From: Puniceicoccaceae bacterium
GTDB lineage: Bacteria; Verrucomicrobiota; Verrucomicrobiia; Opitutales; Coraliomargaritaceae
Assembly (NCBI GenBank): GCA_002729725.1
Contig: PBYS01000054.1
Span: forward strand, 62,001 to 126,000
DNA length: 64,000 nucleotides
Reading direction: 5' to 3'
Shown here: one piece after another, positions 1-64,000 of the stretch
Numbering within the stretch: position 1 is the first letter of the stretch
Layout: each line of letters starts with the position of its first letter
Notes under the pieces: model-generated
Told to the model about the DNA's origin: nothing
The model's input: the letters and a program-made list of their open reading frames with translations, nothing else
Databases searched by the model: none
Made by a program: the position numbers and the translations under genes

Positions 1-2
1 TC

Positions 3-1034
3 GTTGTGAACGGAAGTGTCCGCCAAAACGGGAACTGGATCGAAAGTAAGTTGGCAATCATCCCCTTGCAGGAGCAATTGTTCTCGCGCTTTAAAGGTCT
101 GCACGAGACCGATGATGTAGCTGATAAAACCGTCCTGATCATTGCGGCTGGCTCTGTCGGATCCTCGATTATCGATTATCTAAGCAAACTGGGGATCATG
201 TATATTACTATCATCGATCCGGAAACCCTCGGAGTGGAAAACATCGTCCGCCATGTTGCAGGACTTGATTCTGTCGGACGCTTGAAGGTCGATTGGGCGA
301 AGGATCATATACTCTCAAAGAACCCATATGCGAGGGTTGAAACGCACCCGATCAAAGTCGAAGCGAACACCATACCGCTTATTGAACAGCTGATTAAACA
401 GGCCGATCTGGTAATTTGCACCATCGATAACCGGGAAGGGAAACAACTCGTGAACCGTATTGCGACGCATGCAGGCAAAACCGTCATTTACTCGGGAGCT
501 TTTCGTCGTGCATACGGAGCCCAGGTGTTGCGCTGCGATCCAAATGATCCGGACTCTTTTTGCTATAATTGTTTCGTCCGCGCCCTGCCGGAACGAGACT
601 TGGATCAGGAAGTTTCCGATCTCGCCCAGGCACGGGCGTTGGGAATCCACTACTCAGACCGCCCGGCACCAATTCAACCCGGACTGGGTCTTGATATTGA
701 GCCGACGGCGTTCATGACCGCAAAACTGGCACTGCATGAATTACTAAGAGGCAAAGAGACTCCTTTAAGTTCTTTGAACGAAGATCTCGTCGCGCACTGG
801 TATATGTGGCTTAACCGCCGCGAACCCGGCACTGACTTCGAGAATCTACAACCACTTGGTTTCGAGACCGACGACCTGCGTATTCTCCGGTGGTACGGCG
901 TCGAATTCCATAGGGACGAGCATTGTCCCGTATGCGGCAACGGCCTACAGACCCTCATCACTCACACGGATTCGAACCAACCGGGCAATGAACATGGATC
1001 ACATTCATCGGGAGCTGGAACTTCGCTCTCCTAA
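3..1034 (+). CDS. ThiF/E1-like adenylating enzyme (5' end probably outside window)
   Basis: The protein has the Rossmann adenylation core of the ThiF/MoeB/E1 superfamily, which activates the C-terminus of ubiquitin-like proteins with ATP. Numbering from the GTG at base 6, a degenerate nucleotide loop AAGSVG lies at 47-52 (Ala replaces the usual first Gly). It is followed by a conserved Asp (71), Arg (82) and Lys (94). Two CxxC pairs (C186/C189 and C307/C310) could bind one zinc, as in MoeB and UBA enzymes. The reading frame is open to the window edge, so GTG at base 6 may be internal and a JAB or E2 domain could precede it. It is the first visible gene of a same-strand operon running to 8644. 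The superfamily call is firm; the partner protein is unknown, and no ubiquitin-like gene is visible in the window. Confidence 0.8.
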   Translation, partial: VVNGSVRQNGNWIESKLAIIPLQEQLFSRFKGLHETDDVADKTVLIIAAGSVGSSIIDYLSKLGIMYITIIDPETLGVENIVRHVAGLDSVGRLKVDWAKDHILSKNPYARVETHPIKVEANTIPLIEQLIKQADLVICTIDNREGKQLVNRIATHAGKTVIYSGAFRRAYGAQVLRCDPNDPDSFCYNCFVRALPERDLDQEVSDLAQARALGIHYSDRPAPIQPGLGLDIEPTAFMTAKLALHELLRGKETPLSSLNEDLVAHWYMWLNRREPGTDFENLQPLGFETDDLRILRWYGVEFHRDEHCPVCGNGLQTLITHTDSNQPGNEHGSHSSGAGTSLS

Positions 1035-1221
1035 AATTCAAGGGGCTCCGCCCTTCTGGAACAATCGCCAGATTAATGCTCAGGCACCCCTTGGCGAAAA
1101 ACATGGCTGCTGGACAGCCTGCAATTCAGAGTGTCCGGAATGCACCTCTGGCAGTGTGTGCGAGATGCCTCAAGGACATCAGGGAGCACACCAATGCTGG
1201 ATCTGCAAAAATAAATGGTAA
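988..1221 (+). CDS. Small Cys-rich protein downstream of the E1-like gene
   Basis: This 77-residue protein overlaps the end of the E1-like gene by 47 bases in another frame; the preferred start is ATG at 988. Its C-terminal half carries seven closely spaced Cys and several His residues (motifs CWTACNSECPEC and CWICKNKW), which suggests a treble-clef or zinc-ribbon-like metal site. It might be a RING-like adaptor or a modifier-related protein, but that is inference from position and Cys content. It does not end in the GG typical of ubiquitin-like modifiers. A longer frame opens at 856 but lies wholly inside the E1 gene. Confidence 0.6.
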   Translation: MNMDHIHRELELRSPKIQGAPPFWNNRQINAQAPLGEKHGCWTACNSECPECTSGSVCEMPQGHQGAHQCWICKNKW

Positions 1222-1239
1222 CCCTCAATCAAATCGATC

Positions 1240-1806
1240 ATGACAACAATCGAACAAATTAAGCGACAGCTCGCCCCCCGTGCCATGGCAGATGAGGTCA
1301 CGAATCCCCACGACGACGCGAGACTATCCTACCGAGTGGAAAGTAACACGGTTGAAGATATGGCAACGTTTCTGGTGCTTATTGGCGATTATCTCAATCA
1401 CCACTATGAACATGCCCTTGGAGCCAGCTTTCCCGAGCTTCACGCACAGGAGATGGCCAAAGAGATCATCGAGCGATCATTGAGAAGAAATGGTGGTAAC
1501 CTGATATCTGCTTATCATAACGCAAACACCGGATTAAATGGCGGCGTTCGAAAAGTTTTGGACACTATCGCCGATGACATTCGAGAAGAGGGACTTCGCA
1601 GGTATATCAACAATGTGCTCGATACCTACGTAAACCCGGTAAGCTTCGAGGAAAAGGTGGAGATCGTTCGAGAGCTAATCGCCGTCCTTCGTATCGACAC
1701 AGTGGATGCTGAAAATCCGGCTCGCTATGCTTCGGACTACAAAAGACTCACTGAAATCTACCTCGAAAATCTACGCAGAACCGAGGAAGCGTTCTTCCGC
1801 CTTTAG
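1240..1806 (+). CDS. Unknown helical protein A of the E1/Lon/VirD4 cluster
   Basis: A 188-residue protein that I do not recognise. It is acidic and predicted mostly helical, with no signal peptide or membrane segment. Residues about 98-150 contain the core GLNGGVRKVLDTI followed by helices ending near VSFEEKVEIVRELI. The same pattern recurs at the C-terminus of the Lon-like protease of this operon (YGIGGVRKVLERM) and more weakly in the genes at 1809 and 8063. It lies 18 bases after the Cys-rich gene and 2 bases before the next gene, so co-translation is likely. It may be a scaffold or substrate-recognition subunit. Confidence 0.7.
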   Translation: MTTIEQIKRQLAPRAMADEVTNPHDDARLSYRVESNTVEDMATFLVLIGDYLNHHYEHALGASFPELHAQEMAKEIIERSLRRNGGNLISAYHNANTGLNGGVRKVLDTIADDIREEGLRRYINNVLDTYVNPVSFEEKVEIVRELIAVLRIDTVDAENPARYASDYKRLTEIYLENLRRTEEAFFRL

Positions 1807-1808
1807 TC

Positions 1809-2447
1809 ATGAGACCGACACTACACAGTTTCCTTGAAGATTTGCTCCTCTGCCATGACAAGATGCACCTCGAACTGGAGCAACGGATGCTGGCACTTCA
1901 GCGGAATTCTTGGCGCATCCGCTCAGAGGAAGAACTACTTGAGTTGCTTCACGAGGTAACTGAATTTCTTCTGACTGGGAGAACAGGCAACACGACGGCC
2001 AATGGCCATGGACTCATGGCTGTCCAAAAACGCTTCGAGTCTGTTTTCGGCATCAACACGAGACAGGCGTATTTTGACGCCATCCACGGAACCGGAAATG
2101 GGCTACGGGGTATTTTGGAACGCTTCACCTCGGAATCGAGAGAGCAACTGATCAAGAGGACGCTTTACTCAATGATTGATAGCTTCTTGACGGTAGCCTA
2201 CGGCGAGCGTTTGTGCCGGGACTATATGCTCATGCATCAGGACGGCAGGGATTATTTCGCCTATTTCCGTGGATTGTTGCCCTCCTCAATTCTCGAACAA
2301 GAAGACTACCTCGTTATGGGTACCGTTTTGGTGCGTAGCCCTGACAGCTCAACCGAAACGCCCATGCCAAGAATGCGAGAGATTTATGTGCGGCATCCTC
2401 AATGGCTGAGCGTAAGTCAGCAATCTGTTCACGCTTCCAGCCCTTAA
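1809..2447 (+). CDS. Unknown helical protein B of the cluster
   Basis: A 212-residue protein, not recognised, apparently paralogous to its upstream neighbour. Both have an acidic helical N-terminal part (EELLELLHEVTEFLL here, EDMATFLVLIGDYLN there). Both then have a Gly-rich turn and a helix: HGTGNGLRGILERF here. The shared part covers roughly residues 40-150. The remaining C-terminal 60 residues are unique and rich in Pro and Ser at the end. No catalytic motif is visible. It starts 2 bases after the previous stop. Confidence 0.7.
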   Translation: MRPTLHSFLEDLLLCHDKMHLELEQRMLALQRNSWRIRSEEELLELLHEVTEFLLTGRTGNTTANGHGLMAVQKRFESVFGINTRQAYFDAIHGTGNGLRGILERFTSESREQLIKRTLYSMIDSFLTVAYGERLCRDYMLMHQDGRDYFAYFRGLLPSSILEQEDYLVMGTVLVRSPDSSTETPMPRMREIYVRHPQWLSVSQQSVHASSP

Positions 2448-2478
2448 TTCCACTCAACCATCGACCGCCCTAATACTG

Positions 2479-3558
2479 ATGAATACAATAACGACACTCA
2501 CCGCTGCCAATCAAAAGCCATCCATTCGTTACGACTCTCATTCGTTGTTTGAACTACTTCGGGTAATCGTTGATACAGGAGATGAACAGGCGTTAGCCGA
2601 ATTCCACAACCGTCGCACAGTATTTAAGGATGAGAACGAACGAGCAGTATTGTTTACCCATTTTCTGCATATCTTACGGGAAAGAGCCCTTTCTCAAAAC
2701 TGGAACTATTTAGTAGTCGAGAAAGCGGTTGATTTGACACAGGACAAATTCACGAACCTTCCGGAACAAGGGTCCAAAGGCCCCGACTGCCGTAAGTATT
2801 TCAGGGCAGTCCTCGAATATGCCTCCTCAAAAGTCACGGAGCAAGCAATCGAAGCTGAACTGCAGCTCGCCTATCTCCTGCAACGCTTCGTGCAAAGGCA
2901 TTTTCAGTTTTCACTAAAAGAAGTGAAACGCTGCCATAACTGGAGCCGCTTTACTTGGATGATCAACGGCAACTCTCTTCAACTTCGTATGCCCCGTTTT
3001 ATCTCAGGGCGGGAACGCCGCGTCTGGCTTGAGAAACACGTAACATCCGTAAATCACTCCAATTGCAATGAACGTGATCGGGTGCAGGAAATCATCGACG
3101 AATATTTCGGCTCTGCGGAACCAGTGGCACTGGATGATGCAATCATTCGGGATACTCGTTTGAGTGACACCGATCTGCCGTGGAAGCTGATGGAGCGACT
3201 GAAAATCAACGGGCTGGCCCAAATCGTCGCGGCTGAAAAAGCGGATCGTCTGAACGAGCAACGTCCCGCCATCCGTTCTCTTGGCAAGGAGCGGCTGCAT
3301 GAGATGGTCTTAGCCATTTTCGACAGGCTCTGTGACGACACCCTCAGTGATCGGGAAATAGCCGATACTTATGAACTGACAAGGCCTACGTATTCGCGCT
3401 GGGCGGGCAGTTCGTGGCAACCGGGTGGGAGTCGGAACATCCCTACTCTGTGGGCAAATACCGCTCACATCCTGGCACAAGACCCGGTCTTCATCCAAGC
3501 AGCCATTGATGCCGGTATCTGGCAAACCGTTCAAACCATCACCTCAAACTCGCTCTAA
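2479..3558 (+). CDS. Putative DNA-binding protein with C-terminal helix-turn-helix
   Basis: A 359-residue soluble protein with no family I can name. The C-terminal third contains a likely helix-turn-helix (LSDREIADTYELTRPTYSRW, around residues 290-310), a layout reminiscent of sigma-factor region 4 or TetR-like HTHs. The N-terminal half is helical and charged. The middle is basic (HNWSRFTWMI, MPRFISGRERRVW), compatible with nucleic-acid contact. It sits inside the operon, 31 bases after the previous gene and 2 before the next. It could be the cluster's regulator or a DNA-sensing subunit. Confidence 0.6.
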   Translation: MNTITTLTAANQKPSIRYDSHSLFELLRVIVDTGDEQALAEFHNRRTVFKDENERAVLFTHFLHILRERALSQNWNYLVVEKAVDLTQDKFTNLPEQGSKGPDCRKYFRAVLEYASSKVTEQAIEAELQLAYLLQRFVQRHFQFSLKEVKRCHNWSRFTWMINGNSLQLRMPRFISGRERRVWLEKHVTSVNHSNCNERDRVQEIIDEYFGSAEPVALDDAIIRDTRLSDTDLPWKLMERLKINGLAQIVAAEKADRLNEQRPAIRSLGKERLHEMVLAIFDRLCDDTLSDREIADTYELTRPTYSRWAGSSWQPGGSRNIPTLWANTAHILAQDPVFIQAAIDAGIWQTVQTITSNSL

Positions 3559-3560
3559 TC

Positions 3561-4061
3561 ATGAAACCACACCCATACTTCCTCGGCTCGATCACCGAAG
3601 CCTATGAAACCAATCCCAACCGAGAAAGCCTTGTCGCACTTCTGCGCGAGTTCGAAAAGACGGAGCGCAATACACCCAATCGTCATTTCACAGACTTCAT
3701 GGAAATTGCCAAACGAGCCGCATCGTTTGAAGTCTCCTTAGAACTTGAGGGTGAGGTGATCGCTTCAGAGCAATTCCAACAGCGTTGTTTCGATTTCAGA
3801 GTCTCATTGGATTCGCCCGGAAATTATACACTCAGAATGTCCACCGGTCGGGTTATCTGGCAAGACACACTGGCAACCCAAGATTTGTTTTTGATTGATG
3901 TAACTACCCGGAAAACACTTCCCGTTGCCGCCGATACAGAACTGTCTGCGCCTAAATACTCGCGCTATACCGGGCTGCTCGGGAACCAGTTCATGCTACA
4001 GCTCAATCCGGGCATCTCCTGCGCCCAACTAAAGGTAGTCGCTTCACGATGGTTCGGGTAA
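3561..4061 (+). CDS. Unknown beta-rich protein preceding the Lon-like protease
   Basis: A 166-residue protein without a recognised family. The N-terminal 60 residues look helical. Residues about 65-166 alternate hydrophobic and polar residues, as in a beta-sandwich (FEVSLELEGEVIASEQF, GNYTLRMSTGRVIWQDTL). Its last 13 bases overlap the start of the Lon-like gene, which suggests translational coupling and perhaps a physical complex with the protease. There is no signal peptide, so it is probably cytoplasmic. Confidence 0.65.
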   Translation: MKPHPYFLGSITEAYETNPNRESLVALLREFEKTERNTPNRHFTDFMEIAKRAASFEVSLELEGEVIASEQFQQRCFDFRVSLDSPGNYTLRMSTGRVIWQDTLATQDLFLIDVTTRKTLPVAADTELSAPKYSRYTGLLGNQFMLQLNPGISCAQLKVVASRWFG

Positions 4062-5629
4062 ATACAGTCTTGGTCAACCCGGATGAAACAGACGCGTTTG
4101 TCACTGAAATCCACGTCAACGTTGTCAAGAATCCGAGTAATCGCGTGGAATTCAGTGGTCCGCCAAGATTCAACACCAACGTTCGGGAGCAGATTGTATC
4201 CACCCTCCTGCCTCTTGTGGATGGCGTCCTTTTAGAGCTAAAAGTGCCCCTTGCCTCTTATGAACTTTCGGTCGTCAATCCGGGGATCGCCTCCTCGTTG
4301 GATGCCGCCATCCGTATCTCCGGCTTTTCTGCAGACCTTCCGCTTACATTGGCCTTACTCGGAGCGGCCCTGGATATCCCCATCCATGGATCGGTCTTCG
4401 CAACTGGACATATCGCATCTTCTGAGGGCGCGGTTCGCGCTGTCCGAGGCCTTGAAGCGAAGGCAAAAGCAGTGATGCGACTCAATCGAAAAGACGCTTT
4501 ACTCCTATATCCCCATCCAGACTCTTCCTTATGTGTATCAGAAGAAGCCAGTCCTGATCTACGCGATACACGGGGGAAAATCCGAACCCACGCAATCTCG
4601 CATCTTGCGCAAGCCATCCCACACGTATTCTCAAAGGTCGATCTCATTCTGGCTGCGTTGCGTCAAGGATACTTCAGTCGAAACACGGACTCACGGATTG
4701 CCACACAACTCAAAATCGGAACCACAGAAGAATTCTACAACGCTCTGGAGAATTCTCTGGATTTACAGGAGGCAAACCACGTGCAATTGCTGCTCGAGGC
4801 ATGGGTTGCCTTTCACGTCAAAAAACGACGCTACCCTGCTGACACCGGAAGCAGACTGTATGCGCTGCTTCTTTCGATGCCGAAAGCAGTGAGAAATCTA
4901 CAGACTGAATTTCCGCTTGTCCCTCGAAAGCAGATCATGCGATTGGCATCGCTTGCCGGTGAGAGTGACTACGAAGACTTCGAACTACTCGGAAGAGCTA
5001 ATGAAGGAAAGGTGCGATTGTCTGCAACCATCAAAAAGCATGTCCTGAATAAGACGGATGCTTGCTCCGAGGTAACGTTGGACGTCATCCTGAATGAATT
5101 AAGTGAACAAAACCTTTACCTAAAAATATACGCACCGCTGGATTTGGCATTCTCAAGGCATCAACTCTGCGAAGGCCACAGTTTCGATGAAAGCATCCTC
5201 TCCTTTTATCTACACTTACTTCGGTCCATAGGCGAGGTGACCTCGGCTACGCATAAGCAGATTGCCCCGGACGCGTATGCTTTATTGGAGCGAACATACC
5301 GCAATTTGGGAGGCTCTTCGGCAGCAATTATCGAAGCCAAGCAGTATGGAATAGGAGGCGTGCGCAAAGTGCTTGAGCGGATGTTTCAAACAATTCGAAC
5401 GGAACGAACCGAAAATTACATCCACTACGTCTTTGCTCAGGCCATCGATCCACTCGATTACTCGGCAAAACTCGAACTCACCAAAACCTTCATTCACAGG
5501 TTCCAGCATGCTTTGCCGGAAACAGTCACAGCAGAACCACCGGAACGCTTCGCCCAAAAATGGGATGTGTTGATACGTCACTGGATTGATACGCAGTCGT
5601 ATCTCCGCTCAAGACTTCACTCTCTGTGA
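4049..5629 (+). CDS. ATPase-less Lon-type (S16) protease with C-terminal cluster-specific helical domain
   Basis: Residues about 1-200 match the proteolytic domain of Lon/S16 peptidases. Ser94 in GFSAD corresponds to the catalytic Ser of the Lon GPSAG motif. Lys138 in RGLEAK corresponds to the catalytic Lys of GGLKEK. The Ser-Lys separation (44) is nearly that of E. coli Lon (43), and the segment between them (HGSVFATGHIASSEGAVRAV) matches Lon's VAMTGEITLRG region. No AAA+ module is present, so unfolding power may come from the VirD4-like ATPase next door. Residues about 200-370 are unassigned. Residues about 380-526 carry the helical domain (GIGGVRKVLERM) shared with three other genes of the operon. 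This could be a defence or regulatory protease; the substrate is unknown. Confidence 0.7.
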   Translation: MVRVNTVLVNPDETDAFVTEIHVNVVKNPSNRVEFSGPPRFNTNVREQIVSTLLPLVDGVLLELKVPLASYELSVVNPGIASSLDAAIRISGFSADLPLTLALLGAALDIPIHGSVFATGHIASSEGAVRAVRGLEAKAKAVMRLNRKDALLLYPHPDSSLCVSEEASPDLRDTRGKIRTHAISHLAQAIPHVFSKVDLILAALRQGYFSRNTDSRIATQLKIGTTEEFYNALENSLDLQEANHVQLLLEAWVAFHVKKRRYPADTGSRLYALLLSMPKAVRNLQTEFPLVPRKQIMRLASLAGESDYEDFELLGRANEGKVRLSATIKKHVLNKTDACSEVTLDVILNELSEQNLYLKIYAPLDLAFSRHQLCEGHSFDESILSFYLHLLRSIGEVTSATHKQIAPDAYALLERTYRNLGGSSAAIIEAKQYGIGGVRKVLERMFQTIRTERTENYIHYVFAQAIDPLDYSAKLELTKTFIHRFQHALPETVTAEPPERFAQKWDVLIRHWIDTQSYLRSRLHSL

Positions 5630-5670
5630 GCTGAAACTCCATCGTGTGTTCAGCCGCTTAATCGAAAGAG

Positions 5671-8091
5671 ATGTCGATAGAGCATGCAATCATACAACGA
5701 TCCCGCCCCTGGGTGCAGGCTACAAACGTTGAAGCAATCTTGACTGAAGAGCTGTCGAAAGGCTGCTCGAGGGAAATCTCGGCGACACCGGTTTGCTTGG
5801 TACCGCCCTATCGTAATCTTCAAAAAGCGGAAACAGAGCTTCAACAGCCCATCATTAGCGGCAACACGCTTGTTATATACCGGATCTGGCTATCACCAGA
5901 ACAGATCTTCTCTTGGACACGTAATGAACGGTTCCTTAAGGAACTGAGCCGCGTCCATTCCCCGATTCTATTCGAGATTTACGGAAACAGCACAATCATG
6001 CAGATGCAGTTTCGATGTGCGTCCGAAGACGCCCACACGCTTCGAACTGCATTTAGCGGAGAACTCCTGCAATGCCAGTTGACCGAAGAAGAAACATGCC
6101 CTTTCAGCACGAGCCTGAGCCATGCAAGCAGCCTCAGCTTCCGGGACTACCTCCCGGCCGCTCCTGCATATCATTTAAATCTAACAATCCACGAGGAGTT
6201 CGAATTCACCCCGCTGGAATCTTTTCTCTGCGCTATTGCCGGGCTCCCCGAGTCCGCAACCGGTTTTTACCAGTGCCTATTTCAGCCCGTCCCTCCCAAT
6301 TCCGGATGGCACCGTAATATCGAAACTCTCTATGATCTGGAATATTTGCACCGGGCATTCAGCGAGAGTCGGTCGCTGCATTTCTCGGCTCAGCTCCCGT
6401 CATCGGAACTACGCCTGGCGACGCAGCGTATGGAGCGTAAAGCCCACCCGGATAAACCGATTTTTGCCACTGCCCTTCGAATCGGATTACTCGAAGAAGA
6501 GGATGTCTCGGACAAACAACTCGAATCGCTTACGACCTTCCTTGGCCTCTTTCAACAAGGTAGCAAAAGACTTCAATACGTCGATTCTACAGATTATGCC
6601 CCTGTGGTGCCACAAGACCGACAACGTGAACTCCTCTCAAACGGCCAAGTCCACCGAAACGGCTTCCTGCTAAATTCAAACGAACTTAGCGGCTTAGTTC
6701 ACCTGTTCCCGCCCGAAATCGTCACCGACCGATCCTTGCCGTTGGAGTTGGCCAGCGATTTTTCAAATGATATTCAAGACATACAAGGAACGGTCATCGG
6801 AAGCACCCGCATAGCCGGGCGTGACCACCCAGTTGCCATAGACCCGCTACTACGGGAACGCTCGGTTCATATCTTGGGTGGTTCCGGCTCAGGCAAGACT
6901 ACAGTCATGCAACACATGGTGCTTCAGGATATCGAAGAAGGCTGCGGATTGGTTTATATTGACCCACACGGGGATGCCGTTCGCGAGCTACTTTCGTATA
7001 TTCCGGATAAACATTTGGATCGTGTCATTTGGTTCGACCCCAATAGCCCGAACCTGATCCCTGCATGGAACCCGCTCGCGTTGCATTCGCAGACAAATCT
7101 ACACCGTTTGGCCGACGACACCCTGGCATCCATTGAACGTGTGTCACGTGACTGGGGGGATCGCTTGGGGATGATCTTACGCAATGGCTTGCTGGGCTTG
7201 TTGCAATCTAAGCCTGAGCCAGTCACTTTGATGGATCTCTACCATCTAATCCGTGCCGACAGCCCACAAGGCAAGACGCTCCGCGAGATGATCGTTTCCG
7301 GTTGTGAAGATGAAACCGTAAGAAACTTCTGGAAGCATGACTTTCTAAAGGATTACAAGAGGGGAGATCTAGCCGCACCAAAACACAAGCTCGACAAGTT
7401 GCTGGGCGGAGGGGGTATACAACTCATGTTCAGTCAGCCTGAATCCCGCATCAATATTCGTGAGATCATGGACGGAGGAAAAATCCTGCTGGTCGACCTT
7501 TCTACAGTGGGGGAAGAAACTCGAAGAATTCTTGGATCATTCCTACTCACGCAGCACATGATCACCGCATTTGGACGCAGTACGATTCCTTATGCAGAGC
7601 GTAGGCCATTTGGCATCTACATCGACGAATGCCACCTCTTTACTTCAATTGACGCGATTGAGAATCTCATCACACAGGCCCGAAAATTCCGCATCCGACT
7701 GACCATCGCAAACCAATTCTTACGACAATTTGGTAGAGTCTCACAAATCGATGCCCTTTCGACTGTAGGCTCCACAATTTTGGGACGTCTGGACAAAAAC
7801 GATGCCAGCTATTTTGCCAAAGATTTCCAAGGAAAAGTAAAACCGGAGGATATCGTCTCGCTGGAGCCATACCGTATGTTTGCACGCTTGGATACAAGCA
7901 TCTGCAAAATAGCCACACATCCGCTCCCAGAACCGGTCCGTCGAGACATCACATCCATCATCGAATCTTCCTACAAACAGTATTATCGACCGGCGAGTGA
8001 GATTCGAGCAAGAGCATCCAAGCAGGAAGCCTATTCCCCCCGCTTACCGGAGGGATTGACCGATGACGATTTTTACTATGATGAATTCTGA
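5671..8091 (+). CDS. VirD4/TraG/HerA-like P-loop ATPase
   Basis: An 806-residue protein with an unassigned N-terminal 380 residues and a C-terminal FtsK/VirD4/HerA-type motor. Walker A is GGSGSGKTT (residues about 403-411), followed by the YIDPHGDA motif typical of TraD/VirD4-like proteins. Walker B is GIYIDECHLF (about 648-657), with a sensor region ITQARKFRIRLTIANQF. In conjugation systems such ATPases couple DNA to the secretion channel. No transmembrane helices are evident here and no relaxase or VirB genes are in view, so a soluble HerA-like role in a defence complex is equally plausible. It lies 41 bases after the Lon-like gene and overlaps the next gene. Confidence 0.8.
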   Translation: MSIEHAIIQRSRPWVQATNVEAILTEELSKGCSREISATPVCLVPPYRNLQKAETELQQPIISGNTLVIYRIWLSPEQIFSWTRNERFLKELSRVHSPILFEIYGNSTIMQMQFRCASEDAHTLRTAFSGELLQCQLTEEETCPFSTSLSHASSLSFRDYLPAAPAYHLNLTIHEEFEFTPLESFLCAIAGLPESATGFYQCLFQPVPPNSGWHRNIETLYDLEYLHRAFSESRSLHFSAQLPSSELRLATQRMERKAHPDKPIFATALRIGLLEEEDVSDKQLESLTTFLGLFQQGSKRLQYVDSTDYAPVVPQDRQRELLSNGQVHRNGFLLNSNELSGLVHLFPPEIVTDRSLPLELASDFSNDIQDIQGTVIGSTRIAGRDHPVAIDPLLRERSVHILGGSGSGKTTVMQHMVLQDIEEGCGLVYIDPHGDAVRELLSYIPDKHLDRVIWFDPNSPNLIPAWNPLALHSQTNLHRLADDTLASIERVSRDWGDRLGMILRNGLLGLLQSKPEPVTLMDLYHLIRADSPQGKTLREMIVSGCEDETVRNFWKHDFLKDYKRGDLAAPKHKLDKLLGGGGIQLMFSQPESRINIREIMDGGKILLVDLSTVGEETRRILGSFLLTQHMITAFGRSTIPYAERRPFGIYIDECHLFTSIDAIENLITQARKFRIRLTIANQFLRQFGRVSQIDALSTVGSTILGRLDKNDASYFAKDFQGKVKPEDIVSLEPYRMFARLDTSICKIATHPLPEPVRRDITSIIESSYKQYYRPASEIRARASKQEAYSPRLPEGLTDDDFYYDEF

Positions 8092-8644
8092 CCTGTTGCT
8101 TGATGCCATACTCGCCAATTTGCAGCCGAAAATGCTACGCGACAGCATCGACCTACCACTGCTCGAAACAGTAGAGCGGCTCGCCAGCAGCGAGGAAGAA
8201 GAACTTAGCTACGCTGGCTTCGTGAGACTGATAAAACGAGCAAGCCAGGCACTTCTAAACACAGCAGGTAACGTGGTTCATCCATGCGAGGCTCTGGCGA
8301 GAGGCGAAGTCTGGCTTAATCTCCACTACGGCAAGTTGCATGGCAGTGGATATGAGATGGCTTTGCTCGACTACCTTGAAAATTCTTCCCGCTCAGTAGA
8401 ACTGATAATTCAGGCACTGTTCCTTGGAGCACAACAAGAAATGCGCCAAGCGTGGATTGATACTCAGTTCGCGCCGCTGGATTGGCATCAACGGATTACA
8501 CTCATTTCTACCTGCAAGATGAGATTCGCAAATACCTTACCACGGGAACTTCTAGACCGACCCGACTGGTGTTTAGTCGATCATCTTCCCGACCTCATAG
8601 ACATCTGCTTAGATGATATCCTTTCCGTATTGAGCAATCGATAG
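8063..8644 (+). CDS. Unknown helical protein D, last gene of the cluster
   Basis: A 193-residue protein, not recognised. It overlaps the end of the ATPase gene: by 29 bases from ATG 8063, or by 11 bases from the alternative ATG at 8081. It looks like a divergent copy of the cluster's shared helical domain. HGSGYEMALLDYL aligns with YGIGGVRKVLERM of the Lon-like protein, and APLDWHQRITLI with DPLDYSAKLELT. Both then continue into an F-x-x-x-LP segment. No catalytic residues are visible. The coupling to the ATPase suggests a subunit or specificity factor. Confidence 0.65.
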   Translation: MTIFTMMNSDLLLDAILANLQPKMLRDSIDLPLLETVERLASSEEEELSYAGFVRLIKRASQALLNTAGNVVHPCEALARGEVWLNLHYGKLHGSGYEMALLDYLENSSRSVELIIQALFLGAQQEMRQAWIDTQFAPLDWHQRITLISTCKMRFANTLPRELLDRPDWCLVDHLPDLIDICLDDILSVLSNR

Positions 8645-8715
8645 CACACCACCCCCCAAGAATAGCCGTATCCCCAATACCGGCAGTCCCTCATCACTTC
8701 CGTTTTCCAGTAATC

Positions 8716-8766
8716 GGCGCATGGGAGCATCATCTTAGACAAGCGTAGATGATGCCCGCATGAGCC
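8716..8766. repeat. Imperfect 20-bp inverted repeat after the cluster
   Basis: Bases 8716-8735 and 8747-8766 form inverted arms matching at 17 of 20 positions, with a perfect inner 9-bp stem (GCATCATCT/AGATGATGC) and an 11-base loop. There is no T-run, so it is not a classical terminator. It could be a processing hairpin, a protein-binding dyad or a recombination site at the end of the operon. Confidence 0.5.
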
Positions 8767-9026
8767 GGGTATCTCGGAAGAAAACAAAAATGAGGAACTA
8801 CCACATACACGGAATAATCGAGTTTCTACTCGGCCAAGTTGAGTTTCCTTTCGACAGCATTGATGTCGAAGAGTCGCTTGATGACGTATTGATCCATTAC
8901 GGGATCGATGAGACCTTTACCGCAGACGAAGAAGCGGAAATACGACGGTATCTCCTTCCACGGGGAATCGGCTTCCAGATCGCAGAAATGCAGCGTCTTC
9001 GACGACAACGGCAGGTGGTCGCATGA
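8760..9026 (+). CDS. Small acidic hypothetical protein upstream of a methyltransferase remnant
   Basis: An 88-residue protein (or 78 residues from the ATG at 8790, preferred because the first ATG lies inside the inverted repeat). It is acidic in the middle (DVEESLDDVL, FTADEEAEIRRYL) and has a basic tail. Its stop overlaps the start codon of the truncated methyltransferase in an ATGA arrangement, so the two were co-translated in the ancestral operon. Function unknown. Confidence 0.55.
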   Translation: MSRVSRKKTKMRNYHIHGIIEFLLGQVEFPFDSIDVEESLDDVLIHYGIDETFTADEEAEIRRYLLPRGIGFQIAEMQRLRRQRQVVA

Positions 9027-9127
9027 CCCAGCCGATTATTCCAAACCAAATTGTCCACGGTGACTGCACAGAAGTTCTGCGAAAAATCCCGGACAACTGC
9101 GTGGACTTCGTCCTGACTCCAGATTAA
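9023..9127 (+). pseudogene. Truncated DNA methyltransferase (N-terminal 34 codons only)
   Basis: The frame reads MTQPIIPNQIVHGDC, then TEVLRKIPDNCVDFVLTPD and a stop. This is the usual start of an N6A/N4C DNA methyltransferase: a target-binding strand, the hGDC motif, then the run-up to the DPPY catalytic motif. The frame ends exactly where DPPY should begin, and no continuation is found elsewhere in the window. The break marks a deletion or insertion junction at about 9122, separating the operon on the left from the HD/protease genes on the right. Confidence 0.65.
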
Positions 9128-9151
9128 ACTATCGCTGTCTCAAACAGCCTA

Positions 9152-11743
9152 ATGCAGTTTGACATCTCTCACTGCTTTAATTTGTATCGCATGATGTTTA
9201 CTACCTTGCCCCCAGAGAAGACTAGACGCATTAGAACTGTGTATAACGCCGATCAGAAGTTCTACAAAAGTGAACTAGACGTACTTCACACCCCGATATT
9301 ACAACGCCTCTACGACCTCCATCAACTAGGGCTGACCGACAGGGTTTACATCGATGCTTCACATACGCGCCTAAGCCACGTTGTGGGTGTTATGGAGCAA
9401 GCTTCGAAAATATGCGCCGCTCTAATTAGGAACCTCACTTCTGAGCCAGAGAAGCAACTAAACTACGTCACATTGGACAAGACCGAAGTCAGCATTTCTT
9501 TTCGAGAGATTACTGATCTGATAACGCATCATGAACCCGCACTTCGCCTGATGGCCCTCTTTCACGACCTTACCCATGGCCCATATGGACATACCCTAGA
9601 GGACGAAATTGAGTTGTTTACGCAAAAGCATGATGAACCGCTACGGCAAGCCGAAGCATTCTGGAGTTTCTTACACCAGTACATCGCATGGAGCATGCGA
9701 AGTGAGTATGGGCGCGCCAGCTTCGAGGAAATCCTAACAAACCTCTACGACCAATCGCCGCCTCCCCCATTACTATGCAAATCCCTCGAAAGGGCAACCC
9801 ACGGACTCACGCTCTGCCCAGAAGCGAACAGCCCAATTAATTCACCCGAGGGCAAAGAGTATATTGAGGAATTTGCCAAGTACTGCACACTCTTCATTCA
9901 AGACATAGACTCAAGCACGCGGAAGATCACAAAAAACACCCTCTCAGTTAATGAGTTTCGCAGACTCATCAAAGACCTCTTGTTCTCTTTTACAGGCCTA
10001 CTCCATCTCGAAATATTGCACAAGGAATCACCAAGCCCCAAGCATATACCTACCCTAAATCAATATCACTTCCACAGGTTTCTCAGCGCCGTCATTCAGA
10101 AGACTAACATTCAAGTCGCAACACATGATACCTTCGATCCGAAACGTGATGCATTCTTCTTAGACATCATAGGAAATACAATCTGCGCAGACCTGCTAGA
10201 CTACGCAAAACGCGACTCTGCACATGCAGGTCTCAAGCTAGATTACGACCCAGATCGCATTGTTGAGAATTTCACTTTAGTCAGCAAGCACATCGAATAC
10301 TCGGTTAGGCACCTATCGGGTACAGACAAGGAAATGGTTGAAGCCCTAAACTCTGAAAGTATTCGTGCAGCCATTTCGATTTTTGGAACTAAGCTCCGCC
10401 TAGATGTCATAGGAGAGTTAATGAATCTATTGCAGATTCGGTATTATGTATACGAACGTGTGCTGTTTCACCCCACTAAATGCATAGCAGGTGCCCTACT
10501 AGGCCGCGCAATCCACTGCCTCGGACTATCTGAAATGCCACAAGAACTCAAATACTGTGGCGACAACGTGTTCCTTTACACGATCCGAGAGGCCGCAATT
10601 AACATACGGGACAAGATAGAGGGCATTTCTGAAAAAAAATTCGACGTTGAGACAATTCGCTCGCTGAGCACATCGCCAATTGAGCAAGCACTCATCGAAG
10701 GATTAATCCCTGATCCCAAAAAATCCACGCGATTATTGGAATGTATTGCCTTCTACACCACCGCGAATTCTGGAAACCCGTTACATCCGAATCATACGGA
10801 TTACCTCAAGTTCATGAATTCGGACGCTAAGGCAATCACTCAGCTGAGAGAAACAGGAACTATTAGCGACAAAGCTACCCTTGAAAAGCTGTCCAAGCGT
10901 GCTTCAGAACTATTCCCCCAACACAGAGCGTGGCTCGCACTGGATAAGGAATCAACAACTGAACGCTTAAACTCCGGCCTCGACCTACTTGCCCAACTTC
11001 ATAGCCGGCGATATCCTCGGCGTGTGTTTGCTCTTCTCCCTGTCAGCATCGACTCAAGCGATAACATACATCTCGTTACTCCGGAGAAAATTGCGGCAAA
11101 CTTCAAAGATCCCCACCTCAGGATGTCAGTAGAGAATGAGATCGAAAAACGATGCGGACTCCCTCTCGGCACATGCGTTATTCACTGCCCACCTGCTTCA
11201 GGGCCGACCAAAATCGCAAAAGTGCTAATTACCGACTCCTCATCAAAAGGGTCAGAATCTGTAAGATTGGGCGAAATTAAGAAGTTGTCTGATGAATACT
11301 CACAAATGCTCCATCACCATCAGTCCATTGTCAGCAGTTTAGAACTGCAATATCAGTCGATTTGGCGTCTAACGATCTCATTTTCACCGCCCTACGATAT
11401 CCACAACAAAAAACACAAGGTGATAATTGAGCAAGTACTCTCTGAGGTCATCGGAAAAGGGATTAACAAAACCATAATTGAAGAAAACAATCTCATCGTC
11501 AACGAGCTTTCTAGCGACACTGTCGAGCAAGGAAAGGCAAATGACGGCATAGTAGAATCCAAGGATGTATTCCTTCGCGAAGCACACAGCGCCATAATCA
11601 AGCATCCTGTATTTATTAATTTTCAGGCAGCGGCATACACCTACCAAGAAGCATGTGAGCAAGCCCCACTCGCAGTGTCATCAATTATAACACCCCCCTC
11701 TCAAGACAAACAACAAGATTTCGACTTAGACAACGAGCGATGA
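9152..11743 (+). CDS. Large HD-domain phosphohydrolase (dNTPase-like)
   Basis: Residues about 40-150 match the HD phosphohydrolases of the SAMHD1/COG1078 type: PILQRLYDLHQLGL, then a metal His in SHTRLSH (71-76), then FHDLTHGPYGH with the HD pair at 138-139. Such enzymes hydrolyse dNTPs, and some bacterial dGTPases limit phage by draining nucleotides. The remaining roughly 700 residues are not assigned, making the protein much longer than typical family members. It is followed 9 bases later by a zinc-protease gene, and the two form a likely operon. Both seem richer in A+T than the preceding operon, consistent with separate acquisition. Substrate and defence role are inferred. Confidence 0.75.
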   Translation: MQFDISHCFNLYRMMFTTLPPEKTRRIRTVYNADQKFYKSELDVLHTPILQRLYDLHQLGLTDRVYIDASHTRLSHVVGVMEQASKICAALIRNLTSEPEKQLNYVTLDKTEVSISFREITDLITHHEPALRLMALFHDLTHGPYGHTLEDEIELFTQKHDEPLRQAEAFWSFLHQYIAWSMRSEYGRASFEEILTNLYDQSPPPPLLCKSLERATHGLTLCPEANSPINSPEGKEYIEEFAKYCTLFIQDIDSSTRKITKNTLSVNEFRRLIKDLLFSFTGLLHLEILHKESPSPKHIPTLNQYHFHRFLSAVIQKTNIQVATHDTFDPKRDAFFLDIIGNTICADLLDYAKRDSAHAGLKLDYDPDRIVENFTLVSKHIEYSVRHLSGTDKEMVEALNSESIRAAISIFGTKLRLDVIGELMNLLQIRYYVYERVLFHPTKCIAGALLGRAIHCLGLSEMPQELKYCGDNVFLYTIREAAINIRDKIEGISEKKFDVETIRSLSTSPIEQALIEGLIPDPKKSTRLLECIAFYTTANSGNPLHPNHTDYLKFMNSDAKAITQLRETGTISDKATLEKLSKRASELFPQHRAWLALDKESTTERLNSGLDLLAQLHSRRYPRRVFALLPVSIDSSDNIHLVTPEKIAANFKDPHLRMSVENEIEKRCGLPLGTCVIHCPPASGPTKIAKVLITDSSSKGSESVRLGEIKKLSDEYSQMLHHHQSIVSSLELQYQSIWRLTISFSPPYDIHNKKHKVIIEQVLSEVIGKGINKTIIEENNLIVNELSSDTVEQGKANDGIVESKDVFLREAHSAIIKHPVFINFQAAAYTYQEACEQAPLAVSSIITPPSQDKQQDFDLDNER

Positions 11744-11752
11744 ACTGAGACC

Positions 11753-13063
11753 GTGCACTACCGAGCCTACCAATCTTTACGCTCACTAGAGGCGTCCCTA
11801 GACAAGGAGCCAGCCCCTCCTACAGGCGTTCGCAAGGTTCTAGACACTAATTTAGTTCTTCCTAAACGAAGAAAGCATCTGCAATCAATCGTTAGATCAA
11901 TACCACTCCGCACAGAAGAAATTGTAAATCGCGCCAATGCATACACATCAAGAAGTGCACCATTCGTGTCACTTACCAAAATCGCCCACTTACTCAAGGC
12001 GGATATAAACTGGAATAGTGAGGCGGCTTCAGGGAAAAACGCAATAATCCGCCTATCTGAGGGTTCCAGGTGGATCATAGATATCAAGGAACCAAAGACT
12101 GTGGAGAGCCGCCACACACTTGCCCATGAACTTGGGCACGCCCTGCTCTACTCAAACAATAATTTCGTACCCGACACAGAAGCCTGGGCACGTCGATCCT
12201 ACTCCAACATTGAAGAGGTCATTTGTAACGCATTTGCACGCTGGCTCATCGCTCCAAGGCAAATAGAGTCTCACCTAGAAGAACAAACACTTCCACGAGC
12301 AGCACTAAAGGGAGCATCGCTTCTTCGACTCCCACTCCAGCAAATAGCAATACGGCTACTAGAGACCTACCAATGGCAAGCCCCCCATCCTGAGGTCGTT
12401 GTTATATGGTCGAACAAACGTCCCTCTTCAATAAAAACTGAAACGTTCTTAGAACTACACCTATGTAAGCGTCTATGTATGAAACCGCATACAGGGTTAC
12501 TATTCGACTACAGCAAAATGGTCGAACAGCTCACGTTTACTAGAAATCGACAGTCATTCATTGAACAGTTTTTTCATGCTCGCATACAAAACTGCCCAAA
12601 CAAGCGACCGTGCATATCCTCAATTGACCAAGAGACAACAGCAGCAGCCTACAATATGGCGTCGAAGCTCTCGACACCTCAGCTTACAATATTAAAGGAG
12701 GAAACCCTATCCTATTTCACCAATGGACTACCGAGAATACAAAGCCTACACTGGCACGAGGCAGGGAACAACAGATTCATAAAATACGACAGCATAATTG
12801 CTAGCCCCGAAACGAGCATCGGCCAAACAATGAGATTGGACAGGAAGGTGCACACATCCAACCTAGAGCAAATTAAGCTAGGAACAATTTCTGGAGAACG
12901 CCACATAGAATCAACATGCTGGGGATCTCCGGCTCGAGGCACTCGAATGGGAATACAATATATCTGGTCAACAAATGACCAGCCCCACAATGATACATTT
13001 CACTCAGAAAAAGCTCAAGAGCCGTCAATGTATTTTAGGGGTGACTTCGAAAATGAAGCTTGA
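11753..13063 (+). CDS. ImmA/IrrE-type zinc metallopeptidase
   Basis: A 436-residue protein with the zincin motif HELGH at 125-129 and a downstream Glu in EEVICNAFARWLIAP (about 154-165), the usual third ligand and the LLMP-like segment of ImmA/IrrE peptidases. This family cleaves repressors or acts as a regulatory protease in phage-related and stress systems. The start is GTG (11753), 9 bases after the HD gene. The C-terminal 200 residues are unassigned and may sense a ligand. It probably controls or is controlled by the HD enzyme. Confidence 0.75.
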   Translation: MHYRAYQSLRSLEASLDKEPAPPTGVRKVLDTNLVLPKRRKHLQSIVRSIPLRTEEIVNRANAYTSRSAPFVSLTKIAHLLKADINWNSEAASGKNAIIRLSEGSRWIIDIKEPKTVESRHTLAHELGHALLYSNNNFVPDTEAWARRSYSNIEEVICNAFARWLIAPRQIESHLEEQTLPRAALKGASLLRLPLQQIAIRLLETYQWQAPHPEVVVIWSNKRPSSIKTETFLELHLCKRLCMKPHTGLLFDYSKMVEQLTFTRNRQSFIEQFFHARIQNCPNKRPCISSIDQETTAAAYNMASKLSTPQLTILKEETLSYFTNGLPRIQSLHWHEAGNNRFIKYDSIIASPETSIGQTMRLDRKVHTSNLEQIKLGTISGERHIESTCWGSPARGTRMGIQYIWSTNDQPHNDTFHSEKAQEPSMYFRGDFENEA

Positions 13064-13329
13064 ATTGCCTCGCGCACTGCGCGTTTCGCTGCAGCCTGAA
13101 CCATTGGATCGTCATTCTCAAGTTTAGCCTGATATATTAGGCTAGCGACCGGTGGATCGTATTGAGCGATCCCCACACTCAATCGAGGTTGGAGGAGTTC
13201 AACCCCTAGCTTACGCTCAAGGCCATCAAGCTCACCGAGAAATTCATCCATAGACGATAGCATTGCTTGAGGGGTAATTGAATTAAAGGAATCGGGCAGC
13301 TGAATATACTCCACTACGTATTGAACCAT
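13015..13329 (-). CDS. Small hypothetical protein
   Basis: A 104-residue frame convergent with the zinc-protease gene, overlapping its 3' end by 49 bases. The composition is protein-like (amphipathic helices around MLSSMDEFLGELDGLERKL, and an Ala-rich C-terminal helix). No family is recognised. It resembles short proteins carried beside recombinase modules only in its position. Moderate doubt remains because it overlaps another gene. Confidence 0.45.
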   Translation of the reverse strand: MVQYVVEYIQLPDSFNSITPQAMLSSMDEFLGELDGLERKLGVELLQPRLSVGIAQYDPPVASLIYQAKLENDDPMVQAAAKRAVREAIQASFSKSPLKYIDGS

Positions 13330-13422
13330 AATATCTAAATACTCTGATCGTTTATCAATCTTTTCATTTTCTGCCGGAACCTAGTTCTGAAAGTGCCCAT
13401 ACAATCCTGCCGCTCATATGGT

Positions 13423-13545
13423 ATGAGTAACAAACTTCTAAGCCATCAACAACCAGCAAGGATAACCATATCAAAGCTCTTGGCAAAAATCCTCATTCGC
13501 GAGATGGTGCAGAGAAAGAACGACATTCGGGAAGAGAAGACTTGA
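13423..13545 (+). CDS. Possible 40-residue ORF before the recombinase module
   Basis: ATG at 13423 opens a 40-codon frame rich in Lys, Arg and Ile (central part ISKLLAKILIREMVQRKN), ending 34 bases before the DUF2924 gene. Small basic ORFs do occur at this place in DUF2924/recombinase modules, but the frame is short and no ribosome-binding site decides it. Confidence 0.3.
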   Translation: MSNKLLSHQQPARITISKLLAKILIREMVQRKNDIREEKT

Positions 13546-13579
13546 TTTTGCTTTCTAGCTATGGCCCAACAGCCGAATC

Positions 13580-14080
13580 ATGAAAAACACAGATAAAATT
13601 GATGTCGAACGGCTTGCAAAAGAGCTGTCCGTTTTAGGAATGCCTGAATTGCGCGCACGATTTGCCGAGCATTTCGGATATACTTCACAAACTCGGAAAA
13701 AATCGAGCTTAGTTAAAAAGATCCTTTGGGCAGTTCAGCGTGATGCGTATGGCGACATCAGCGATCAGGCAAGAAAGAAAGCCCTTTCGATTGCTGATGA
13801 TCGGGATGTCAAAGAGCGTTTCCCAAAGATTACAAGTATCAAAAATTCAGATACAACTAGTTCGGTTACGTTACCGTATAAGCCGGATATGAATCTAATT
13901 CCTGGCACTTTATTGCAACGCCACTACCAAGGTAAGGACATCCGTGTATTGGTGCTCGAAAAAGGATTCGAGTGGGATGGACGATATTTCAAGTCGCTCT
14001 CTGCTATCGCCCGGGAAGTCTCCGGAACGCAATGGAATGGTAAATTATTCTTCAACCTAAAGAAGAAAGGAGCAGCGTAA
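13580..14080 (+). CDS. DUF2924 domain protein
   Basis: A 166-residue protein with the DUF2924 layout: an N-terminal helical part (LGMPELRARFAEHFGY, then a basic helix LVKKILWAVQRDAYG) and a C-terminal beta part (PGTLLQRHYQGKDIRVLVLE, YFKSLSAIAREVSGTQWNG). The family is found almost only directly upstream of large serine recombinases in mobile modules, probably as an accessory DNA-binding factor. Its stop shares a base with the recombinase start (TAATG). Confidence 0.85.
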   Translation: MKNTDKIDVERLAKELSVLGMPELRARFAEHFGYTSQTRKKSSLVKKILWAVQRDAYGDISDQARKKALSIADDRDVKERFPKITSIKNSDTTSSVTLPYKPDMNLIPGTLLQRHYQGKDIRVLVLEKGFEWDGRYFKSLSAIAREVSGTQWNGKLFFNLKKKGAA

Positions 14081-15588
14081 TGCAAACAACAGCAATTCCC
14101 GTTGCCATTTACACGCGTAAAAGCACTGATGCTCACGTCGAACAGGACGTCCACTCGTTGAGCGTTCAGCGTGCCTCAGCGGAAAGTTTCGTTGCCAGTC
14201 AGCAACATCGCGGCTGGGTCGCGCTCGAAGAACACTTCGATGACAACAACGTGAGTGGAGCGACTCTTGAAAGGCCCGCGCTCGACAGATTAAAACAAAA
14301 AATCATCTTAGGCGAGGTGAAGGTCGTCGTGATTAATCGGCTGGATCGCATCTCGCGAAGTTTGTCACAATTTTTGGAACTAACGGAATTCTTTGATGCG
14401 CACGGCGTTTCTCTGGTCAGCGTAACCCAAAACTTTAACACTGGCGACTCGATGGGCCGCCTTATGGTTCAAATCATTATGTCGTTTGCAGAGTTCGAAC
14501 GCTCTTTGATTAAGGATCGTGTGACTGAGCGCATGCATGCCGCTCGCAAGAAAGGACGCTTCATCGGGGGAAGACCCATCCTCGGTTACAACATCAAACC
14601 ACAGGGCCGAGAACTCGAAATCGATCCCCTCGAAGCGGTTCGAGTAAAGGAAATATTTGAGCTATACCTCGAACTACGTTCAATCAAAGCAACCGTGAAG
14701 GAACTCAAGAAACGCGGTTGGAAAAACAAGACCTGGGTCGCTCGCAACGGCAACGTAACGGGTGGTGCTTATTTTTCGGCGAATGGATTGCATGCACTTT
14801 TAACGAACCAAATTTACGTGGGCAACGTCACTTTGAAGAAGGAGATTTTCAAGGGTCAGCATGAAGCCATTCTCGACTCTGAATTTTTCGAACAGGTTCA
14901 ACAGACGCTCAAGGAAAACTCGCTTCATGATGGCAGCCGAAAGCGTAACAAACATGCCGCACTGCTCAAGGGGCTACTTTGTTGTAAGGCTTGCCAAGCG
15001 CCATTCATTCATACCTACACCACTCGGCACAACCGGAAGTATCGGTATTATACGTGTCGGAATAAGCGAGATAATGGCGCGCATTCTTGTTCATCCCCGC
15101 CTTTACCTGCTGGCGAAATCGAGACTCTGGTATCCGAGCAGATTCTCTCCGTCGGGCATGACCCAGGCTTGCAAAATCTCGTTTACGAGCAATTGGTCGA
15201 AGTCGTCGAGCAGAGGGAAACAGCGCGTAAGCAACAACTCAAAGCCGCACGCCAGCAACTTGATCGCGTTCATCATGAGATAAAAACATCCCGAGAACTG
15301 GATGCACCGCTATCGCTGATTCGCCACCTGGAGTCGAAACAGAAGGAAGCCCAGAACATACTGGAGGCACTCGACACCACCGCCTATTCAATCCCAATGA
15401 AAGTCGACGTGGTTACGACCCTGCAGAGTCTGAAAACGTTATGGCCATCATTTAAGGCAGAAGAACGCTGTGAATTCGCCAGAACGCTACTTGAGCGGGT
15501 CGACTACGACGCCGATGGCGGCAAGGTCACCCTGCACTTTAATGACGCGGGCTTTTTCCCTGTCGCAGGTGAGGAGGTGGCGTCGTGA
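14080..15588 (+). CDS. Large serine recombinase
   Basis: A 502-residue site-specific recombinase. The N-terminal resolvase domain has the nucleophile Ser15 in YTRKSTDA, the NRLDRISRS arginine motif and FAEFERSLIKDRV. A recombinase domain follows (GGRPILGYNI, then the NQIYVGNV segment), then a zinc-ribbon with CxxC pairs (CCKACQAP and CRNKRDNGAHSC). The C-terminal region, about residues 360-420, is a coiled coil. It would mediate integration or excision between att sites. It appears intact and is flanked by its usual DUF2924 and HTH partners. Confidence 0.92.
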   Translation: MQTTAIPVAIYTRKSTDAHVEQDVHSLSVQRASAESFVASQQHRGWVALEEHFDDNNVSGATLERPALDRLKQKIILGEVKVVVINRLDRISRSLSQFLELTEFFDAHGVSLVSVTQNFNTGDSMGRLMVQIIMSFAEFERSLIKDRVTERMHAARKKGRFIGGRPILGYNIKPQGRELEIDPLEAVRVKEIFELYLELRSIKATVKELKKRGWKNKTWVARNGNVTGGAYFSANGLHALLTNQIYVGNVTLKKEIFKGQHEAILDSEFFEQVQQTLKENSLHDGSRKRNKHAALLKGLLCCKACQAPFIHTYTTRHNRKYRYYTCRNKRDNGAHSCSSPPLPAGEIETLVSEQILSVGHDPGLQNLVYEQLVEVVEQRETARKQQLKAARQQLDRVHHEIKTSRELDAPLSLIRHLESKQKEAQNILEALDTTAYSIPMKVDVVTTLQSLKTLWPSFKAEERCEFARTLLERVDYDADGGKVTLHFNDAGFFPVAGEEVAS

Positions 15589-16016
15589 GTGCCTCAATTT
15601 CACTAGAGATCCATTTGGCCCCCGGACACTGCGGACACAAGCGCATTCGCAAAGGCAAGAAGCCCAGCCATGCCAAAACAACGCGGTTGCCACGCATCAC
15701 CCGCCTGATGGCTTTGGCTATCAAATATGAGCACTTGATTGCTGACGAAATTGTCGACGGGCAGGATGCACTGGCCACTTTGGCCGGGGTAGATCGAAGC
15801 CAGATTTCACGTATCCTTCGACTGCGGTTGCTTGCCCCGGATATTCAGGAGGCAATATTGAATCTGCCGGAAGTCGAGGAAGGCAGGGACATTTTCAACT
15901 GGACGAAAATCGACGTATTAACACGGATTGAGTGCTGGAGAAAACAAACCCATAGATTTAAATCGTTAAGATTGCCTCGCACCTCCTCAATCACTGGGAC
16001 ACTGAATGCAGAGTGA
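15585..16016 (+). CDS. HTH accessory protein of the recombinase module
   Basis: A 143-residue basic protein whose GTG start overlaps the recombinase stop (GTGA). Residues about 50-85 form a helix-turn-helix (DGQDALATLAGVDRSQISRI, then LRLRLLAPDIQEAIL) like the ParB/KorB-like HTH seen in the third gene of DUF2924/recombinase modules. Its likely role is to bind DNA near the att site or regulate the module. Confidence 0.75.
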   Translation: MSASISLEIHLAPGHCGHKRIRKGKKPSHAKTTRLPRITRLMALAIKYEHLIADEIVDGQDALATLAGVDRSQISRILRLRLLAPDIQEAILNLPEVEEGRDIFNWTKIDVLTRIECWRKQTHRFKSLRLPRTSSITGTLNAE

Positions 16017-16048
16017 GGTTCGCTTTTTCCTTGAACAGTAAATAAAAA

Positions 16049-17191
16049 ATGACGCTACTGGTTATCATGCTAGTAGCTCCGAATGATCCGTTGAATAAAC
16101 TGCTCATGAATTCCTCGCGCTTTTTCAGGAGATTCACGATTATCCAAGGCATTTCGTTAATCGTTATGTTACTCGCAATTGCCACTGCATTTGGTTTCCA
16201 AAGCTTCAAAAGCAGCCCAAGCACTTTTTACTTACTGCTGTTGGTCTATTTTTTATTGTTCTGGTATTATTGCAGAGGCTACGAGGTGGAGAAAAGGCGC
16301 ACCGAAAAGGCCATGCAAACATTCAAAATCCTGCATCAGCTTGCCGAAGAACTCAGAAAATCGAGACGCCACCAACGCATTCTGCTGGATAGCTCAGGAA
16401 TGGAAGAAGAAAAATTACTCCCCCTGTATATTGAGTACATTGAAGAGTTCAGGAAAGTCGGAATTGTTTTTTGTGGACATATTGCGGAGATGCTAAGGCT
16501 GATTGGAATCAGGTGTGATCGTGTCTGTTTAAAATCAGTAAATCCCGAAATATCGGAGGTTATAACGATTTCTCGACTTGGCGGCTCCCCTAATCCCAAA
16601 ACCCAAGCCGAAACAGGGCGCAGAACAATTCAAGTTGGAGGAAACTGCAGAATGGAAGCGCACCCTATCGATGAGAGACAAGTGGTAGCTAAACTTATGA
16701 TGAGTCTATATAACTCAGATAATCATTCCGAAGCGCTAAATGACCCAAACTTGAAACGACTGTGGATCAATCGACTCTGTGAACTTAAATATCTGGCCCT
16801 TGGTCAATTTAATGAGCAAAAATTCCCTAAAGTATTAAGTAAAATAACTCGAGGAAACTACAATGAGACCACAGAAAATGAATTAGTGGGCAACCTGCGC
16901 ACGCAAGCGAACAACAAGTATCACTCTCTGATTGCAATGGGTGTTTGCGCACTATCAAGTGAAAGGACGGAGCGTATCGGGGCTGATATTGGTTATGCTA
17001 CGCTAAATGGATTTATTGGTATAGACTCCTCTTCAAAAAGGATGCTCGCGGAGCTAACCCCTCAAGCGGTCGAGCTATTAGCAGCCTGTGGCGATGCCAT
17101 ATCCTGCTCGCTCAAAATATTCAATAATGCGATAAATTTTTTAAACGACAAACAATTAATTGAATATGATGACACAAACACTGAATCCTAG
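16049..17191 (+). CDS. Two-TM membrane protein with cytoplasmic sensor-like domain
   Basis: A 380-residue protein with two hydrophobic segments near residues 30-50 and 57-75, a charged helix, and a cytoplasmic part. The last 80 residues (YHSLIAMGVCALSSE, IGYATLNGFIGIDSSSK, LLAACGDAI) resemble the end of a GAF-like domain, though the match is weak. It sits 32 bases after the recombinase module and overlaps a small gene downstream. It could be a membrane effector or sensor of a cargo defence system; no closer assignment is possible. Confidence 0.55.
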   Translation: MTLLVIMLVAPNDPLNKLLMNSSRFFRRFTIIQGISLIVMLLAIATAFGFQSFKSSPSTFYLLLLVYFLLFWYYCRGYEVEKRRTEKAMQTFKILHQLAEELRKSRRHQRILLDSSGMEEEKLLPLYIEYIEEFRKVGIVFCGHIAEMLRLIGIRCDRVCLKSVNPEISEVITISRLGGSPNPKTQAETGRRTIQVGGNCRMEAHPIDERQVVAKLMMSLYNSDNHSEALNDPNLKRLWINRLCELKYLALGQFNEQKFPKVLSKITRGNYNETTENELVGNLRTQANNKYHSLIAMGVCALSSERTERIGADIGYATLNGFIGIDSSSKRMLAELTPQAVELLAACGDAISCSLKIFNNAINFLNDKQLIEYDDTNTES

Positions 17192-17504
17192 GAGCAAGAC
17201 TATTGAGTATATAATTCGCACAATGCGGAAATTTGGTGCAACATCAATTGAAGTTAATGGGCACAGCTACAATCTATTTGATGAACACGATTTATGTGCT
17301 CTAAGCGGCGAAGAAGATAGGTTACATGTTTTTGAAGAATATTTAAAAACAACCGAGTACATGTGGAGTGATCCACGCATAATGCTAAATGCGAGGAATA
17401 TCGGTGTCAGCCCTTTATCCGATGAATTCAAAGATTTTTACAGAAGACACAAAGCGATGGAAAGTTGTTATCTCCCAGCATCAGCTCACAACGATAAGAG
17501 CTGA
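17160..17504 (+). CDS. Small acidic hypothetical protein
   Basis: A 114-residue protein overlapping the previous gene by 32 bases, hence probably co-translated with it. It has no signal peptide or recognised domain; the middle is acidic (FDEHDLCALSGEEDRLHVFEE in sense, given here only as a marker of composition). The DNA after it (17505-17679) has a further short open frame but no convincing gene. Confidence 0.5.
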   Translation: MNMMTQTLNPRSKTIEYIIRTMRKFGATSIEVNGHSYNLFDEHDLCALSGEEDRLHVFEEYLKTTEYMWSDPRIMLNARNIGVSPLSDEFKDFYRRHKAMESCYLPASAHNDKS

Positions 17505-17679
17505 CGTAAAACATTTGTTTCCTGCAATAAGGGAAACATCAGAAATGATAACTGAGCGAAGCAAACCACACAGAAGCTCTTTCAATCTGATAATCGATGG
17601 TACGCCTAAAGGTCGTGAGTGATTTCCAGAAAATTCCATACTTAAGTTTTATGGCACTCCGGAAATTATCCGCCTGTCA

Positions 17680-17994
17680 TTATTTTATTCTAGAAATTTT
17701 ACCTGTCCGCCGCAAAAACGCAGGTGAAAGCACCGGCTGGTCTGGGTAGAGCAATTCCCATGGTTCCAGTTCAAAGGCTTGGGCCAATTGCGCCAATGAA
17801 GTCAGCTTCACGTCCTTTTTACGACCAGCTTCAAGCGATTGGTAATGCTTGTAGCTGATGGAGGCCAATTCGGCCACACCTTCTTGAGTAAGTCCCGCAG
17901 ATAAGCGCAGGCTTTTGAGCCGATTGGCGAGTTTGCTGTTATAGTCTTCCAAATGGGAGAAATAATACTCGACAAATGCGCCGCTGAACACCAT
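17680..17994 (-). CDS. XRE-family transcriptional regulator
   Basis: A 104-residue protein with a Cro/CI-type HTH at about residues 25-80 (LKSLRLSAGLTQEGVAELAS, YKHYQSLEAGRK, LTSLAQLAQAFELEPWELL). It is divergent from the outer-membrane protein gene at 18049, and its start codon is inside a perfect dyad (17982-18013). It probably represses its own promoter and perhaps its neighbour. Confidence 0.85.
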   Translation of the reverse strand: MVFSGAFVEYYFSHLEDYNSKLANRLKSLRLSAGLTQEGVAELASISYKHYQSLEAGRKKDVKLTSLAQLAQAFELEPWELLYPDQPVLSPAFLRRTGKISRIK

Positions 17995-18013
17995 CTACAG
18001 AAGGTGTTCAGCG
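17982..18013. promoter_or_regulatory. Putative operator: 11-bp perfect dyad
   Basis: CGCTGAACACC (17982-17992) and its exact complement GGTGTTCAGCG (18003-18013) flank a 10-base spacer. The dyad covers the XRE start codon and lies 36 bases before the ATG of the divergent gene. This fits an autoregulatory XRE operator, with dimer half-sites 21 bases apart. Confidence 0.55.
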
Positions 18014-18048
18014 CCTCCTAAAGACGGCGCCAGTTAACAGCAAACACC

Positions 18049-18681
18049 ATGAATACACTAAAACTCACAATCAGTGCGCTCCTCGCGAGCGCCTTTATTA
18101 ACGCAGCAAGTGCTGAGGAATCTGAGGGTTCGAACAGCGCTTTTGCCCTAACCGGGGGTTACGACACCCGACTGGGCGATCAATGGGGTGTCGTCTTCAT
18201 CGCCGATCATTTAATGATTGGCGGATCAGTTGGCGGATTCATCTACTCGGATGCGGCAGAACAATCGGCCGATCAGATCAACGACCTTTTCTCCTCCAGA
18301 TATGGAGATGATCCCGGGGTTGATGGCGATGCCACGACGTATTCGTTCTATGTGGCCTACATCATGGATCCTGAGGTGTCCGGTAGCTGGTATTGGGGGC
18401 TGGGGCTTAGCGGAGCGAGTGTCGATGCCAAGATCAGTGACTTCCAAGGCTTTGATGTTTCGGGAAGTTACACGGAGACAGTCGCTGATTTCTTCGTTGG
18501 CGTAACTGGCCACGAAAAGAACGGCTTTTTCTACGACATACGCATCGGCTACGGATACTCTATGGAGTTCAAGGGGGATGTCGATGTCAGTGGAAACGGC
18601 GTCAACCAGAGCTTTGACGTTGAAGACGAGTCGATGCTCGATGGTGTTTACGGCATGGTTTGTATCGGCTGGGCTTTCTGA
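18049..18681 (+). CDS. Small outer-membrane beta-barrel-like protein
   Basis: A 210-residue protein with a signal peptide (cleavage probably after INAASA, residue about 22). It has alternating beta strands rich in Gly, Tyr and Phe and ends in Phe, as outer-membrane barrels do. It is acidic with several Asp-rich loops. It is the only exported protein in this part of the island. A strong terminator follows. Regulation by the divergent XRE protein is likely from the shared dyad. Confidence 0.65.
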   Translation: MNTLKLTISALLASAFINAASAEESEGSNSAFALTGGYDTRLGDQWGVVFIADHLMIGGSVGGFIYSDAAEQSADQINDLFSSRYGDDPGVDGDATTYSFYVAYIMDPEVSGSWYWGLGLSGASVDAKISDFQGFDVSGSYTETVADFFVGVTGHEKNGFFYDIRIGYGYSMEFKGDVDVSGNGVNQSFDVEDESMLDGVYGMVCIGWAF

Positions 18682-18707
18682 AAATACTCCACATTTCTCC
18701 AACTCCG

Positions 18708-18740
18708 AAAGGTGAGTAGCTCCGGCTGCTCACCTTTTTT
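18708..18740 (+). terminator. Rho-independent terminator after the outer-membrane protein gene
   Basis: Stem AAAGGTGAG/CTCACCTTT (18708-18716 and 18729-18737) with an inner AGC/GCT extension, followed by a T-run to 18740. Confidence 0.8.
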
Positions 18741-18824
18741 AATCGCAGAAATTCCCCATTCTCATTAGGATTGCCGCCAGCATAACCCTTATATAGTGCT
18801 GCTACTCCCAACTGTCACATTACA

Positions 18825-21011
18825 ATGAGAATCAACCATTTCACCATCAGGAACTTCCGAAAACTAAAAGAGAGTAAGATCGAGCTTTCCGACAAAGAAA
18901 CCATCTTCGTCGGTGCGAATAACAGCGGAAAAACATCTGCGATGGATGCGCTTATTAAATTTTTGAGCAAAGATAACTCTAAGAGGATTAACACTACCGA
19001 CGTTACGCTCTGCAACTGGCAAGTAATCAACAAAATCGGCTCCGATTGGGCGGCTCAAGACGAGAACCCAATTGAGATTCAACCATGGCGCACCCTCCTC
19101 CCATCGCTCGATATTTGGATACATGTGGAAACTTCGCAGATTCATCGCGTGAGCCACTTAATTCCGAGTCTGGATTGGCCTGGTGGGAATTTGGGAGTTC
19201 GCATGCAACTCGAGCCTACTGACGAGTATACGCTGGAAGAACTATATACCGACTTTCGCAATGCCGAAAAGGCGGCCCGAGAAACGACTACGACAGCACA
19301 GCAAAACGAAGGCAGCACATTCTCTTTATGGCCAAAGACCATGCGCGATTTTTTGGACAAGAAACTCCATGAGTATTTTAGTATCCGCTGCTATTTACTT
19401 GATCCCGCAAATCCAACTCAACTTCCGGAAAATCACGTCCCCCTCGACCGCAGACCATTCGACGAGCTTTTTCGTATCCATGTTATTAATGCTCAACGGG
19501 GATTCTCAGATAACAGTTCTGACGAACCAAACAAGCACAAGCTAGCCGAGCAATTACGCGCCTATTATGATAAGCATCTAAACCCGAGTGACATGCCTGA
19601 CGCAAATGACGTCACAGCACTCAAGGCAATACATGATGCTCAAGTTACTTTTGACGGCAAACTAGAAGAGAGCTTTAAGCCGGCATTAGCAGATCTCAGC
19701 GAGATGAACTACCCGGGTTTCCTCAACCCTGACATCATCCTGACTAGCCAGCTTAGTCCAGTAGATGCACTCACACATAAATCAGGTATACAGTTCTCCG
19801 TACCAGTGGAAGACACAGAAACCTCTGCCGACCTGATGCGTCTGCCGGAAAATTACAATGGGCTGGGTTACCAGAACCTAATTTCCATGCTCTTTCAATT
19901 AGTTCGATTCAGAGATGAGTGGATGCGAATTGGGAAGGCAAGCAAGTCCGAGACAGCAAATGAGCCGCTGCAGTTGGTTCTGATTGAAGAACCCGAGGCT
20001 CATTTGCACGCACAAGCTCAGCAGGTATTCATCAAAAAAGCGTATGCCATACTCAGAAAGGGCATACCTGAACACCTCAAGACTCAGCTAGTAGTTAGCA
20101 CTCACTCGAGCCACATTGCCTACGAAACTGAATTCACCAGCTTAAGATATTTCAAGCGAAAGGCCCCCTCCAAAGAACTCTCGGTTCCTTGCGCTGAAGT
20201 CGTCAATTTATCGACAGTCTTTGGCGATGACGAAGAAACGCTTAAATTTGCGAAGCGATACCTCAAAACGACTCACTGCGACCTATTTTTCGCCGATGCT
20301 GCGATTCTTGTGGAAGGGCAAGCCGAACGATTACTCATACCACACTTTATACTAAAGAAATACCCCAACCTAAACAAAAGCTACGCAACCATTCTTGAGA
20401 TTGGCGGGAGTCACGCTCATCGCCTTAAACCACTCATCGAGGCATTGGGTCTTTACACACTAATAATTTCTGATCTCGACTCAATTGAAGCGGTCAAATC
20501 AACCAAGGTTCAACCTGAGCGAGGAAAAAAGTATCGAAGCGGCAATGATACGCTCAAAAAGTGGTTTCCGTTAAAATCAGACCAAGATGAGCTACTGGAT
20601 CTTCCGGCGGTCGACAAAATAACTGAGAACGGGCAGGTTCGGGTATCATACCAGTGTCCATTTGAAGTCGAATTCAACGGCAAGAAAGAAGAAGCAATTC
20701 CCTACACTTTCGAAGACGCCCTCGCACTCTCGAACATAGAACTCTTCAAAACGCATGCTAAAGATTCAACGGGTATGTTAAAAAAAATGTGCGACGCAGC
20801 AGCAAAAACGGAGTTCTCTACTGCCTGCAAAGAAATGTATGACGCGCTCAGTGGCGTGAAAGCTAAGATGGCGCTGGATGTTCTCTTCAACATTGATCCA
20901 TCGCTTCTTACAGTCCCCCAATACGTAGATGAGGGCTTACAATGGCTTGAGGAGAAATTCACTCGAAACATTGCACCCAAAACAGCGCCGAGCACGAAGG
21001 AGGCAGAATGA
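18825..21011 (+). CDS. OLD-family ATPase/TOPRIM nuclease (GajA-like)
   Basis: A 728-residue protein. The N-terminal ABC-type ATPase has Walker A GANNSGKT (30-37) after the FRKLKESKIEL start typical of RecF/OLD proteins, the Walker B LVLIEEPEAHLHAQAQQ, and a switch His in STHSSHIAYE. The C-terminal TOPRIM domain has the Glu in AAILVEGQAERLLIP and the Asp pair in IISDLDSIEAVK. This is the composition of the Gabija nuclease subunit GajA, which cuts phage DNA when nucleotides fall. Its 728 residues exceed the roughly 580 of classical GajA. ATGA overlap with the helicase gene. Confidence 0.85.
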   Translation: MRINHFTIRNFRKLKESKIELSDKETIFVGANNSGKTSAMDALIKFLSKDNSKRINTTDVTLCNWQVINKIGSDWAAQDENPIEIQPWRTLLPSLDIWIHVETSQIHRVSHLIPSLDWPGGNLGVRMQLEPTDEYTLEELYTDFRNAEKAARETTTTAQQNEGSTFSLWPKTMRDFLDKKLHEYFSIRCYLLDPANPTQLPENHVPLDRRPFDELFRIHVINAQRGFSDNSSDEPNKHKLAEQLRAYYDKHLNPSDMPDANDVTALKAIHDAQVTFDGKLEESFKPALADLSEMNYPGFLNPDIILTSQLSPVDALTHKSGIQFSVPVEDTETSADLMRLPENYNGLGYQNLISMLFQLVRFRDEWMRIGKASKSETANEPLQLVLIEEPEAHLHAQAQQVFIKKAYAILRKGIPEHLKTQLVVSTHSSHIAYETEFTSLRYFKRKAPSKELSVPCAEVVNLSTVFGDDEETLKFAKRYLKTTHCDLFFADAAILVEGQAERLLIPHFILKKYPNLNKSYATILEIGGSHAHRLKPLIEALGLYTLIISDLDSIEAVKSTKVQPERGKKYRSGNDTLKKWFPLKSDQDELLDLPAVDKITENGQVRVSYQCPFEVEFNGKKEEAIPYTFEDALALSNIELFKTHAKDSTGMLKKMCDAAAKTEFSTACKEMYDALSGVKAKMALDVLFNIDPSLLTVPQYVDEGLQWLEEKFTRNIAPKTAPSTKEAE

Positions 21012-22882
21012 GCACCGAAGGACAAACAGCTGATCAGATCATGCTAGAATGCTTGAATTTGGATACACCGAAGAGTTTTTTTCTCTTTGCCGGAGCAGGT
21101 TCGGGAAAAACACGTTCACTCGTTGAAGTTCTCAAACAATTCAAGAGTGCGTATGCAAAACGACTTCGAATTGCAGGGCAACAAGTGGCGATTATCACAT
21201 ACACAAATGCAGCTTGCGAGGAAATCCAACGCAGGCTCGATTACGATTCAACCTTTGAAGTATCTACCATCCACAGCTTCGCATGGCGTCTGATTCAACC
21301 CTACACCGAAGACATTCGTTTGAGCATCCGACAAAATTTGGTCGCTGAAATATCGGAACTGCACGAAGCTCAAGAGAAAGGGAGAGCAGGAACACAGGCT
21401 GCAATAGATCGCGAACGGAAGATCGAATCCAAAACAAAGCGACTCGGAAACCTCCCCACGGTTAAGAAGTTCACCTACAATCCAAACGGAGAAAATATTG
21501 GTCGAGACTCCCTCAATCACTCTGAGGTCATCTCACTAACTGCTGAATTCCTAAACCAGAAGCCCATAATGCGGCGCATTCTGGTGCAATCGTATCCGAT
21601 ATTGCTGATCGACGAGAGCCAGGACACAAACAAGGCACTGATCAATACGTTCTTCGAAGTGCAAAGACAACATCAGGGGGAATTCACGCTCGGTCTGTTT
21701 GGAGATACTATGCAGCGAATATACACTGACGGCGAAGAAAGCTTAGGGCGTAACATCCCAGAAGACTGGTCGCGGCCAGCAAAAACAATTAACTACCGCA
21801 GCCCTAAGCGCGTCATTCAACTCATCAATAATATCCGAGAACTAGTGCCAGGGGATGATCAACAGCAAACAGGTTGGGATCAAAGCGGAGAAGGATTTGT
21901 TCGCCTATTCGTCGTCCAAAACAGCGAGCAACTTGACAAGAGCCAGATCGAGCAACAGGTCAAAGAGCAGATGGCTGCAATTACTGGTGACCCTGAGTGG
22001 GCTGATGGCGTTTCTCCCGTAAAAACACTGTGCCTAGAGCACAAAATGGCAGCGCGACGCGGTGGTTTTTTTCAGTTTTTCAGTGCGCTAGCTAACATAA
22101 AGTCATCCTATACTGGGCTTTTAGACGGAAAGATGCGTGGTATTCCATTTTTCACTAAGCAGATCGTTCCGCTAGTGAGCGCTTTCCAATCTGAAGACAA
22201 GTTCGAGGTCGCCCGGATTGTCAGATCTTACTCACCTCTGCTCAACAAAGCAGCATTAGAATCGACACCGATTGAGCTCATTACTCGCGCCAGAGAGGCC
22301 GTAGATGCTCTAATGAGTCTATGGGACTCCAGTTACCCGACACTACAGGAAATCGTTCAAGAAATCCATCGCAGCGGATTATTCTTATTGCCTGAAGAAC
22401 TCAATATTATCGCATCACGATCATCCTCAACCCGTGAAGCGGCGGAGGAGGACCAAGAGAGCCCACTAGACGAGAAAGTTCTTGCGTGGGAGGCGGCTCT
22501 GCAAAGTAGCTATAGCGAAATCGTAACCTATGCCGCCTACATTTCTGATGAATCAGAGTTTGGAACTCACCAAGGCATCAAAGGACTTGAATTCCCAAGA
22601 GTCGTTGTCGTATTAGACGACCAAGAGGCAGGCGGCTTTCAGTGGAGCTACGAGAAATTGCTCGGAGCGAAGGCTCCAACCACGGCCGACCTCAAAAACG
22701 AGAGAGAAGGAAAAGAAACATCGATCGATAAAACCAGGCGTTTGTTTTATGTAACCTGCTCAAGAGCCGAGAAGAGTCTCGCCGTAATTGCATATACTGA
22801 CAACGCAGCCTCAGTGAAGCAGAGTGCGCTTGCTTTCGGCTGGTTTGCTGAGAGTGAAATTATTGAGCTAGGGGATACTTGA
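21008..22882 (+). CDS. UvrD/Rep-like helicase (GajB-like)
   Basis: A 624-residue superfamily 1A helicase. Motif I GAGSGKT at 29-35, motif II ILLIDESQDTN, motif III LGLFGDTMQRIY, motif IV NYRSPKRVIQLIN, motif V GIKGLEFPRVVVV and motif VI FYVTCSRAEKSLAV are all present. It overlaps the OLD nuclease gene by four bases, as in Gabija operons where GajB senses DNA ends and assists GajA. It is longer than classical GajB (about 500 residues), with an insert between motifs Ia and II. Confidence 0.85.
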   Translation: MSTEGQTADQIMLECLNLDTPKSFFLFAGAGSGKTRSLVEVLKQFKSAYAKRLRIAGQQVAIITYTNAACEEIQRRLDYDSTFEVSTIHSFAWRLIQPYTEDIRLSIRQNLVAEISELHEAQEKGRAGTQAAIDRERKIESKTKRLGNLPTVKKFTYNPNGENIGRDSLNHSEVISLTAEFLNQKPIMRRILVQSYPILLIDESQDTNKALINTFFEVQRQHQGEFTLGLFGDTMQRIYTDGEESLGRNIPEDWSRPAKTINYRSPKRVIQLINNIRELVPGDDQQQTGWDQSGEGFVRLFVVQNSEQLDKSQIEQQVKEQMAAITGDPEWADGVSPVKTLCLEHKMAARRGGFFQFFSALANIKSSYTGLLDGKMRGIPFFTKQIVPLVSAFQSEDKFEVARIVRSYSPLLNKAALESTPIELITRAREAVDALMSLWDSSYPTLQEIVQEIHRSGLFLLPEELNIIASRSSSTREAAEEDQESPLDEKVLAWEAALQSSYSEIVTYAAYISDESEFGTHQGIKGLEFPRVVVVLDDQEAGGFQWSYEKLLGAKAPTTADLKNEREGKETSIDKTRRLFYVTCSRAEKSLAVIAYTDNAASVKQSALAFGWFAESEIIELGDT

Positions 22883-22887
22883 AGCAT

Positions 22888-23580
22888 CTAAGAAGATGCT
22901 TCGCCTTGAATACGCAGCACATTCAGCTCTACTGACGAATCATGTTTATTGATCGTTTCTACCCAAAAGAAAACGACCTCTGCGTATTCAAGCCTCATTC
23001 CCATTGAGGCATGATAGACACTATGCGTGTTCATTTCGCCAATGGTAAACTCAGGCAACCAATATTTATCCATAGAATCCTCATATACGCCCGAACTTGG
23101 TTCAATTATGCCCCAATGCTTAAACTCAACCAGTGCGAAATCAGAAGCATCACGGCAATAGATTGTCTTGTGTTTCTTTTGCTGGATATCCCTTAGAATT
23201 AAAGTAGCCCGCTTAGTTTCATCGATTCTAGAAGGGACACCTTTTTTCAAAATAACTCTTTTAAAATCAAGACTGGGGTTCTTCGCAAATCCCTCTGTCT
23301 GAGCTCCCAGAAGCGAGACTGAAGATGGCGAGGACAAGCTACGCTCATGCCCTTCTCCGCCATTCACGCTCTCCATATTTTCAGGCTTTGATTCAAAAAC
23401 ACTATCGGAAGAGCCAGTGCGATTCACCGAATCTGCTCTATTTCCTAGACCTGCGATTTTAAACCCCCAGAAATCAACACCTCTTCCAGTCGCGACTGCA
23501 TATGCCAAGACCAGAAGGATAACAAATAATACAAAGGCAATAAGCCAGACCGGCAAGTGATTCGGATCAAAATCTTTCAT
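22888..23580 (-). CDS. Membrane-anchored hypothetical protein
   Basis: A 230-residue protein with one N-terminal transmembrane helix (about residues 10-31) followed by GVDFWGFKI, a signature often seen just after the membrane helix in small phage-defence or sensor proteins. Next comes a Ser/Gly-rich linker (about 50-95) and a beta-rich cytoplasmic domain. The family is not recognised. It converges on the helicase gene, only 5 bases from its stop. Confidence 0.55.
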   Translation of the reverse strand: MKDFDPNHLPVWLIAFVLFVILLVLAYAVATGRGVDFWGFKIAGLGNRADSVNRTGSSDSVFESKPENMESVNGGEGHERSLSSPSSVSLLGAQTEGFAKNPSLDFKRVILKKGVPSRIDETKRATLILRDIQQKKHKTIYCRDASDFALVEFKHWGIIEPSSGVYEDSMDKYWLPEFTIGEMNTHSVYHASMGMRLEYAEVVFFWVETINKHDSSVELNVLRIQGEASS

Positions 23581-23706
23581 TTACTTAAAAACCTCAGAGC
23601 GACTTAGGCGCAACAGTACATAGATACTTCAGAGCGAGAACTCCAGGAATATGATCGCCCCCCTGGCTGCGGGAACCACGACATTTCCACCCTCGATTCG
23701 TAAGCC

Positions 23707-23898
23707 TCACTTTTTTTTGCATCTCGCAGCTATTAGTCCCATGATGACTGCTGCAATTACAGTTGAAATCAGCCCAACGTAAATACTCCTATAAAACACC
23801 TGTGGTGCTGAATCGGCACCCTCCATTAGACCTTGAATAGTACAGCCTAAAAAAACTGAGGCTAACCAAATAATAAAATTTCCTATGTGATTTTTCAT
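23707..23898 (-). CDS. Small two-TM membrane protein
   Basis: A 63-residue protein with two hydrophobic helices (IGNFIIWLASVFLGCTI and YVGLISTVIAAVIMGLIA) and a Lys-rich tail. It is 4 bases downstream of the 23903 gene on the same strand. It may be a small membrane effector or a partner of the neighbouring genes. Confidence 0.45.
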   Translation of the reverse strand: MKNHIGNFIIWLASVFLGCTIQGLMEGADSAPQVFYRSIYVGLISTVIAAVIMGLIAARCKKK

Positions 23899-23902
23899 TT
23901 TT

Positions 23903-24298
23903 TCAATTAAGTTGCGGCGGATTAATCTGCCTAATGTGGAGTTTTATCCTGTCCGGTTTCATTGCCTCAATTTCACACGCAAAGGTATATTTTTGACCAT
24001 AATCAATTTCAACCCGACACGCATCAAACTGAGATTTGTTGTATTTCCAAAAGGAAGCTAGGCCACTCCAGATGTAGGCATCATGGAAAGAAAAAGATAC
24101 GATGTCCTTGAACCCTTTCTCGCGACATCGGTCAGCATCAAAAGCCTGGTTTAAATCAACCGGCTTTAGCTTAACCTTGAACGTTACGACACGACTTAGA
24201 AGCTCCAAACTAGCCGCCTCCGCACCGACAGTATCAGAACTATGCTCATAATTAAGCTGCATGCTAAACTTTCCTTTTCTTAAGTTCCTGATCATCAC
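23903..24298 (-). CDS. Hypothetical protein
   Basis: A 131-residue protein; the likely start is the internal Met 12 (about 24265), giving 120 residues. It is predicted alpha/beta, with no recognised domain, signal or membrane segment. It lies between the Abi-alpha-like gene and the two-TM gene, all on the minus strand. Confidence 0.45.
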   Translation of the reverse strand: MMIRNLRKGKFSMQLNYEHSSDTVGAEAASLELLSRVVTFKVKLKPVDLNQAFDADRCREKGFKDIVSFSFHDAYIWSGLASFWKYNKSQFDACRVEIDYGQKYTFACEIEAMKPDRIKLHIRQINPPQLN

Positions 24299-24331
24299 TT
24301 CTGTTGTAAATAATTGAAAGACATTATTCTC

Positions 24332-24958
24332 TTACTGATCAAAATCGCGTACGCACCTCATAAATTCGTGTCCAGTTGTTGTTAAATGCCACAATTGCTC
24401 GGTTCTAACAATTAATTCTAGTTTCTTTAGATGAATGTGATTGAATGTCCTCTCGCGTTCAAAATCAGGGATGCTAAATTGTGAACTCAACACCTTCAGA
24501 ACTAAGATATATCGATTTCTAGGCTCCTTATTAGCAATGTGCAACAGCAACAACGCATCTTGTGATGTCATTTTTGCTAACAATTTAGCGATCTCGGGAT
24601 GCACACCTCCTTCAAGAAACTCCCGAGCTAGAAGATTTGACCATAAAGATCTCATGGATTCATCGGTCATCTGCTCAGTATTATCCAAAGCCTCATAAAC
24701 CACCTGCGGCTTCACCACAGTCCTTTTATTCGGTGTTTTCGCGCCAACCTTCTCTTTCGCTTCGTAAAGGCATTTGGCAGCTAAACCTTGCTGATGAGCA
24801 TTCAGTGCCTCAAACTTGCTCTGTATAAAAACTCCAGCTCCCGCTGTTGTGGCAGTAAGTGGAGACACTATTTTTTCAAATGTGTCACACAAAGTTTCAG
24901 CGATTCGATTGATCCCCTCGGACGGCAGCAACTCCACAATTTTCTTAATCTCATCCAT
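24332..24958 (-). CDS. Abi-alpha/DUF4393-like protein
   Basis: A 208-residue protein with the DUF4393-like order: an N-terminal helix, a Gly/Ala turn (TTAGAGVFIQSKFE), then VVYEALDNTEQMTDESMRS and LWSNLLAREFLEGGVHPEI, where residues alternate as in the helical core of that family. A winged-helix-like end follows (FNHIHLKKLELIVRTEQLWHLTTTG). Members have been named after abortive-infection proteins, but the mechanism is not established. It is first in a minus-strand group at the right end of the island. Confidence 0.6.
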   Translation of the reverse strand: MDEIKKIVELLPSEGINRIAETLCDTFEKIVSPLTATTAGAGVFIQSKFEALNAHQQGLAAKCLYEAKEKVGAKTPNKRTVVKPQVVYEALDNTEQMTDESMRSLWSNLLAREFLEGGVHPEIAKLLAKMTSQDALLLLHIANKEPRNRYILVLKVLSSQFSIPDFERERTFNHIHLKKLELIVRTEQLWHLTTTGHEFMRCVRDFDQ

Positions 24959-25291
24959 TGAAAAGAATTAAGGAAGGCCGATAAATAATTCAAGCTAACA
25001 TAAACTTGTCAGCCAAAGGCAATCGTCCCACAACCAGTCAGCTGCAACCTCGGGCATAAGGCTACAAAGGTTCGCTCTACCATCCCCCTGCTCTCCTACC
25101 GGGATTCGTTTGGGATTAAGGGCGGAGAAAACGGAGAATTTTGGAGAACATCGGGGGAGAATCAGAGAAACTCGCCGTCTCGGGCACGATTAATTGACAC
25201 TCATTACTCCCATCATAGAGTTGCACGTTCGCCCTAAAAACACCCAACCCCTTCACTCCGTTGTAGTTATCGAGACTAGCCACAGAGGCAT
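24959..25291. other. Non-coding junction between island and tRNA-Pro
   Basis: About 330 bases without a convincing gene. It contains a purine-rich GGAGAA-repeated stretch (about 25132-25165). It is the likely zone of the right island border. I see no copy of the tRNA 3' end here. Confidence 0.4.
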
Positions 25292-25325
25292 AAAAAAAGC
25301 CGCGAACCTTTGGGAAGTTCGCGGC
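25292..25325 (-). terminator. Rho-independent terminator of tRNA-Pro
   Basis: On the minus strand the stem GCCGCGAAC/GTTCGCGGC (25299-25325) is followed by seven T (25298-25292). It lies 9 bases beyond the encoded CCA of tRNA-Pro. Confidence 0.85.
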
Positions 25326-25334
25326 AATTCATTT

Positions 25335-25412
<78 letters not shown>

Positions 25413-25525
25413 TTGATCCAAGGAAGTGGCGAAGTGCATCATATTTTTTGGCGCTGTCAACTAACATTTTCATAGAAATTTAGTTCGCCCTTTTTCTGAA
25501 GATCTACAGCCTAATTTTTCCTGTT

Positions 25526-28369
25526 ATGCCGCGACTCTGGTTGAGAAAAAGAATTCTCCTGACAGCCTCTTGGGCTGCGCTTGCGATGTCTGTATTACCG
25601 GCCCTCTCAGCCCAGACTTTACAAGAACAGGTGGATGCGGCGGTGGCGGCCTTTGCCGAGGGCAACTACGCGCAGGCGTATTGGGCCTTTGAGGCGATTG
25701 AACTGGACTACGGCCAAGAACCGGAATTCCTGGACTCGAAGTTTCAAAGCTCGGTGCTGCCTGTTCGGGCCTATGCGGCCTTAATGGCGGACCGCCCGAC
25801 GGGCGCACTGGTATTTTTTGAGGAATTATTACGCCAACATGCCCCACGTGAGGGGGTGCGCGCCTTTGCGATCTATAATTATGCGATCGCTCTTGCGCAA
25901 ACGGACGCGCTGGCAGCGGCCGCTGAAGCCTTTCGCAGCTTTCAGGTGAATTTCCCGGACTCCAATGAGGCGGCTCTGGCGGAGCTACAGGAAGCGGACC
26001 TGCTCTACGAGATTGGTGAGCTGGCCAGTGCCAATGAGAAATTGGACGCTTTTTACAACTCGGACGCGCCGGCCACGCTGCGCATGCAGGCGAGGCTGCG
26101 CGCACTGCAAATCGCAAGCGAATCCAAGGACTCGGCCCGCGCACTGGACCTGCTCTTCGGGACCGACTGGAATGTGGCCGCGATGCCCGATATCGCGGTG
26201 CTGAGCTTTGCCGCGCTGGACGCGGGCGATGTGCTACTCGCGGACGGCCTCTATCTGGAAGCGATCCGCGCCTACCGTCTGACTCTGCCGCGTGATGTGC
26301 TGATTGAGAAGCAGCGCGAGCGCCTAGCCAGCACACGGGCAAGCTTTAGCCAGCAAGCCGCCTTCGCCTCTAGTATCTGGAAGAATCACTCCGCACAGCT
26401 CATCGCGCGCCTAGAACGTCAACTGGACCGCTTGCAAAATATGGAGGACTACACGCCGGGCTTATTTCTACGCTCGGGGCAGGCCTATTTACTGGCCAGT
26501 CGCTATCGCGAGGCAGCCATCCTCTTTCGCAGCATCGCACTGGAGGAAAGCTACGAGAAGGAGCTAAGGGCGGAAGCGCACTACCGCTGGATTGTCGCAC
26601 TCAATGAAGCGAAGCGCTGGGAGGCGGCACGCAGCACTGCGGAGCAATTCCTGAGTCTGCACCCCAAGCATGCACTGGCGAACAATGCCCTGTTCCTGAT
26701 CGCTCGCGCCTACCAAGGCGAAGGCAAATTTTACGATGCCATCGATGTGCTCGACCGCTTGATCGCCAACTTCCCGCAAGACAAACAAGCCCCACGCTGG
26801 TATTTCACGCGCGGCTACAATTATAGCGTGTTGGAACAACAAGCCACCGCACGCGAGAATTTCGAAACTGCACTCGTTCAATACCCGAAAAGTGAGCTGC
26901 TCACTCAACTCGAACTCTGGGCAGGGCTCACTTATTTCTTTGAGCGCAATTACGACGAAGGCCTACAACGTCTTCTAGACTTAAAAAAGCGCAGCTCCAA
27001 GCACCCCTTGTATCCGGAAATAAACTACCGGATCGCCAATTTGTATTACGCCCAGCGCGACTACGAAAATGCACTCCAAACGATCGAGCATGTAATCGAT
27101 CATTTCGCAGACCATGCGCGCTACGGTGAAGCATTGGCACTGAAGGGCGACATTTACATGGGCCTCGGAGAACTCACCACCGCTGCAGCTGCCTTTCGCC
27201 AAGTGCCGGCGGATGAACCACTCATTTATGACTACGCGGTCTTTCAAGCCTCCAAAATCTATAAAGCGCTGGAACGCTACGATCTACTACGCACACAGCT
27301 GCAAAACTATGTGGATCGTCCGGATGCCAATGAGCGTCCACGGGTAAGTGAGGCGCTTTACTGGATCGGCTGGTCCCTGCAGCAGGAAGATCGCGCCAAG
27401 GAGGCCTTCCCTTTGTATGAAGATGCCCTCGCACGCTTCGGCGATGATCCCAAGGCGCGGGCAGTGAGCTCACTACTCTCCGCATATAGCGATTTGTTTA
27501 AGCGCGCAGAGGACGCAGCGGGCCTTAGTTTTGACACATGGCTACAAGAAAGCAGCGAGCAAAGCCTAAAGGACGGCAAGCTCACATGGTTCGCCCGGCT
27601 CACACAATTCACCGCACATCGGCAGCGGCGCAGGATCGACGACGTGACAGCGGATGCCACCTTGCTTTCGATTCATCGCCTAGTGCCCATTGAGCAGCAA
27701 GACCCGGAAACACTCGCCGAAGTGGGCATCGTGCTGATTGAGCGCGGCTATGAATCGTCCGACGATTACTTTGAACAAATTCTAAACGAATACCCCAAAC
27801 GCTTCGAACGCGCAGCTGCCTTCTACGGCAAAGCTAAATTGGCAGCCAAGCATCAACGCCTGGACGAAGCACGCCGCTGGCTGATTCGCTTCTTGGAAGA
27901 AACACCAACCCATCCACTCGCAGCAGACGCACGTTTACTGGCAGCTGATATACTGATACGACAAGGGGTTTATACCGCTGCTCGCGAGGCCTTAAACGAA
28001 ATTTTGCAAATTAAAGAAATGCGCGGGCGCCCGCACGCGCGAGCACTAGCCGGGCTGGCGCGTATCGAGACAGAAGAAGACAATCCTAAACGCGCGATCC
28101 CATACTGGCAGCGCATTTACACCCTTTACCGCGCCTACCCCGAGCTGATGGTGGAAGCTTATTGGGAAAGCGCACAACTCTTCGCAGAGATCGATGATCC
28201 CATCGCCGCACGCAACACAGTCGCCGAGCTCTTGCGCGATGATCGATTAAAAGCCTATCCTCAATATGCACTGGCCGAAGCGGAGCTACCACGACTGGAA
28301 GAAGCCGCGCAAGCACGCAGCGCGCTGGTCGAGCAGAAGGCCGCGGATGACAAGGAGGTGGAGTTGTGA
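25526..28369 (+). CDS. Exported TPR-repeat protein
   Basis: A 947-residue protein with an N-terminal signal peptide (RILLTASWAALAMSVLPALSA, cut after SA). After this come many degenerate TPR/YbgF-type repeats through the whole length (for example YREAAILFRSIALEESY, FYDAIDVLDRLIANFPQD). Such proteins act as periplasmic scaffolds. The gene is first in a cluster with a short TPR-like protein and a TolQ/ExbB channel, so a role in an energised envelope complex is likely. The next gene overlaps it by 4 bases. Confidence 0.8.
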   Translation: MPRLWLRKRILLTASWAALAMSVLPALSAQTLQEQVDAAVAAFAEGNYAQAYWAFEAIELDYGQEPEFLDSKFQSSVLPVRAYAALMADRPTGALVFFEELLRQHAPREGVRAFAIYNYAIALAQTDALAAAAEAFRSFQVNFPDSNEAALAELQEADLLYEIGELASANEKLDAFYNSDAPATLRMQARLRALQIASESKDSARALDLLFGTDWNVAAMPDIAVLSFAALDAGDVLLADGLYLEAIRAYRLTLPRDVLIEKQRERLASTRASFSQQAAFASSIWKNHSAQLIARLERQLDRLQNMEDYTPGLFLRSGQAYLLASRYREAAILFRSIALEESYEKELRAEAHYRWIVALNEAKRWEAARSTAEQFLSLHPKHALANNALFLIARAYQGEGKFYDAIDVLDRLIANFPQDKQAPRWYFTRGYNYSVLEQQATARENFETALVQYPKSELLTQLELWAGLTYFFERNYDEGLQRLLDLKKRSSKHPLYPEINYRIANLYYAQRDYENALQTIEHVIDHFADHARYGEALALKGDIYMGLGELTTAAAAFRQVPADEPLIYDYAVFQASKIYKALERYDLLRTQLQNYVDRPDANERPRVSEALYWIGWSLQQEDRAKEAFPLYEDALARFGDDPKARAVSSLLSAYSDLFKRAEDAAGLSFDTWLQESSEQSLKDGKLTWFARLTQFTAHRQRRRIDDVTADATLLSIHRLVPIEQQDPETLAEVGIVLIERGYESSDDYFEQILNEYPKRFERAAAFYGKAKLAAKHQRLDEARRWLIRFLEETPTHPLAADARLLAADILIRQGVYTAAREALNEILQIKEMRGRPHARALAGLARIETEEDNPKRAIPYWQRIYTLYRAYPELMVEAYWESAQLFAEIDDPIAARNTVAELLRDDRLKAYPQYALAEAELPRLEEAAQARSALVEQKAADDKEVEL

Positions 28370-29379
28370 ACATGTGGTCATTTATACGAGGTCTGCTAAG
28401 CGTTGGAGTCCCGCCTAAAGGCGGCCCCACTCCAACGCAGCCACCTTTAGGCGGGACTCCAACCATTTCAACCTGGCTAGGCACACTGTCTTTATTGATC
28501 ACGCTATTCTTACCAAAGCTAGCCTCCGCGATCCCTGCAGACGAACGAGCTGCAATCGAAGCAGACTTGATGGAGCCGATCACACTGAAGCTAAAGAATC
28601 GGAATACAGTCACCGGCAATGCAATTCGCGTATCCGAGGAAGAAATACAAATCGCTTCAGCGGAGGGCGCAGGCGAAATCATTTTCACCTTCCAGACAGA
28701 CGAAATCAGCGAGATTTCGGTGCCCGGCGAAAGTTATAAATCTGTAGCGACGGAATGGATGCTGGCTGGCAACACCGAAGATGCGCTAGAGCTCATGTCG
28801 ATGCTCTATGCACAACGTGGCCCGCTGCTGCCATTACTACCAGCAAGTGAGTCACACTTTTTCACCTATTATGTCGATTTGGTCTTAAACTCCCCCAAGC
28901 CGGCGCGGGCAATCGCAATCATCCAAACACTGCGCCCACAAATTGAGCACCCCGCCGCACTGCGTGCTCTGGATGACTCGACACTAAAAAGCTACCAAAC
29001 TCTGGAGCTCTACGAACAAGCCGTCCCTCTAGCGGAAGTCTGGGTGGCCCGCCGCAAGCCCTTTGGTGAATCAGCTCTGGGCTACTATGTGCTAGGCGCC
29101 GCACGCTTACGATCCGAGGCTTACGAAGAGGCGCTCGATCTCGCCCTGCGACCGATCGTATTTGCCTCACCGATCCCGACCGACCACTTGGCCGAATGCT
29201 ATGCAGTCGCCATCGGCGCGGCCTTAGGATTACGTGAGCGCAGCTACGCCGCAACTCTCTTTAAAGAAATGCAAACGCGCGGATTTGAATGGCCTGTCCA
29301 AGACCGCAGCTTGCAAGCCACGCTGAAAGAAATTAGCCAATACATACAAGACCATGAAGACATTCCTGAATCGCATTAA
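28366..29379 (+). CDS. Exported hypothetical protein of the TPR/TolQ cluster
   Basis: A 337-residue protein starting at GTG 28366 (or the ATG two codons later), overlapping the previous stop. The hydrophobic signal segment (WLGTLSLLITLFLPKLASA) is preceded by an unusual Pro/Gly/Thr-rich stretch encoded by a palindromic repeat (28403-28462). The mature part begins with a beta domain (ITLKLKNRNTVTGNAIRVSE), then has helical repeats. Probably periplasmic. Its end overlaps the TolQ-like gene by 26 bases. Confidence 0.6.
   Translation: MNMWSFIRGLLSVGVPPKGGPTPTQPPLGGTPTISTWLGTLSLLITLFLPKLASAIPADERAAIEADLMEPITLKLKNRNTVTGNAIRVSEEEIQIASAEGAGEIIFTFQTDEISEISVPGESYKSVATEWMLAGNTEDALELMSMLYAQRGPLLPLLPASESHFFTYYVDLVLNSPKPARAIAIIQTLRPQIEHPAALRALDDSTLKSYQTLELYEQAVPLAEVWVARRKPFGESALGYYVLGAARLRSEAYEEALDLALRPIVFASPIPTDHLAECYAVAIGAALGLRERSYAATLFKEMQTRGFEWPVQDRSLQATLKEISQYIQDHEDIPESH
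28403..28462. repeat. Long inverted repeat inside a leader-coding region
   Basis: Bases 28403-28421 and 28444-28462 are perfect 19-bp inverted copies (outer TTGGAGTCCC, inner CGCCTAAAGG) with a 22-base loop. It is read in frame as a Pro/Gly/Thr-rich peptide just before the signal-peptide core. The element looks like an inserted dispersed palindrome (REP/MITE-like). Confidence 0.75.
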
Positions 29380-30157
29380 AACATCTATAAACCTCTCTCA
29401 ATTGGCTCCAGCACTCCAGACCGTCCACGCGAGCCTACAGCATAGTCGCTGCGACTGCATCCGCCGGACTCGCCAGAGGGGGCTCTGGCTCGCTAGCTTG
29501 CTAGCCCCCTGCTTGCTACAGGCTCAAGAGACAAGTGAAGCTGCGGCAAATGACAGTCTCAATCTTTGGGGGCTGATACAACAGGGAGGCTGGGCGATGT
29601 ATCCATTGGGCGCATGCTCACTGGCAATGTTCTTCTTAATCTTCTATTCATGGAAGGAGACCAGCCGTAAGAAGTTTTTCAGCGTGGAACAAGTGCAAGC
29701 TGCCAGCGTCGCAGTGGCGGCTAAGGATTACAAACAAGCGCAAAGCACGATCGCCGAAGGCAAAACCCTACTCGGACGTGCCTTGGCACCGGCGCTGCCA
29801 AAATTGGGCACAAATCGTGAAAAAGCCGAAAACCTCTTCATCGAAAATTTAGAAGCGGAGGAGAATGCCGTCAGCCAATGGGTGACTTACCTTAACGTAG
29901 TGGCTTCCGTGGCGCCGATGATCGGCCTGCTGGGCACAGTGAGCGGGATGATCAGCGCGTTTCAAACCATCGGCCGAGGCGGCATGGGCCGCCCCGAATT
30001 ATTGGCAGGTGATATCGGCGAGGCCTTAATCACCACCGCAACTGGTTTGGTCATTGGCATCCCGGCGATGATCGCATATTTCGTACTGAAGAATCGCCTC
30101 AACACCGCGATGATTGCAACTGCACAGGCAGGCACGGAAGTGCTGGAAGCCGATTAG
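29354..30157 (+). CDS. MotA/TolQ/ExbB-family proton channel
   Basis: A 267-residue inner-membrane protein. After an exported leader it has one TM helix (GGWAMYPLGACSLAMFFLIFYSW). The conserved C-terminal pair of helices follows: VTYLNVVASVAPMIGLLGTV, then SGMISAFQTIG, then EALITTATGLVIGIPAMIAY, the TolQ/ExbB signature. Together with ExbD/TolR such proteins use the proton gradient to energise envelope machines. No ExbD/TolR gene follows; instead a convergent cutA gene overlaps by 4 bases. Confidence 0.85.
   Translation: MKTFLNRIKTSINLSQLAPALQTVHASLQHSRCDCIRRTRQRGLWLASLLAPCLLQAQETSEAAANDSLNLWGLIQQGGWAMYPLGACSLAMFFLIFYSWKETSRKKFFSVEQVQAASVAVAAKDYKQAQSTIAEGKTLLGRALAPALPKLGTNREKAENLFIENLEAEENAVSQWVTYLNVVASVAPMIGLLGTVSGMISAFQTIGRGGMGRPELLAGDIGEALITTATGLVIGIPAMIAYFVLKNRLNTAMIATAQAGTEVLEAD
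29472..29510. repeat. Nested palindromes in the TolQ-like leader-coding region
   Basis: GCCAGAG (29472-29478) and CTCTGGC (29483-29489) form a hairpin. AGGGGGCT (29477-29484) pairs with AGCCCCCT (29503-29510), and GCTAGC occurs twice between them. The region encodes an atypical Arg/Cys-rich leader followed by the hydrophobic part, suggesting a repeat insertion. Confidence 0.5.
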
Positions 30158-30465
30158 GCGGTGACCCAATCGAGGTATTTTTGGCACACGTGTTCAGGAC
30201 GCAGGACGATCCACTCTGGCACTTCGTAAGGATGATTGGCTTTGATGAAGGCTTCGATCGACTTTGAATTGGCGGATGAGAACTTAACCATCAGGCGGAT
30301 TTCTGAGTGATCTTGCAACTCGCCCTGCCATTTATAAATGGCACGCACGTTGGCATCGATCTTAACGCAAGCAGCGAGCCCTCGCTCTACGAGCTCGGTC
30401 GCGATCCGATCCGCAACGTCTTGATTATCACAGGTAGTAAGGCCGATACGTAATTCATCACTCAT
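30154..30465 (-). CDS. cutA: CutA-like divalent-cation tolerance protein
   Basis: A 103-residue protein of the CutA1 fold (trimeric ferredoxin-like). It carries the family segments LVERGLAACVKI, IYKWQGELQDHSEIRLMVK and HPYEVPEWIVLRP. The family is linked to copper and divalent cation tolerance, although its biochemical role is still unclear. It follows the GlcD-like gene on the same strand after 3 bases. Confidence 0.9.
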   Translation of the reverse strand: MSDELRIGLTTCDNQDVADRIATELVERGLAACVKIDANVRAIYKWQGELQDHSEIRLMVKFSSANSKSIEAFIKANHPYEVPEWIVLRPEHVCQKYLDWVTA

Positions 30466-30468
30466 AAA

Positions 30469-31935
30469 TTAACGATGATCCCATGGAAGCTTAACGTCAA
30501 CTAGTTCGTGGTCCCAGACTTCGAAAGCTTCAAAGATTTTACCAGGGTTAAGTATTCCTAATGGGTCGAGTGCTTTTTTGACAGCACGCATCGCAGCGAT
30601 TTCGGCGCTGCTGTGTTGCATCTCCATAAAGGGCGCCTTGGCGAGACCGATGCCGTGCTCGCCGGTAATCACGCCCCCGAGTTCGACGACTTTCTGCATC
30701 AGCTTTTGAATGCCAGCCTTTGCTTTGGCTGCGTCGCTCTCACTGGAGCGGTTATACATAATATGGACATGTAAATTACCATCGCCAGCATGGCCGAAGG
30801 TGGGTGTCGCCAGCCCGATCTCCCTCTTGAGCGCAATGGTGTAGCGAATGAGCTCGGCTTGCTTTTGAATGGGCACCACCACATCCTCATTCAGCTTGGT
30901 ATCGGCAATCGAGAACATGGACTGCGAACATGTGCGGCGCACTTGCCAGAGCTTTTCAGCCTGCAAGTCGGTGCGCGCTTCACGATGCGCAACCGCAACG
31001 CCGGCCATAAAGTCGAGCAGGCACTTACGCTGCGCACGCACTTCGACAGGGAGGCCATCGAGCTCTATCAACAAGATGGAGCTTCGCGGCTGACCGGCAA
31101 AGATTTTCTTGCCCGTATACGCTTCGGCGCAACCCACCGATTGGCGGTCGAGAAACTCCAAAATCGATGGGCTCACTCCGGCCTTAAATAGACCCACCAC
31201 CGCACGCAAAGCGGCCGCTTCGCTTTTAAACGCAAACATGCCAGTCCAGCGCTTTTCCGGCAGCGGCACCAATTTGAGATTCGCCGAGGTGATCACACCC
31301 AGCGTACCTTCGGAGCCGATCAAGAGATCGCGCAGATTTAGGCCGGAAACGTATTTCTTGAGCGGCAATCCAAATTCAAAGGGGCTGCCGTCGGCTAAGA
31401 AGCCCGTTAAGCCGAGCACATAATCGCGGGTAACGCCATATTTCACGCAACGCATGCCGCCGGCATTGCAGGCAATATTACCACCGATAGTAGAGTATTT
31501 TTTAGAAGAAGGGTCCGGCGGGAAGAATAAGCCGAGGGCCTCCACTTGATCCTGCAAATCCGCAGTCACAACCCCCGCGCCCACAGTAGCGATCCGCGCG
31601 ATGGGATCGATCTCGATTTGATTCAAGCCAGAAAGGTCGAGCACCCAGCCCCCCTGGATCGGCACCGCCGAGCCGGTGGCTGACGTGCCCGCGCCTCGCG
31701 TGGTGACGGGAATGCCATGTTTATTGGCTAATCTCAAAACCACTCTTACGTCTTGCGGCTCCTGCACTTGAATCACCGCCTCAGGCAGCGCGGAAAGACG
31801 AAGATTATCCAAAGAGGCACGGAAACAGCTGTCTTCACCGACAGACACTTGGCTCCCGAGTCGTTTATGCAACTTGCGAAGCGCCTTAGCGGGGTTCCGC
31901 TTCGAAGAAGCGTTCTTAGGATTTTGTTTTTTCAT
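30469..31935 (-). CDS. GlcD-like FAD-linked oxidase / D-lactate or glycolate dehydrogenase subunit
   Basis: A 489-residue flavoprotein. The FAD-binding-4 domain contains PVTTRGAGTSATGSAVP and the C-terminal oxidase part contains GHAGDGNLHVHI and GEHGIGLAK. Enzymes of this family oxidise D-2-hydroxy acids such as glycolate or D-lactate and pass electrons to quinone or cytochrome. The start was taken at ATG 31935 (KKQNPK) rather than GTG 31959, which would run nearly into the divergent gene. No GlcE/GlcF genes are adjacent, so it may work alone as a D-lactate dehydrogenase. Confidence 0.85.
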   Translation of the reverse strand: MKKQNPKNASSKRNPAKALRKLHKRLGSQVSVGEDSCFRASLDNLRLSALPEAVIQVQEPQDVRVVLRLANKHGIPVTTRGAGTSATGSAVPIQGGWVLDLSGLNQIEIDPIARIATVGAGVVTADLQDQVEALGLFFPPDPSSKKYSTIGGNIACNAGGMRCVKYGVTRDYVLGLTGFLADGSPFEFGLPLKKYVSGLNLRDLLIGSEGTLGVITSANLKLVPLPEKRWTGMFAFKSEAAALRAVVGLFKAGVSPSILEFLDRQSVGCAEAYTGKKIFAGQPRSSILLIELDGLPVEVRAQRKCLLDFMAGVAVAHREARTDLQAEKLWQVRRTCSQSMFSIADTKLNEDVVVPIQKQAELIRYTIALKREIGLATPTFGHAGDGNLHVHIMYNRSSESDAAKAKAGIQKLMQKVVELGGVITGEHGIGLAKAPFMEMQHSSAEIAAMRAVKKALDPLGILNPGKIFEAFEVWDHELVDVKLPWDHR

Positions 31936-31962
31936 AACTCTGGCTATATTACCGAACACACG

Positions 31963-33996
31963 ATGAAGGAAAAGAAAAAGAAGCTCGATCTGGACATTGC
32001 AATCATAGGCGGAGGATTTGCGGGGGTGTATTGCGGCAAAGCTCTACTCAAGCGATTGAGCAAAGGCTCTCGCACCCGCATCGGGCTGATTGCGGACGAG
32101 AACTACATGGTCTTCCAACCCATGTTGCCCGAAGTGGCCAGCGCCTCTCTCTCGCCGCGCCACGTAGTGAACCCGATCCGGCACCTCTGTCGCGGCTTGG
32201 AAGTGTATAAAGCCAGCGTCGAAGAGATCGACATCAAGAACAAGCAACTGACGATTCGCCCGGGGGCCTTTTCGCCACCGCTAACGATACGATTCAAGCA
32301 CTTAGTCTATGCGCTGGGGGCAAAGGTCGATTTGAGTCGCGTGCCGGGCATGCCGGAACACGCCTTCCTGATGCAAAACGTGGGCGACGCGATGAAGTTG
32401 CGCGCCACCGTGCTGGCACGCTTCGAAGAAGCCAACTTGGTGATCGATGCGGAGCGGCGGCAACGCTTACTCAGCTTTGTTGTCGTCGGCGGCGGCTACT
32501 CTGGCGTGGAAACAGCAGGCCAAATCCTCGACCTCTTCCAAGGAATCAACCAATACTATACCAATGTAAGTGCCAAAGACTTCCAAGTCTACCTCGTGCA
32601 CAGCCGCGAGCACCTACTGCCCACGCTAAGCACCTCACTGGGGGAGTATGCCAAGAAAAAACTTGAAGCTCGCGGACTGAAAATACTCCTAAAGCAGCGG
32701 GTCAAAGCGCTCACTTCCAGCCAGGTGATCCTGCAAAACGGGGAGATCATCGAGACAAACACATGCGTCTCCACGGTAGGCACGGCCCCACACCCGCTCA
32801 CCCTAAAACTGATCGAAGACACCGGAGTGGACAGCATGCACGGGCGCATACAGACCAGCGCGACAATGCAGGTGCCTGGCTACGATTGGCTGTGGGCAGC
32901 GGGCGATTGCGCCGCAGTACCGTTGAGCGAGCAAGAGGGCAGCTTCTGTCCTTCAACTGCGCAGTTTGCGATGCGCCAAGGCACACTATTAGGCAAAAAC
33001 CTGAACGCTTTTTTACGCGCAGAACCAGTGCGTCCATTCCGCTTCAAAGGACTGGGCGAACTAGCTGCCATCGGGCACCACACTGCAGTGGCCGAGATCG
33101 CGGGCATGCGCTTCTCTGGATTTATCGCCTGGTGGATGTGGCGCACAATCTATCTAGCCAAACTCCCAGGGCTGGATCGCAAGCTGCGTGTGTTGATCGA
33201 CTGGACACTCGATTTGTTTTTCCCCCGCGACATCAACTTACTCAGCCCGCGCTATACCAAAACGCTACAGCAAATGCACCTGGAGGCAGGTAACGTGCTC
33301 TTTAACCCCGGCGAGCCTGCCTTCTCTTTTTACATCGTCAAAAAGGGCCGCATTCTAATAACCGACAGCAATGGCGACATCGTCAAAAGCGTAGGCAGCG
33401 GTGAATCTTTCGGCGAGCGGGCATTGCTCACAGATCAGATTTGGCGCTTCAAGGCCACTGCGGCCGAAGAGACGACACTGGTAGGGCTCGGCAGCGAATC
33501 GTTTAAAACTCTGCTCGAAAGCAGTACCTCGATGCGCCAGCAAATGGAAAACTCCGCACGGCAGTATCGCTCATCGAGCGAGATTCAGGCTCGTCTACAC
33601 ACGCTGCCCCAAACCGTGTTGCAAAGCACTGCGGGTGACCTAATGACTCGCGACATTCTACAGATTCGCAATGACGCATCCCTGCAACAGGTATCAGAGA
33701 TCCTCAGCCGCGAGCGACACAGCTACTATCCGATCTACGATGCGCACAGCGGACAGCATTGCGGCGTGCTGGCCAGAGAGCAATTTTACGACTACCTGCA
33801 AGACCATGCACTCAGTAGCGAGCTCGGTATCGACGCGCTGACGCTGTGTCAATTGCCCCACATCGATGCCACCTTAGAAGCCGGCAAATGCTTGGAATTG
33901 ATGACCCGCAGCGGCAGCAATAAATTGATCGTCCTCGACCAGTCACAGCAACTACAAGGCATGCTGACACTGCACGACATCATGCGCGCGCAGTGA
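31963..33996 (+). CDS. Type II NADH dehydrogenase with cNMP-binding and CBS domains
   Basis: A 677-residue protein from ATG 31963. Residues about 1-430 are NDH-2: a FAD loop IIGGGFAGVYCG, a second dinucleotide loop VVVGGGYSGVETAG, and the membrane-associated end FIAWWMWRTIYLAKLPG. Next comes a cyclic-nucleotide-binding-like domain (MHLEAGNVLFNPGEPAFSFY, GSGESFGERALLT). Then follow two CBS motifs (MTRDILQIRNDASLQQVSEI, and LQLPHIDATLEA near the end). NDH-2 transfers electrons from NADH to quinone without pumping. The extra C-terminal sensors should let nucleotides tune it. Divergent from the GlcD-like gene. Confidence 0.88.
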   Translation: MKEKKKKLDLDIAIIGGGFAGVYCGKALLKRLSKGSRTRIGLIADENYMVFQPMLPEVASASLSPRHVVNPIRHLCRGLEVYKASVEEIDIKNKQLTIRPGAFSPPLTIRFKHLVYALGAKVDLSRVPGMPEHAFLMQNVGDAMKLRATVLARFEEANLVIDAERRQRLLSFVVVGGGYSGVETAGQILDLFQGINQYYTNVSAKDFQVYLVHSREHLLPTLSTSLGEYAKKKLEARGLKILLKQRVKALTSSQVILQNGEIIETNTCVSTVGTAPHPLTLKLIEDTGVDSMHGRIQTSATMQVPGYDWLWAAGDCAAVPLSEQEGSFCPSTAQFAMRQGTLLGKNLNAFLRAEPVRPFRFKGLGELAAIGHHTAVAEIAGMRFSGFIAWWMWRTIYLAKLPGLDRKLRVLIDWTLDLFFPRDINLLSPRYTKTLQQMHLEAGNVLFNPGEPAFSFYIVKKGRILITDSNGDIVKSVGSGESFGERALLTDQIWRFKATAAEETTLVGLGSESFKTLLESSTSMRQQMENSARQYRSSSEIQARLHTLPQTVLQSTAGDLMTRDILQIRNDASLQQVSEILSRERHSYYPIYDAHSGQHCGVLAREQFYDYLQDHALSSELGIDALTLCQLPHIDATLEAGKCLELMTRSGSNKLIVLDQSQQLQGMLTLHDIMRAQ

Positions 33997-34037
33997 AGCT
34001 TAAGCAGATGTCAGCGCTAAGCGAAAGGCAGGCCTAA

Positions 34038-35186
34038 CTAGACACGAACAGCGAGTTTGTTGACATCGAACTCGATAGTGAAGACCGCCCCGGTCCCCCC
34101 GTCACGATTCCCCGCGTAGATTCTGCCATGATGCGATTCGACGATCTTCTTACAAATGGAGAGCCCGAGTCCTGTGCTGGTTTCATTGCCCGTGGGCTGG
34201 ACCGATGTTTTGCCAAAGTCGGTGAAGAGCTTGTGCATCTCCCCCTCTGGAATACCAGGCCCCTCGTCGGCGACGATGATTTTGACCAAGTCCCCTTCAC
34301 GCTTCAACAGCACCGAAACAGAAGTTTCGGGTGGTGAATACTTCACCGCATTGCTCAAAACATTATCTACCAAGCGGCGAAACTGCATCTTATCCAACAA
34401 AAGCACACCAGGGATCTCTCCCTCGTCTTCGAGCAAGAGTTCGATGGATTTCTTATTTGCCGTGAACTGGTAAATATTGAGCGAAGATGCGACAATTTCC
34501 TGAATACTACACGGCTCGCAATCGCTGCGTTCTTCGCCACTTTCGATCACCGAGAGATCCAACAACTCGTCTACGAGATGTAGCATCGAATCGGAGGTCG
34601 ACTGAATCGTGTAGGCGATCTCGCGTTGGTCTGGAGTCAACGGCCCCGCCTCTTCCAAGAACTCAGAAAGCCCACGGATCGAAGCAATCGGATTACGCAA
34701 ATCATGTGATGCAATGCCGATAATCCGATTTTTCGCGAGATTGGCTTTCTTCAAGCCATCAATAAACTCACGCTGAAAACGCATCAAGACTCGCATCTTT
34801 AAATGATTACGAATGCGAGCCAAAGCCTCGTGGCGATTGATCGGCTTCGTAATGTAATCACTTCCACCTGCATCCAGTCCCTCGACGATCGAGCCAGTAT
34901 CGGAGCGGCCGGTAACAAAAATAATCGGCACTTCATCCATGCCTTCCGAATTCTTAATTTTCCGACAAGTAATGAATCCATCAATCCCATCCATCACCAC
35001 ATCGAGCAAAATTAAATCCGGACGATGCGCCTGAATCTGCTCGATCGCAGCCTCCCCAGAGCCAGCTTCGTCGACAACAAAGCCACTACGTTCGAGAACT
35101 CGGCGCAGTAACTTGCGGATAATCTCGTCGTCATCGACGACAAGGATCCTAGATTGATCGATATTAATAGGGACTGGTTGATTCAC
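34038..35186 (-). CDS. Receiver-histidine kinase hybrid
   Basis: A 382-residue cytoplasmic signalling protein: N-terminal receiver domain (Asp62 in LILLDVVMDG, acidic DDDE near 18), then HisKA with His161 in IASHDLRNP, then HATPase (N box NVLSNAVKYS, G boxes DEGPGIPEGE and STGLGLSICK). Having the receiver first suggests the kinase is controlled by phosphorylation from another kinase. No membrane segment and no adjacent response regulator. Confidence 0.9.
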   Translation of the reverse strand: MNQPVPINIDQSRILVVDDDEIIRKLLRRVLERSGFVVDEAGSGEAAIEQIQAHRPDLILLDVVMDGIDGFITCRKIKNSEGMDEVPIIFVTGRSDTGSIVEGLDAGGSDYITKPINRHEALARIRNHLKMRVLMRFQREFIDGLKKANLAKNRIIGIASHDLRNPIASIRGLSEFLEEAGPLTPDQREIAYTIQSTSDSMLHLVDELLDLSVIESGEERSDCEPCSIQEIVASSLNIYQFTANKKSIELLLEDEGEIPGVLLLDKMQFRRLVDNVLSNAVKYSPPETSVSVLLKREGDLVKIIVADEGPGIPEGEMHKLFTDFGKTSVQPTGNETSTGLGLSICKKIVESHHGRIYAGNRDGGTGAVFTIEFDVNKLAVRV

Positions 35187-35340
35187 AGCAGATGTAAAAA
35201 AAGTGATTCGAGAAAGTAATCTGGCAATAAAGTGAGCTCATCGGCCAAAGTCAACCAAGCGGTGTATTCGCAGCAGAATCATAGTTGGTGGAGCCGTGTC
35301 ATTTAGCATTGCACTAGGCCCGATTGACGGCATCTTTTCG

Positions 35341-36449
<1,109 letters not shown>

Positions 36450-36522
36450 TCGCAACTATTAGTTGAAGGAATACAGAACCTGAATTGGTTGACGAATCCA
36501 CACAGTCGAGCCTCCTCACAGC

Positions 36523-37191
36523 ATGAAACACTTCACTACCTGCAGCCTCGCTGCCACCGCCCTGCTTTTAGCCTTTTCTGGCTGCGAGCGCGACGAGCCT
36601 ACCAGCTACCTAATTCCTAAGGAAGAACGCAGCGTCACCATGCCAGGTGCCGTTGCGCCTCCCGCGCCGAGTCCTGCACCTACGTCCGCACCTGTTGCGC
36701 CGAGTCAAGCAGCGGTCTCCACTCCTGGCGGCATGCAAGTGCTACCAGGCATGCAAGAAGCCGCCAATCAAGCGGGCGAGATCCGCTACACGGTGCCTGA
36801 AGGCTGGGAAGAGCTGGCGCCAAGCGGCATTCGCAAGGCCAATCTTAAGATCAGCGACGACAATGGCAGTGCCGAATTGACAGTACTCGTCTTTCCCGGC
36901 GATGTCGGCGGACGCTTAGCGAATATCAATCGCTGGCGCGGACAAATCGGGCTCGCGGCGTCCACGCCGGATGACTTACCCGCCTACACCGAAGGTTATA
37001 ACATCTCTCAGCATCGCGGACTCTATGTACGCCTCGAAGGCGAGCAACAGAGCATACTAGGCGCACTGCTCCCCTTCCACGGCAACACCTGGTTTTTCAA
37101 ACTACTGGGCGACAACGGCACCGTGCTCTCAAATGAAGCGGCCATGAGAGCCTTCCTCGATTCCGTGCAAATACAAGACACGCACCACTAA
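36523..37191 (+). CDS. Lipoprotein of unknown function next to cytochrome c assembly genes
   Basis: A 222-residue protein with a signal peptide and lipobox LAFSGC (Cys21). A Pro/Ala-rich linker (about 43-70) follows, then a folded domain (YTVPEGWEELAPSGIRKANL, then SAELTVLVFPGDVGG). It lies 3 bases before resB and is co-directional. Family not named. It may be a cytochrome-assembly partner or merely an envelope protein in the same operon. Confidence 0.6.
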   Translation: MKHFTTCSLAATALLLAFSGCERDEPTSYLIPKEERSVTMPGAVAPPAPSPAPTSAPVAPSQAAVSTPGGMQVLPGMQEAANQAGEIRYTVPEGWEELAPSGIRKANLKISDDNGSAELTVLVFPGDVGGRLANINRWRGQIGLAASTPDDLPAYTEGYNISQHRGLYVRLEGEQQSILGALLPFHGNTWFFKLLGDNGTVLSNEAAMRAFLDSVQIQDTHH

Positions 37192-37194
37192 TCG

Positions 37195-38367
37195 ATGAAG
37201 TCTCTCTTCCAATTCTTTAGCTCGCTGAAACTTACAGTCGTGCTGCTGGCATTTTCCATGGTGCTGATTTTTTTCGGCACTCTGGATCAAGTGCAATACG
37301 GCATCTGGCACACCCAGAAACTCTACTTCGAGAGCTTCATCGCGGTTTGGGCCTACCCCGAACAGGCAGTTGGCTACGATCGACTGTTCTGGTTACGCAT
37401 CCCAATGCCCGGAGGCTACCTACTCGGCGGGCTGCTCTTCATCAATCTGCTGGCAGCACACTTTACACGTTTTAAAATGACGTGGAAGAAAAGCGGCATT
37501 TTTCTCGTACACTTCGGCCTGGTGCTCCTGCTGGTGAGTGAACTAATGACCGACTTGCTCTCTAAGGAGAGCCAAATGCCCGTGGACGAAGGCGGCCGCA
37601 GCAACTACTCCCAGAGCTATCGCGACAACGAGCTGGTGCTGATCGATCGCAACCACCCCGAGTACGACAGCGTGCACGCGATCCCTGCCAAACTGCTCAA
37701 GCCTGGCAAGCGTATCGAGGTGCCCAACACGGCACTCAGCATTCGCACGGTCAGCTACTATCCCAATGCCGAAATCGGACGCGCAACCAGCGGTGCGCCC
37801 ACAGATTCGCCAGCCACACGCGGGGCCGCGATCAAAATGGGCATCATCAGCACGCCCAAACCTGTCAGCTACGCCGACAACGATATCAATACCGCCACCG
37901 CCTATGTGGAAGTGCTTCAAGGTGAAGACTCACTCGGCATTTGGCTGGTGTCCAACGTGATTGACGAGCGTTTCCCACCGCAAATGGTCGAAACTGGCGA
38001 TCAATCCTGGGAGATCGCCCTACGCTTCCAGCGTCAATACTACCCCTTTGAGGTAGAATTGATCGATTTCTCGCACGATAAATATCCGGGCACCGAGATT
38101 CCCTACAATTACTCCAGTGAAGTGATGGTCTACCACCGCGACAGCACGAAAAACCAAAAAGCGCTGATCTACATGAACCACCCACTCCGCTACGAAGGAC
38201 TCACCTTTTATCAGGCGTCTTTTACCAACCAAGATCGCACCTCCATCTTTCAAGTCGTGCGCAACCCGGGCTGGCTGCTACCTTACGTCAGTGTCCTACT
38301 GATGGGCCTCGGCATGTGCGTGCAGTTTGGCATGCATTTCGTAAAATTCCTCGGGAAGCGCCGATGA
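37195..38367 (+). CDS. resB: ResB/Ccs1-like cytochrome c assembly protein
   Basis: A 390-residue membrane protein with the ResB start (FFSSLKLTVVLLAFSMVLIFFGTLDQ, shown by its first residues SSLKLTVVLL). It has three early membrane helices, a large periplasmic domain and a final helix. The ResB/CcsA pair of system II delivers haem across the membrane and attaches it to CxxCH of c-type apocytochromes. It lies directly upstream of ccsA. Confidence 0.85.
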   Translation: MKSLFQFFSSLKLTVVLLAFSMVLIFFGTLDQVQYGIWHTQKLYFESFIAVWAYPEQAVGYDRLFWLRIPMPGGYLLGGLLFINLLAAHFTRFKMTWKKSGIFLVHFGLVLLLVSELMTDLLSKESQMPVDEGGRSNYSQSYRDNELVLIDRNHPEYDSVHAIPAKLLKPGKRIEVPNTALSIRTVSYYPNAEIGRATSGAPTDSPATRGAAIKMGIISTPKPVSYADNDINTATAYVEVLQGEDSLGIWLVSNVIDERFPPQMVETGDQSWEIALRFQRQYYPFEVELIDFSHDKYPGTEIPYNYSSEVMVYHRDSTKNQKALIYMNHPLRYEGLTFYQASFTNQDRTSIFQVVRNPGWLLPYVSVLLMGLGMCVQFGMHFVKFLGKRR

Positions 38368-38482
38368 GCCTGATCCAAGAATCGGAGGCGGGCCACGCGT
38401 GTGGGCTGCGCTCCACACTGAACAAACGCAAAGCAAGCGTGATCCAGCTGAAAGAGCACGCTCAACACCGCAGCAAATTATA

Positions 38483-40387
38483 GTGAAAAAGTTAATCTAC
38501 ATCATCATTTTCGGGATCGTCGCCTCAGTCATATTCAGCGGCCTGCGCTCCTTTAAGTCCGAATCCGAATTCGACCTCGAAAGCTTCGCCGAGCTGCCCG
38601 TGCAAGTGGGCGGTCGCATCAAGCCCCTCGACTCCGTCGCTCGCAACACCTTGCTCTTACTATCGGGGCGCCAAAAAGTCGTGACCGCCGAGGGACAGCA
38701 GCTGAGCCCGATTGAGTGGTTCATGGACCTCACCATGCGCCCCGAACTGGCCGACACTTACCCGATTTTTAAAATCGAGTTCCCCGACGACTTAGGCCTC
38801 GCCGGCCTAGCCAAAGAAGGTGAGCGCTACTACTCCTTCAACGATCTGCTTCCTTTCTCGGAAGAGTTGCGCAAACTGCATAGCGAGGTCAATCCAGAGC
38901 CCAAAAAGCGCAGCCCCTACGACAACCAAATCGTCGATATCAACAACGGGCTCATGCGCTACCACCGCATCATGCACTCGCTGCATCCAATCGGTGGAGC
39001 CGATCGTCTCGACAAGTTAGACGAAGAATACCAAAGCTACACCTTAATGATCCAGCCGGGCATGGCGGAACTGCGCAAGCAACAGGCTGGCCAAGATTAT
39101 GATGCCGAGCGCCTCAACAGCTTTATCGCATTTGCCGACGACTACCTGAAGCTTTCGCAAACAGCACTCCTACGCGTGGTGCCACCGCCCGCGCCCATTG
39201 ACCCTCTGGAAGACTGGAAAAACATCGGTCTGGAATTGCTCGATGTAATGAAAGGCGACCCACTCAGCCCTTACGTGACCAGTTATGCCAGCCTCACCAT
39301 GAGCTTCCGCTCGGGGGACGCCGAAGCCTTCAATCAAGAAGTGAGCGAGCTACGCCAGCGCTTTATTGCCGATTTCCCCGACTCCATTGGGCGCGTGCAT
39401 TTCGAACGCATCTTTAACGGATTTCAGCCCTTTTACATCGCGATGCAACTCTACGTGCTCGTATTTCTGATTGTCTGCCTCTCGTGGCTACGCTGGCCAC
39501 ACGAGCTCAGTCGCGCAGCGTTTTGGGTGATACTGCTCGCCTTCGGTATTCACACTTTCGGCCTACTTTCGCGCATGTATATCCAAGAGCGCTATGGCGT
39601 ATTTGTCACCAACCTCTACTCCTCTGCCGTGTTTGTAGGCTGGGGCGCCGCCTTGCTCGGCACGCTGATCGAAAAATTCTACAAGAATGGAATCGGAGCG
39701 GCCATGGCTTCCCTGGTCGGCTTTTGCACATTAATCGTCGCTCATCACCTCTCCATGAGCGGAGACACCATGGAAATGATGCGTGCGGTCTTGGACTCCA
39801 ACTTCTGGTTGGCCACCCATGTGACGGTCATCACTTTTGGTTACTCCGCAATGTTCCTCGCAGGTGCACTCGCGATAATCTTCGTCACTTTTGGCGTCTT
39901 CAGCCGAACATTTAGCAAGGAGACGGCTCGCTCACTAAGCGCCATGGTCTACGGCATCACATGCTTTGCCACCTTGTTCAGCCTAGTCGGCACCATTCTG
40001 GGTGGTATTTGGGCCGACCAAAGTTGGGGGCGCTTCTGGGGCTGGGACCCCAAGGAAAACGGCGCGCTAATGATCGTCGTGATGGGGGCGATCTACCTAC
40101 ACGCACGCTGGGGCGGCATCTGCCGCGAGCGCGGCCTCATGTCGCTCGCAATTTGCGGCAACATCATCACTGCCTGGTCGTGGTTCGGCACTAATCTACT
40201 CGGCGTGGGCCTTCACTCCTACGGCTTTACCGACAGCGGCTTCTACTGGTTACTAGCCTTCTGGAGTAGCCAATGTATCTTCATTGCGACCGCCCTGCTA
40301 CCTTGGCGCTACTGGCGCAGCGGGTTCGGCCAAGCCAATTATCGCAGAGAGCGCAAACGAATCTTACTCGCAGCAGAAGAAGCTTAA
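38483..40387 (+). CDS. ccsA: CcsA/ResC-like cytochrome c haem lyase
   Basis: Start at GTG 38483 gives 634 residues. There is an N-terminal TM helix, then about 290 residues of soluble domain. The CcsA core follows with multiple TM helices and the haem-handling WWD-like motif (GGIWADQSWGRFWGWDPKE), plus conserved His residues in LIVAHHLSM and GVGLHSYGF. Together with resB it forms the system II synthetase. The 116 bases between the genes seem non-coding. A longer frame from 38399 lacks a plausible signal. Confidence 0.88.
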   Translation: MKKLIYIIIFGIVASVIFSGLRSFKSESEFDLESFAELPVQVGGRIKPLDSVARNTLLLLSGRQKVVTAEGQQLSPIEWFMDLTMRPELADTYPIFKIEFPDDLGLAGLAKEGERYYSFNDLLPFSEELRKLHSEVNPEPKKRSPYDNQIVDINNGLMRYHRIMHSLHPIGGADRLDKLDEEYQSYTLMIQPGMAELRKQQAGQDYDAERLNSFIAFADDYLKLSQTALLRVVPPPAPIDPLEDWKNIGLELLDVMKGDPLSPYVTSYASLTMSFRSGDAEAFNQEVSELRQRFIADFPDSIGRVHFERIFNGFQPFYIAMQLYVLVFLIVCLSWLRWPHELSRAAFWVILLAFGIHTFGLLSRMYIQERYGVFVTNLYSSAVFVGWGAALLGTLIEKFYKNGIGAAMASLVGFCTLIVAHHLSMSGDTMEMMRAVLDSNFWLATHVTVITFGYSAMFLAGALAIIFVTFGVFSRTFSKETARSLSAMVYGITCFATLFSLVGTILGGIWADQSWGRFWGWDPKENGALMIVVMGAIYLHARWGGICRERGLMSLAICGNIITAWSWFGTNLLGVGLHSYGFTDSGFYWLLAFWSSQCIFIATALLPWRYWRSGFGQANYRRERKRILLAAEEA

Positions 40388-40398
40388 GACAGACTGCG

Positions 40399-41412
40399 CT
40401 ACAGCCGTGGTTTAAGCTTTGTAAACATGCAGTCCGCGGCAGGGTCAAAGAGTGAGGACAAAATCACACGATCGAGTTTGAATTTGGTGAATGTCACATC
40501 ATCGTGTAATTCACCGTCAATATAGAGCTGATAGCCCTGCGGAAAAGAAGCATGTAGATTCTGCTCAGGTGCTTCAAAAACAATGCCTACTTCGATCGTG
40601 TCGCCTTCGATATTCGTCAAAGTAGCGCGTCGATATACCTCTCGATAGGTCTCCGCATCGATATAATGGTAGATCGGTATCGGCAAAATCCCATGACTCA
40701 AAACCACGGCACATGAACGCCCATTCCAAGCTTCTTCGGGCTGCAACTCTAACACTGAATTCAGACCATATTCCGCAGCATCGGCAGATAAATAAGACCA
40801 TGCCAAGTGAGTCATTGAGCCCTCTAATAAAGCCAAGCTAGTGTAATACTGTGCAGCCTCACGACTGAGCTTCGACTGCACACCACGCAACCAAGAGCTG
40901 CTTCCATCAAAGCCAAATTCTATTACAGCCCCCGAATCGGAATACTTTGCCTTATACTTATATAAATTGGAGGCACGCCCCATCAGCACAATTTCATTAG
41001 TGGCATCCACACCAACTGTGCCTTCAGCTAGATAAGAATTTACCTGATCAAAACCAGTCACACCTAAATGCTGCTCCAACAATCGCCTCAACGGAGAACG
41101 TGTTTCTCCAGCGGACAATGAGCGCACAGACAGATTACGCGTCTGAACGCGATCAATCGCACGCCCCTCAATTGCAGCAGCCTTTGTCTGTGGCGCAGCT
41201 GCGCTCTTCAATGCAACAGGACTCTCAGCCACCTCCGTCGCGGCCGCATACGCAAGCGCTGAAAGATTACGATTCTTCAACATAATGTAGAAAAGCGAGC
41301 CCGCACCACCACAAATTAGTATGAAGACCGAAGCCACACTGAGGTAAACTTTCCATTTCGGAATCGGATTACCTAAGATTATAAAATATTGAGAAGGGCG
41401 GAATTCAGACAT
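40399..41412 (-). CDS. Membrane-anchored hypothetical protein
   Basis: A 337-residue protein (from ATG 41412) with one TM helix (about residues 22-44), an Ala-rich linker and a C-terminal globular domain predicted alpha/beta. It is convergent with ccsA, with 11 bases between the stops. No recognised family. A weak AAGCTTAA/TTAAGCTT dyad lies between the two genes, without a T-run. Confidence 0.55.
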   Translation of the reverse strand: MSEFRPSQYFIILGNPIPKWKVYLSVASVFILICGGAGSLFYIMLKNRNLSALAYAAATEVAESPVALKSAAAPQTKAAAIEGRAIDRVQTRNLSVRSLSAGETRSPLRRLLEQHLGVTGFDQVNSYLAEGTVGVDATNEIVLMGRASNLYKYKAKYSDSGAVIEFGFDGSSSWLRGVQSKLSREAAQYYTSLALLEGSMTHLAWSYLSADAAEYGLNSVLELQPEEAWNGRSCAVVLSHGILPIPIYHYIDAETYREVYRRATLTNIEGDTIEVGIVFEAPEQNLHASFPQGYQLYIDGELHDDVTFTKFKLDRVILSSLFDPAADCMFTKLKPRL

Positions 41413-41533
41413 ACCCATAAAATAGAGTAACACCCCTAGCAAAATCGCAAGTCTTACTTATAAAGCGAGCAAACCGGCACCCATACGTCTCCGATTCAAA
41501 AGTAGGGAATGAACGTGGCTTGCTCGCCCCCAA

Positions 41534-41774
41534 TCATTCGAGACAGCGAATCGAATCGCCGACTCGAATACGCCCTCCGCTCACAATCTGGCAAAAAATC
41601 CCGCGCAAGCGAAGCGGCAGGTTCTCCAACTATGCCTTGCTCGGTGTCCAAATCCAGCCAATCAACCGGATCATGCGCTCCTTCAGCTGGGCGGTTGACC
41701 AAATAATCAACCCGTCCACGCCCAATTGGAGCCGCTTTAGCATGGCGTGCGGCGGCTAAAAAATCAGTTTCCAT
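41534..41774 (-). pseudogene. MOSC-domain gene remnant (internal deletion and frameshift)
   Basis: The 5' part reads GRGRVDYLVNRPAEG and LDLDTEQGIVGE, which is the N-terminus of short MOSC-domain proteins (GRLELIVRRPA, LDxEEGLVGD). In the next frame follows LPLRLRGIFCQIVSGG, then RIRVGDSIR, the C-terminal end of the same family (LRLRGINARVVEPG). The central roughly 100 codons, including the sulphur-carrier Cys region, are missing, so the gene is dead. Confidence 0.6.
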
Positions 41775-41791
41775 ACACCTGACTTCGCGAC

Positions 41792-41865
41792 TTATTCACA
41801 TTACTCACAACCTTATTCACGTCTCATTCTCAGGATTCTCAACCTTATTCACAGACTTATTCACA
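41792..41865. promoter_or_regulatory. Cluster of DnaA-box-like nonamers
   Basis: TTATTCACA occurs at 41792, 41845 and 41857, TTACTCACA at 41801, and TTATTCACG at 41813, all in the same orientation. TTATTCACA fits the DnaA-box consensus TTATNCACA. The cluster lies in the A+T-rich gap between a dead MOSC gene and xerC-parA, so it may be part of a replication origin or a DnaA-controlled promoter or reservoir. Confidence 0.5.
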
Positions 41866-41933
41866 TATTGAGAATAACATTACATCACTACCCGGCGAGA
41901 ACTCACAAACCAAAACCTACTGTGCCCTGTCCA

Positions 41934-42863
41934 CTATGCCCGCGGATGCGCTTGCTTATGCGCCTCCTTCAAGCGTGCGATAGAGACATGGGTATAAATC
42001 TGGGTCGTCGATAGATTCGCATGCCCCAGCAGCTCTTGCACCGCGCGTAGATCGGCCCCTTCATCCAGTAAGTGAGTCGCAAAGGAATGGCGCAACTTGT
42101 GTGGCGTCATATCCAGCGGCAACTCAGCCGCAGCCAGATGCGTCTTCAGTAGTTTTTGAACCTGACGCGGCTCCATACGCTGCCCGCTGCGCTTACACAC
42201 CACCGGCGCATTCAGCGCAGCTTCCAGCTCAAAGCGCTGAACAAAAAATTTTAAACATTGCACCGCAACCGGACCGAGCGGACACAAACGCTGCTTCTGC
42301 CCCTTACCATGTACGCGCGCCACCCCCTGCCCTAGATCGATTTGACCATGATTCAAGCCACAGAGCTCACTCACCCGCAGACCGCCCCCATAGAGCAATT
42401 CCAAAATCAAGCTATCGCGAAAGGCCTCGAACTCCCCCAACTTGCCATCTTTCCAGAGCAAAATCGGCGCGTTTAACAAAGCGCGCATTTGGCTTTCGGT
42501 CAGAAATTTCGGAAGTGGCTTATCCAGCTTCGGTAAAGTCAGCCCGGTAAATGGGTTATTCTCCACAAGTCCTTGCTTACGCAAATAAAGATAAAAAGCC
42601 CGCAAGCCCGAGACCTGGTTATGCAGCGTGCGGCGTGCCTTCGAGCGACCAGCTTCAATTAAGAAAGAGCGCACCTGAATTGGACTGACGCTCGCGAAGT
42701 CACCTTTCCATTTACCCACCGCGATTAACTCGCTGACAAAGTTCACCACTGCCGCGCGATAGTTACGTACCGTGTATTCCGAAAGTCGACGCTCATGCGC
42801 CAGATGATCGCAAAACTGATCAAGGTATGGTACTGAATCCGGCAGATTCATCACGGGCATCAT
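41934..42863 (-). CDS. xerC: Tyrosine recombinase XerC
   Basis: A 309-residue tyrosine recombinase with the N-terminal SAM-like domain (FCDHLAHERRLSEYTVRNYR) and a catalytic domain: Arg in GGGLRVSELCG, HKLRHSFATHLL, LLGHANLSTTQIYTH with the nucleophilic Tyr. The size is that of XerC/XerD, which resolve chromosome dimers at dif. It is 25 bases downstream of parA and co-directional; MNLPDS four residues in is an alternative start. Confidence 0.9.
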   Translation of the reverse strand: MMPVMNLPDSVPYLDQFCDHLAHERRLSEYTVRNYRAAVVNFVSELIAVGKWKGDFASVSPIQVRSFLIEAGRSKARRTLHNQVSGLRAFYLYLRKQGLVENNPFTGLTLPKLDKPLPKFLTESQMRALLNAPILLWKDGKLGEFEAFRDSLILELLYGGGLRVSELCGLNHGQIDLGQGVARVHGKGQKQRLCPLGPVAVQCLKFFVQRFELEAALNAPVVCKRSGQRMEPRQVQKLLKTHLAAAELPLDMTPHKLRHSFATHLLDEGADLRAVQELLGHANLSTTQIYTHVSIARLKEAHKQAHPRA

Positions 42864-42888
42864 TCAGCGGGCGTGACAAGTCGCGCCC

Positions 42889-43674
42889 CTACTTGCCGAG
42901 TTTAAAGCGTTCAATCACTTCTTCAGCCAGATAACGGTATGCATGCGCACCCGCGCTGTTCGGCTCATATTCGAAAATGGATTGCCCAAAACTGGGTGCT
43001 TCACTCAGTCGAATCGAGCGAGGAATCATGCTGCGAAAGACCAGCTCATCGAAGTGATTGCGCACCTCGCCCACAACTTGCTGCCCCAGATTCGTGCGCT
43101 GGTCAAACATCGTCATCAGAATGCCACCCAGCTGAAGGCCGTCGTTGACTCCCGCATCACGCAGCTTGTCCACTACTTTAAGAATTTGGCCCAAGCCTTC
43201 CATCGCTAGGTATTCACATTGTAGTGCAATGATCAAATAATCGGCAGCCGCTAAGCTATTCATCGAAAGCATCCCCAGCGCAGGCGGGCAATCCAGCACA
43301 ATCGCATCGTAGTCGTCCGACTCACGCAGCGGGCGCAAAACCTCGCGCAATTGCACCAAGTAGTCCTCCCGTTGGTAGAGCTCGATCTCAATCGCCGCCA
43401 TGTCCACCTCTGAGGGGATCATGAACAAACAATCATTCGCACCGACTGGCTGCACACGCTCCAGCGCACCGCCCTCGCCACACAAAGGCGCATAGAGGCT
43501 ACCGCCCTCAAGCTTCTCCAGCCCCAACCCACTCGTGGCATTGGCCTGCGGGTCGAGATCAACCAGCACAGTGCGCACGCCCTGATCCGCGAGCGCGTAG
43601 CTGAGATTAATGGCAGTCGTCGTCTTACCGACGCCGCCCTTTTGATTCGCAATAGTAAATACGGTGGCCGACAT
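42889..43674 (-). CDS. parA: ParA/Soj chromosome-partitioning ATPase
   Basis: A 261-residue ParA with the deviant Walker A NQKGGVGKTTTAIN immediately after the N-terminus, DLDPQANATSGLG and IVLDCPPALGML. The start was taken at ATG 43674 (SATVFTIANQ) because the 19 extra residues upstream are not family-like. It normally works with ParB at parS near the origin, but no parB follows here; xerC does. Confidence 0.92.
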   Translation of the reverse strand: MSATVFTIANQKGGVGKTTTAINLSYALADQGVRTVLVDLDPQANATSGLGLEKLEGGSLYAPLCGEGGALERVQPVGANDCLFMIPSEVDMAAIEIELYQREDYLVQLREVLRPLRESDDYDAIVLDCPPALGMLSMNSLAAADYLIIALQCEYLAMEGLGQILKVVDKLRDAGVNDGLQLGGILMTMFDQRTNLGQQVVGEVRNHFDELVFRSMIPRSIRLSEAPSFGQSIFEYEPNSAGAHAYRYLAEEVIERFKLGK

Positions 43675-43743
43675 AAGCCTCCCTTGATAGACTATGCAGT
43701 TAAGTCGTCGAGCAGAAAGGCAGGCAGTCAATGGCCAAGAAAA

Positions 43744-44544
43744 CTAAGCTTCCGCCACCACAGGATTTCTCAACCTACCGATACCGCTAATCTCAATGGC
43801 CACGTCATCCCCAGGCTTCAGGAAACGCTGCGGCGTCGCAGCCACGCCCACCCCCGGAGGCGTACCTGTCAAAATAACAGTGCCCGGCAACAAAGTCGTA
43901 CTTCCACTCAGAAAAGCAATCAACTCGGCCACAGTAAAAATCATATCTCCCGTATAGGACTCTTGGCGGATCTCACCATTCAGAATCGTGCGGATGGGTA
44001 GAATCTGCGGATTCGGAATTTGATCCGCCGTCACCAGCACCGGCCCCAGCGGGCAAAACGTATCAAAGCTCTTGCCTTTCACCCATTGGCCGCCACCAAG
44101 TTTTTTTTGCCAATCACGCGCACTCACATCATTCGAGCAAGTGTACCCCAGCACATAATCGAGCGCATCTTTGGCCGACACATTTTTGCAGCGCTTACCA
44201 ATCACCACAGCCAATTCACATTCATAGTCCACCTGATCGCTATGCAGGTGCCGGGGCAATTCGATCGGGCAATCCGGATCCAGAACTGAAGCCGTACTTT
44301 TCATAAACACGACGGGATATTCCGGTAGCTCCGAGTTCATTTCAGCCGCATGCTCCCGATAATTTAGTCCAATCGCATAAATCGCCGTCGGCACCACAGG
44401 TGCCAACCGCCGCACGGGGTCCAGCAGCACATCTCCCTGCGAAAAGCCATGCTCAAGCCCTCCTTCCAACTGAAAAACCTCGTTAGCGACTTCACAGCCA
44501 TAGTGAATCGAACCATCCCGAACTTGCACACGTACTATATTCAT
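43744..44544 (-). CDS. Fumarylacetoacetate hydrolase family protein
   Basis: A 266-residue FAH-superfamily enzyme. It carries the family motifs [25 protein letters not shown], the metal-binding [11 protein letters not shown], and [14 protein letters not shown], then [14 protein letters not shown]. Members hydrolyse acylpyruvates or decarboxylate and isomerise catechol-pathway diacids, and some are oxaloacetate decarboxylases or tautomerases. The specific substrate is not predictable. Confidence 0.88.
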
Positions 44545-44588
44545 ATGCGCCCAGAATTAACCGATCTAAAAAGATCGCAAATTTTTTC

Positions 44589-44617
44589 TTGCATTGCCGC
44601 AAAAGAGCACCTTTATT
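44589..44617 (+). promoter_or_regulatory. Candidate promoter of tRNA-Val
   Basis: TTGCAT (44589-44594) and TTTATT (44612-44617) are 17 bases apart and followed by a G+C-rich discriminator (CCCGCCC), as in stable-RNA promoters. The tRNA starts 23 bases further on. Both hexamers are only partial matches. Confidence 0.35.
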
Positions 44618-44639
44618 CCCGCCCTTTCGTATGGATTAC

Positions 44640-44716
44640 GGGGGCTTAGCTCAGTTGGTTAGAGCGCATCCTTGACATGGATGAGGTCGCAGATTCGAAT
44701 TCTGTAGCTCCCACCA
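44640..44716 (+). tRNA. tRNA-Val (GAC)
   Basis: Cloverleaf: acceptor GGGGGCT pairs with AGCTCCC, D arm GCTCAGTTGGTTAGAGC, anticodon stem CATCC/GGATG with loop TTGACAT (anticodon GAC), T arm AGATTCGAATTCT, CCA encoded at 44714-44716. A 22-bp inverted repeat begins inside the CCA. Confidence 0.93.
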
Positions 44717-44774
44717 TGCTTCGCTCTTCGAGCTACGCATGGCGCAGCCAAAGTAGCTCGAAGAGCGAAGCATG
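44715..44774. repeat. Perfect 22-bp inverted repeat abutting tRNA-Val
   Basis: Bases 44715-44736 and 44753-44774 are exact inverted copies (outer CATGCTTCGC, inner TTCGAGCTAC) with a 16-base loop. Each arm contains a smaller hairpin with GCGTAG/CGAAGC flanks, a family that recurs at 44780, 45129, 45186 and 45221 with different but matched stems. It may also act as the tRNA terminator, although no T-run follows. Confidence 0.8.
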
Positions 44775-44865
44775 CCCTTGCGTAGTCCGAAGGACGAAGC
44801 AGGGCGCGACTTAAGGATCAAAAAGCAATTCATCCCCCACTAAAAAAAGTCCCCATCCCCCAAAG

Positions 44866-45108
44866 GTGCACTACGTTTACCTCATACGCTCCGACTCGCA
44901 TCCTAAGCAATCCTATGTAGGTTACAGCACCGACCTCAGAAAGCGCCTGCACTACCACAACCAAGGCGACAGCCCACACACGGCGAAGTATAAGCCGTGG
45001 AGCCTAGCATTTTACGCAGCCTTCCCCACAAAGACCAAGGCGCTAGAATTCGAAACTTACTTAAAAACGCACTCAGGCAAAGCATTCATCGCCAAAAGAC
45101 TCGTCTAA
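44866..45108 (+). CDS. Small GIY-YIG nuclease-domain protein
   Basis: An 80-residue protein almost entirely made of a GIY-YIG domain. It has YVYLIRSD, SYVGYSTDLRKRLHYHNQG with the catalytic Arg, and PWSLAFYAAFPTKTKALEFE with the Glu that binds metal. The start is GTG 44866. Short stand-alone members of this family (YhbQ-like) are common; their substrates are mostly unknown. The gene and its upstream 100 bases are duplicated at 45208-45400, where the copy is broken. Confidence 0.75.
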   Translation: MHYVYLIRSDSHPKQSYVGYSTDLRKRLHYHNQGDSPHTAKYKPWSLAFYAAFPTKTKALEFETYLKTHSGKAFIAKRLV

Positions 45109-45128
45109 CAAAAAAAACATAGGTTCGG

Positions 45129-45304
45129 GCTTCACTCTTCGAGCTACGCATGGCGCATTTAGAATCCACAATGCGACTGTGTCCTGCGTAGCCTTTAGGC
45201 GAAGCGGGAAGCATGCCCTTGCGTAGTCCGAAGGACGAAGCAGGGCGCGACTTAAGGATCAAGAAGCAATTCATCCCCCACTAAAAAAAGTCCCTCCCCC
45301 AAAG
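45129..45304. repeat. Second copy of the hairpin array and GIY-YIG upstream region
   Basis: Bases 45208-45304 repeat 44767-44865 nearly exactly (one A/G change and a 3-base deletion). Ahead of it stand two further hairpins of the same family, at 45129-45149 (inverted orientation) and 45186-45205. Confidence 0.75.
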
Positions 45305-45403
45305 GTGCACTACGTTTACCTCATACGCTCCGACTCGCATCCTAAGCAATCCTACCTAGGTTAGCACAACTAAAGCGACAGCCCATATACAGTGAAATTT
45401 TGA
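45305..45403 (+). pseudogene. Broken copy of the GIY-YIG gene
   Basis: GTG 45305 opens MHYVYLIRSDSHPKQSY, identical to the intact copy, then stops at 45362-45364. The remainder is shortened, with only GCGACAGCCCA and a few further bases still alignable. This is a decayed duplicate of 44866-45108. Confidence 0.7.
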
Positions 45404-45435
45404 CAAGCGCGCATGTCGACACCACTGTGCCGCCC

Positions 45436-45807
45436 ATGCGACAAATCAAAGCACTCATCTACGGACTTCTCGGCGGCATGGTCGCGTGGGGCTATTGGCA
45501 AAGAGGTAGCGTCGGCATGACGATCTTCATCGCCCTATTCACGCTAGCAATGATTGCATTGACTCTCTCCACCATCGGGCGGATGCGCATCAGCTGGAAT
45601 CAAGAGGGCATCACGCTGGCAGCATTTCCAAAGAAGCCCCAATTAATCCGCTGGGATGAACTAGAAAACATCAAGCTCGACCACCTCGGCTACCACATAA
45701 GTGCCTCCAGTGGTCGCTTCAAAATTCGCCAAAAGTCTATGCCCGAAAACCTCTTAAAGCGCATCAAAGAAAACATTCGCAACAATCAAGCGAAGAAAAG
45801 CTCGTAG
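45436..45807 (+). CDS. Small membrane protein with PH-like domain
   Basis: A 123-residue protein from ATG 45436. Two TM helices (IYGLLGGMVAWGYW and TIFIALFTLAMIALTLSTIG) are followed by a soluble part (ISWNQEGITLAAFPK, LIRWDELENIKLD) that looks like the bacterial PH domain of YdbT-type proteins. The TTG at 45400 is a weaker start. Function unknown. Confidence 0.55.
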   Translation: MRQIKALIYGLLGGMVAWGYWQRGSVGMTIFIALFTLAMIALTLSTIGRMRISWNQEGITLAAFPKKPQLIRWDELENIKLDHLGYHISASSGRFKIRQKSMPENLLKRIKENIRNNQAKKSS

Positions 45808-45855
45808 ATAATAGCGAATAAGAGCAACGCACACGAAACTACGCACACGGAACTA

Positions 45856-46140
45856 CTACTCGTTCACACAAGCCGCCGAAATCCCAGTCATCTCCTCAAA
45901 GATTGAGGGCTCGTCCTCAAAAACTTGCAACTGCTCCACCAAAGCCGCCTGCGCAGGCGCACAGGTCAAATAAAGCTCTGCACCTTCGGAATTCTCGACG
46001 CCCATCCATAGCTTAACCTCTGAGTAATGCTGCAATAGCCAGCCCAAAGCTAGATGCATGGCAGCCCCATCCGTTGGCAGTTCATAGAAATCTACCTGAT
46101 GATCACTATGTGACCAAATGACTGCACTTGGGTTGTCCAT
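45856..46140 (-). CDS. Hypothetical protein
   Basis: A 94-residue acidic protein, alpha/beta by pattern (VDFYELPTDGAAMHLALGWL, LWMGVENSEGAELYL). No recognised domain, signal or membrane segment. It lies between the PH-like gene and tcdA, converging on the former. Confidence 0.5.
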   Translation of the reverse strand: MDNPSAVIWSHSDHQVDFYELPTDGAAMHLALGWLLQHYSEVKLWMGVENSEGAELYLTCAPAQAALVEQLQVFEDEPSIFEEMTGISAACVNE

Positions 46141-46233
46141 TATCCGAGGGCTATATAAGCCGTTACTTATCTAGATCATAAATATAAATACTGACAAGCA
46201 TTCCAATCAAATCGACTGAGCTTAAAGAGTTTT

Positions 46234-47031
46234 TTACAAAATATCCCTATCAGTGGACTCCGTCAAGGCGATCCGCTTAATGACTTCAGCGGCCAGAAAA
46301 AAGCCTACAGTCCCCGTTAAATACGTCGCGGACCCAAAGCCTGTATCACAATTCAAACGATAATCTTCTCCCGCCTCGCGCTCACAACTGACAGAACCAT
46401 CCGAAGCGGGAAAGACGGGTAACTCGTCGGAATACACACAGTCGATCTTGAACTTCTGACGCTTAAACTTCGGAAAACCATATTGCTGCCGCAGGCGCTT
46501 ACGCACCTGTAACAAGAGCGGATCATTAATCGTACGCGCCAAATCGCAGATGCGCACGCGGCTGGGGTCAATGCACCCGCCTGCGCCGCCACATGTGATC
46601 AATTTCAGCCCACGCTGCCGCGCTTCGGCAATTAACATGCACTTATGCCGGGTCGCATCAATGGCGTCGATGATGTAGTCATAAACTGGCGTCAACAAGC
46701 GATCGGCCGTGCTCTCAGTAAAAAAGACTTCCTCCACCGTCACCACACACTCCGGAGCAATCTGCCCCACTCGCTCGGCCAGCACCGAAGCCTTAGTGCG
46801 CCCGACAGCCCCGTCCAGCGCGTGTACTTGGCGGTTCACATTACTCAGGCACACCTCGTCCATGTCGACTAGCGTCAGGGCACCGATCCCCGAGCGTGCC
46901 AATGCTTCGACCACCCAAGAGCCCACGCCCCCGAGCCCAATCACGCACACATGCGCCTTGCGAATACGCGCCAAGCCGTCGGTGCCATACAAGCGCCCGA
47001 TGGCGCCAAATCTTGTTTCATAGTCAGACAT
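46234..47031 (-). CDS. tcdA: tRNA threonylcarbamoyladenosine dehydratase
   Basis: A 265-residue ThiF-family enzyme from ATG 47031. The nucleotide loop is GLGGVGSW, followed by DMDEVCLSNVNRQVHAL, DAIDATRHKC and the C-terminal Cys-containing region. The start RFGAIGRLYG matches TcdA (YgdL/CsdL), which cyclises t6A37 of tRNA to ct6A using ATP. Its upstream extension to 47097 is unsupported. It is not related in role to the E1-like gene at the window start. Confidence 0.92.
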   Translation of the reverse strand: MSDYETRFGAIGRLYGTDGLARIRKAHVCVIGLGGVGSWVVEALARSGIGALTLVDMDEVCLSNVNRQVHALDGAVGRTKASVLAERVGQIAPECVVTVEEVFFTESTADRLLTPVYDYIIDAIDATRHKCMLIAEARQRGLKLITCGGAGGCIDPSRVRICDLARTINDPLLLQVRKRLRQQYGFPKFKRQKFKIDCVYSDELPVFPASDGSVSCEREAGEDYRLNCDTGFGSATYLTGTVGFFLAAEVIKRIALTESTDRDIL

Positions 47032-47115
47032 TAAAATAGATTTAGAAGATAGAATATAAAACTGAGAAGTTAAAAAACTCTTCACACCGCAGTCCACACG
47101 CTACACTCTGCCGCC

Positions 47116-47874
47116 ATGGCTAAGCTACAAGATATCGTCGCCTTTTGTGATCAACGCACTCGCCGAACAGAGATCAAAGATTTCGATGGCGCTCATAACG
47201 GGCTCCAAGTCGAAAACAATGGCACTGTACGAAGAATCGGAGCCGCCGTGGATGCCGGCGAACGCCCCTTTCAATCCGCTATCGCCGCTGGCATCGACTT
47301 CCTGATTTGTCACCACGGCCTGTTCTGGACACCCCCGACACCGCTCACAGGTGCCAACGCGCGTAAGATCAAGACCGCCTTCGACGGCAATCTCGCCGTA
47401 TACGGCGCCCACCTGCCACTCGATTGCCACCCCGAAATCGGCAACAACGCCCTACTAGCCAAAGAACTTGGCCTCAAAAAAATTGATACCTTCCTAAATT
47501 ATGAAGGTAACGACATGGCCACCATCACACTCGGCCCCATGGGAGGCCGCGCGGAAATCTCTAAAAAACTACAGGCCCTCTTCCCCGACACCTACCACGC
47601 CATCGAATATGGCAGCGAAAAGCCAAAGCGCATCGGCATCCTCACTGGCAGCGGCCAAAGCGCAGTGCCACACCTGCTCGCCAACGGCGTCGACACCCTC
47701 ATCACAGGGGAGCTGCGCCAGCACCATTTCAACATGGCACAAGAACTCGGGCTCAACCTCTATCCCTGCGGCCACTACGCAACCGAAGTCTTCGGCGTCA
47801 AAGCTCTGGCCGCCGAAGTCGCTTTCAAATTTCAGCTGGAATGGCAATTCATCAAGCAACCCTGCCGACTCTAA
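47116..47874 (+). CDS. Nif3-like dinuclear metal-centre protein
   Basis: A 252-residue Nif3/YbgI-family protein: DFDGAHNGLQVENNG, FLICHHGLFWTPP with metal-binding His, YGAHLPLDCHPEIGNN, and HYATEVFGVKALA near the C-terminus. Members form hexamers with a di-metal site. The cellular function is unsettled (possible GTP cyclohydrolase I type 2-like role is disputed). Divergent from tcdA. Confidence 0.92.
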   Translation: MAKLQDIVAFCDQRTRRTEIKDFDGAHNGLQVENNGTVRRIGAAVDAGERPFQSAIAAGIDFLICHHGLFWTPPTPLTGANARKIKTAFDGNLAVYGAHLPLDCHPEIGNNALLAKELGLKKIDTFLNYEGNDMATITLGPMGGRAEISKKLQALFPDTYHAIEYGSEKPKRIGILTGSGQSAVPHLLANGVDTLITGELRQHHFNMAQELGLNLYPCGHYATEVFGVKALAAEVAFKFQLEWQFIKQPCRL

Positions 47875-48014
47875 ACGAATCCACTGATCAAATACGCCTA
47901 CGATCATAGCAATATCGGCTCCATTTCAGATCAACAGTTGCCCCATAAAAATATTTTGAATCCGAAGCTCTAGGTTTGCCATCCACCCAGGAAAAACTAA
48001 GTCTTTCACCCTAA

Positions 48015-49229
48015 ATGAAGAAAACGGCCAAGATCGACCCAGACGGCAACTCCATGCTACTTCGCGCCTCAGCGAAGCGTCTCTTTGAGAGTCTAATGGA
48101 GCAGACGGCCGATCGTATTTATATCAAAGACAAAAAGAGCCGTTTCATCGCTGCCAGCCAAACAATGGCCGAGATGCACCGCTTCGAGAACCGCCACGAC
48201 CTAGAAGGGCTCACCGACTTCGATCTCTTCACCAAAGAACACGCCCAGCAAGCCTTCGATGATGAGCAGGAGATTCTTCGCACCGAAAAGGCGATCATTA
48301 ACAAAATCGAGAAAGAGACCTGGGAAGATCGTGACACCACTTGGGTCTCCTCGACCAAGGCTCCCCTCTACCTCAGCTCTGGCAAACTAGCTGGCATCAT
48401 CGGCATTTCACGCGACGTCACAGCCGAAAAGTTGGCTCAAGAAAAATTAGCGGATAGCGAACAACGCCTGCGCGAGCAAAACGAAATCATGCGCTCCGAC
48501 TATCAGAGCGCCAGGGAAGTGCAAAGCGTGATGATCCCCGGCCGAGTGCCGCACATCAAGCACGTGAATATCGCACACCTATGGAAGCCGATGACTATGG
48601 TCGGCGGCGACATCATCAACTTCCCCCGCAACCCCGGCAATTGCCTCCTTTTTTTCGTCGGCGACGTCTGTGGCCATGGCGTAACCGCCGCCTTTTACAC
48701 GGTGCTGATCAAATACCTGACCGCTCACAGTGCAGAAGTTTATAACGACAACCCGCGCGATTTCCTGAATTCTGTCAACGAAGGCGTGACTGGGCGCATC
48801 AACCGCGGCTTCGTCACCGGCCTAGCCGGGCATTTCGGCCCACGCCAAAAGGATGGTAGCCGCAAACTAGTTCTCTCACATGCAGGGCACAAACAAGTGC
48901 TCATTTACCGCAAAGAAGCAGATAAGGTGGAGCTAATCAACCTGCCCAATGGCACCGTCATGGGCATCCCCGGAACCACCGCTTCCCGCGCGACATCCTT
49001 TGACCTACAAATAGGCGACCGCTTTTATGCCTTTACCGACGGCATCGTCGAATCTTCCAACCCAGCCGGCGAAGAGTTCGGAATGAAACGCATAATCCAG
49101 CGCTTCAAAGAGCTCTCCACGAAGCCAATCAACGAAACGATTCACACACTCTACGAGGAAGTCGCCCAATACACCGAATCCCCCGACCAACAGGACGACA
49201 TCACCATCCTTGGCTTTGAGCTGAACTAA
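48015..49229 (+). CDS. PAS-PP2C (SpoIIE-type) serine phosphatase
   Basis: A 404-residue signalling protein. A PAS domain occupies residues about 25-140 ([40 protein letters not shown]). A coiled coil follows (about 143-170), then the RsbU/SpoIIE phosphatase ([55 protein letters not shown]). Such enzymes dephosphorylate anti-sigma antagonists. No STAS or RsbW partner is next to it. Confidence 0.9.
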
Positions 49230-49256
49230 ACGCAGAGTGCTCTCTGCAGTTCCGAA

Positions 49257-50003
49257 CTATCCGTTGGCGCACTGATCCACCACACTCAAGATATAGGCCG
49301 CCGCGGTTTCCGCCCGCAGCACATTTCGGCCTAAGCGCACCGGCAAAAAGCCGGCCTCACGCAGCGCCTCATATTCACCCGCGGTGAAATCACCCTCGGG
49401 GCCGACTGCCACGACCACTTCTTGCAGCGCGCCAGCCGCGTCCAATACCTCGCGCAGAGGCCGACTGCCTGCTTCCAAACTGGCGACCACTCGTAAAGTC
49501 CCCGTATTTGCTGGATGCTCCCGCAGCCAATCCGCCAAAGAAATCGGCGCCGCCAAGTCGGGTAGATAGCCCAAGCCACATTGCTTACAGGACTCGATCA
49601 TCGTCACTCGCCACTTCTCCACTTTAGAGAGCAGGCGTTCCCCCTTTATCTGCACATCGCCCTGATGCGTAAAAACCGGCTGCACCCGCGCAGCGCCGAT
49701 CTCAGTCGCCATGCGCAAGATTAGGTCCATCGTCTTCCCCTTGGGAATCGATTGCAGCAAAGTCACACGCGGCATCGGCGGCGCATCGCGCACAATCTCG
49801 TCCACTTCAATTCGCACCGCTTTGGCATCTGTAGCCGCAATGCGCCCCAGATAACGTGTGCCACGACCATCCAAGACCTCCACCGTCTCGCCCACCTTTG
49901 CCCGAAAAACCCGCACCAAATGATGACTCTCCCGCGCGTCCAATGTTAATAAATTGGACTCCACAGAAGCTTCAGGGAACAAAAAGGATCGATAACGTGC
50001 CAT
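49257..50003 (-). CDS. rsmE: 16S rRNA m3U1498 methyltransferase
   Basis: A 248-residue SPOUT methyltransferase: [20 protein letters not shown] in the PUA-like N-terminal domain, then the trefoil-knot motifs [16 protein letters not shown] and [13 protein letters not shown]. It methylates U1498 of 16S rRNA with SAM. Convergent with the PP2C gene. Confidence 0.95.
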
Positions 50004-50134
50004 ACTTCAAAGCTGGAAACTCTCTCACTTCTTTGCAACTCATTCAGTTTCCCAGTTGTCGATTTGCCCACAATCGCTTTGCTGATCCTCAAACCACTCA
50101 ATTTCTTAATTCTTATTTCTTAATTCCAATTTCC

Positions 50135-52186
50135 ATGCATCCCTTCCTGCAAAACGACTTCCACATCAAGTGGTCCACACTCACCCCCTCACACATCGAG
50201 GCCGACATCACTAAAGCACTCGACGAAGCCCAGGCCGCCGTCGACGCCGTCGCGAATCAGACACCGCCCTTGAGTTACGCCAACACCATCGCCGCACTCG
50301 ACGACGGCTTGGAAACACTCAACCATGCTTGGGGCCTGGTCAGCCACCTCGACTCCGTCGCCAACAGCCCGGAACTACGCGAAGCTCATAATGCGATGCT
50401 ACCCAAGGTCAGCGAGTTCTTTGCCAGTATCCCGCTCAACGAAGCACTCTGGGGCACCCTCAAAGCCTACGGCACACAAAGCGAAAGCGAAACACTCAGC
50501 CCCACCAAGCGACGCTACATTCAAGAGACACTCGCCGATTTCCGCGAGGCGGGCGCCGACCTGCCGCCCGAGCAAAAGAAGCGTGCCGGAGAAATCCAAA
50601 GCGAACTCGCCAAGCTCACTCAGAAATATTCGGAAAACTGCCTGGATGCCACCAACGCCTGGGAGAAAATTGTCACCGACAAGGAACAACTTTCAGGTCT
50701 ACCGGAATCCGCACTGGATGCCGCCCGCCAAAGCGCCGAGCAAAAGGGCACAGAAGGCTGGCGCTTCACGCTACAGGCGCCCAGCTACATCCCTGTGATG
50801 ACTTACGCGGATAGCGATGCCCTGCGCAAGGAGGTCTGGCAGGCCTACGCCGCCATTGGCCGCGAAGGCGAACACGACAACCGCGAACTGGTCCGCCAAA
50901 TCCTCGACCTGCGCCACGAATTTGCCCAACTCGTCGGTCAGGCAAATTTCGCCGATCATGTCACCGAGCGCCGCATGGCCGCCTCCGGGAAAGCCGCACT
51001 CAGCTTCGGCGATGAAATCTTCCAAAAAGTCCGCAAACAATTCGAACAAGAAGCCGAGCAACTGCGCCAATTCAAAGCATCTCTAAACTCCCCACTCCCC
51101 ACTTCCGATTCCCCACTTCTTCAGCCCTGGGAAGTCGGCTACTGGGCCGAAAAGCAGCGCAAGGCCAACTACGCCTTCGACGAAGAAGCTCTGCGCCCCT
51201 ACTTCCCGATCGACCGCGTCATCAGCGGCATGTATGAAATCGCACAGAAAATCTTTGGGCTGCGCATTGCCGCCAACACAGACGTCGAGACATGGCACCC
51301 CGAAGTCAAATTCTATGATCTTTTCGACTCGGAGACTGACGAACAACTCGGCTCGTTCTACGCCGACTGGCACCCGCGCGAGTCCAAGCGCGGCGGTGCA
51401 TGGATGAACTACCTGCTCACCGGCAACCGCGACAATTCTGTGGGCCCACGCACGCCGCACCTCGGCCTGATCTGCGGTAATCTCACTCCCGCCGTCGGCG
51501 ACAAGCCCGCACTGCTCACTCACCGCGAAGTCGAAACCATCTTCCACGAATTCGGCCACCTGCTGCATCATCTCTGCGGTGAGGTCGAAGTAAAGTCACT
51601 CAATGGTGTCAACGTGCCATGGGACTTTGTGGAACTGCCCTCACAGATCATGGAAAACTGGTGCTGGGAGCGCGAGAGCCTCGACCTTTTCGCTCGTCAC
51701 TACGAAACAGGCGAGCCGATCCCGGAGGAACTCTTCGACAAGATGCTGGCCGCGCGCAACTACATGAAAGCCAGTGCCAACGTGCGTCAGCTCGCCTTTG
51801 GCAAGATGGACTTGGAGCTCCACATCCACTGGCCAGAGTCCGCCAAGGAAGACCTCGACGCCTTCGTCGAAAACGTGCTCACCGGCTACAGCGCGGAATA
51901 CAAGACCAAGCCCAAGAGCAATGTCTTCAACTTCAGCCACCTCTTCAGCAGTCCGACGGGCTACGCCGCCGGCTACTACAGCTACAAGTGGGCGGAAGTT
52001 CTAGACGCCGACGCCTTCACCCGCTTCCAAGAAGAGGGCATCCTCAACGGCGAAACTGGCCGCGACTTCCGCAGCAAGATCCTATCCAAGGGCAACTCCG
52101 AAGACCCCGCTCAACTCTACAAGGACTTTATGCACCGCGCCCCCGATCCCGACGCTCTACTGCGCCGCGACGGGCTGCTGGCCTAG
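50135..52186 (+). CDS. M3-family oligopeptidase
   Basis: A 683-residue zinc peptidase of the thimet oligopeptidase/PrlC type. It has the zinc site HEFGH (471-475) in TIFHEFGHLLHHL and the downstream ligand Glu in SQIMENWCWE. The substrate-binding Tyr/Gly-rich segment (SPTGYAAGYYSYKWAEVLDA) lies near the C-terminus. The start at ATG 50135 (HPFLQNDFHIKW) is chosen because the upstream open frame lies in and beyond rsmE and is not family-like. Cytoplasmic peptide degradation is the likely role. Confidence 0.92.
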   Translation: MHPFLQNDFHIKWSTLTPSHIEADITKALDEAQAAVDAVANQTPPLSYANTIAALDDGLETLNHAWGLVSHLDSVANSPELREAHNAMLPKVSEFFASIPLNEALWGTLKAYGTQSESETLSPTKRRYIQETLADFREAGADLPPEQKKRAGEIQSELAKLTQKYSENCLDATNAWEKIVTDKEQLSGLPESALDAARQSAEQKGTEGWRFTLQAPSYIPVMTYADSDALRKEVWQAYAAIGREGEHDNRELVRQILDLRHEFAQLVGQANFADHVTERRMAASGKAALSFGDEIFQKVRKQFEQEAEQLRQFKASLNSPLPTSDSPLLQPWEVGYWAEKQRKANYAFDEEALRPYFPIDRVISGMYEIAQKIFGLRIAANTDVETWHPEVKFYDLFDSETDEQLGSFYADWHPRESKRGGAWMNYLLTGNRDNSVGPRTPHLGLICGNLTPAVGDKPALLTHREVETIFHEFGHLLHHLCGEVEVKSLNGVNVPWDFVELPSQIMENWCWERESLDLFARHYETGEPIPEELFDKMLAARNYMKASANVRQLAFGKMDLELHIHWPESAKEDLDAFVENVLTGYSAEYKTKPKSNVFNFSHLFSSPTGYAAGYYSYKWAEVLDADAFTRFQEEGILNGETGRDFRSKILSKGNSEDPAQLYKDFMHRAPDPDALLRRDGLLA

Positions 52187-52228
52187 CAGCTACCTGCCTC
52201 CGTCAAGTGTCCAAAACTAGATCGAATC

Positions 52229-53440
52229 ATGCCCACAACACACATCACTTTAGTCAGCCAGTCCATAACCGAACTCTCGGAGGCACATCCGATTTTCGTG
52301 ACCATGATACGGCAACGAAAAACCGATTCAATGGAAGTCAGCTGCTTTCTAATCGATCCTGGCTGTCTGGGGGTCAAAGACGCATGGTACGAAATTCACG
52401 AGCCAGACCTCGATGCTCTCAAAGAGCGCTACTTCGAAGACGGCTGTATCGAAAAGTCTGCGGCGTGGGGTCGACATTTCGTGGAGAGCGCGGTCGCTTA
52501 CGCAAAAAAGCTCGGATTCAAGCCCCACCGTGACTACAAAAAGGCGACTCGCGTCTTCGGCGGCATTCAAACCAAAGACTGCTCAGAGGACTTCAGCTTT
52601 GGCCGCAACGGCAAGCCGTTTTACTTCCAAAGCTCAAAAGAAGACGCCGCGACTGCCCGCAAGATCATCAATCAACTCAAGGCTAAATGTGGGGACGACG
52701 GTTTTCATTTTATAGTCGAGTACAGCGTCGAAGCCGATCCCGTGACAACACAAGTCGAGCAATGCCTGGAATGGGCAGAATCGGGAAGGATTGAGGACGC
52801 CTTCGTCAAGTTAAAGCCACTCGTCAAAAAACACCCCGACCACGCAAAAGTCCTCTACGGCTGGGGACTCCTACACATCCTAGACGGGGATCGACTGGCC
52901 GCAATTCGCTACCTACGCATGGCGCTGGAGCAGGACCCCGAAGATCAGTACGCGTGGTATAATTTAAGTGTCTGCTACAGAGAGGAAGAACAATTCGGGC
53001 GGGCATTCGAGGCCAACTGCAAAGTCATTGAATTCGGCGACGAAAACGATGCGTTCTGGGAAAATGCTCAGGAGATCAACAGAGTACTGACCGAATGCGC
53101 CCATGAGAGCGAACTCTCGATTGAGGATTACATCAGCTCACACATTTCTTTCGACTTAGGCGTTGAAGCCATGGCAGCCAGTCAATTCGAGCCAGCACTG
53201 GGGCACTTCCGCACAGCAGTCCAAAAGAACCCCCGCTCGCATCAAGGGCACGGCAATATGGGCACTTGCCTCCTCCAACTCGGCCGCCCGGATGAAGCAC
53301 GTAAGGCGCTTCAGAGCTCTCTAGACATTGACCCCGACTACAAGCCCGCCCTGCAAAACATGAAATTGCTCAAAAAAGCCAAGACAGATAAGCCTCTCAG
53401 CAAGGAGGTCTTCATTCACAATTTCACGCGAGACAAATAA
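52229..53440 (+). CDS. TPR-containing protein
   Basis: A 403-residue cytoplasmic protein. Residues about 1-165 form an unassigned domain. From about 175 onward are TPR repeats (AKVLYGWGLLHILDGDRLAA, YAWYNLSVCYREEEQFGRAF, HGNMGTCLLQLGRPDEARKA), ending in a Lys-rich tail. Probably a protein-interaction adaptor. It follows the M3 peptidase gene by 42 bases. Confidence 0.75.
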   Translation: MPTTHITLVSQSITELSEAHPIFVTMIRQRKTDSMEVSCFLIDPGCLGVKDAWYEIHEPDLDALKERYFEDGCIEKSAAWGRHFVESAVAYAKKLGFKPHRDYKKATRVFGGIQTKDCSEDFSFGRNGKPFYFQSSKEDAATARKIINQLKAKCGDDGFHFIVEYSVEADPVTTQVEQCLEWAESGRIEDAFVKLKPLVKKHPDHAKVLYGWGLLHILDGDRLAAIRYLRMALEQDPEDQYAWYNLSVCYREEEQFGRAFEANCKVIEFGDENDAFWENAQEINRVLTECAHESELSIEDYISSHISFDLGVEAMAASQFEPALGHFRTAVQKNPRSHQGHGNMGTCLLQLGRPDEARKALQSSLDIDPDYKPALQNMKLLKKAKTDKPLSKEVFIHNFTRDK

Positions 53441-53468
53441 ACGAAACAGCGACGATAGCCACTATTCG

Positions 53469-53648
53469 CTAAAAAACCCGCTTACGACGAATCTCTTCTT
53501 CGCTACGCGCACGCGCGCGGCTTTGCTCCAATAGCACCTCCTGCATTTCTTCAGAAAACTCTTCGCGAAACTGGGCGTACTCTTCTTCAGAGTCAAAAGC
53601 AGGGACGAAATCACCTGCGAGGTCCGGGACGATAACCATGTCAGTCAT
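53469..53648 (-). CDS. Short charged hypothetical protein (59 residues)
   Basis: A 59-residue frame from ATG 53648 to TAG 53469. It begins MTDMVIVPDLAGDF, continues with an acidic helix (SEEEYAQFREEFSEE) and ends in a basic helix (SRARARSEEEIRRKR). The acidic-to-basic helix looks like a DNA- or toxin-binding small protein. Gene-like composition, with AGGAAAGC just upstream of the start. Confidence 0.5.
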   Translation of the reverse strand: MTDMVIVPDLAGDFVPAFDSEEEYAQFREEFSEEMQEVLLEQSRARARSEEEIRRKRVF

Positions 53649-53798
53649 AAGCTTTCCTTTAGTTGATTTGGCTTAAATTGCTCACGTAGAGAGCATAAGA
53701 TGTAAAATTTTGCAAGTTTGATTTAATCATCCGCTCAGAGCTTATCGAGTACAAAAACTACTTCCAACAGTTGCCAAGCTGACAGATATAAACAGTTT

Positions 53799-53817
53799 AA
53801 AGTTGACTAAAGTTGAC
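53799..53817. promoter_or_regulatory. Direct repeat before the XRE-ImmA gene
   Basis: AAAGTTGAC occurs at 53799-53807 and 53809-53817, that is, one helical turn apart, 27 bases before the ATG. TTGACA here can serve as a -35 element. It may be the operator bound by the XRE-ImmA protein. Confidence 0.35.
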
Positions 53818-53843
53818 AACTAATACACGTCTCAGCCACTTTT

Positions 53844-54980
53844 ATGAGCAAATGCCTAAATCTCCCTCTAATCAATACGGCGACCGAAGAGAATGGTCTC
53901 ACGCAAACAGCGATTGCCCGACAGCTTGGCGTGACTAAAGCGGCGGTGTCTAAATGGCTGACAGGGAAGTCACTTCCGCGTGCCCCTGAACTCCTCAAGC
54001 TCGGAAAACTGTTAAACCTTCGCTATGCCGACTTGGTGCAAACCACCGACGAGCCTCTAATCGCCTTTCGTAAAAGAGGTGCCTGTAAAACGACGCCAGC
54101 TCACGTGCAACGAGCCAAGAATATGGGGCATTTCCTCGAGCCTTTAGTCGAGTATCTAGACTTCGATGCATTTATTGCTCCGGGAAGTTTAAAGGCACCG
54201 AGCGATGCTTATAGCTATATCCAATCATTAGTCACTAAACTTCGACGTGAGGTTGGAATCAGCGACTCGGAGCCGATCAAATTTGAGGATTTGATTGCCA
54301 AATTCCAAAAGCATCAAGCCGTAATCATCCCCACTCTTTGGGGCAAAAAACATGAAAACGCCCTGCATGTTTATTTACCAAAGTCCAAGACGACCTGGAT
54401 TTACCTGAACCTCGACAGCGAGTTGCACGACTTCAAGTTCTGGATGGCACATGAGCTCGCACACGTCTTGAGCGTCTCACTACTCGAAAAGAACGAACTC
54501 GATCTAGCCGAAGACTTCGCAGACCACTTTGCGGGAGCCTTACTTTTCCCCGAAAAAGCCGCAAAGAAAACCTACGAGAAGTATGCATCCGCACGCACCG
54601 AACGTGCACGCATCAATGAATTAGTGATGGCTGCGGAGAAATACCAGATTTCCCCAAACTCAGTCTATAAAGAACTCGGGCGCTTTGCTGGCGAGTATGA
54701 CCAGCCATTTAAAGAAGTACGTAACGATAAGCTTTTTCCTGCAATCACGCAGTTCAACAAACAGTTTCCTTTACTGAGTGAGACGCTATTCGATGGGGAG
54801 ACACCCTCCGCAGATCACTTCATGCGTGTCGCACAGGAGCAATTTGAGACACACTTCTACAAAGCCCTTGGCGAGTTCATAAGAGCCACCGATGCAACTC
54901 CAGCGACGATCAGTCGCATCATGGATATCCCCCTCCTAGATGCGAAGTCCTACTATGAGGCTTTAACGACAACCGGATAA
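53844..54980 (+). CDS. XRE-HTH plus ImmA/IrrE metallopeptidase, antitoxin-like
   Basis: A 378-residue protein. The N-terminal Cro/CI HTH (about 14-65) contains LTQTAIARQLGVTKAAVSKWL. The peptidase part contains MAHELAHVL as the zinc motif and LAEDFADHFAGALLFPEKA with the third-ligand Glu. This HTH-plus-ImmA form is typical of regulators and antitoxins next to PIN-type toxins. The PIN gene follows by 12 bases. Confidence 0.85.
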   Translation: MSKCLNLPLINTATEENGLTQTAIARQLGVTKAAVSKWLTGKSLPRAPELLKLGKLLNLRYADLVQTTDEPLIAFRKRGACKTTPAHVQRAKNMGHFLEPLVEYLDFDAFIAPGSLKAPSDAYSYIQSLVTKLRREVGISDSEPIKFEDLIAKFQKHQAVIIPTLWGKKHENALHVYLPKSKTTWIYLNLDSELHDFKFWMAHELAHVLSVSLLEKNELDLAEDFADHFAGALLFPEKAAKKTYEKYASARTERARINELVMAAEKYQISPNSVYKELGRFAGEYDQPFKEVRNDKLFPAITQFNKQFPLLSETLFDGETPSADHFMRVAQEQFETHFYKALGEFIRATDATPATISRIMDIPLLDAKSYYEALTTTG

Positions 54981-54992
54981 TTTAGCCTCCCA

Positions 54993-55562
54993 ATGACTCA
55001 GACGAAAATTCTGGTCGATTCGAATAGCTATTTTCGGTTGGCTCAAAACATTCATCCACTGCTCTCGGAACCATTTGGCGAGGAGCAATACACACTTTAC
55101 CCCCACAAAGACCTCACATTTGAATTTAAACGTAAGGCACGGCTGAGAAACAAGTTCCACTGGTTTACCGAACCAAAATTCGTAGAAAACCGTAAGCGTT
55201 TCTTAAGGATTGGAAAAAAGGAGCAAGCCGAAATTGAAGACAACTTCGAGCACATCTGGGCTTACATAAAAGACAACAGGCTCAACCCTTTAGAGGTGGA
55301 TACACGGATTCTCGCGGCTGCTCTAGCACTGGACGTCCCAGTCGTCACAGATGACCGAGACATGCGGGAAGTCGCTGCGTTATTTGAGATACATTGCATC
55401 GGCACGCTGGAACTGATGAAAATGATGCTGGATGCCAAACATATCAAAATGGCAAAAGTCCGGCAAGTTGCCGCTCAATGGCAATATGACAACGATTGGC
55501 CCTATGGCGGCTGGCAAAAGGAATACAACAAGCTCTTTGGCGAAAAGCCACCGAAAGAATAA
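54993..55562 (+). CDS. PIN-domain ribonuclease-like toxin
   Basis: A 189-residue PIN-fold protein. It has an Asp in the first strand (ILVDSNSYFRLA) and the acidic cluster VDTRILAAALALDVPVVTDD, then RDMREVAALF, which give the four-Asp metal site expected of PIN nucleases. The PIN-with-ImmA/XRE pair suggests a type II toxin-antitoxin module in which the toxin cleaves RNA. The C-terminus is a Trp-rich tail (WQYDNDWPYGGWQKEY). Confidence 0.75.
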   Translation: MTQTKILVDSNSYFRLAQNIHPLLSEPFGEEQYTLYPHKDLTFEFKRKARLRNKFHWFTEPKFVENRKRFLRIGKKEQAEIEDNFEHIWAYIKDNRLNPLEVDTRILAAALALDVPVVTDDRDMREVAALFEIHCIGTLELMKMMLDAKHIKMAKVRQVAAQWQYDNDWPYGGWQKEYNKLFGEKPPKE

Positions 55563-55641
55563 AGCGCACGGGCTATATAGTCTTGCGAAGCATTGACTCG
55601 GCGGGCGAAATACAAATTTTAATCTGCAAAGCCTCAAAAAC

Positions 55642-57240
55642 ATGCCTGAACTCAACTGGATCGGAAAATCTGCCGTCGTCAAACACCACAAGGAGGTGCC
55701 CTTTCGCCTGCTGGAAACCGACCCCGAACTCAGCTGCGGCGAGCCGGACAGTGGCAACCTGATCGTCGAAGGCGACAACCTCCACGCGCTCAAAGCGCTG
55801 CTGCCCCGCTACGCTGGAAAGGTCAAGTGCATCTACATCGACCCGCCATATAACACAGGCAACGAAGGCTGGGTTTATAACGACAACGTCAAGGCACCCG
55901 AAATCGTCAAATGGCTCGGCGAAACCGTCGGCAAAGAAGCCGAAGACCTCACCCGCCACGACAAATGGCTTTGTATGATGTATCCGCGCTTGGTGCTGCT
56001 GAAGCAGTTTCTGGCGGAGGATGGCGCGATCTTTGTTTCGATCGATGACAATGAAGTGGCGTCGCTGAGGTTGCTGATGGATGAAATTTTTGGTCGTAGT
56101 AAATTCATTGCGAATATTCTTTGGCAAAAACGTATCTCACCTGACGGTAGAGTAAACCTTGGTGATGCTCATGAATTTGTGATTTGCTTCTGCAAAGCAG
56201 ATCACAACGTATTCCATAAAATACCACTTTCAGATGAGCAGATTAAGAACTACAAAAATCCTGACAATGATCCAAGAGGTGCTTGGGTTTCAACAGATTT
56301 CACCGCACAAGGCCATCGTCCAAATCAGATGTATACGATTAAAACACCTGGCGGAGAAGAATACTCTCCTGCCGAAGACCGTTGCTGGGCTAATATAGAA
56401 AGTGAATTTATAAAACTAAATAATGAAAATCGTATTTGGTTTGGCAAAGACGGAAAAGGTCGCCCTAGAATAAAAAACTTTCTTGCTGAGCATGAGGGCG
56501 TTCGTAGTTGGACATGGTGGCAAAACTCAGAGGTGGGCAACTCCCAAGAGGGGAAAAAAGAACTTAATGCACTGTTCGGAATGGGTCATGGCTTCGACAC
56601 TCCCAAACCCACACGCCTAATCCAGCGCATACTTCAAATCGCCAGCAATGGCCCATCCCTAATCCTCGACTCCTTCGCGGGCTCCGGAACCACCGCCCAT
56701 GCGGTGCTCAAACAAAACGCAGTCGATGGCGGCGACCGTAAATTCATCCTGGTCGAAATGGAATCGAAGATCGCCCAGGACATCACCTCCGAGCGCGTTC
56801 GCCGTGTCATCGAGGGCTACACGGATAGCAAAGGCAAAGCGGTCGAAGGACTTGGTGGTGGTTTCCAATATTGCCGCTTGAGCGCCGAACCACTCTTCGA
56901 TGCCTATGGCGCGATCCGTGAGGACGTAAGCTTCGCTCAGCTAGCGGAGTTTGTCTGGTTTGTCGAAACGGGCACGGGCTACACCGCGCCCAAGAAGCCG
57001 TCGCCACTGCTCGGTGTCCACGACGGACGTGCGATTTACCTGCTCTACAACGGCATCCTTAGCGACCGTAGCGACTTGGGCGGCAACGTGCTCAATCAAC
57101 GCACAATCGATTATCTGGAGCACGACTTCCCGCACGACGGCCCGAAGACGATCTACGGCGCGCGTAGCCGCTATCAGCCCGCTCGCCTCAAAGCCGCTCA
57201 AATCGAATTCAAACAACTGCCTTACCGCATAAGCCACTAA
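55642..57240 (+). CDS. mod: Type III restriction-modification methyltransferase (Mod)
   Basis: A 532-residue beta-class N6-adenine methyltransferase. The catalytic motif DPPYNTGNEGWVYND starts at residue 67 and the SAM-binding FAGSGTTAHAV comes later (about 350), the order found in type III Mod proteins. The target-recognition region lies between them (about residues 150-315) and is encoded by DNA visibly richer in A+T than both flanks. It is followed 5 bases later by the Res gene. Mod alone methylates one strand of an asymmetric site and supplies specificity to the Res complex. Confidence 0.9.
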   Translation: MPELNWIGKSAVVKHHKEVPFRLLETDPELSCGEPDSGNLIVEGDNLHALKALLPRYAGKVKCIYIDPPYNTGNEGWVYNDNVKAPEIVKWLGETVGKEAEDLTRHDKWLCMMYPRLVLLKQFLAEDGAIFVSIDDNEVASLRLLMDEIFGRSKFIANILWQKRISPDGRVNLGDAHEFVICFCKADHNVFHKIPLSDEQIKNYKNPDNDPRGAWVSTDFTAQGHRPNQMYTIKTPGGEEYSPAEDRCWANIESEFIKLNNENRIWFGKDGKGRPRIKNFLAEHEGVRSWTWWQNSEVGNSQEGKKELNALFGMGHGFDTPKPTRLIQRILQIASNGPSLILDSFAGSGTTAHAVLKQNAVDGGDRKFILVEMESKIAQDITSERVRRVIEGYTDSKGKAVEGLGGGFQYCRLSAEPLFDAYGAIREDVSFAQLAEFVWFVETGTGYTAPKKPSPLLGVHDGRAIYLLYNGILSDRSDLGGNVLNQRTIDYLEHDFPHDGPKTIYGARSRYQPARLKAAQIEFKQLPYRISH

Positions 57241-57245
57241 GCCCC

Positions 57246-59927
57246 ATGCAACTCAAGGATTACCAAAGCGAGCTACTCGACGATTTTGAACAATTCCTCG
57301 ACGGCTGCCGCGTCGAAAACAGCGCAGCCAAAGCCTTCGCCCAAAGCACCAAGGCTTGGCTCGGCTTCGCAGCGCCCTACCGTCCTTTGCCAACGACCAC
57401 GAACAATCCGCTGGCGGAAACAACGCCCTTCGTCTGCTTGCGCGTACCCACTGGGGGCGGAAAGACTTTCCTAGCTGCGCACGCCATCCAACGTGTCACC
57501 CGCAGCTACCTGCCGAGCGATTATGCACTCACACTATGGCTGGTGCCGACAGAGGCGATCCGCAGCCAAACGCTACGGGTGCTAAAAGACCGTGAATCAC
57601 CCGCCCACAAATCGATCCGTCGTGAAATGGGTGCGTTTACGGTGCTCGAAGTCACCGAGGCACTCTACATGCAACCAGCTACCCTGGAAACGGGACACGT
57701 CATCATCGTGGCCACCATGCAGAGCTTTAAGCGTGAAGATACCAGCGGCCTGACTGCCTATAAAGAAAATGGCAATCTGATGCCACACTTCCGCGGCGTC
57801 ACGGATAAGGCAATCATCGGCAACCACTCGCTAGTCGACGTCTTCCGCCTCCGCCGCCCTTTCATTGTGGTCGACGAGGCGCACAACGAAGGCACCGCAC
57901 TCGCGATCGACACCCTTTCAAGCTTCTGCCCCTCTGTCGTGCTGGAGCTGACCGCTACCCCCGACCGCAAGCATGCGCCCAGCAATGTGCTGCGCAGTAT
58001 CTCCGCCTCGACTCTACAGAGCTACGACATGCTCAAACTACCACTCGAACTGGCTGTGCACGAGGATTGGCAAGTCGTGCTACGCGATGCACTCGCACGC
58101 CGCGACCAGTTGGAAAAAGATGCCGAAGCCGAGTACAAGCAGACCGGCGAAGCGATTCGTCCCGTGCTTTTCATTCAGGCCGACAAAGAAAGTAAAGCGC
58201 ACGAGACCTTCACACCCGATGTAGTGAAACAACGGCTCATCGATGACTTCGGCAAGGACGCAGCGGATATCGCGATCGTCACCGGGAAAAAGGATGAACT
58301 CGGCCAACGCCAAGTCGGAGACACTGACTTCCCACGTATCATCATCACGGTCGACAAGCTTCGCGAAGGCTGGGACTGTCCAGTGGCCTACGTGCTAATG
58401 ACTTTTCGAAATAGCAGCAGTGCCACCGCCGTCGAACAGGTCGTCGGTCGCGTGCTACGAATGCCTTCGGTCAAACGCAAGCGGCACGAAACGCTCAACC
58501 GCGCCTATGCCTATGCCTGCTCCAATCAATTTGGCGAGATCGTACAGAGCTTGCGTGATGGTCTGGTGCAAAACGGCTTCGAAAGAATGGATGCGAAGGA
58601 GCTGATCATCGCCCCCACTCAAAATGAAGACGACCTATTCACGCAGCTAGACGAGACCGTGCTACCACTCCCAGAGGATGAGGATGGAGTCATCAGCCCG
58701 CCCGATTTAAGCGTATTTTCAACAGCCGACCTAAAAAAAATCGACGTCACCCCCGAAGCAGGACGAATGACCGTGCAAGGGAAGGTCACACCCGCCCTTC
58801 GAAAAAAAATACTCAGCGCCTTTAAAGACGAAAACCATAAGAGCGCCATCGATCAGGCGCTCACTCTGCAATCTGAAAAGCAGGCCCCCGAAAGACCACT
58901 CCCTCCAAGCCGGAAGGGTGAAACCTTCTCCGTGCCACAACTACTCATACAGCAAGGCGATTTTCTCACGCTGTTTGACGAAACAACCCTGATCGAAGGA
59001 GACTGGGAGCTAGCCAGCTTCGACCCCGCACTAAGTGAACAAGAGTTCCCCACGCATCAAGAAGCCATCCAACACGCACGCTTCGGCATGAGCCAAACAG
59101 AGAAGGTCGATGTGCGCGCCTACGACGAATTGGAAGCACAACTCAGCCTACTCGACGATGAGGGCGGCTGGGATCTCCTCTCCCTTACCTGTTGGCTGGA
59201 TAGCAATATCGTGTTCCCCTATGCAGGCCGCGACGAAAAAGTTGCTTGGATCCGACGCACAATTGAAGAGTTGGTGAATGGGCGCGGACTCACAATTGAA
59301 GAGTTGGTGAATGGGCGCGGACTCACAATTGAAACGCTCGCCTATCGAAAATTCCGGCTACGCAAAGCCGTCGAAGATAAACTAAAATCCGGCCTGCAGA
59401 AAGTGCAACAAGATGCATTTAAAGAAATCCTAGCCCAAGAAGGCAACCAATTCAGCGAGGTTCTCGGAGAAATCGACAGTGCGCCAAGTGTCGTCAGCGG
59501 AGCAGGTAAACACGAAATTATCTTCAGAGAGGGGCACTACGGCTACGATGATCCCTACTCAGGGTATTACCAATTCCGCAAGCACTTCTTCGGAGTCATT
59601 GGCAACCTAAAGAGCCAAGGCGAAGAATTTGAATGCGCGATGTTTCTAGATCAAATGCCAGAAATAGAATACTGGGTAAGAAACGTGGAGAAAAAGCCCG
59701 GCTCATTTTGGCTACCAACATCACGCTACCGCTTCTACCCCGACTTTGTCGCCAAACTGAAAGATGGCCGCATCCTCGTCGTCGAATACAAAGGCAGCAA
59801 ACTCTCGGAGGCCGCCTCAGAAAGAGAAAAAAATGACATCGGCAAGCTTTGGGCGTCACGCTCCGACAATTGCCTGTTTGTAATGGCGATTGATCGAAAC
59901 TGGCAATCAATCAGGGACGTGATCTAA
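57246..59927 (+). CDS. res: Type III restriction enzyme helicase-nuclease subunit (Res)
   Basis: An 893-residue SF2 helicase-nuclease: Walker A PTGGGKT (68-74), DEAH-like VVDEAHN, motif III LTATPDR, motifs V-VI TVDKLREGWDCPVAYV and VEQVVGRVLRM. A C-terminal PD-(D/E)xK site is YPDFVAKLKDGRILVVEYKG. Together with Mod it forms a complete type III system that cuts unmodified DNA after ATP-driven translocation. A 33-base in-frame tandem duplication (59259-59324) lies in the C-terminal third. Confidence 0.9.
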   Translation: MQLKDYQSELLDDFEQFLDGCRVENSAAKAFAQSTKAWLGFAAPYRPLPTTTNNPLAETTPFVCLRVPTGGGKTFLAAHAIQRVTRSYLPSDYALTLWLVPTEAIRSQTLRVLKDRESPAHKSIRREMGAFTVLEVTEALYMQPATLETGHVIIVATMQSFKREDTSGLTAYKENGNLMPHFRGVTDKAIIGNHSLVDVFRLRRPFIVVDEAHNEGTALAIDTLSSFCPSVVLELTATPDRKHAPSNVLRSISASTLQSYDMLKLPLELAVHEDWQVVLRDALARRDQLEKDAEAEYKQTGEAIRPVLFIQADKESKAHETFTPDVVKQRLIDDFGKDAADIAIVTGKKDELGQRQVGDTDFPRIIITVDKLREGWDCPVAYVLMTFRNSSSATAVEQVVGRVLRMPSVKRKRHETLNRAYAYACSNQFGEIVQSLRDGLVQNGFERMDAKELIIAPTQNEDDLFTQLDETVLPLPEDEDGVISPPDLSVFSTADLKKIDVTPEAGRMTVQGKVTPALRKKILSAFKDENHKSAIDQALTLQSEKQAPERPLPPSRKGETFSVPQLLIQQGDFLTLFDETTLIEGDWELASFDPALSEQEFPTHQEAIQHARFGMSQTEKVDVRAYDELEAQLSLLDDEGGWDLLSLTCWLDSNIVFPYAGRDEKVAWIRRTIEELVNGRGLTIEELVNGRGLTIETLAYRKFRLRKAVEDKLKSGLQKVQQDAFKEILAQEGNQFSEVLGEIDSAPSVVSGAGKHEIIFREGHYGYDDPYSGYYQFRKHFFGVIGNLKSQGEEFECAMFLDQMPEIEYWVRNVEKKPGSFWLPTSRYRFYPDFVAKLKDGRILVVEYKGSKLSEAASEREKNDIGKLWASRSDNCLFVMAIDRNWQSIRDVI
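59259..59324 (+). repeat. Two tandem 33-base units inside res
   Basis: Units 59259-59291 and 59292-59324 are identical and each encodes TIEELVNGRGL. A third partial match (ACAATTGAA) begins at 59325. The length is a multiple of three, so gain or loss of a unit keeps the frame. Confidence 0.85.
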
Positions 59928-59966
59928 AAACTGAACTTTCTTAGCCACTGCCAGCGCTCCGCTTAT

Positions 59967-60479
59967 ATGCACAACATCTGCAACTTTTCTGACTGTCGAA
60001 AATACCGATATACGCTGCTGCATAAGTGGGACCCGCTCTTCGAGCGTCGACGCGCGCTGTTCATTTGCCTAAACCCGTCCACCGCGGATGAGAGCCATCT
60101 GGACCCTACACTCACGCGCATCAAATCCTTCTGTCAGCGCTTGGGTGCGAACGAGTTTTTGATGCTTAACATTTTCGCCTACCGCGCCACGGATCCGACA
60201 GCCATGCTGGCCGTGGCCGACCCGGTTGGTCCGAAAAATGATGCCTACATTCATGCCGCCATTCGAGAAGCCTACGAACTCAATGGCGGTCAGCTCGACA
60301 TCATCGGCGGCTGGGGCAATCACGGCATCCATCGCAACCGCCAGGCTGCTTGCTTCAACTTGCTCCGGCCCTATCGTCAATGGCCTAACTTAAGAATTTC
60401 CTGTCTCGGCAAAAACGCCAACCAAGCGCCCAAGCATCCGCTCTACATCGCAGCTGACAAAGAATTTGAGCCGCTATAA
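59967..60479 (+). CDS. DUF1643-domain protein
   Basis: A 170-residue protein of DUF1643: ALFICLNPSTADESHLDPTL, then RIKSFCQRLGANEFLMLNIF, and IIGGWGNHGIHRNRQ. The family is common beside restriction and prophage genes, and its function is not established; its fold suggests a uracil-DNA-glycosylase-like or nucleotide-binding protein. It follows res by 39 bases. Confidence 0.85.
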   Translation: MHNICNFSDCRKYRYTLLHKWDPLFERRRALFICLNPSTADESHLDPTLTRIKSFCQRLGANEFLMLNIFAYRATDPTAMLAVADPVGPKNDAYIHAAIREAYELNGGQLDIIGGWGNHGIHRNRQAACFNLLRPYRQWPNLRISCLGKNANQAPKHPLYIAADKEFEPL

Positions 60480-60487
60480 ATCGAGCG

Positions 60488-62626
60488 ATGGCGATACAAC
60501 TTCAGGAATTTGCGGAACAGGTCCTCTTCGGTACCAGCATCGAGGCAAAGCTCAGCTTTCCGCGCGAAGAGATTATCGACACCCGCCCTGGCGATCCAAT
60601 CGTCACCCCGCGTCAGCTCACGCGTCCCCAACATCTATTGCTGCGCGACGACGGCGTGCGCGCCAAGCATCCGAGTCAGGCAAAACTGGTGGACGAAAAA
60701 GAGCGGGGCAAATTACTGCACTTTTTCGGAAACCACGAGCTACTGGCCACCGAACTGATGGCACTGGCGATTTTGAAGTTCCCCGATGCGCCCGCGAGCT
60801 TCCGACGCGGACTACTGGAAACCCTCAAGGACGAACAGATCCACACCCGCCTCTACATGCACCGCATGGAACAATGCGGTATCGAGTTTGGCGAACTGCC
60901 CCTCAACGATTACTTCTGGAAGAGTGTCTCCTCGATGGAAGATCCGCTGGATTATGTCACCCGCCTCTCACTCACCTTTGAACAGGCCAACCTCGATTAC
61001 TCCCGCGAATATGGCAAAGTGTTCCATACCGTCGGCGACTCGGCCACCGCCAAAATTTTAAACAAAATCTACCAGGATGAAATCGAGCACGTAGGCTTCG
61101 GACTAAAATGGTTCCGCCGCTGGAAGGCCTCCGGCAAGACCGATTGGGACGCGTATCGCGAACGCTTGATCTTTCCGCTCTCTCCCGCACGTGCCAAGGG
61201 CAACGACTTCAATGCCGCCGGGCGCCTCGAAGCTGGCTTGGACCGGGGCTTCATCCAGGACTTGAAAATTTTCCAACAATCGCGCGGCCGCACGCCTAAT
61301 GTTTTGTGGTTCAACCCACAGGCCGAGCAATGCGCGGCGAGCAATTGTGTCATTACCAGCCCAAAAATCACCCAGCAGTTACAAAGTGATCTGGCCTTTC
61401 TGCCGGCTTACCTCTCACGTCAGGATGATGTGCTGATCATGACACAGCCCCCCAGCGCTGAATTCCTGCGCAGCATTCAAGACTGCGGCTTCCACCTGCC
61501 GGAAATCCATGCATCCGCACGCTCCGCCGACGGCGGTGGCGAACGCGCGCCCGACCTCAAACGCAAGCTCGGAGAGCTGCGCCCCTGGGCATGGAGCCCC
61601 GACAGTCATGCCTTTTTTGAGCGCTGCCTGAGCCAAGTCGCCCGCCCGCGTTCCCACGATGCACTGTGGAACGAGTCGCTACGCGCACTCTACTCCAAGG
61701 CCTGGAGCGCACAGTGGGGCCAGGCCTTCGCTGCCGATCACCACGCGCTTGATTGGGTCGCACCGGACTCCATCTATGGCCACGCAGCTCACAACTTCGA
61801 AGAGTTCACAGCCGCCCGTAAACACTTCGCCGAAGGGGGCTACCCGCACATCGTTTGCAAAGTCCCCTTCGCCACCGCCGCCCATGGCAATCGCTGCCTG
61901 CTGGCCGACGAAGCGCTCTCCCCCGAGCTGTGCAAATGGCTGGAGACAGCCTGGCAACAGCAAAGCAGTGTCGTGGTTGAGCCCTGGCTAGAGCGTGTGT
62001 TCGACTTCTCCGTGCAATACGAAATGAGCGCCGAGGGCCTCAAGCACATCAGCTACGCCCGCATGGTCAACAACCCGCGCGGACAATTTCAGGGCATCTT
62101 GACCAATGCCTTGTGCAAAGGGCTCGCCCCCGAACTCGTTCGTTTCCTCATGCAACGAGAACCCGAGCAAGGCCGCCCCCGCGTCTTCCACCACTTCGAA
62201 ACAAGCCTCGCTCTCAGATTGGAAGCTGCGCTGCACGCCGCACAATTTCATGGGCCCATCGGGATCGACGCACTGCTTTTCCGTGATCACAGCGGACAAC
62301 TACAAATCAAGAGTGTGGTCGAAATCAACCCACGCTTCACCATGGGCCGGGTCGCCCTAGAACTGGAGTCGCACAACGCGCCGTGCTCCGTCGGCTACTT
62401 TCAGATCATGACTCGCTCCCAATTGCGCAAGACCGGCAGTCGTGATTTCAAGCAGTGGGCCGCTCAACTCACCAGCACACATCCAGTGCAAGTCAGCGCA
62501 GGCCCACAAGCGCAGATCCGCTCCGGCAGCTTCCCGCTCAACGATCCCACAAGCGCGCAGCAATTCCTGGCCGTCTATCACGTAAGAGAATCCATCCACG
62601 ACCTACTCCAGGAGATCGGCCAGTAA
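60488..62626 (+). CDS. DUF455 ferritin-like domain fused to an ATP-grasp-like domain
   Basis: A 712-residue two-domain protein. Residues about 1-270 are DUF455: the Glu/His-rich ferritin-like segments NHELLATELMALAILKFPDA, LLETLKDEQIHTRLYMHRME and DEIEHVGFGLKWFRRW. The C-terminal part (about 400-650) resembles ATP-grasp: IVCKVPFATAAHGNR with Lys, SVVVEPWLERVFDFSVQYE, and VEINPRFTMGRVAL with the metal-binding Glu/Asn. It starts 8 bases after the DUF1643 gene. An amide-bond-forming or oxidative-modification role is inferred; the substrate is unknown. Confidence 0.75.
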   Translation: MAIQLQEFAEQVLFGTSIEAKLSFPREEIIDTRPGDPIVTPRQLTRPQHLLLRDDGVRAKHPSQAKLVDEKERGKLLHFFGNHELLATELMALAILKFPDAPASFRRGLLETLKDEQIHTRLYMHRMEQCGIEFGELPLNDYFWKSVSSMEDPLDYVTRLSLTFEQANLDYSREYGKVFHTVGDSATAKILNKIYQDEIEHVGFGLKWFRRWKASGKTDWDAYRERLIFPLSPARAKGNDFNAAGRLEAGLDRGFIQDLKIFQQSRGRTPNVLWFNPQAEQCAASNCVITSPKITQQLQSDLAFLPAYLSRQDDVLIMTQPPSAEFLRSIQDCGFHLPEIHASARSADGGGERAPDLKRKLGELRPWAWSPDSHAFFERCLSQVARPRSHDALWNESLRALYSKAWSAQWGQAFAADHHALDWVAPDSIYGHAAHNFEEFTAARKHFAEGGYPHIVCKVPFATAAHGNRCLLADEALSPELCKWLETAWQQQSSVVVEPWLERVFDFSVQYEMSAEGLKHISYARMVNNPRGQFQGILTNALCKGLAPELVRFLMQREPEQGRPRVFHHFETSLALRLEAALHAAQFHGPIGIDALLFRDHSGQLQIKSVVEINPRFTMGRVALELESHNAPCSVGYFQIMTRSQLRKTGSRDFKQWAAQLTSTHPVQVSAGPQAQIRSGSFPLNDPTSAQQFLAVYHVRESIHDLLQEIGQ

Positions 62627-62782
62627 ATCACTCCCCAATTTAAGTGGTTTAAGCAAAAAATACAGTATGGGTTTGATCTGTGCGCCATCGCCACTTTAGT
62701 CGGCGCGCATTAGAACGCGGGAGAATACGTGCACCTACCACAAATCGCGCCTCCTGTGAACTAAGCTCGCCACACTATACCA

Positions 62783-64000
62783 ATGACCACACGCACAGTT
62801 CGACCTTCCACAGGCCCTATTCTTAACAATCCAGATATCGTCCTCATCGGCGGCGGTATTATGAGCGCCACACTCGGCATCATGCTTAAGAAAATGAATC
62901 CCGACTTCACGATTCAAATCGTCGAGTCGCTCCCACGTGTCGCCTTGGAAAGCTCACATGCGTGGAACAACGCCGGCACTGGACACGCCGCGCTGTGCGA
63001 GCTCAACTACACGCCACAGAGCGCCGACGGCAGCGTCGATGTCTCCAAGGCAATCAAGATCAACGAACAATTTGAGCACTCCAAGCACTTCTGGGCCTAT
63101 CTGGTCGAGCAAGGCGTGATCAAAGATCCCAGCGCATTTATCAAACGCGTGCCGCACATGAGCTTTGTGCACGGCGAAAAAGATATCGAATTTCTTCGCC
63201 AGCGCTACCAGGCACTCAGTGAGCAACACCTCTTTGGCGAAATGGACTTCACCGAAGATCCAGCCACCATCGCCGAGTGGGCACCATTGCTGGGGCAAGG
63301 TCGGACCGATAAAGAGCCGATCGCCGTCACCCGCGTCGAATCCGGCACCGACATCAACTTCGGCGCACTCACACAGCAACTGATCGACTATCTCATTTCC
63401 CTCGACGGCGTCGAGCTCGCCATGCAGGCCCGAGTCACCGACATCGAGCAAAGAAAAGACGGCCACTGGCGCTTAAAAATCGATAGCGAGTCCGAGGGTA
63501 AACGTAAGCTGCGCGCTAAGTTCGCCTTTATCGGCGCAGGCGGCGGCTCCTTACACCTATTGCAAAAATCCGGCATTCCAGAGGGCAAAGGCTTTGGCGG
63601 CTTCCCCGTCAGCGGACAATTCCTGGTGTGCAAGAACCACGACATCATCGAGCAGCACGCCGCCAAGATTTACGGCAAGGCCGCGGTGGGCGCGCCCCCC
63701 ATGTCAGTCCCGCACCTCGACACCCGTGTCATCGACGGCAAAAAGGCCCTACTCTTTGGTCCCTACGCCGGCTTCTCGCCCAAATTTCTCAAAGAAGGCT
63801 CCATGCTCGACCTGATCAAATCGGTCAAGCTCGACAATATTTTACCATTGCTCGCAGTCGGTCGCGACAACATGTCGCTCACTCAATATCTGATCAACGA
63901 ATGCCGCAAATCGCACAGCGACCGCGTCGAAGGCCTGCGTGAATTTTTCCCAGCAGCCAAGGAAGAAGATTGGATGCTAGTCACCGCCGGTCAACGCGTG
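62783..64000 (+). CDS. mqo: Malate:quinone oxidoreductase (3' end outside window)
   Basis: The frame is open from ATG 62783 to the window end (406 codons). It has a FAD-binding loop [66 protein letters not shown] and [13 protein letters not shown], all typical of Mqo. The enzyme oxidises malate to oxaloacetate at the inner membrane and reduces quinone. The 156 bases upstream hold no visible gene. Confidence 0.95.

What the first reader, a model, noticed from the sequence alone, without database searches (positions are those of the whole stretch)
44715..45403. Duplicated GIY-YIG element with covarying hairpins abutting tRNA-Val
Hairpins with constant GCGTAG and CGAAGC flanks have different stems that still pair (CTC/GAG, TCC/GGA, CCT/AGG). 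A GIY-YIG gene with its upstream region is duplicated and the second copy has decayed. The first inverted repeat begins within the tRNA CCA. A small nuclease tied to structured repeats resembles REP/RAYT or homing systems, but with a GIY-YIG enzyme.
Basis: partly seen in the sequence, partly recalled or inferred. Interest (0 to 1): 0.68.

Follow-up and report, generated by a model that had tools for sequence, protein, structure and literature searches.

The report
tRNA-tail hairpin cassette with GIY-YIG nuclease
A roughly 400-base DNA cassette, made of paired hairpins plus a gene for a tiny DNA-cutting enzyme, sits exactly at the 3' end of tRNA (and tmRNA) genes in many bacterial phyla, comes and goes or is swapped between close relatives, and looks like an undescribed kind of minimal mobile or homing element.

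Summary
The window holds tRNA-Val, a perfect 22-bp inverted repeat that starts inside the tRNA's CCA, a second hairpin with a different stem, an intact 80-aa SLX1-like GIY-YIG gene, and a decayed second copy. Of 80 relatives in public genomes (many phyla), 61 lie directly downstream of an intact tRNA (45) or tmRNA (16) on the same strand. About 11 more follow a 3'-end remnant or CCA-hairpin junction. None had a tRNA/tmRNA within 500 nt upstream on the other strand or downstream. The hairpin abuts the CCA; its outer stem pairs with it and covaries (116/120 pairs; shuffles 49). At the same tRNA-Val locus, six sister genomes are empty (terminator right after CCA), one carries the element, two carry remnants. 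At one Bradyrhizobium tRNA-Ala site two cassette types occur; hairpin and nuclease types agree in 27 of 27, and flanking homology resumes just after the nuclease stop codon. Selection is purifying (dN/dS 0.04-0.11); no plasmid or phage record matched. Best reading: a tRNA-anchored homing-type cassette. Cleavage and mobility themselves were not shown.

The parts
44640..44716 (+). tRNA-Val(gac), the anchor gene; its CCA is 44714-44716
   Evidence: ARAGORN, Rfam RF00005
44714..44742 (+). Hairpin 1 in its short form: CCA-TG-CTTCG-CTCTTCGAG-CTACG-CA-TGG; outer stem uses the tRNA's own CCA
   Evidence: Sequence; same core at CCA in 60 of 89 loci parsed
44715..44774 (.). Long perfect inverted repeat, arms 44715-44736 and 44753-44774 (hairpin 1 and its inverted copy)
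   Evidence: the repeat finder I1, DNA fold
44775..44804 (+). Hairpin 2: CCCT-T-GCGTAG-TCC-GAA-GGA-CGAAGC-AGGG, different inner stem, same internal loop
   Evidence: counterpart upstream of the ORF across phyla
44866..45108 (+). Intact SLX1-like GIY-YIG nuclease gene, GTG start, 80 aa
   Evidence: PF01541 4.8e-18; AlphaFold2 pLDDT 96.7; SLX1/HIGLE nearest structures
45129..45294 (+). Second copy of the hairpin region, disrupted by an extra segment that holds another hairpin (45186-45205, CCT/AGG)
   Evidence: Repeats D1 and D4; pattern hits
45305..45396 (+). Decayed, internally deleted remnant of the GIY-YIG gene
   Evidence: Repeats D2 and D3; sequence shared with G003 resumes at about 45395 (AAATTTTGACAAGC)

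Best explanation
It is a minimal, integrase-free cassette anchored to the 3' CCA of tRNA and tmRNA genes: CCA - hairpin 1 and its inverted copy - hairpin 2 - SLX1-like GIY-YIG gene - stop codon, about 0.35-0.45 kb. SHOWN: the precise left junction at CCA; the right junction within a few bases of the nuclease stop codon (Bradyrhizobium); presence/absence and cassette exchange at orthologous sites; occurrence behind many different tRNAs and tmRNA; covarying stems; hairpin and nuclease types found together; purifying selection with repeated decay. INFERRED: (1) the gene is expressed by read-through from the tRNA, because the element takes the place of the tRNA's terminator. (2) The nuclease is structure-specific and acts on the hairpins, or on the cruciform or branch at the base of a tRNA gene, which would place cuts at the CCA. 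(3) Repair of such a break from a copy that carries the element installs or replaces the cassette, i.e. homing or gene conversion. The tRNA stays functional because the inserted DNA begins after CCA and is removed as a 3' trailer, so the site is safe for the host.
For: 61 of 80 relatives directly follow an intact tRNA (45) or tmRNA (16) on the same strand, 0 in any other arrangement within 500 nt, 11 more after remnants or CCA-hairpin junctions. Architecture conserved across phyla and starting at CCA. Outer stem with CCA covaries, 116/120 vs shuffle mean 49, max 67; inner triplets 178/240 vs mean 100, max 123. Orthologous tRNA-Val site: empty in 6 genomes with terminator directly after CCA, filled in G000, remnants in G003 and G007. 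Bradyrhizobium tRNA-Ala site: two cassette types with shared flanks, homology lost at CCA+8 and regained at +383 to +387 where the stop codon ends at +380; 27/27 agreement of hairpin and nuclease type. At least 25 changes of tRNA species on the protein tree. dN/dS 0.04-0.11. SLX1-like fold. Precedent: SegB, a tRNA-associated GIY-YIG homing nuclease (PMC13096335).
Against: No cleavage, transposition or homing was observed. No target-site duplication or right-end signal was found. How an occupied site escapes cutting is unexplained. Long persistence at the same tRNA in Bradyrhizobium, Rhizobium and Caulobacter, with strong purifying selection, would also fit a host function. Draft genomes and MAGs make some single loci uncertain; the protein tree has only about 80 columns.
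Confidence: 0.55

Rival explanations
1. A host-serving site-specific single-strand nuclease with cognate repeats (Ssn-like): the hairpins are ssDNA recognition sites and the enzyme tunes DNA uptake or recombination. The tRNA position mainly provides expression.
For: GNA-loop hairpins next to the gene and 27/27 hairpin-nuclease matching fit an enzyme-substrate pair; dN/dS 0.04-0.11. The Ssn family itself is recalled from memory; its paper was not held.
Against: Hairpins are few per genome (11 copies of the 21-mer), not hundreds; cassette exchange, empty sites and frequent decay are unexpected for a fixed host function.
Confidence: 0.2
2. An RNA-level device: the hairpins are part of the tRNA/tmRNA 3' trailer and control processing of the transcript and translation of the nuclease, which acts on RNA or on the trailer itself.
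For: The sense strand carries tandem GNA hairpins and alternative pairings right after the CCA; always co-oriented with the tRNA.
Against: GIY-YIG/SLX1 relatives act on DNA (general knowledge); hairpin-only and non-tRNA copies exist.
Confidence: 0.1
3. A guard of the tRNA 3' end: the cassette blocks or destroys incoming integrative elements that use the same attachment site.
For: It occupies the classical attachment site; in L188 and L195 only a tRNA-Ala 3' part precedes it, as if an island had entered.
Against: Those same loci suggest islands still enter; no other support was found.
Confidence: 0.07
4. REP/RAYT element: the hairpins are GTAG-REPs moved by a Y1 transposase and the GIY-YIG gene is a passenger.
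For: Bottom strand reads GTAG-stem-loop; 17 Y1_Tnp hits in the genome; Opitutus terrae is rich in GTAG repeats (PMC3733652); one dispersed hairpin lies about 0.7 kb from a Y1 gene.
Against: Only 1 of 17 Y1_Tnp hits has the hairpin nearby; tRNA/tmRNA anchoring and hairpin-nuclease matching.
Confidence: 0.05
5. Chance neighbourhood: hairpins are ordinary tRNA terminators and the GIY-YIG gene happens to lie nearby.
For: Hairpins after tRNAs are normally terminators.
Against: 61 of 80 same-strand placements and none in other arrangements; these hairpins lack the T-run and stand where sister genomes have the real terminator.
Confidence: 0.01

Closest known systems
SegB and other free-standing GIY-YIG homing endonucleases of T-even phages (PMC13096335)
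   Same: GIY-YIG nuclease whose gene is associated with tRNA genes, cuts in tRNA genes and drives recombination there
   Different: Ours is chromosomal, 80 aa, SLX1-like, fixed exactly at the tRNA/tmRNA CCA, preceded by covarying hairpins, with two viral contigs and no phage records among its relatives
Ssn, site-specific single-strand GIY-YIG nucleases of Neisseria and others (from memory; paper not held)
   Same: Small GIY-YIG enzyme with cognate palindromic repeats
   Different: No tRNA/tmRNA anchoring that I know of; repeats there reported in hundreds of copies, here about a dozen; membership could not be tested
REP/BIME elements with RAYT transposases (PMC3733652)
   Same: GTAG-tagged hairpins, inverted pairs, one enzyme gene flanked by its hairpins
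   Different: Enzyme is GIY-YIG, not Y1/HUH; low copy; anchored at tRNA 3' ends
Integrative islands and prophages at tRNA/tmRNA 3' ends
   Same: Same chromosomal landing place, tRNA kept functional
   Different: No integrase, no long att repeat in this type, about 0.4 kb
SLX1 / HIGLE structure-specific nucleases
   Same: Nearest solved structures and sequence neighbours
   Different: No C-terminal SLX1 domain or SLX4 partner; bacterial, encoded in a cassette

Membership tests
GIY-YIG nuclease superfamily | Match to the GIY-YIG domain and fold | tested here: met
   PF01541 4.8e-18; AF2 model matches SLX1 and UPF0213
GIY-YIG nuclease superfamily | Conserved Tyr-Tyr-Arg-Glu catalytic set | tested here: met
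   Y5, Y17, R27 and E63 invariant in 39 sequences; assignment of roles is by analogy
Homing endonuclease genes (SegB type) | Gene lies in or beside its target (tRNA) locus | tested here: met
   61/80 directly after tRNA or tmRNA
Homing endonuclease genes (SegB type) | Presence/absence polymorphism at the orthologous site | tested here: met
   tRNA-Val locus; cassette exchange at tRNA-Ala
Homing endonuclease genes (SegB type) | Cuts the empty allele and spreads by repair | not testable with these tools
   Needs enzyme and crosses
REP/RAYT | Y1/HUH transposase flanked by the repeats | tested here: not met
   1 of 17 Y1_Tnp hits has the hairpin within 1.5 kb
REP/RAYT | High copy number, dispersed in intergenic DNA | tested here: not met
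   Loose pattern 48 vs control 59; 11 copies of the 21-mer, 8 in tRNA arrays
tRNA-integrating island | Integrase gene within the element | tested here: not met
   Cassette holds only the GIY-YIG ORF between CCA and the flank
Ssn family | Single-strand specific cleavage at a cognate repeat | not testable with these tools
   Paper not held; no enzyme assay
Known structured RNA family | Match to a curated Rfam model | tested here: not met
   Only the tRNA or tmRNA matches in the element region

The most novel reading that the evidence does not exclude
A categorically new class of minimal mobile element: an integrase-free, tRNA/tmRNA-CCA-anchored cassette whose SLX1-like nuclease recognises DNA structure (the tRNA-gene cruciform and its own GNA-loop hairpins) rather than sequence. 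This would let it colonise any tRNA in distant phyla, borrow the tRNA's transcription, and co-evolve with matched hairpins.
Probability: 0.35. Interest if true: 0.92.

Novelty: new variant of a known kind. Interest (0 to 1): 0.8.

Why it matters
tRNA and tmRNA 3' ends are the classic landing sites of bacterial islands, but those landings are credited to integrases. A pan-phylum family of roughly 0.4-kb cassettes that marks the same spot with only a nuclease and hairpins would be among the smallest autonomous mobile units known. It would link homing endonucleases, REP-type hairpins and SLX1 biology, and it supplies many naturally matched hairpin-nuclease pairs for specificity tests. It also gives a context to small GIY-YIG genes next to tRNAs in Rhizobium, Bradyrhizobium and Caulobacter.

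Tried and rejected
REP/RAYT origin: the genome's Y1_Tnp genes are not flanked by the hairpin. Phage or plasmid gene: no match in either record collection, 2 relatives in viral contigs. Known RNA: Rfam finds only the tRNA. Named family: NCBIfam, PHROGs and PADLOC give nothing for the window protein. Genome-wide loose hairpin pattern: not above its control. A strict CTACGNNYGG(N)CAGGCC pattern was too narrow to census the order. First parse of hairpin 2 chose wrong registers and was replaced by one selected on the outer stem only. Looking for tRNA alone missed the 16 tmRNA-linked loci. A count of Bradyrhizobium ORFs by regular expression was wrong for type 2 and was replaced by tblastn; the '~19/30 intact' in my notebook is superseded by 23/30. 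The Ssn paper could not be found or read.

Full report
OBSERVATION. The window lies at G000:C54:62001-126000. The fold of the first region is far more stable than shuffles (z = -7.9).

THE tRNA IS THE KEY. In the same genome, four of six non-UvrC GIY-YIG genes lie just downstream of a tRNA on the same strand: Val, Ser, Met, His. Reading the 3' flanks of the genome's tRNAs shows two kinds. Most are followed by a T-run terminator. A minority (Val-gac, Gly-tcc, Gly-ccc, Ala-ggc, Arg-cct, Leu-taa, one Met, Ser-tga, Ser-gga, His) are followed, directly at the CCA, by a hairpin, with or without a GIY-YIG gene. In 37 genomes of the order the same arrangement recurs behind Val, Ser, His, Met, Gly, Phe, Arg, Asp, Asn and Ala tRNAs, whereas none of the 11 YhbQ-like GIY-YIG genes has an upstream tRNA.

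ACROSS PHYLA. A search of one genome for each of 84,980 species found more than 500 relatives; the best 80 were kept. Of these, 45 directly follow a tRNA and 16 a tmRNA, always on the same strand, within 500 nt. None has a tRNA or tmRNA within 500 nt upstream on the other strand or downstream. Eleven more show a CCA-hairpin junction, most of them clear tRNA/tmRNA 3'-end remnants such as L195 and L202; 2 lacked upstream sequence. The architecture is constant: CCA-NN-CTTCG-stem-loop-CTACG-NN-TGG; a short GGC-NN-GCC-like segment; an inverted copy of the first hairpin; a second hairpin such as CCCGGCGTAG-CCC-GAA-GGG-CGAAGACGGG; then the ORF, typically 95-200 nt after the CCA.

COVARIATION. In 60 elements the two variable outer positions next to the CCA pair in 116 of 120 cases, against a mean of 49 and a maximum of 67 in 2,000 shuffles. 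In hairpins chosen on the outer stem alone, the inner three pairs match in 178 of 240 cases, against a mean of 100 and a maximum of 123 in 5,000 shuffles. Shuffles do not correct for relatedness, but the stems span many phyla and eight distinct outer dinucleotides. The internal loop is mostly GTA/GAA, its complement, or related forms, consistent with sheared G-A pairs; that point is chemistry from general knowledge, not tested here.

BOUNDARIES AND POLYMORPHISM. At the orthologous tRNA-Val locus, next to the same upstream gene, six genomes have CCA followed at once by a terminator, G000 has the full element, G003 and G007 have hairpin remnants with altered stems, and G002 and G004 have other sequence. 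The left junction is therefore the CCA, and the element stands where the terminator was. In 60 Bradyrhizobium genomes the tRNA-Ala(ggc) site was examined and 30 loci were read. Two cassette types occur at the same site. In L310, L313, L316 and L320 compared with L297, nucleotide homology stops at CCA+8 and resumes at +383 to +387 at about 84-93% identity, just after the nuclease stop codon, which ends at +380. All 19 CGC-type hairpins go with nuclease type 1 and all 8 GCC-type hairpins that have a gene go with type 2 (the two proteins are 53% identical). Of 30 loci, 23 nuclease genes are intact, 5 are broken and 2 sites are hairpin-only. This is cassette exchange plus decay. Upstream flank plus tRNA of G147 and G211 are 99% alike although the cassettes differ.

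MOVEMENT AND SELECTION. On a tree of 89 proteins the tRNA species changes at least 25 times among 52 labelled rows; resolution is limited by about 80 columns. In the alphaproteobacterial clade the same CGC hairpin sits behind Ala, Leu, Lys and Tyr tRNAs. dN/dS is 0.04-0.11 in pairs where dS is not saturated. No plasmid or phage record matches, and only two viral contigs have relatives, one of them after what looks like a tRNA-Ser 3' remnant.

THE ENZYME. The AlphaFold2 model is confident (pLDDT 96.7). Its nearest solved structures are the SLX1-type nucleases HIGLE and SLX1, with UPF0213 BH0048 nearest in sequence. SLX1 cuts branched DNA (general knowledge), so structure recognition is a reasonable inference.

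MECHANISM. I favour a homing-type cassette: read-through expression from the tRNA, structure-directed cutting at the CCA or hairpin, and repair from a filled copy. Junctions, exchange, polymorphism, linkage and covariation are shown; expression, cutting and copying are inferred. How the filled site escapes cutting is open; the hairpin next to the CCA may mask it.

KNOWN RELATIVES. SegB of T-even phages is a GIY-YIG homing nuclease tied to tRNA genes (PMC13096335) and is the closest functional analogue. GTAG-REPs with RAYTs (PMC3733652) are an analogy in repeat form only. Ssn of Neisseria is a lead from memory that could not be checked. No paper found in the library describes chromosomal GIY-YIG genes fixed at tRNA/tmRNA 3' ends; the library is incomplete, so this is weak evidence of novelty.

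VERDICT. Classed as a new variant of a known kind, with a real chance that it deserves a class of its own.

Noticed in passing
L039:689-1100 and L049:1393-1800: A different GIY-YIG clade sits 34-45 nt behind tRNA-Asn without the hairpin, and is flanked downstream by a 35-44 nt direct copy of the tRNA 3' half, like attachment repeats.
   Followed up: partly
L003:1237-2100, L075, L076, L078: A third GIY-YIG clade (LVYVEGPM type) sits behind tRNA-Ser; in L003 a 19-nt copy of the tRNA-Ser 3' end (18 of 19 identical) lies downstream of the gene.
   Followed up: partly
L003, L075, L076, L091, L111: Another repeat, GGGATGAGAAC..GTTCGACGTAAGGAGCGAAGCGACTGGAG, recurs downstream of several tRNAs and GIY-YIG genes.
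   Followed up: no
L188 and L195, upstream of 2501: Only the 3' part of tRNA-Ala precedes the cassette in two Rhizobium genomes, as if an island had integrated in the tRNA and pushed the cassette to its far end.
   Followed up: no
L117:830-2430 and L094:1480-1500: Hairpin arrays behind tRNA-Gly without a GIY-YIG gene; in L117 two hairpin pairs are separated by about 1.5 kb of other sequence.
   Followed up: no
L169, 2330-2420: Hairpin 1 is present in three tandem copies behind tmRNA in a Kiritimatiellales genome.
   Followed up: no
L034, L036, L120: A dispersed subfamily of the hairpin with the downstream motif CCCGGCAAGCCGCGCT and no tRNA; the L120 copy lies about 0.7 kb from a Y1 transposase gene, a possible REP-like offshoot.
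   Followed up: partly
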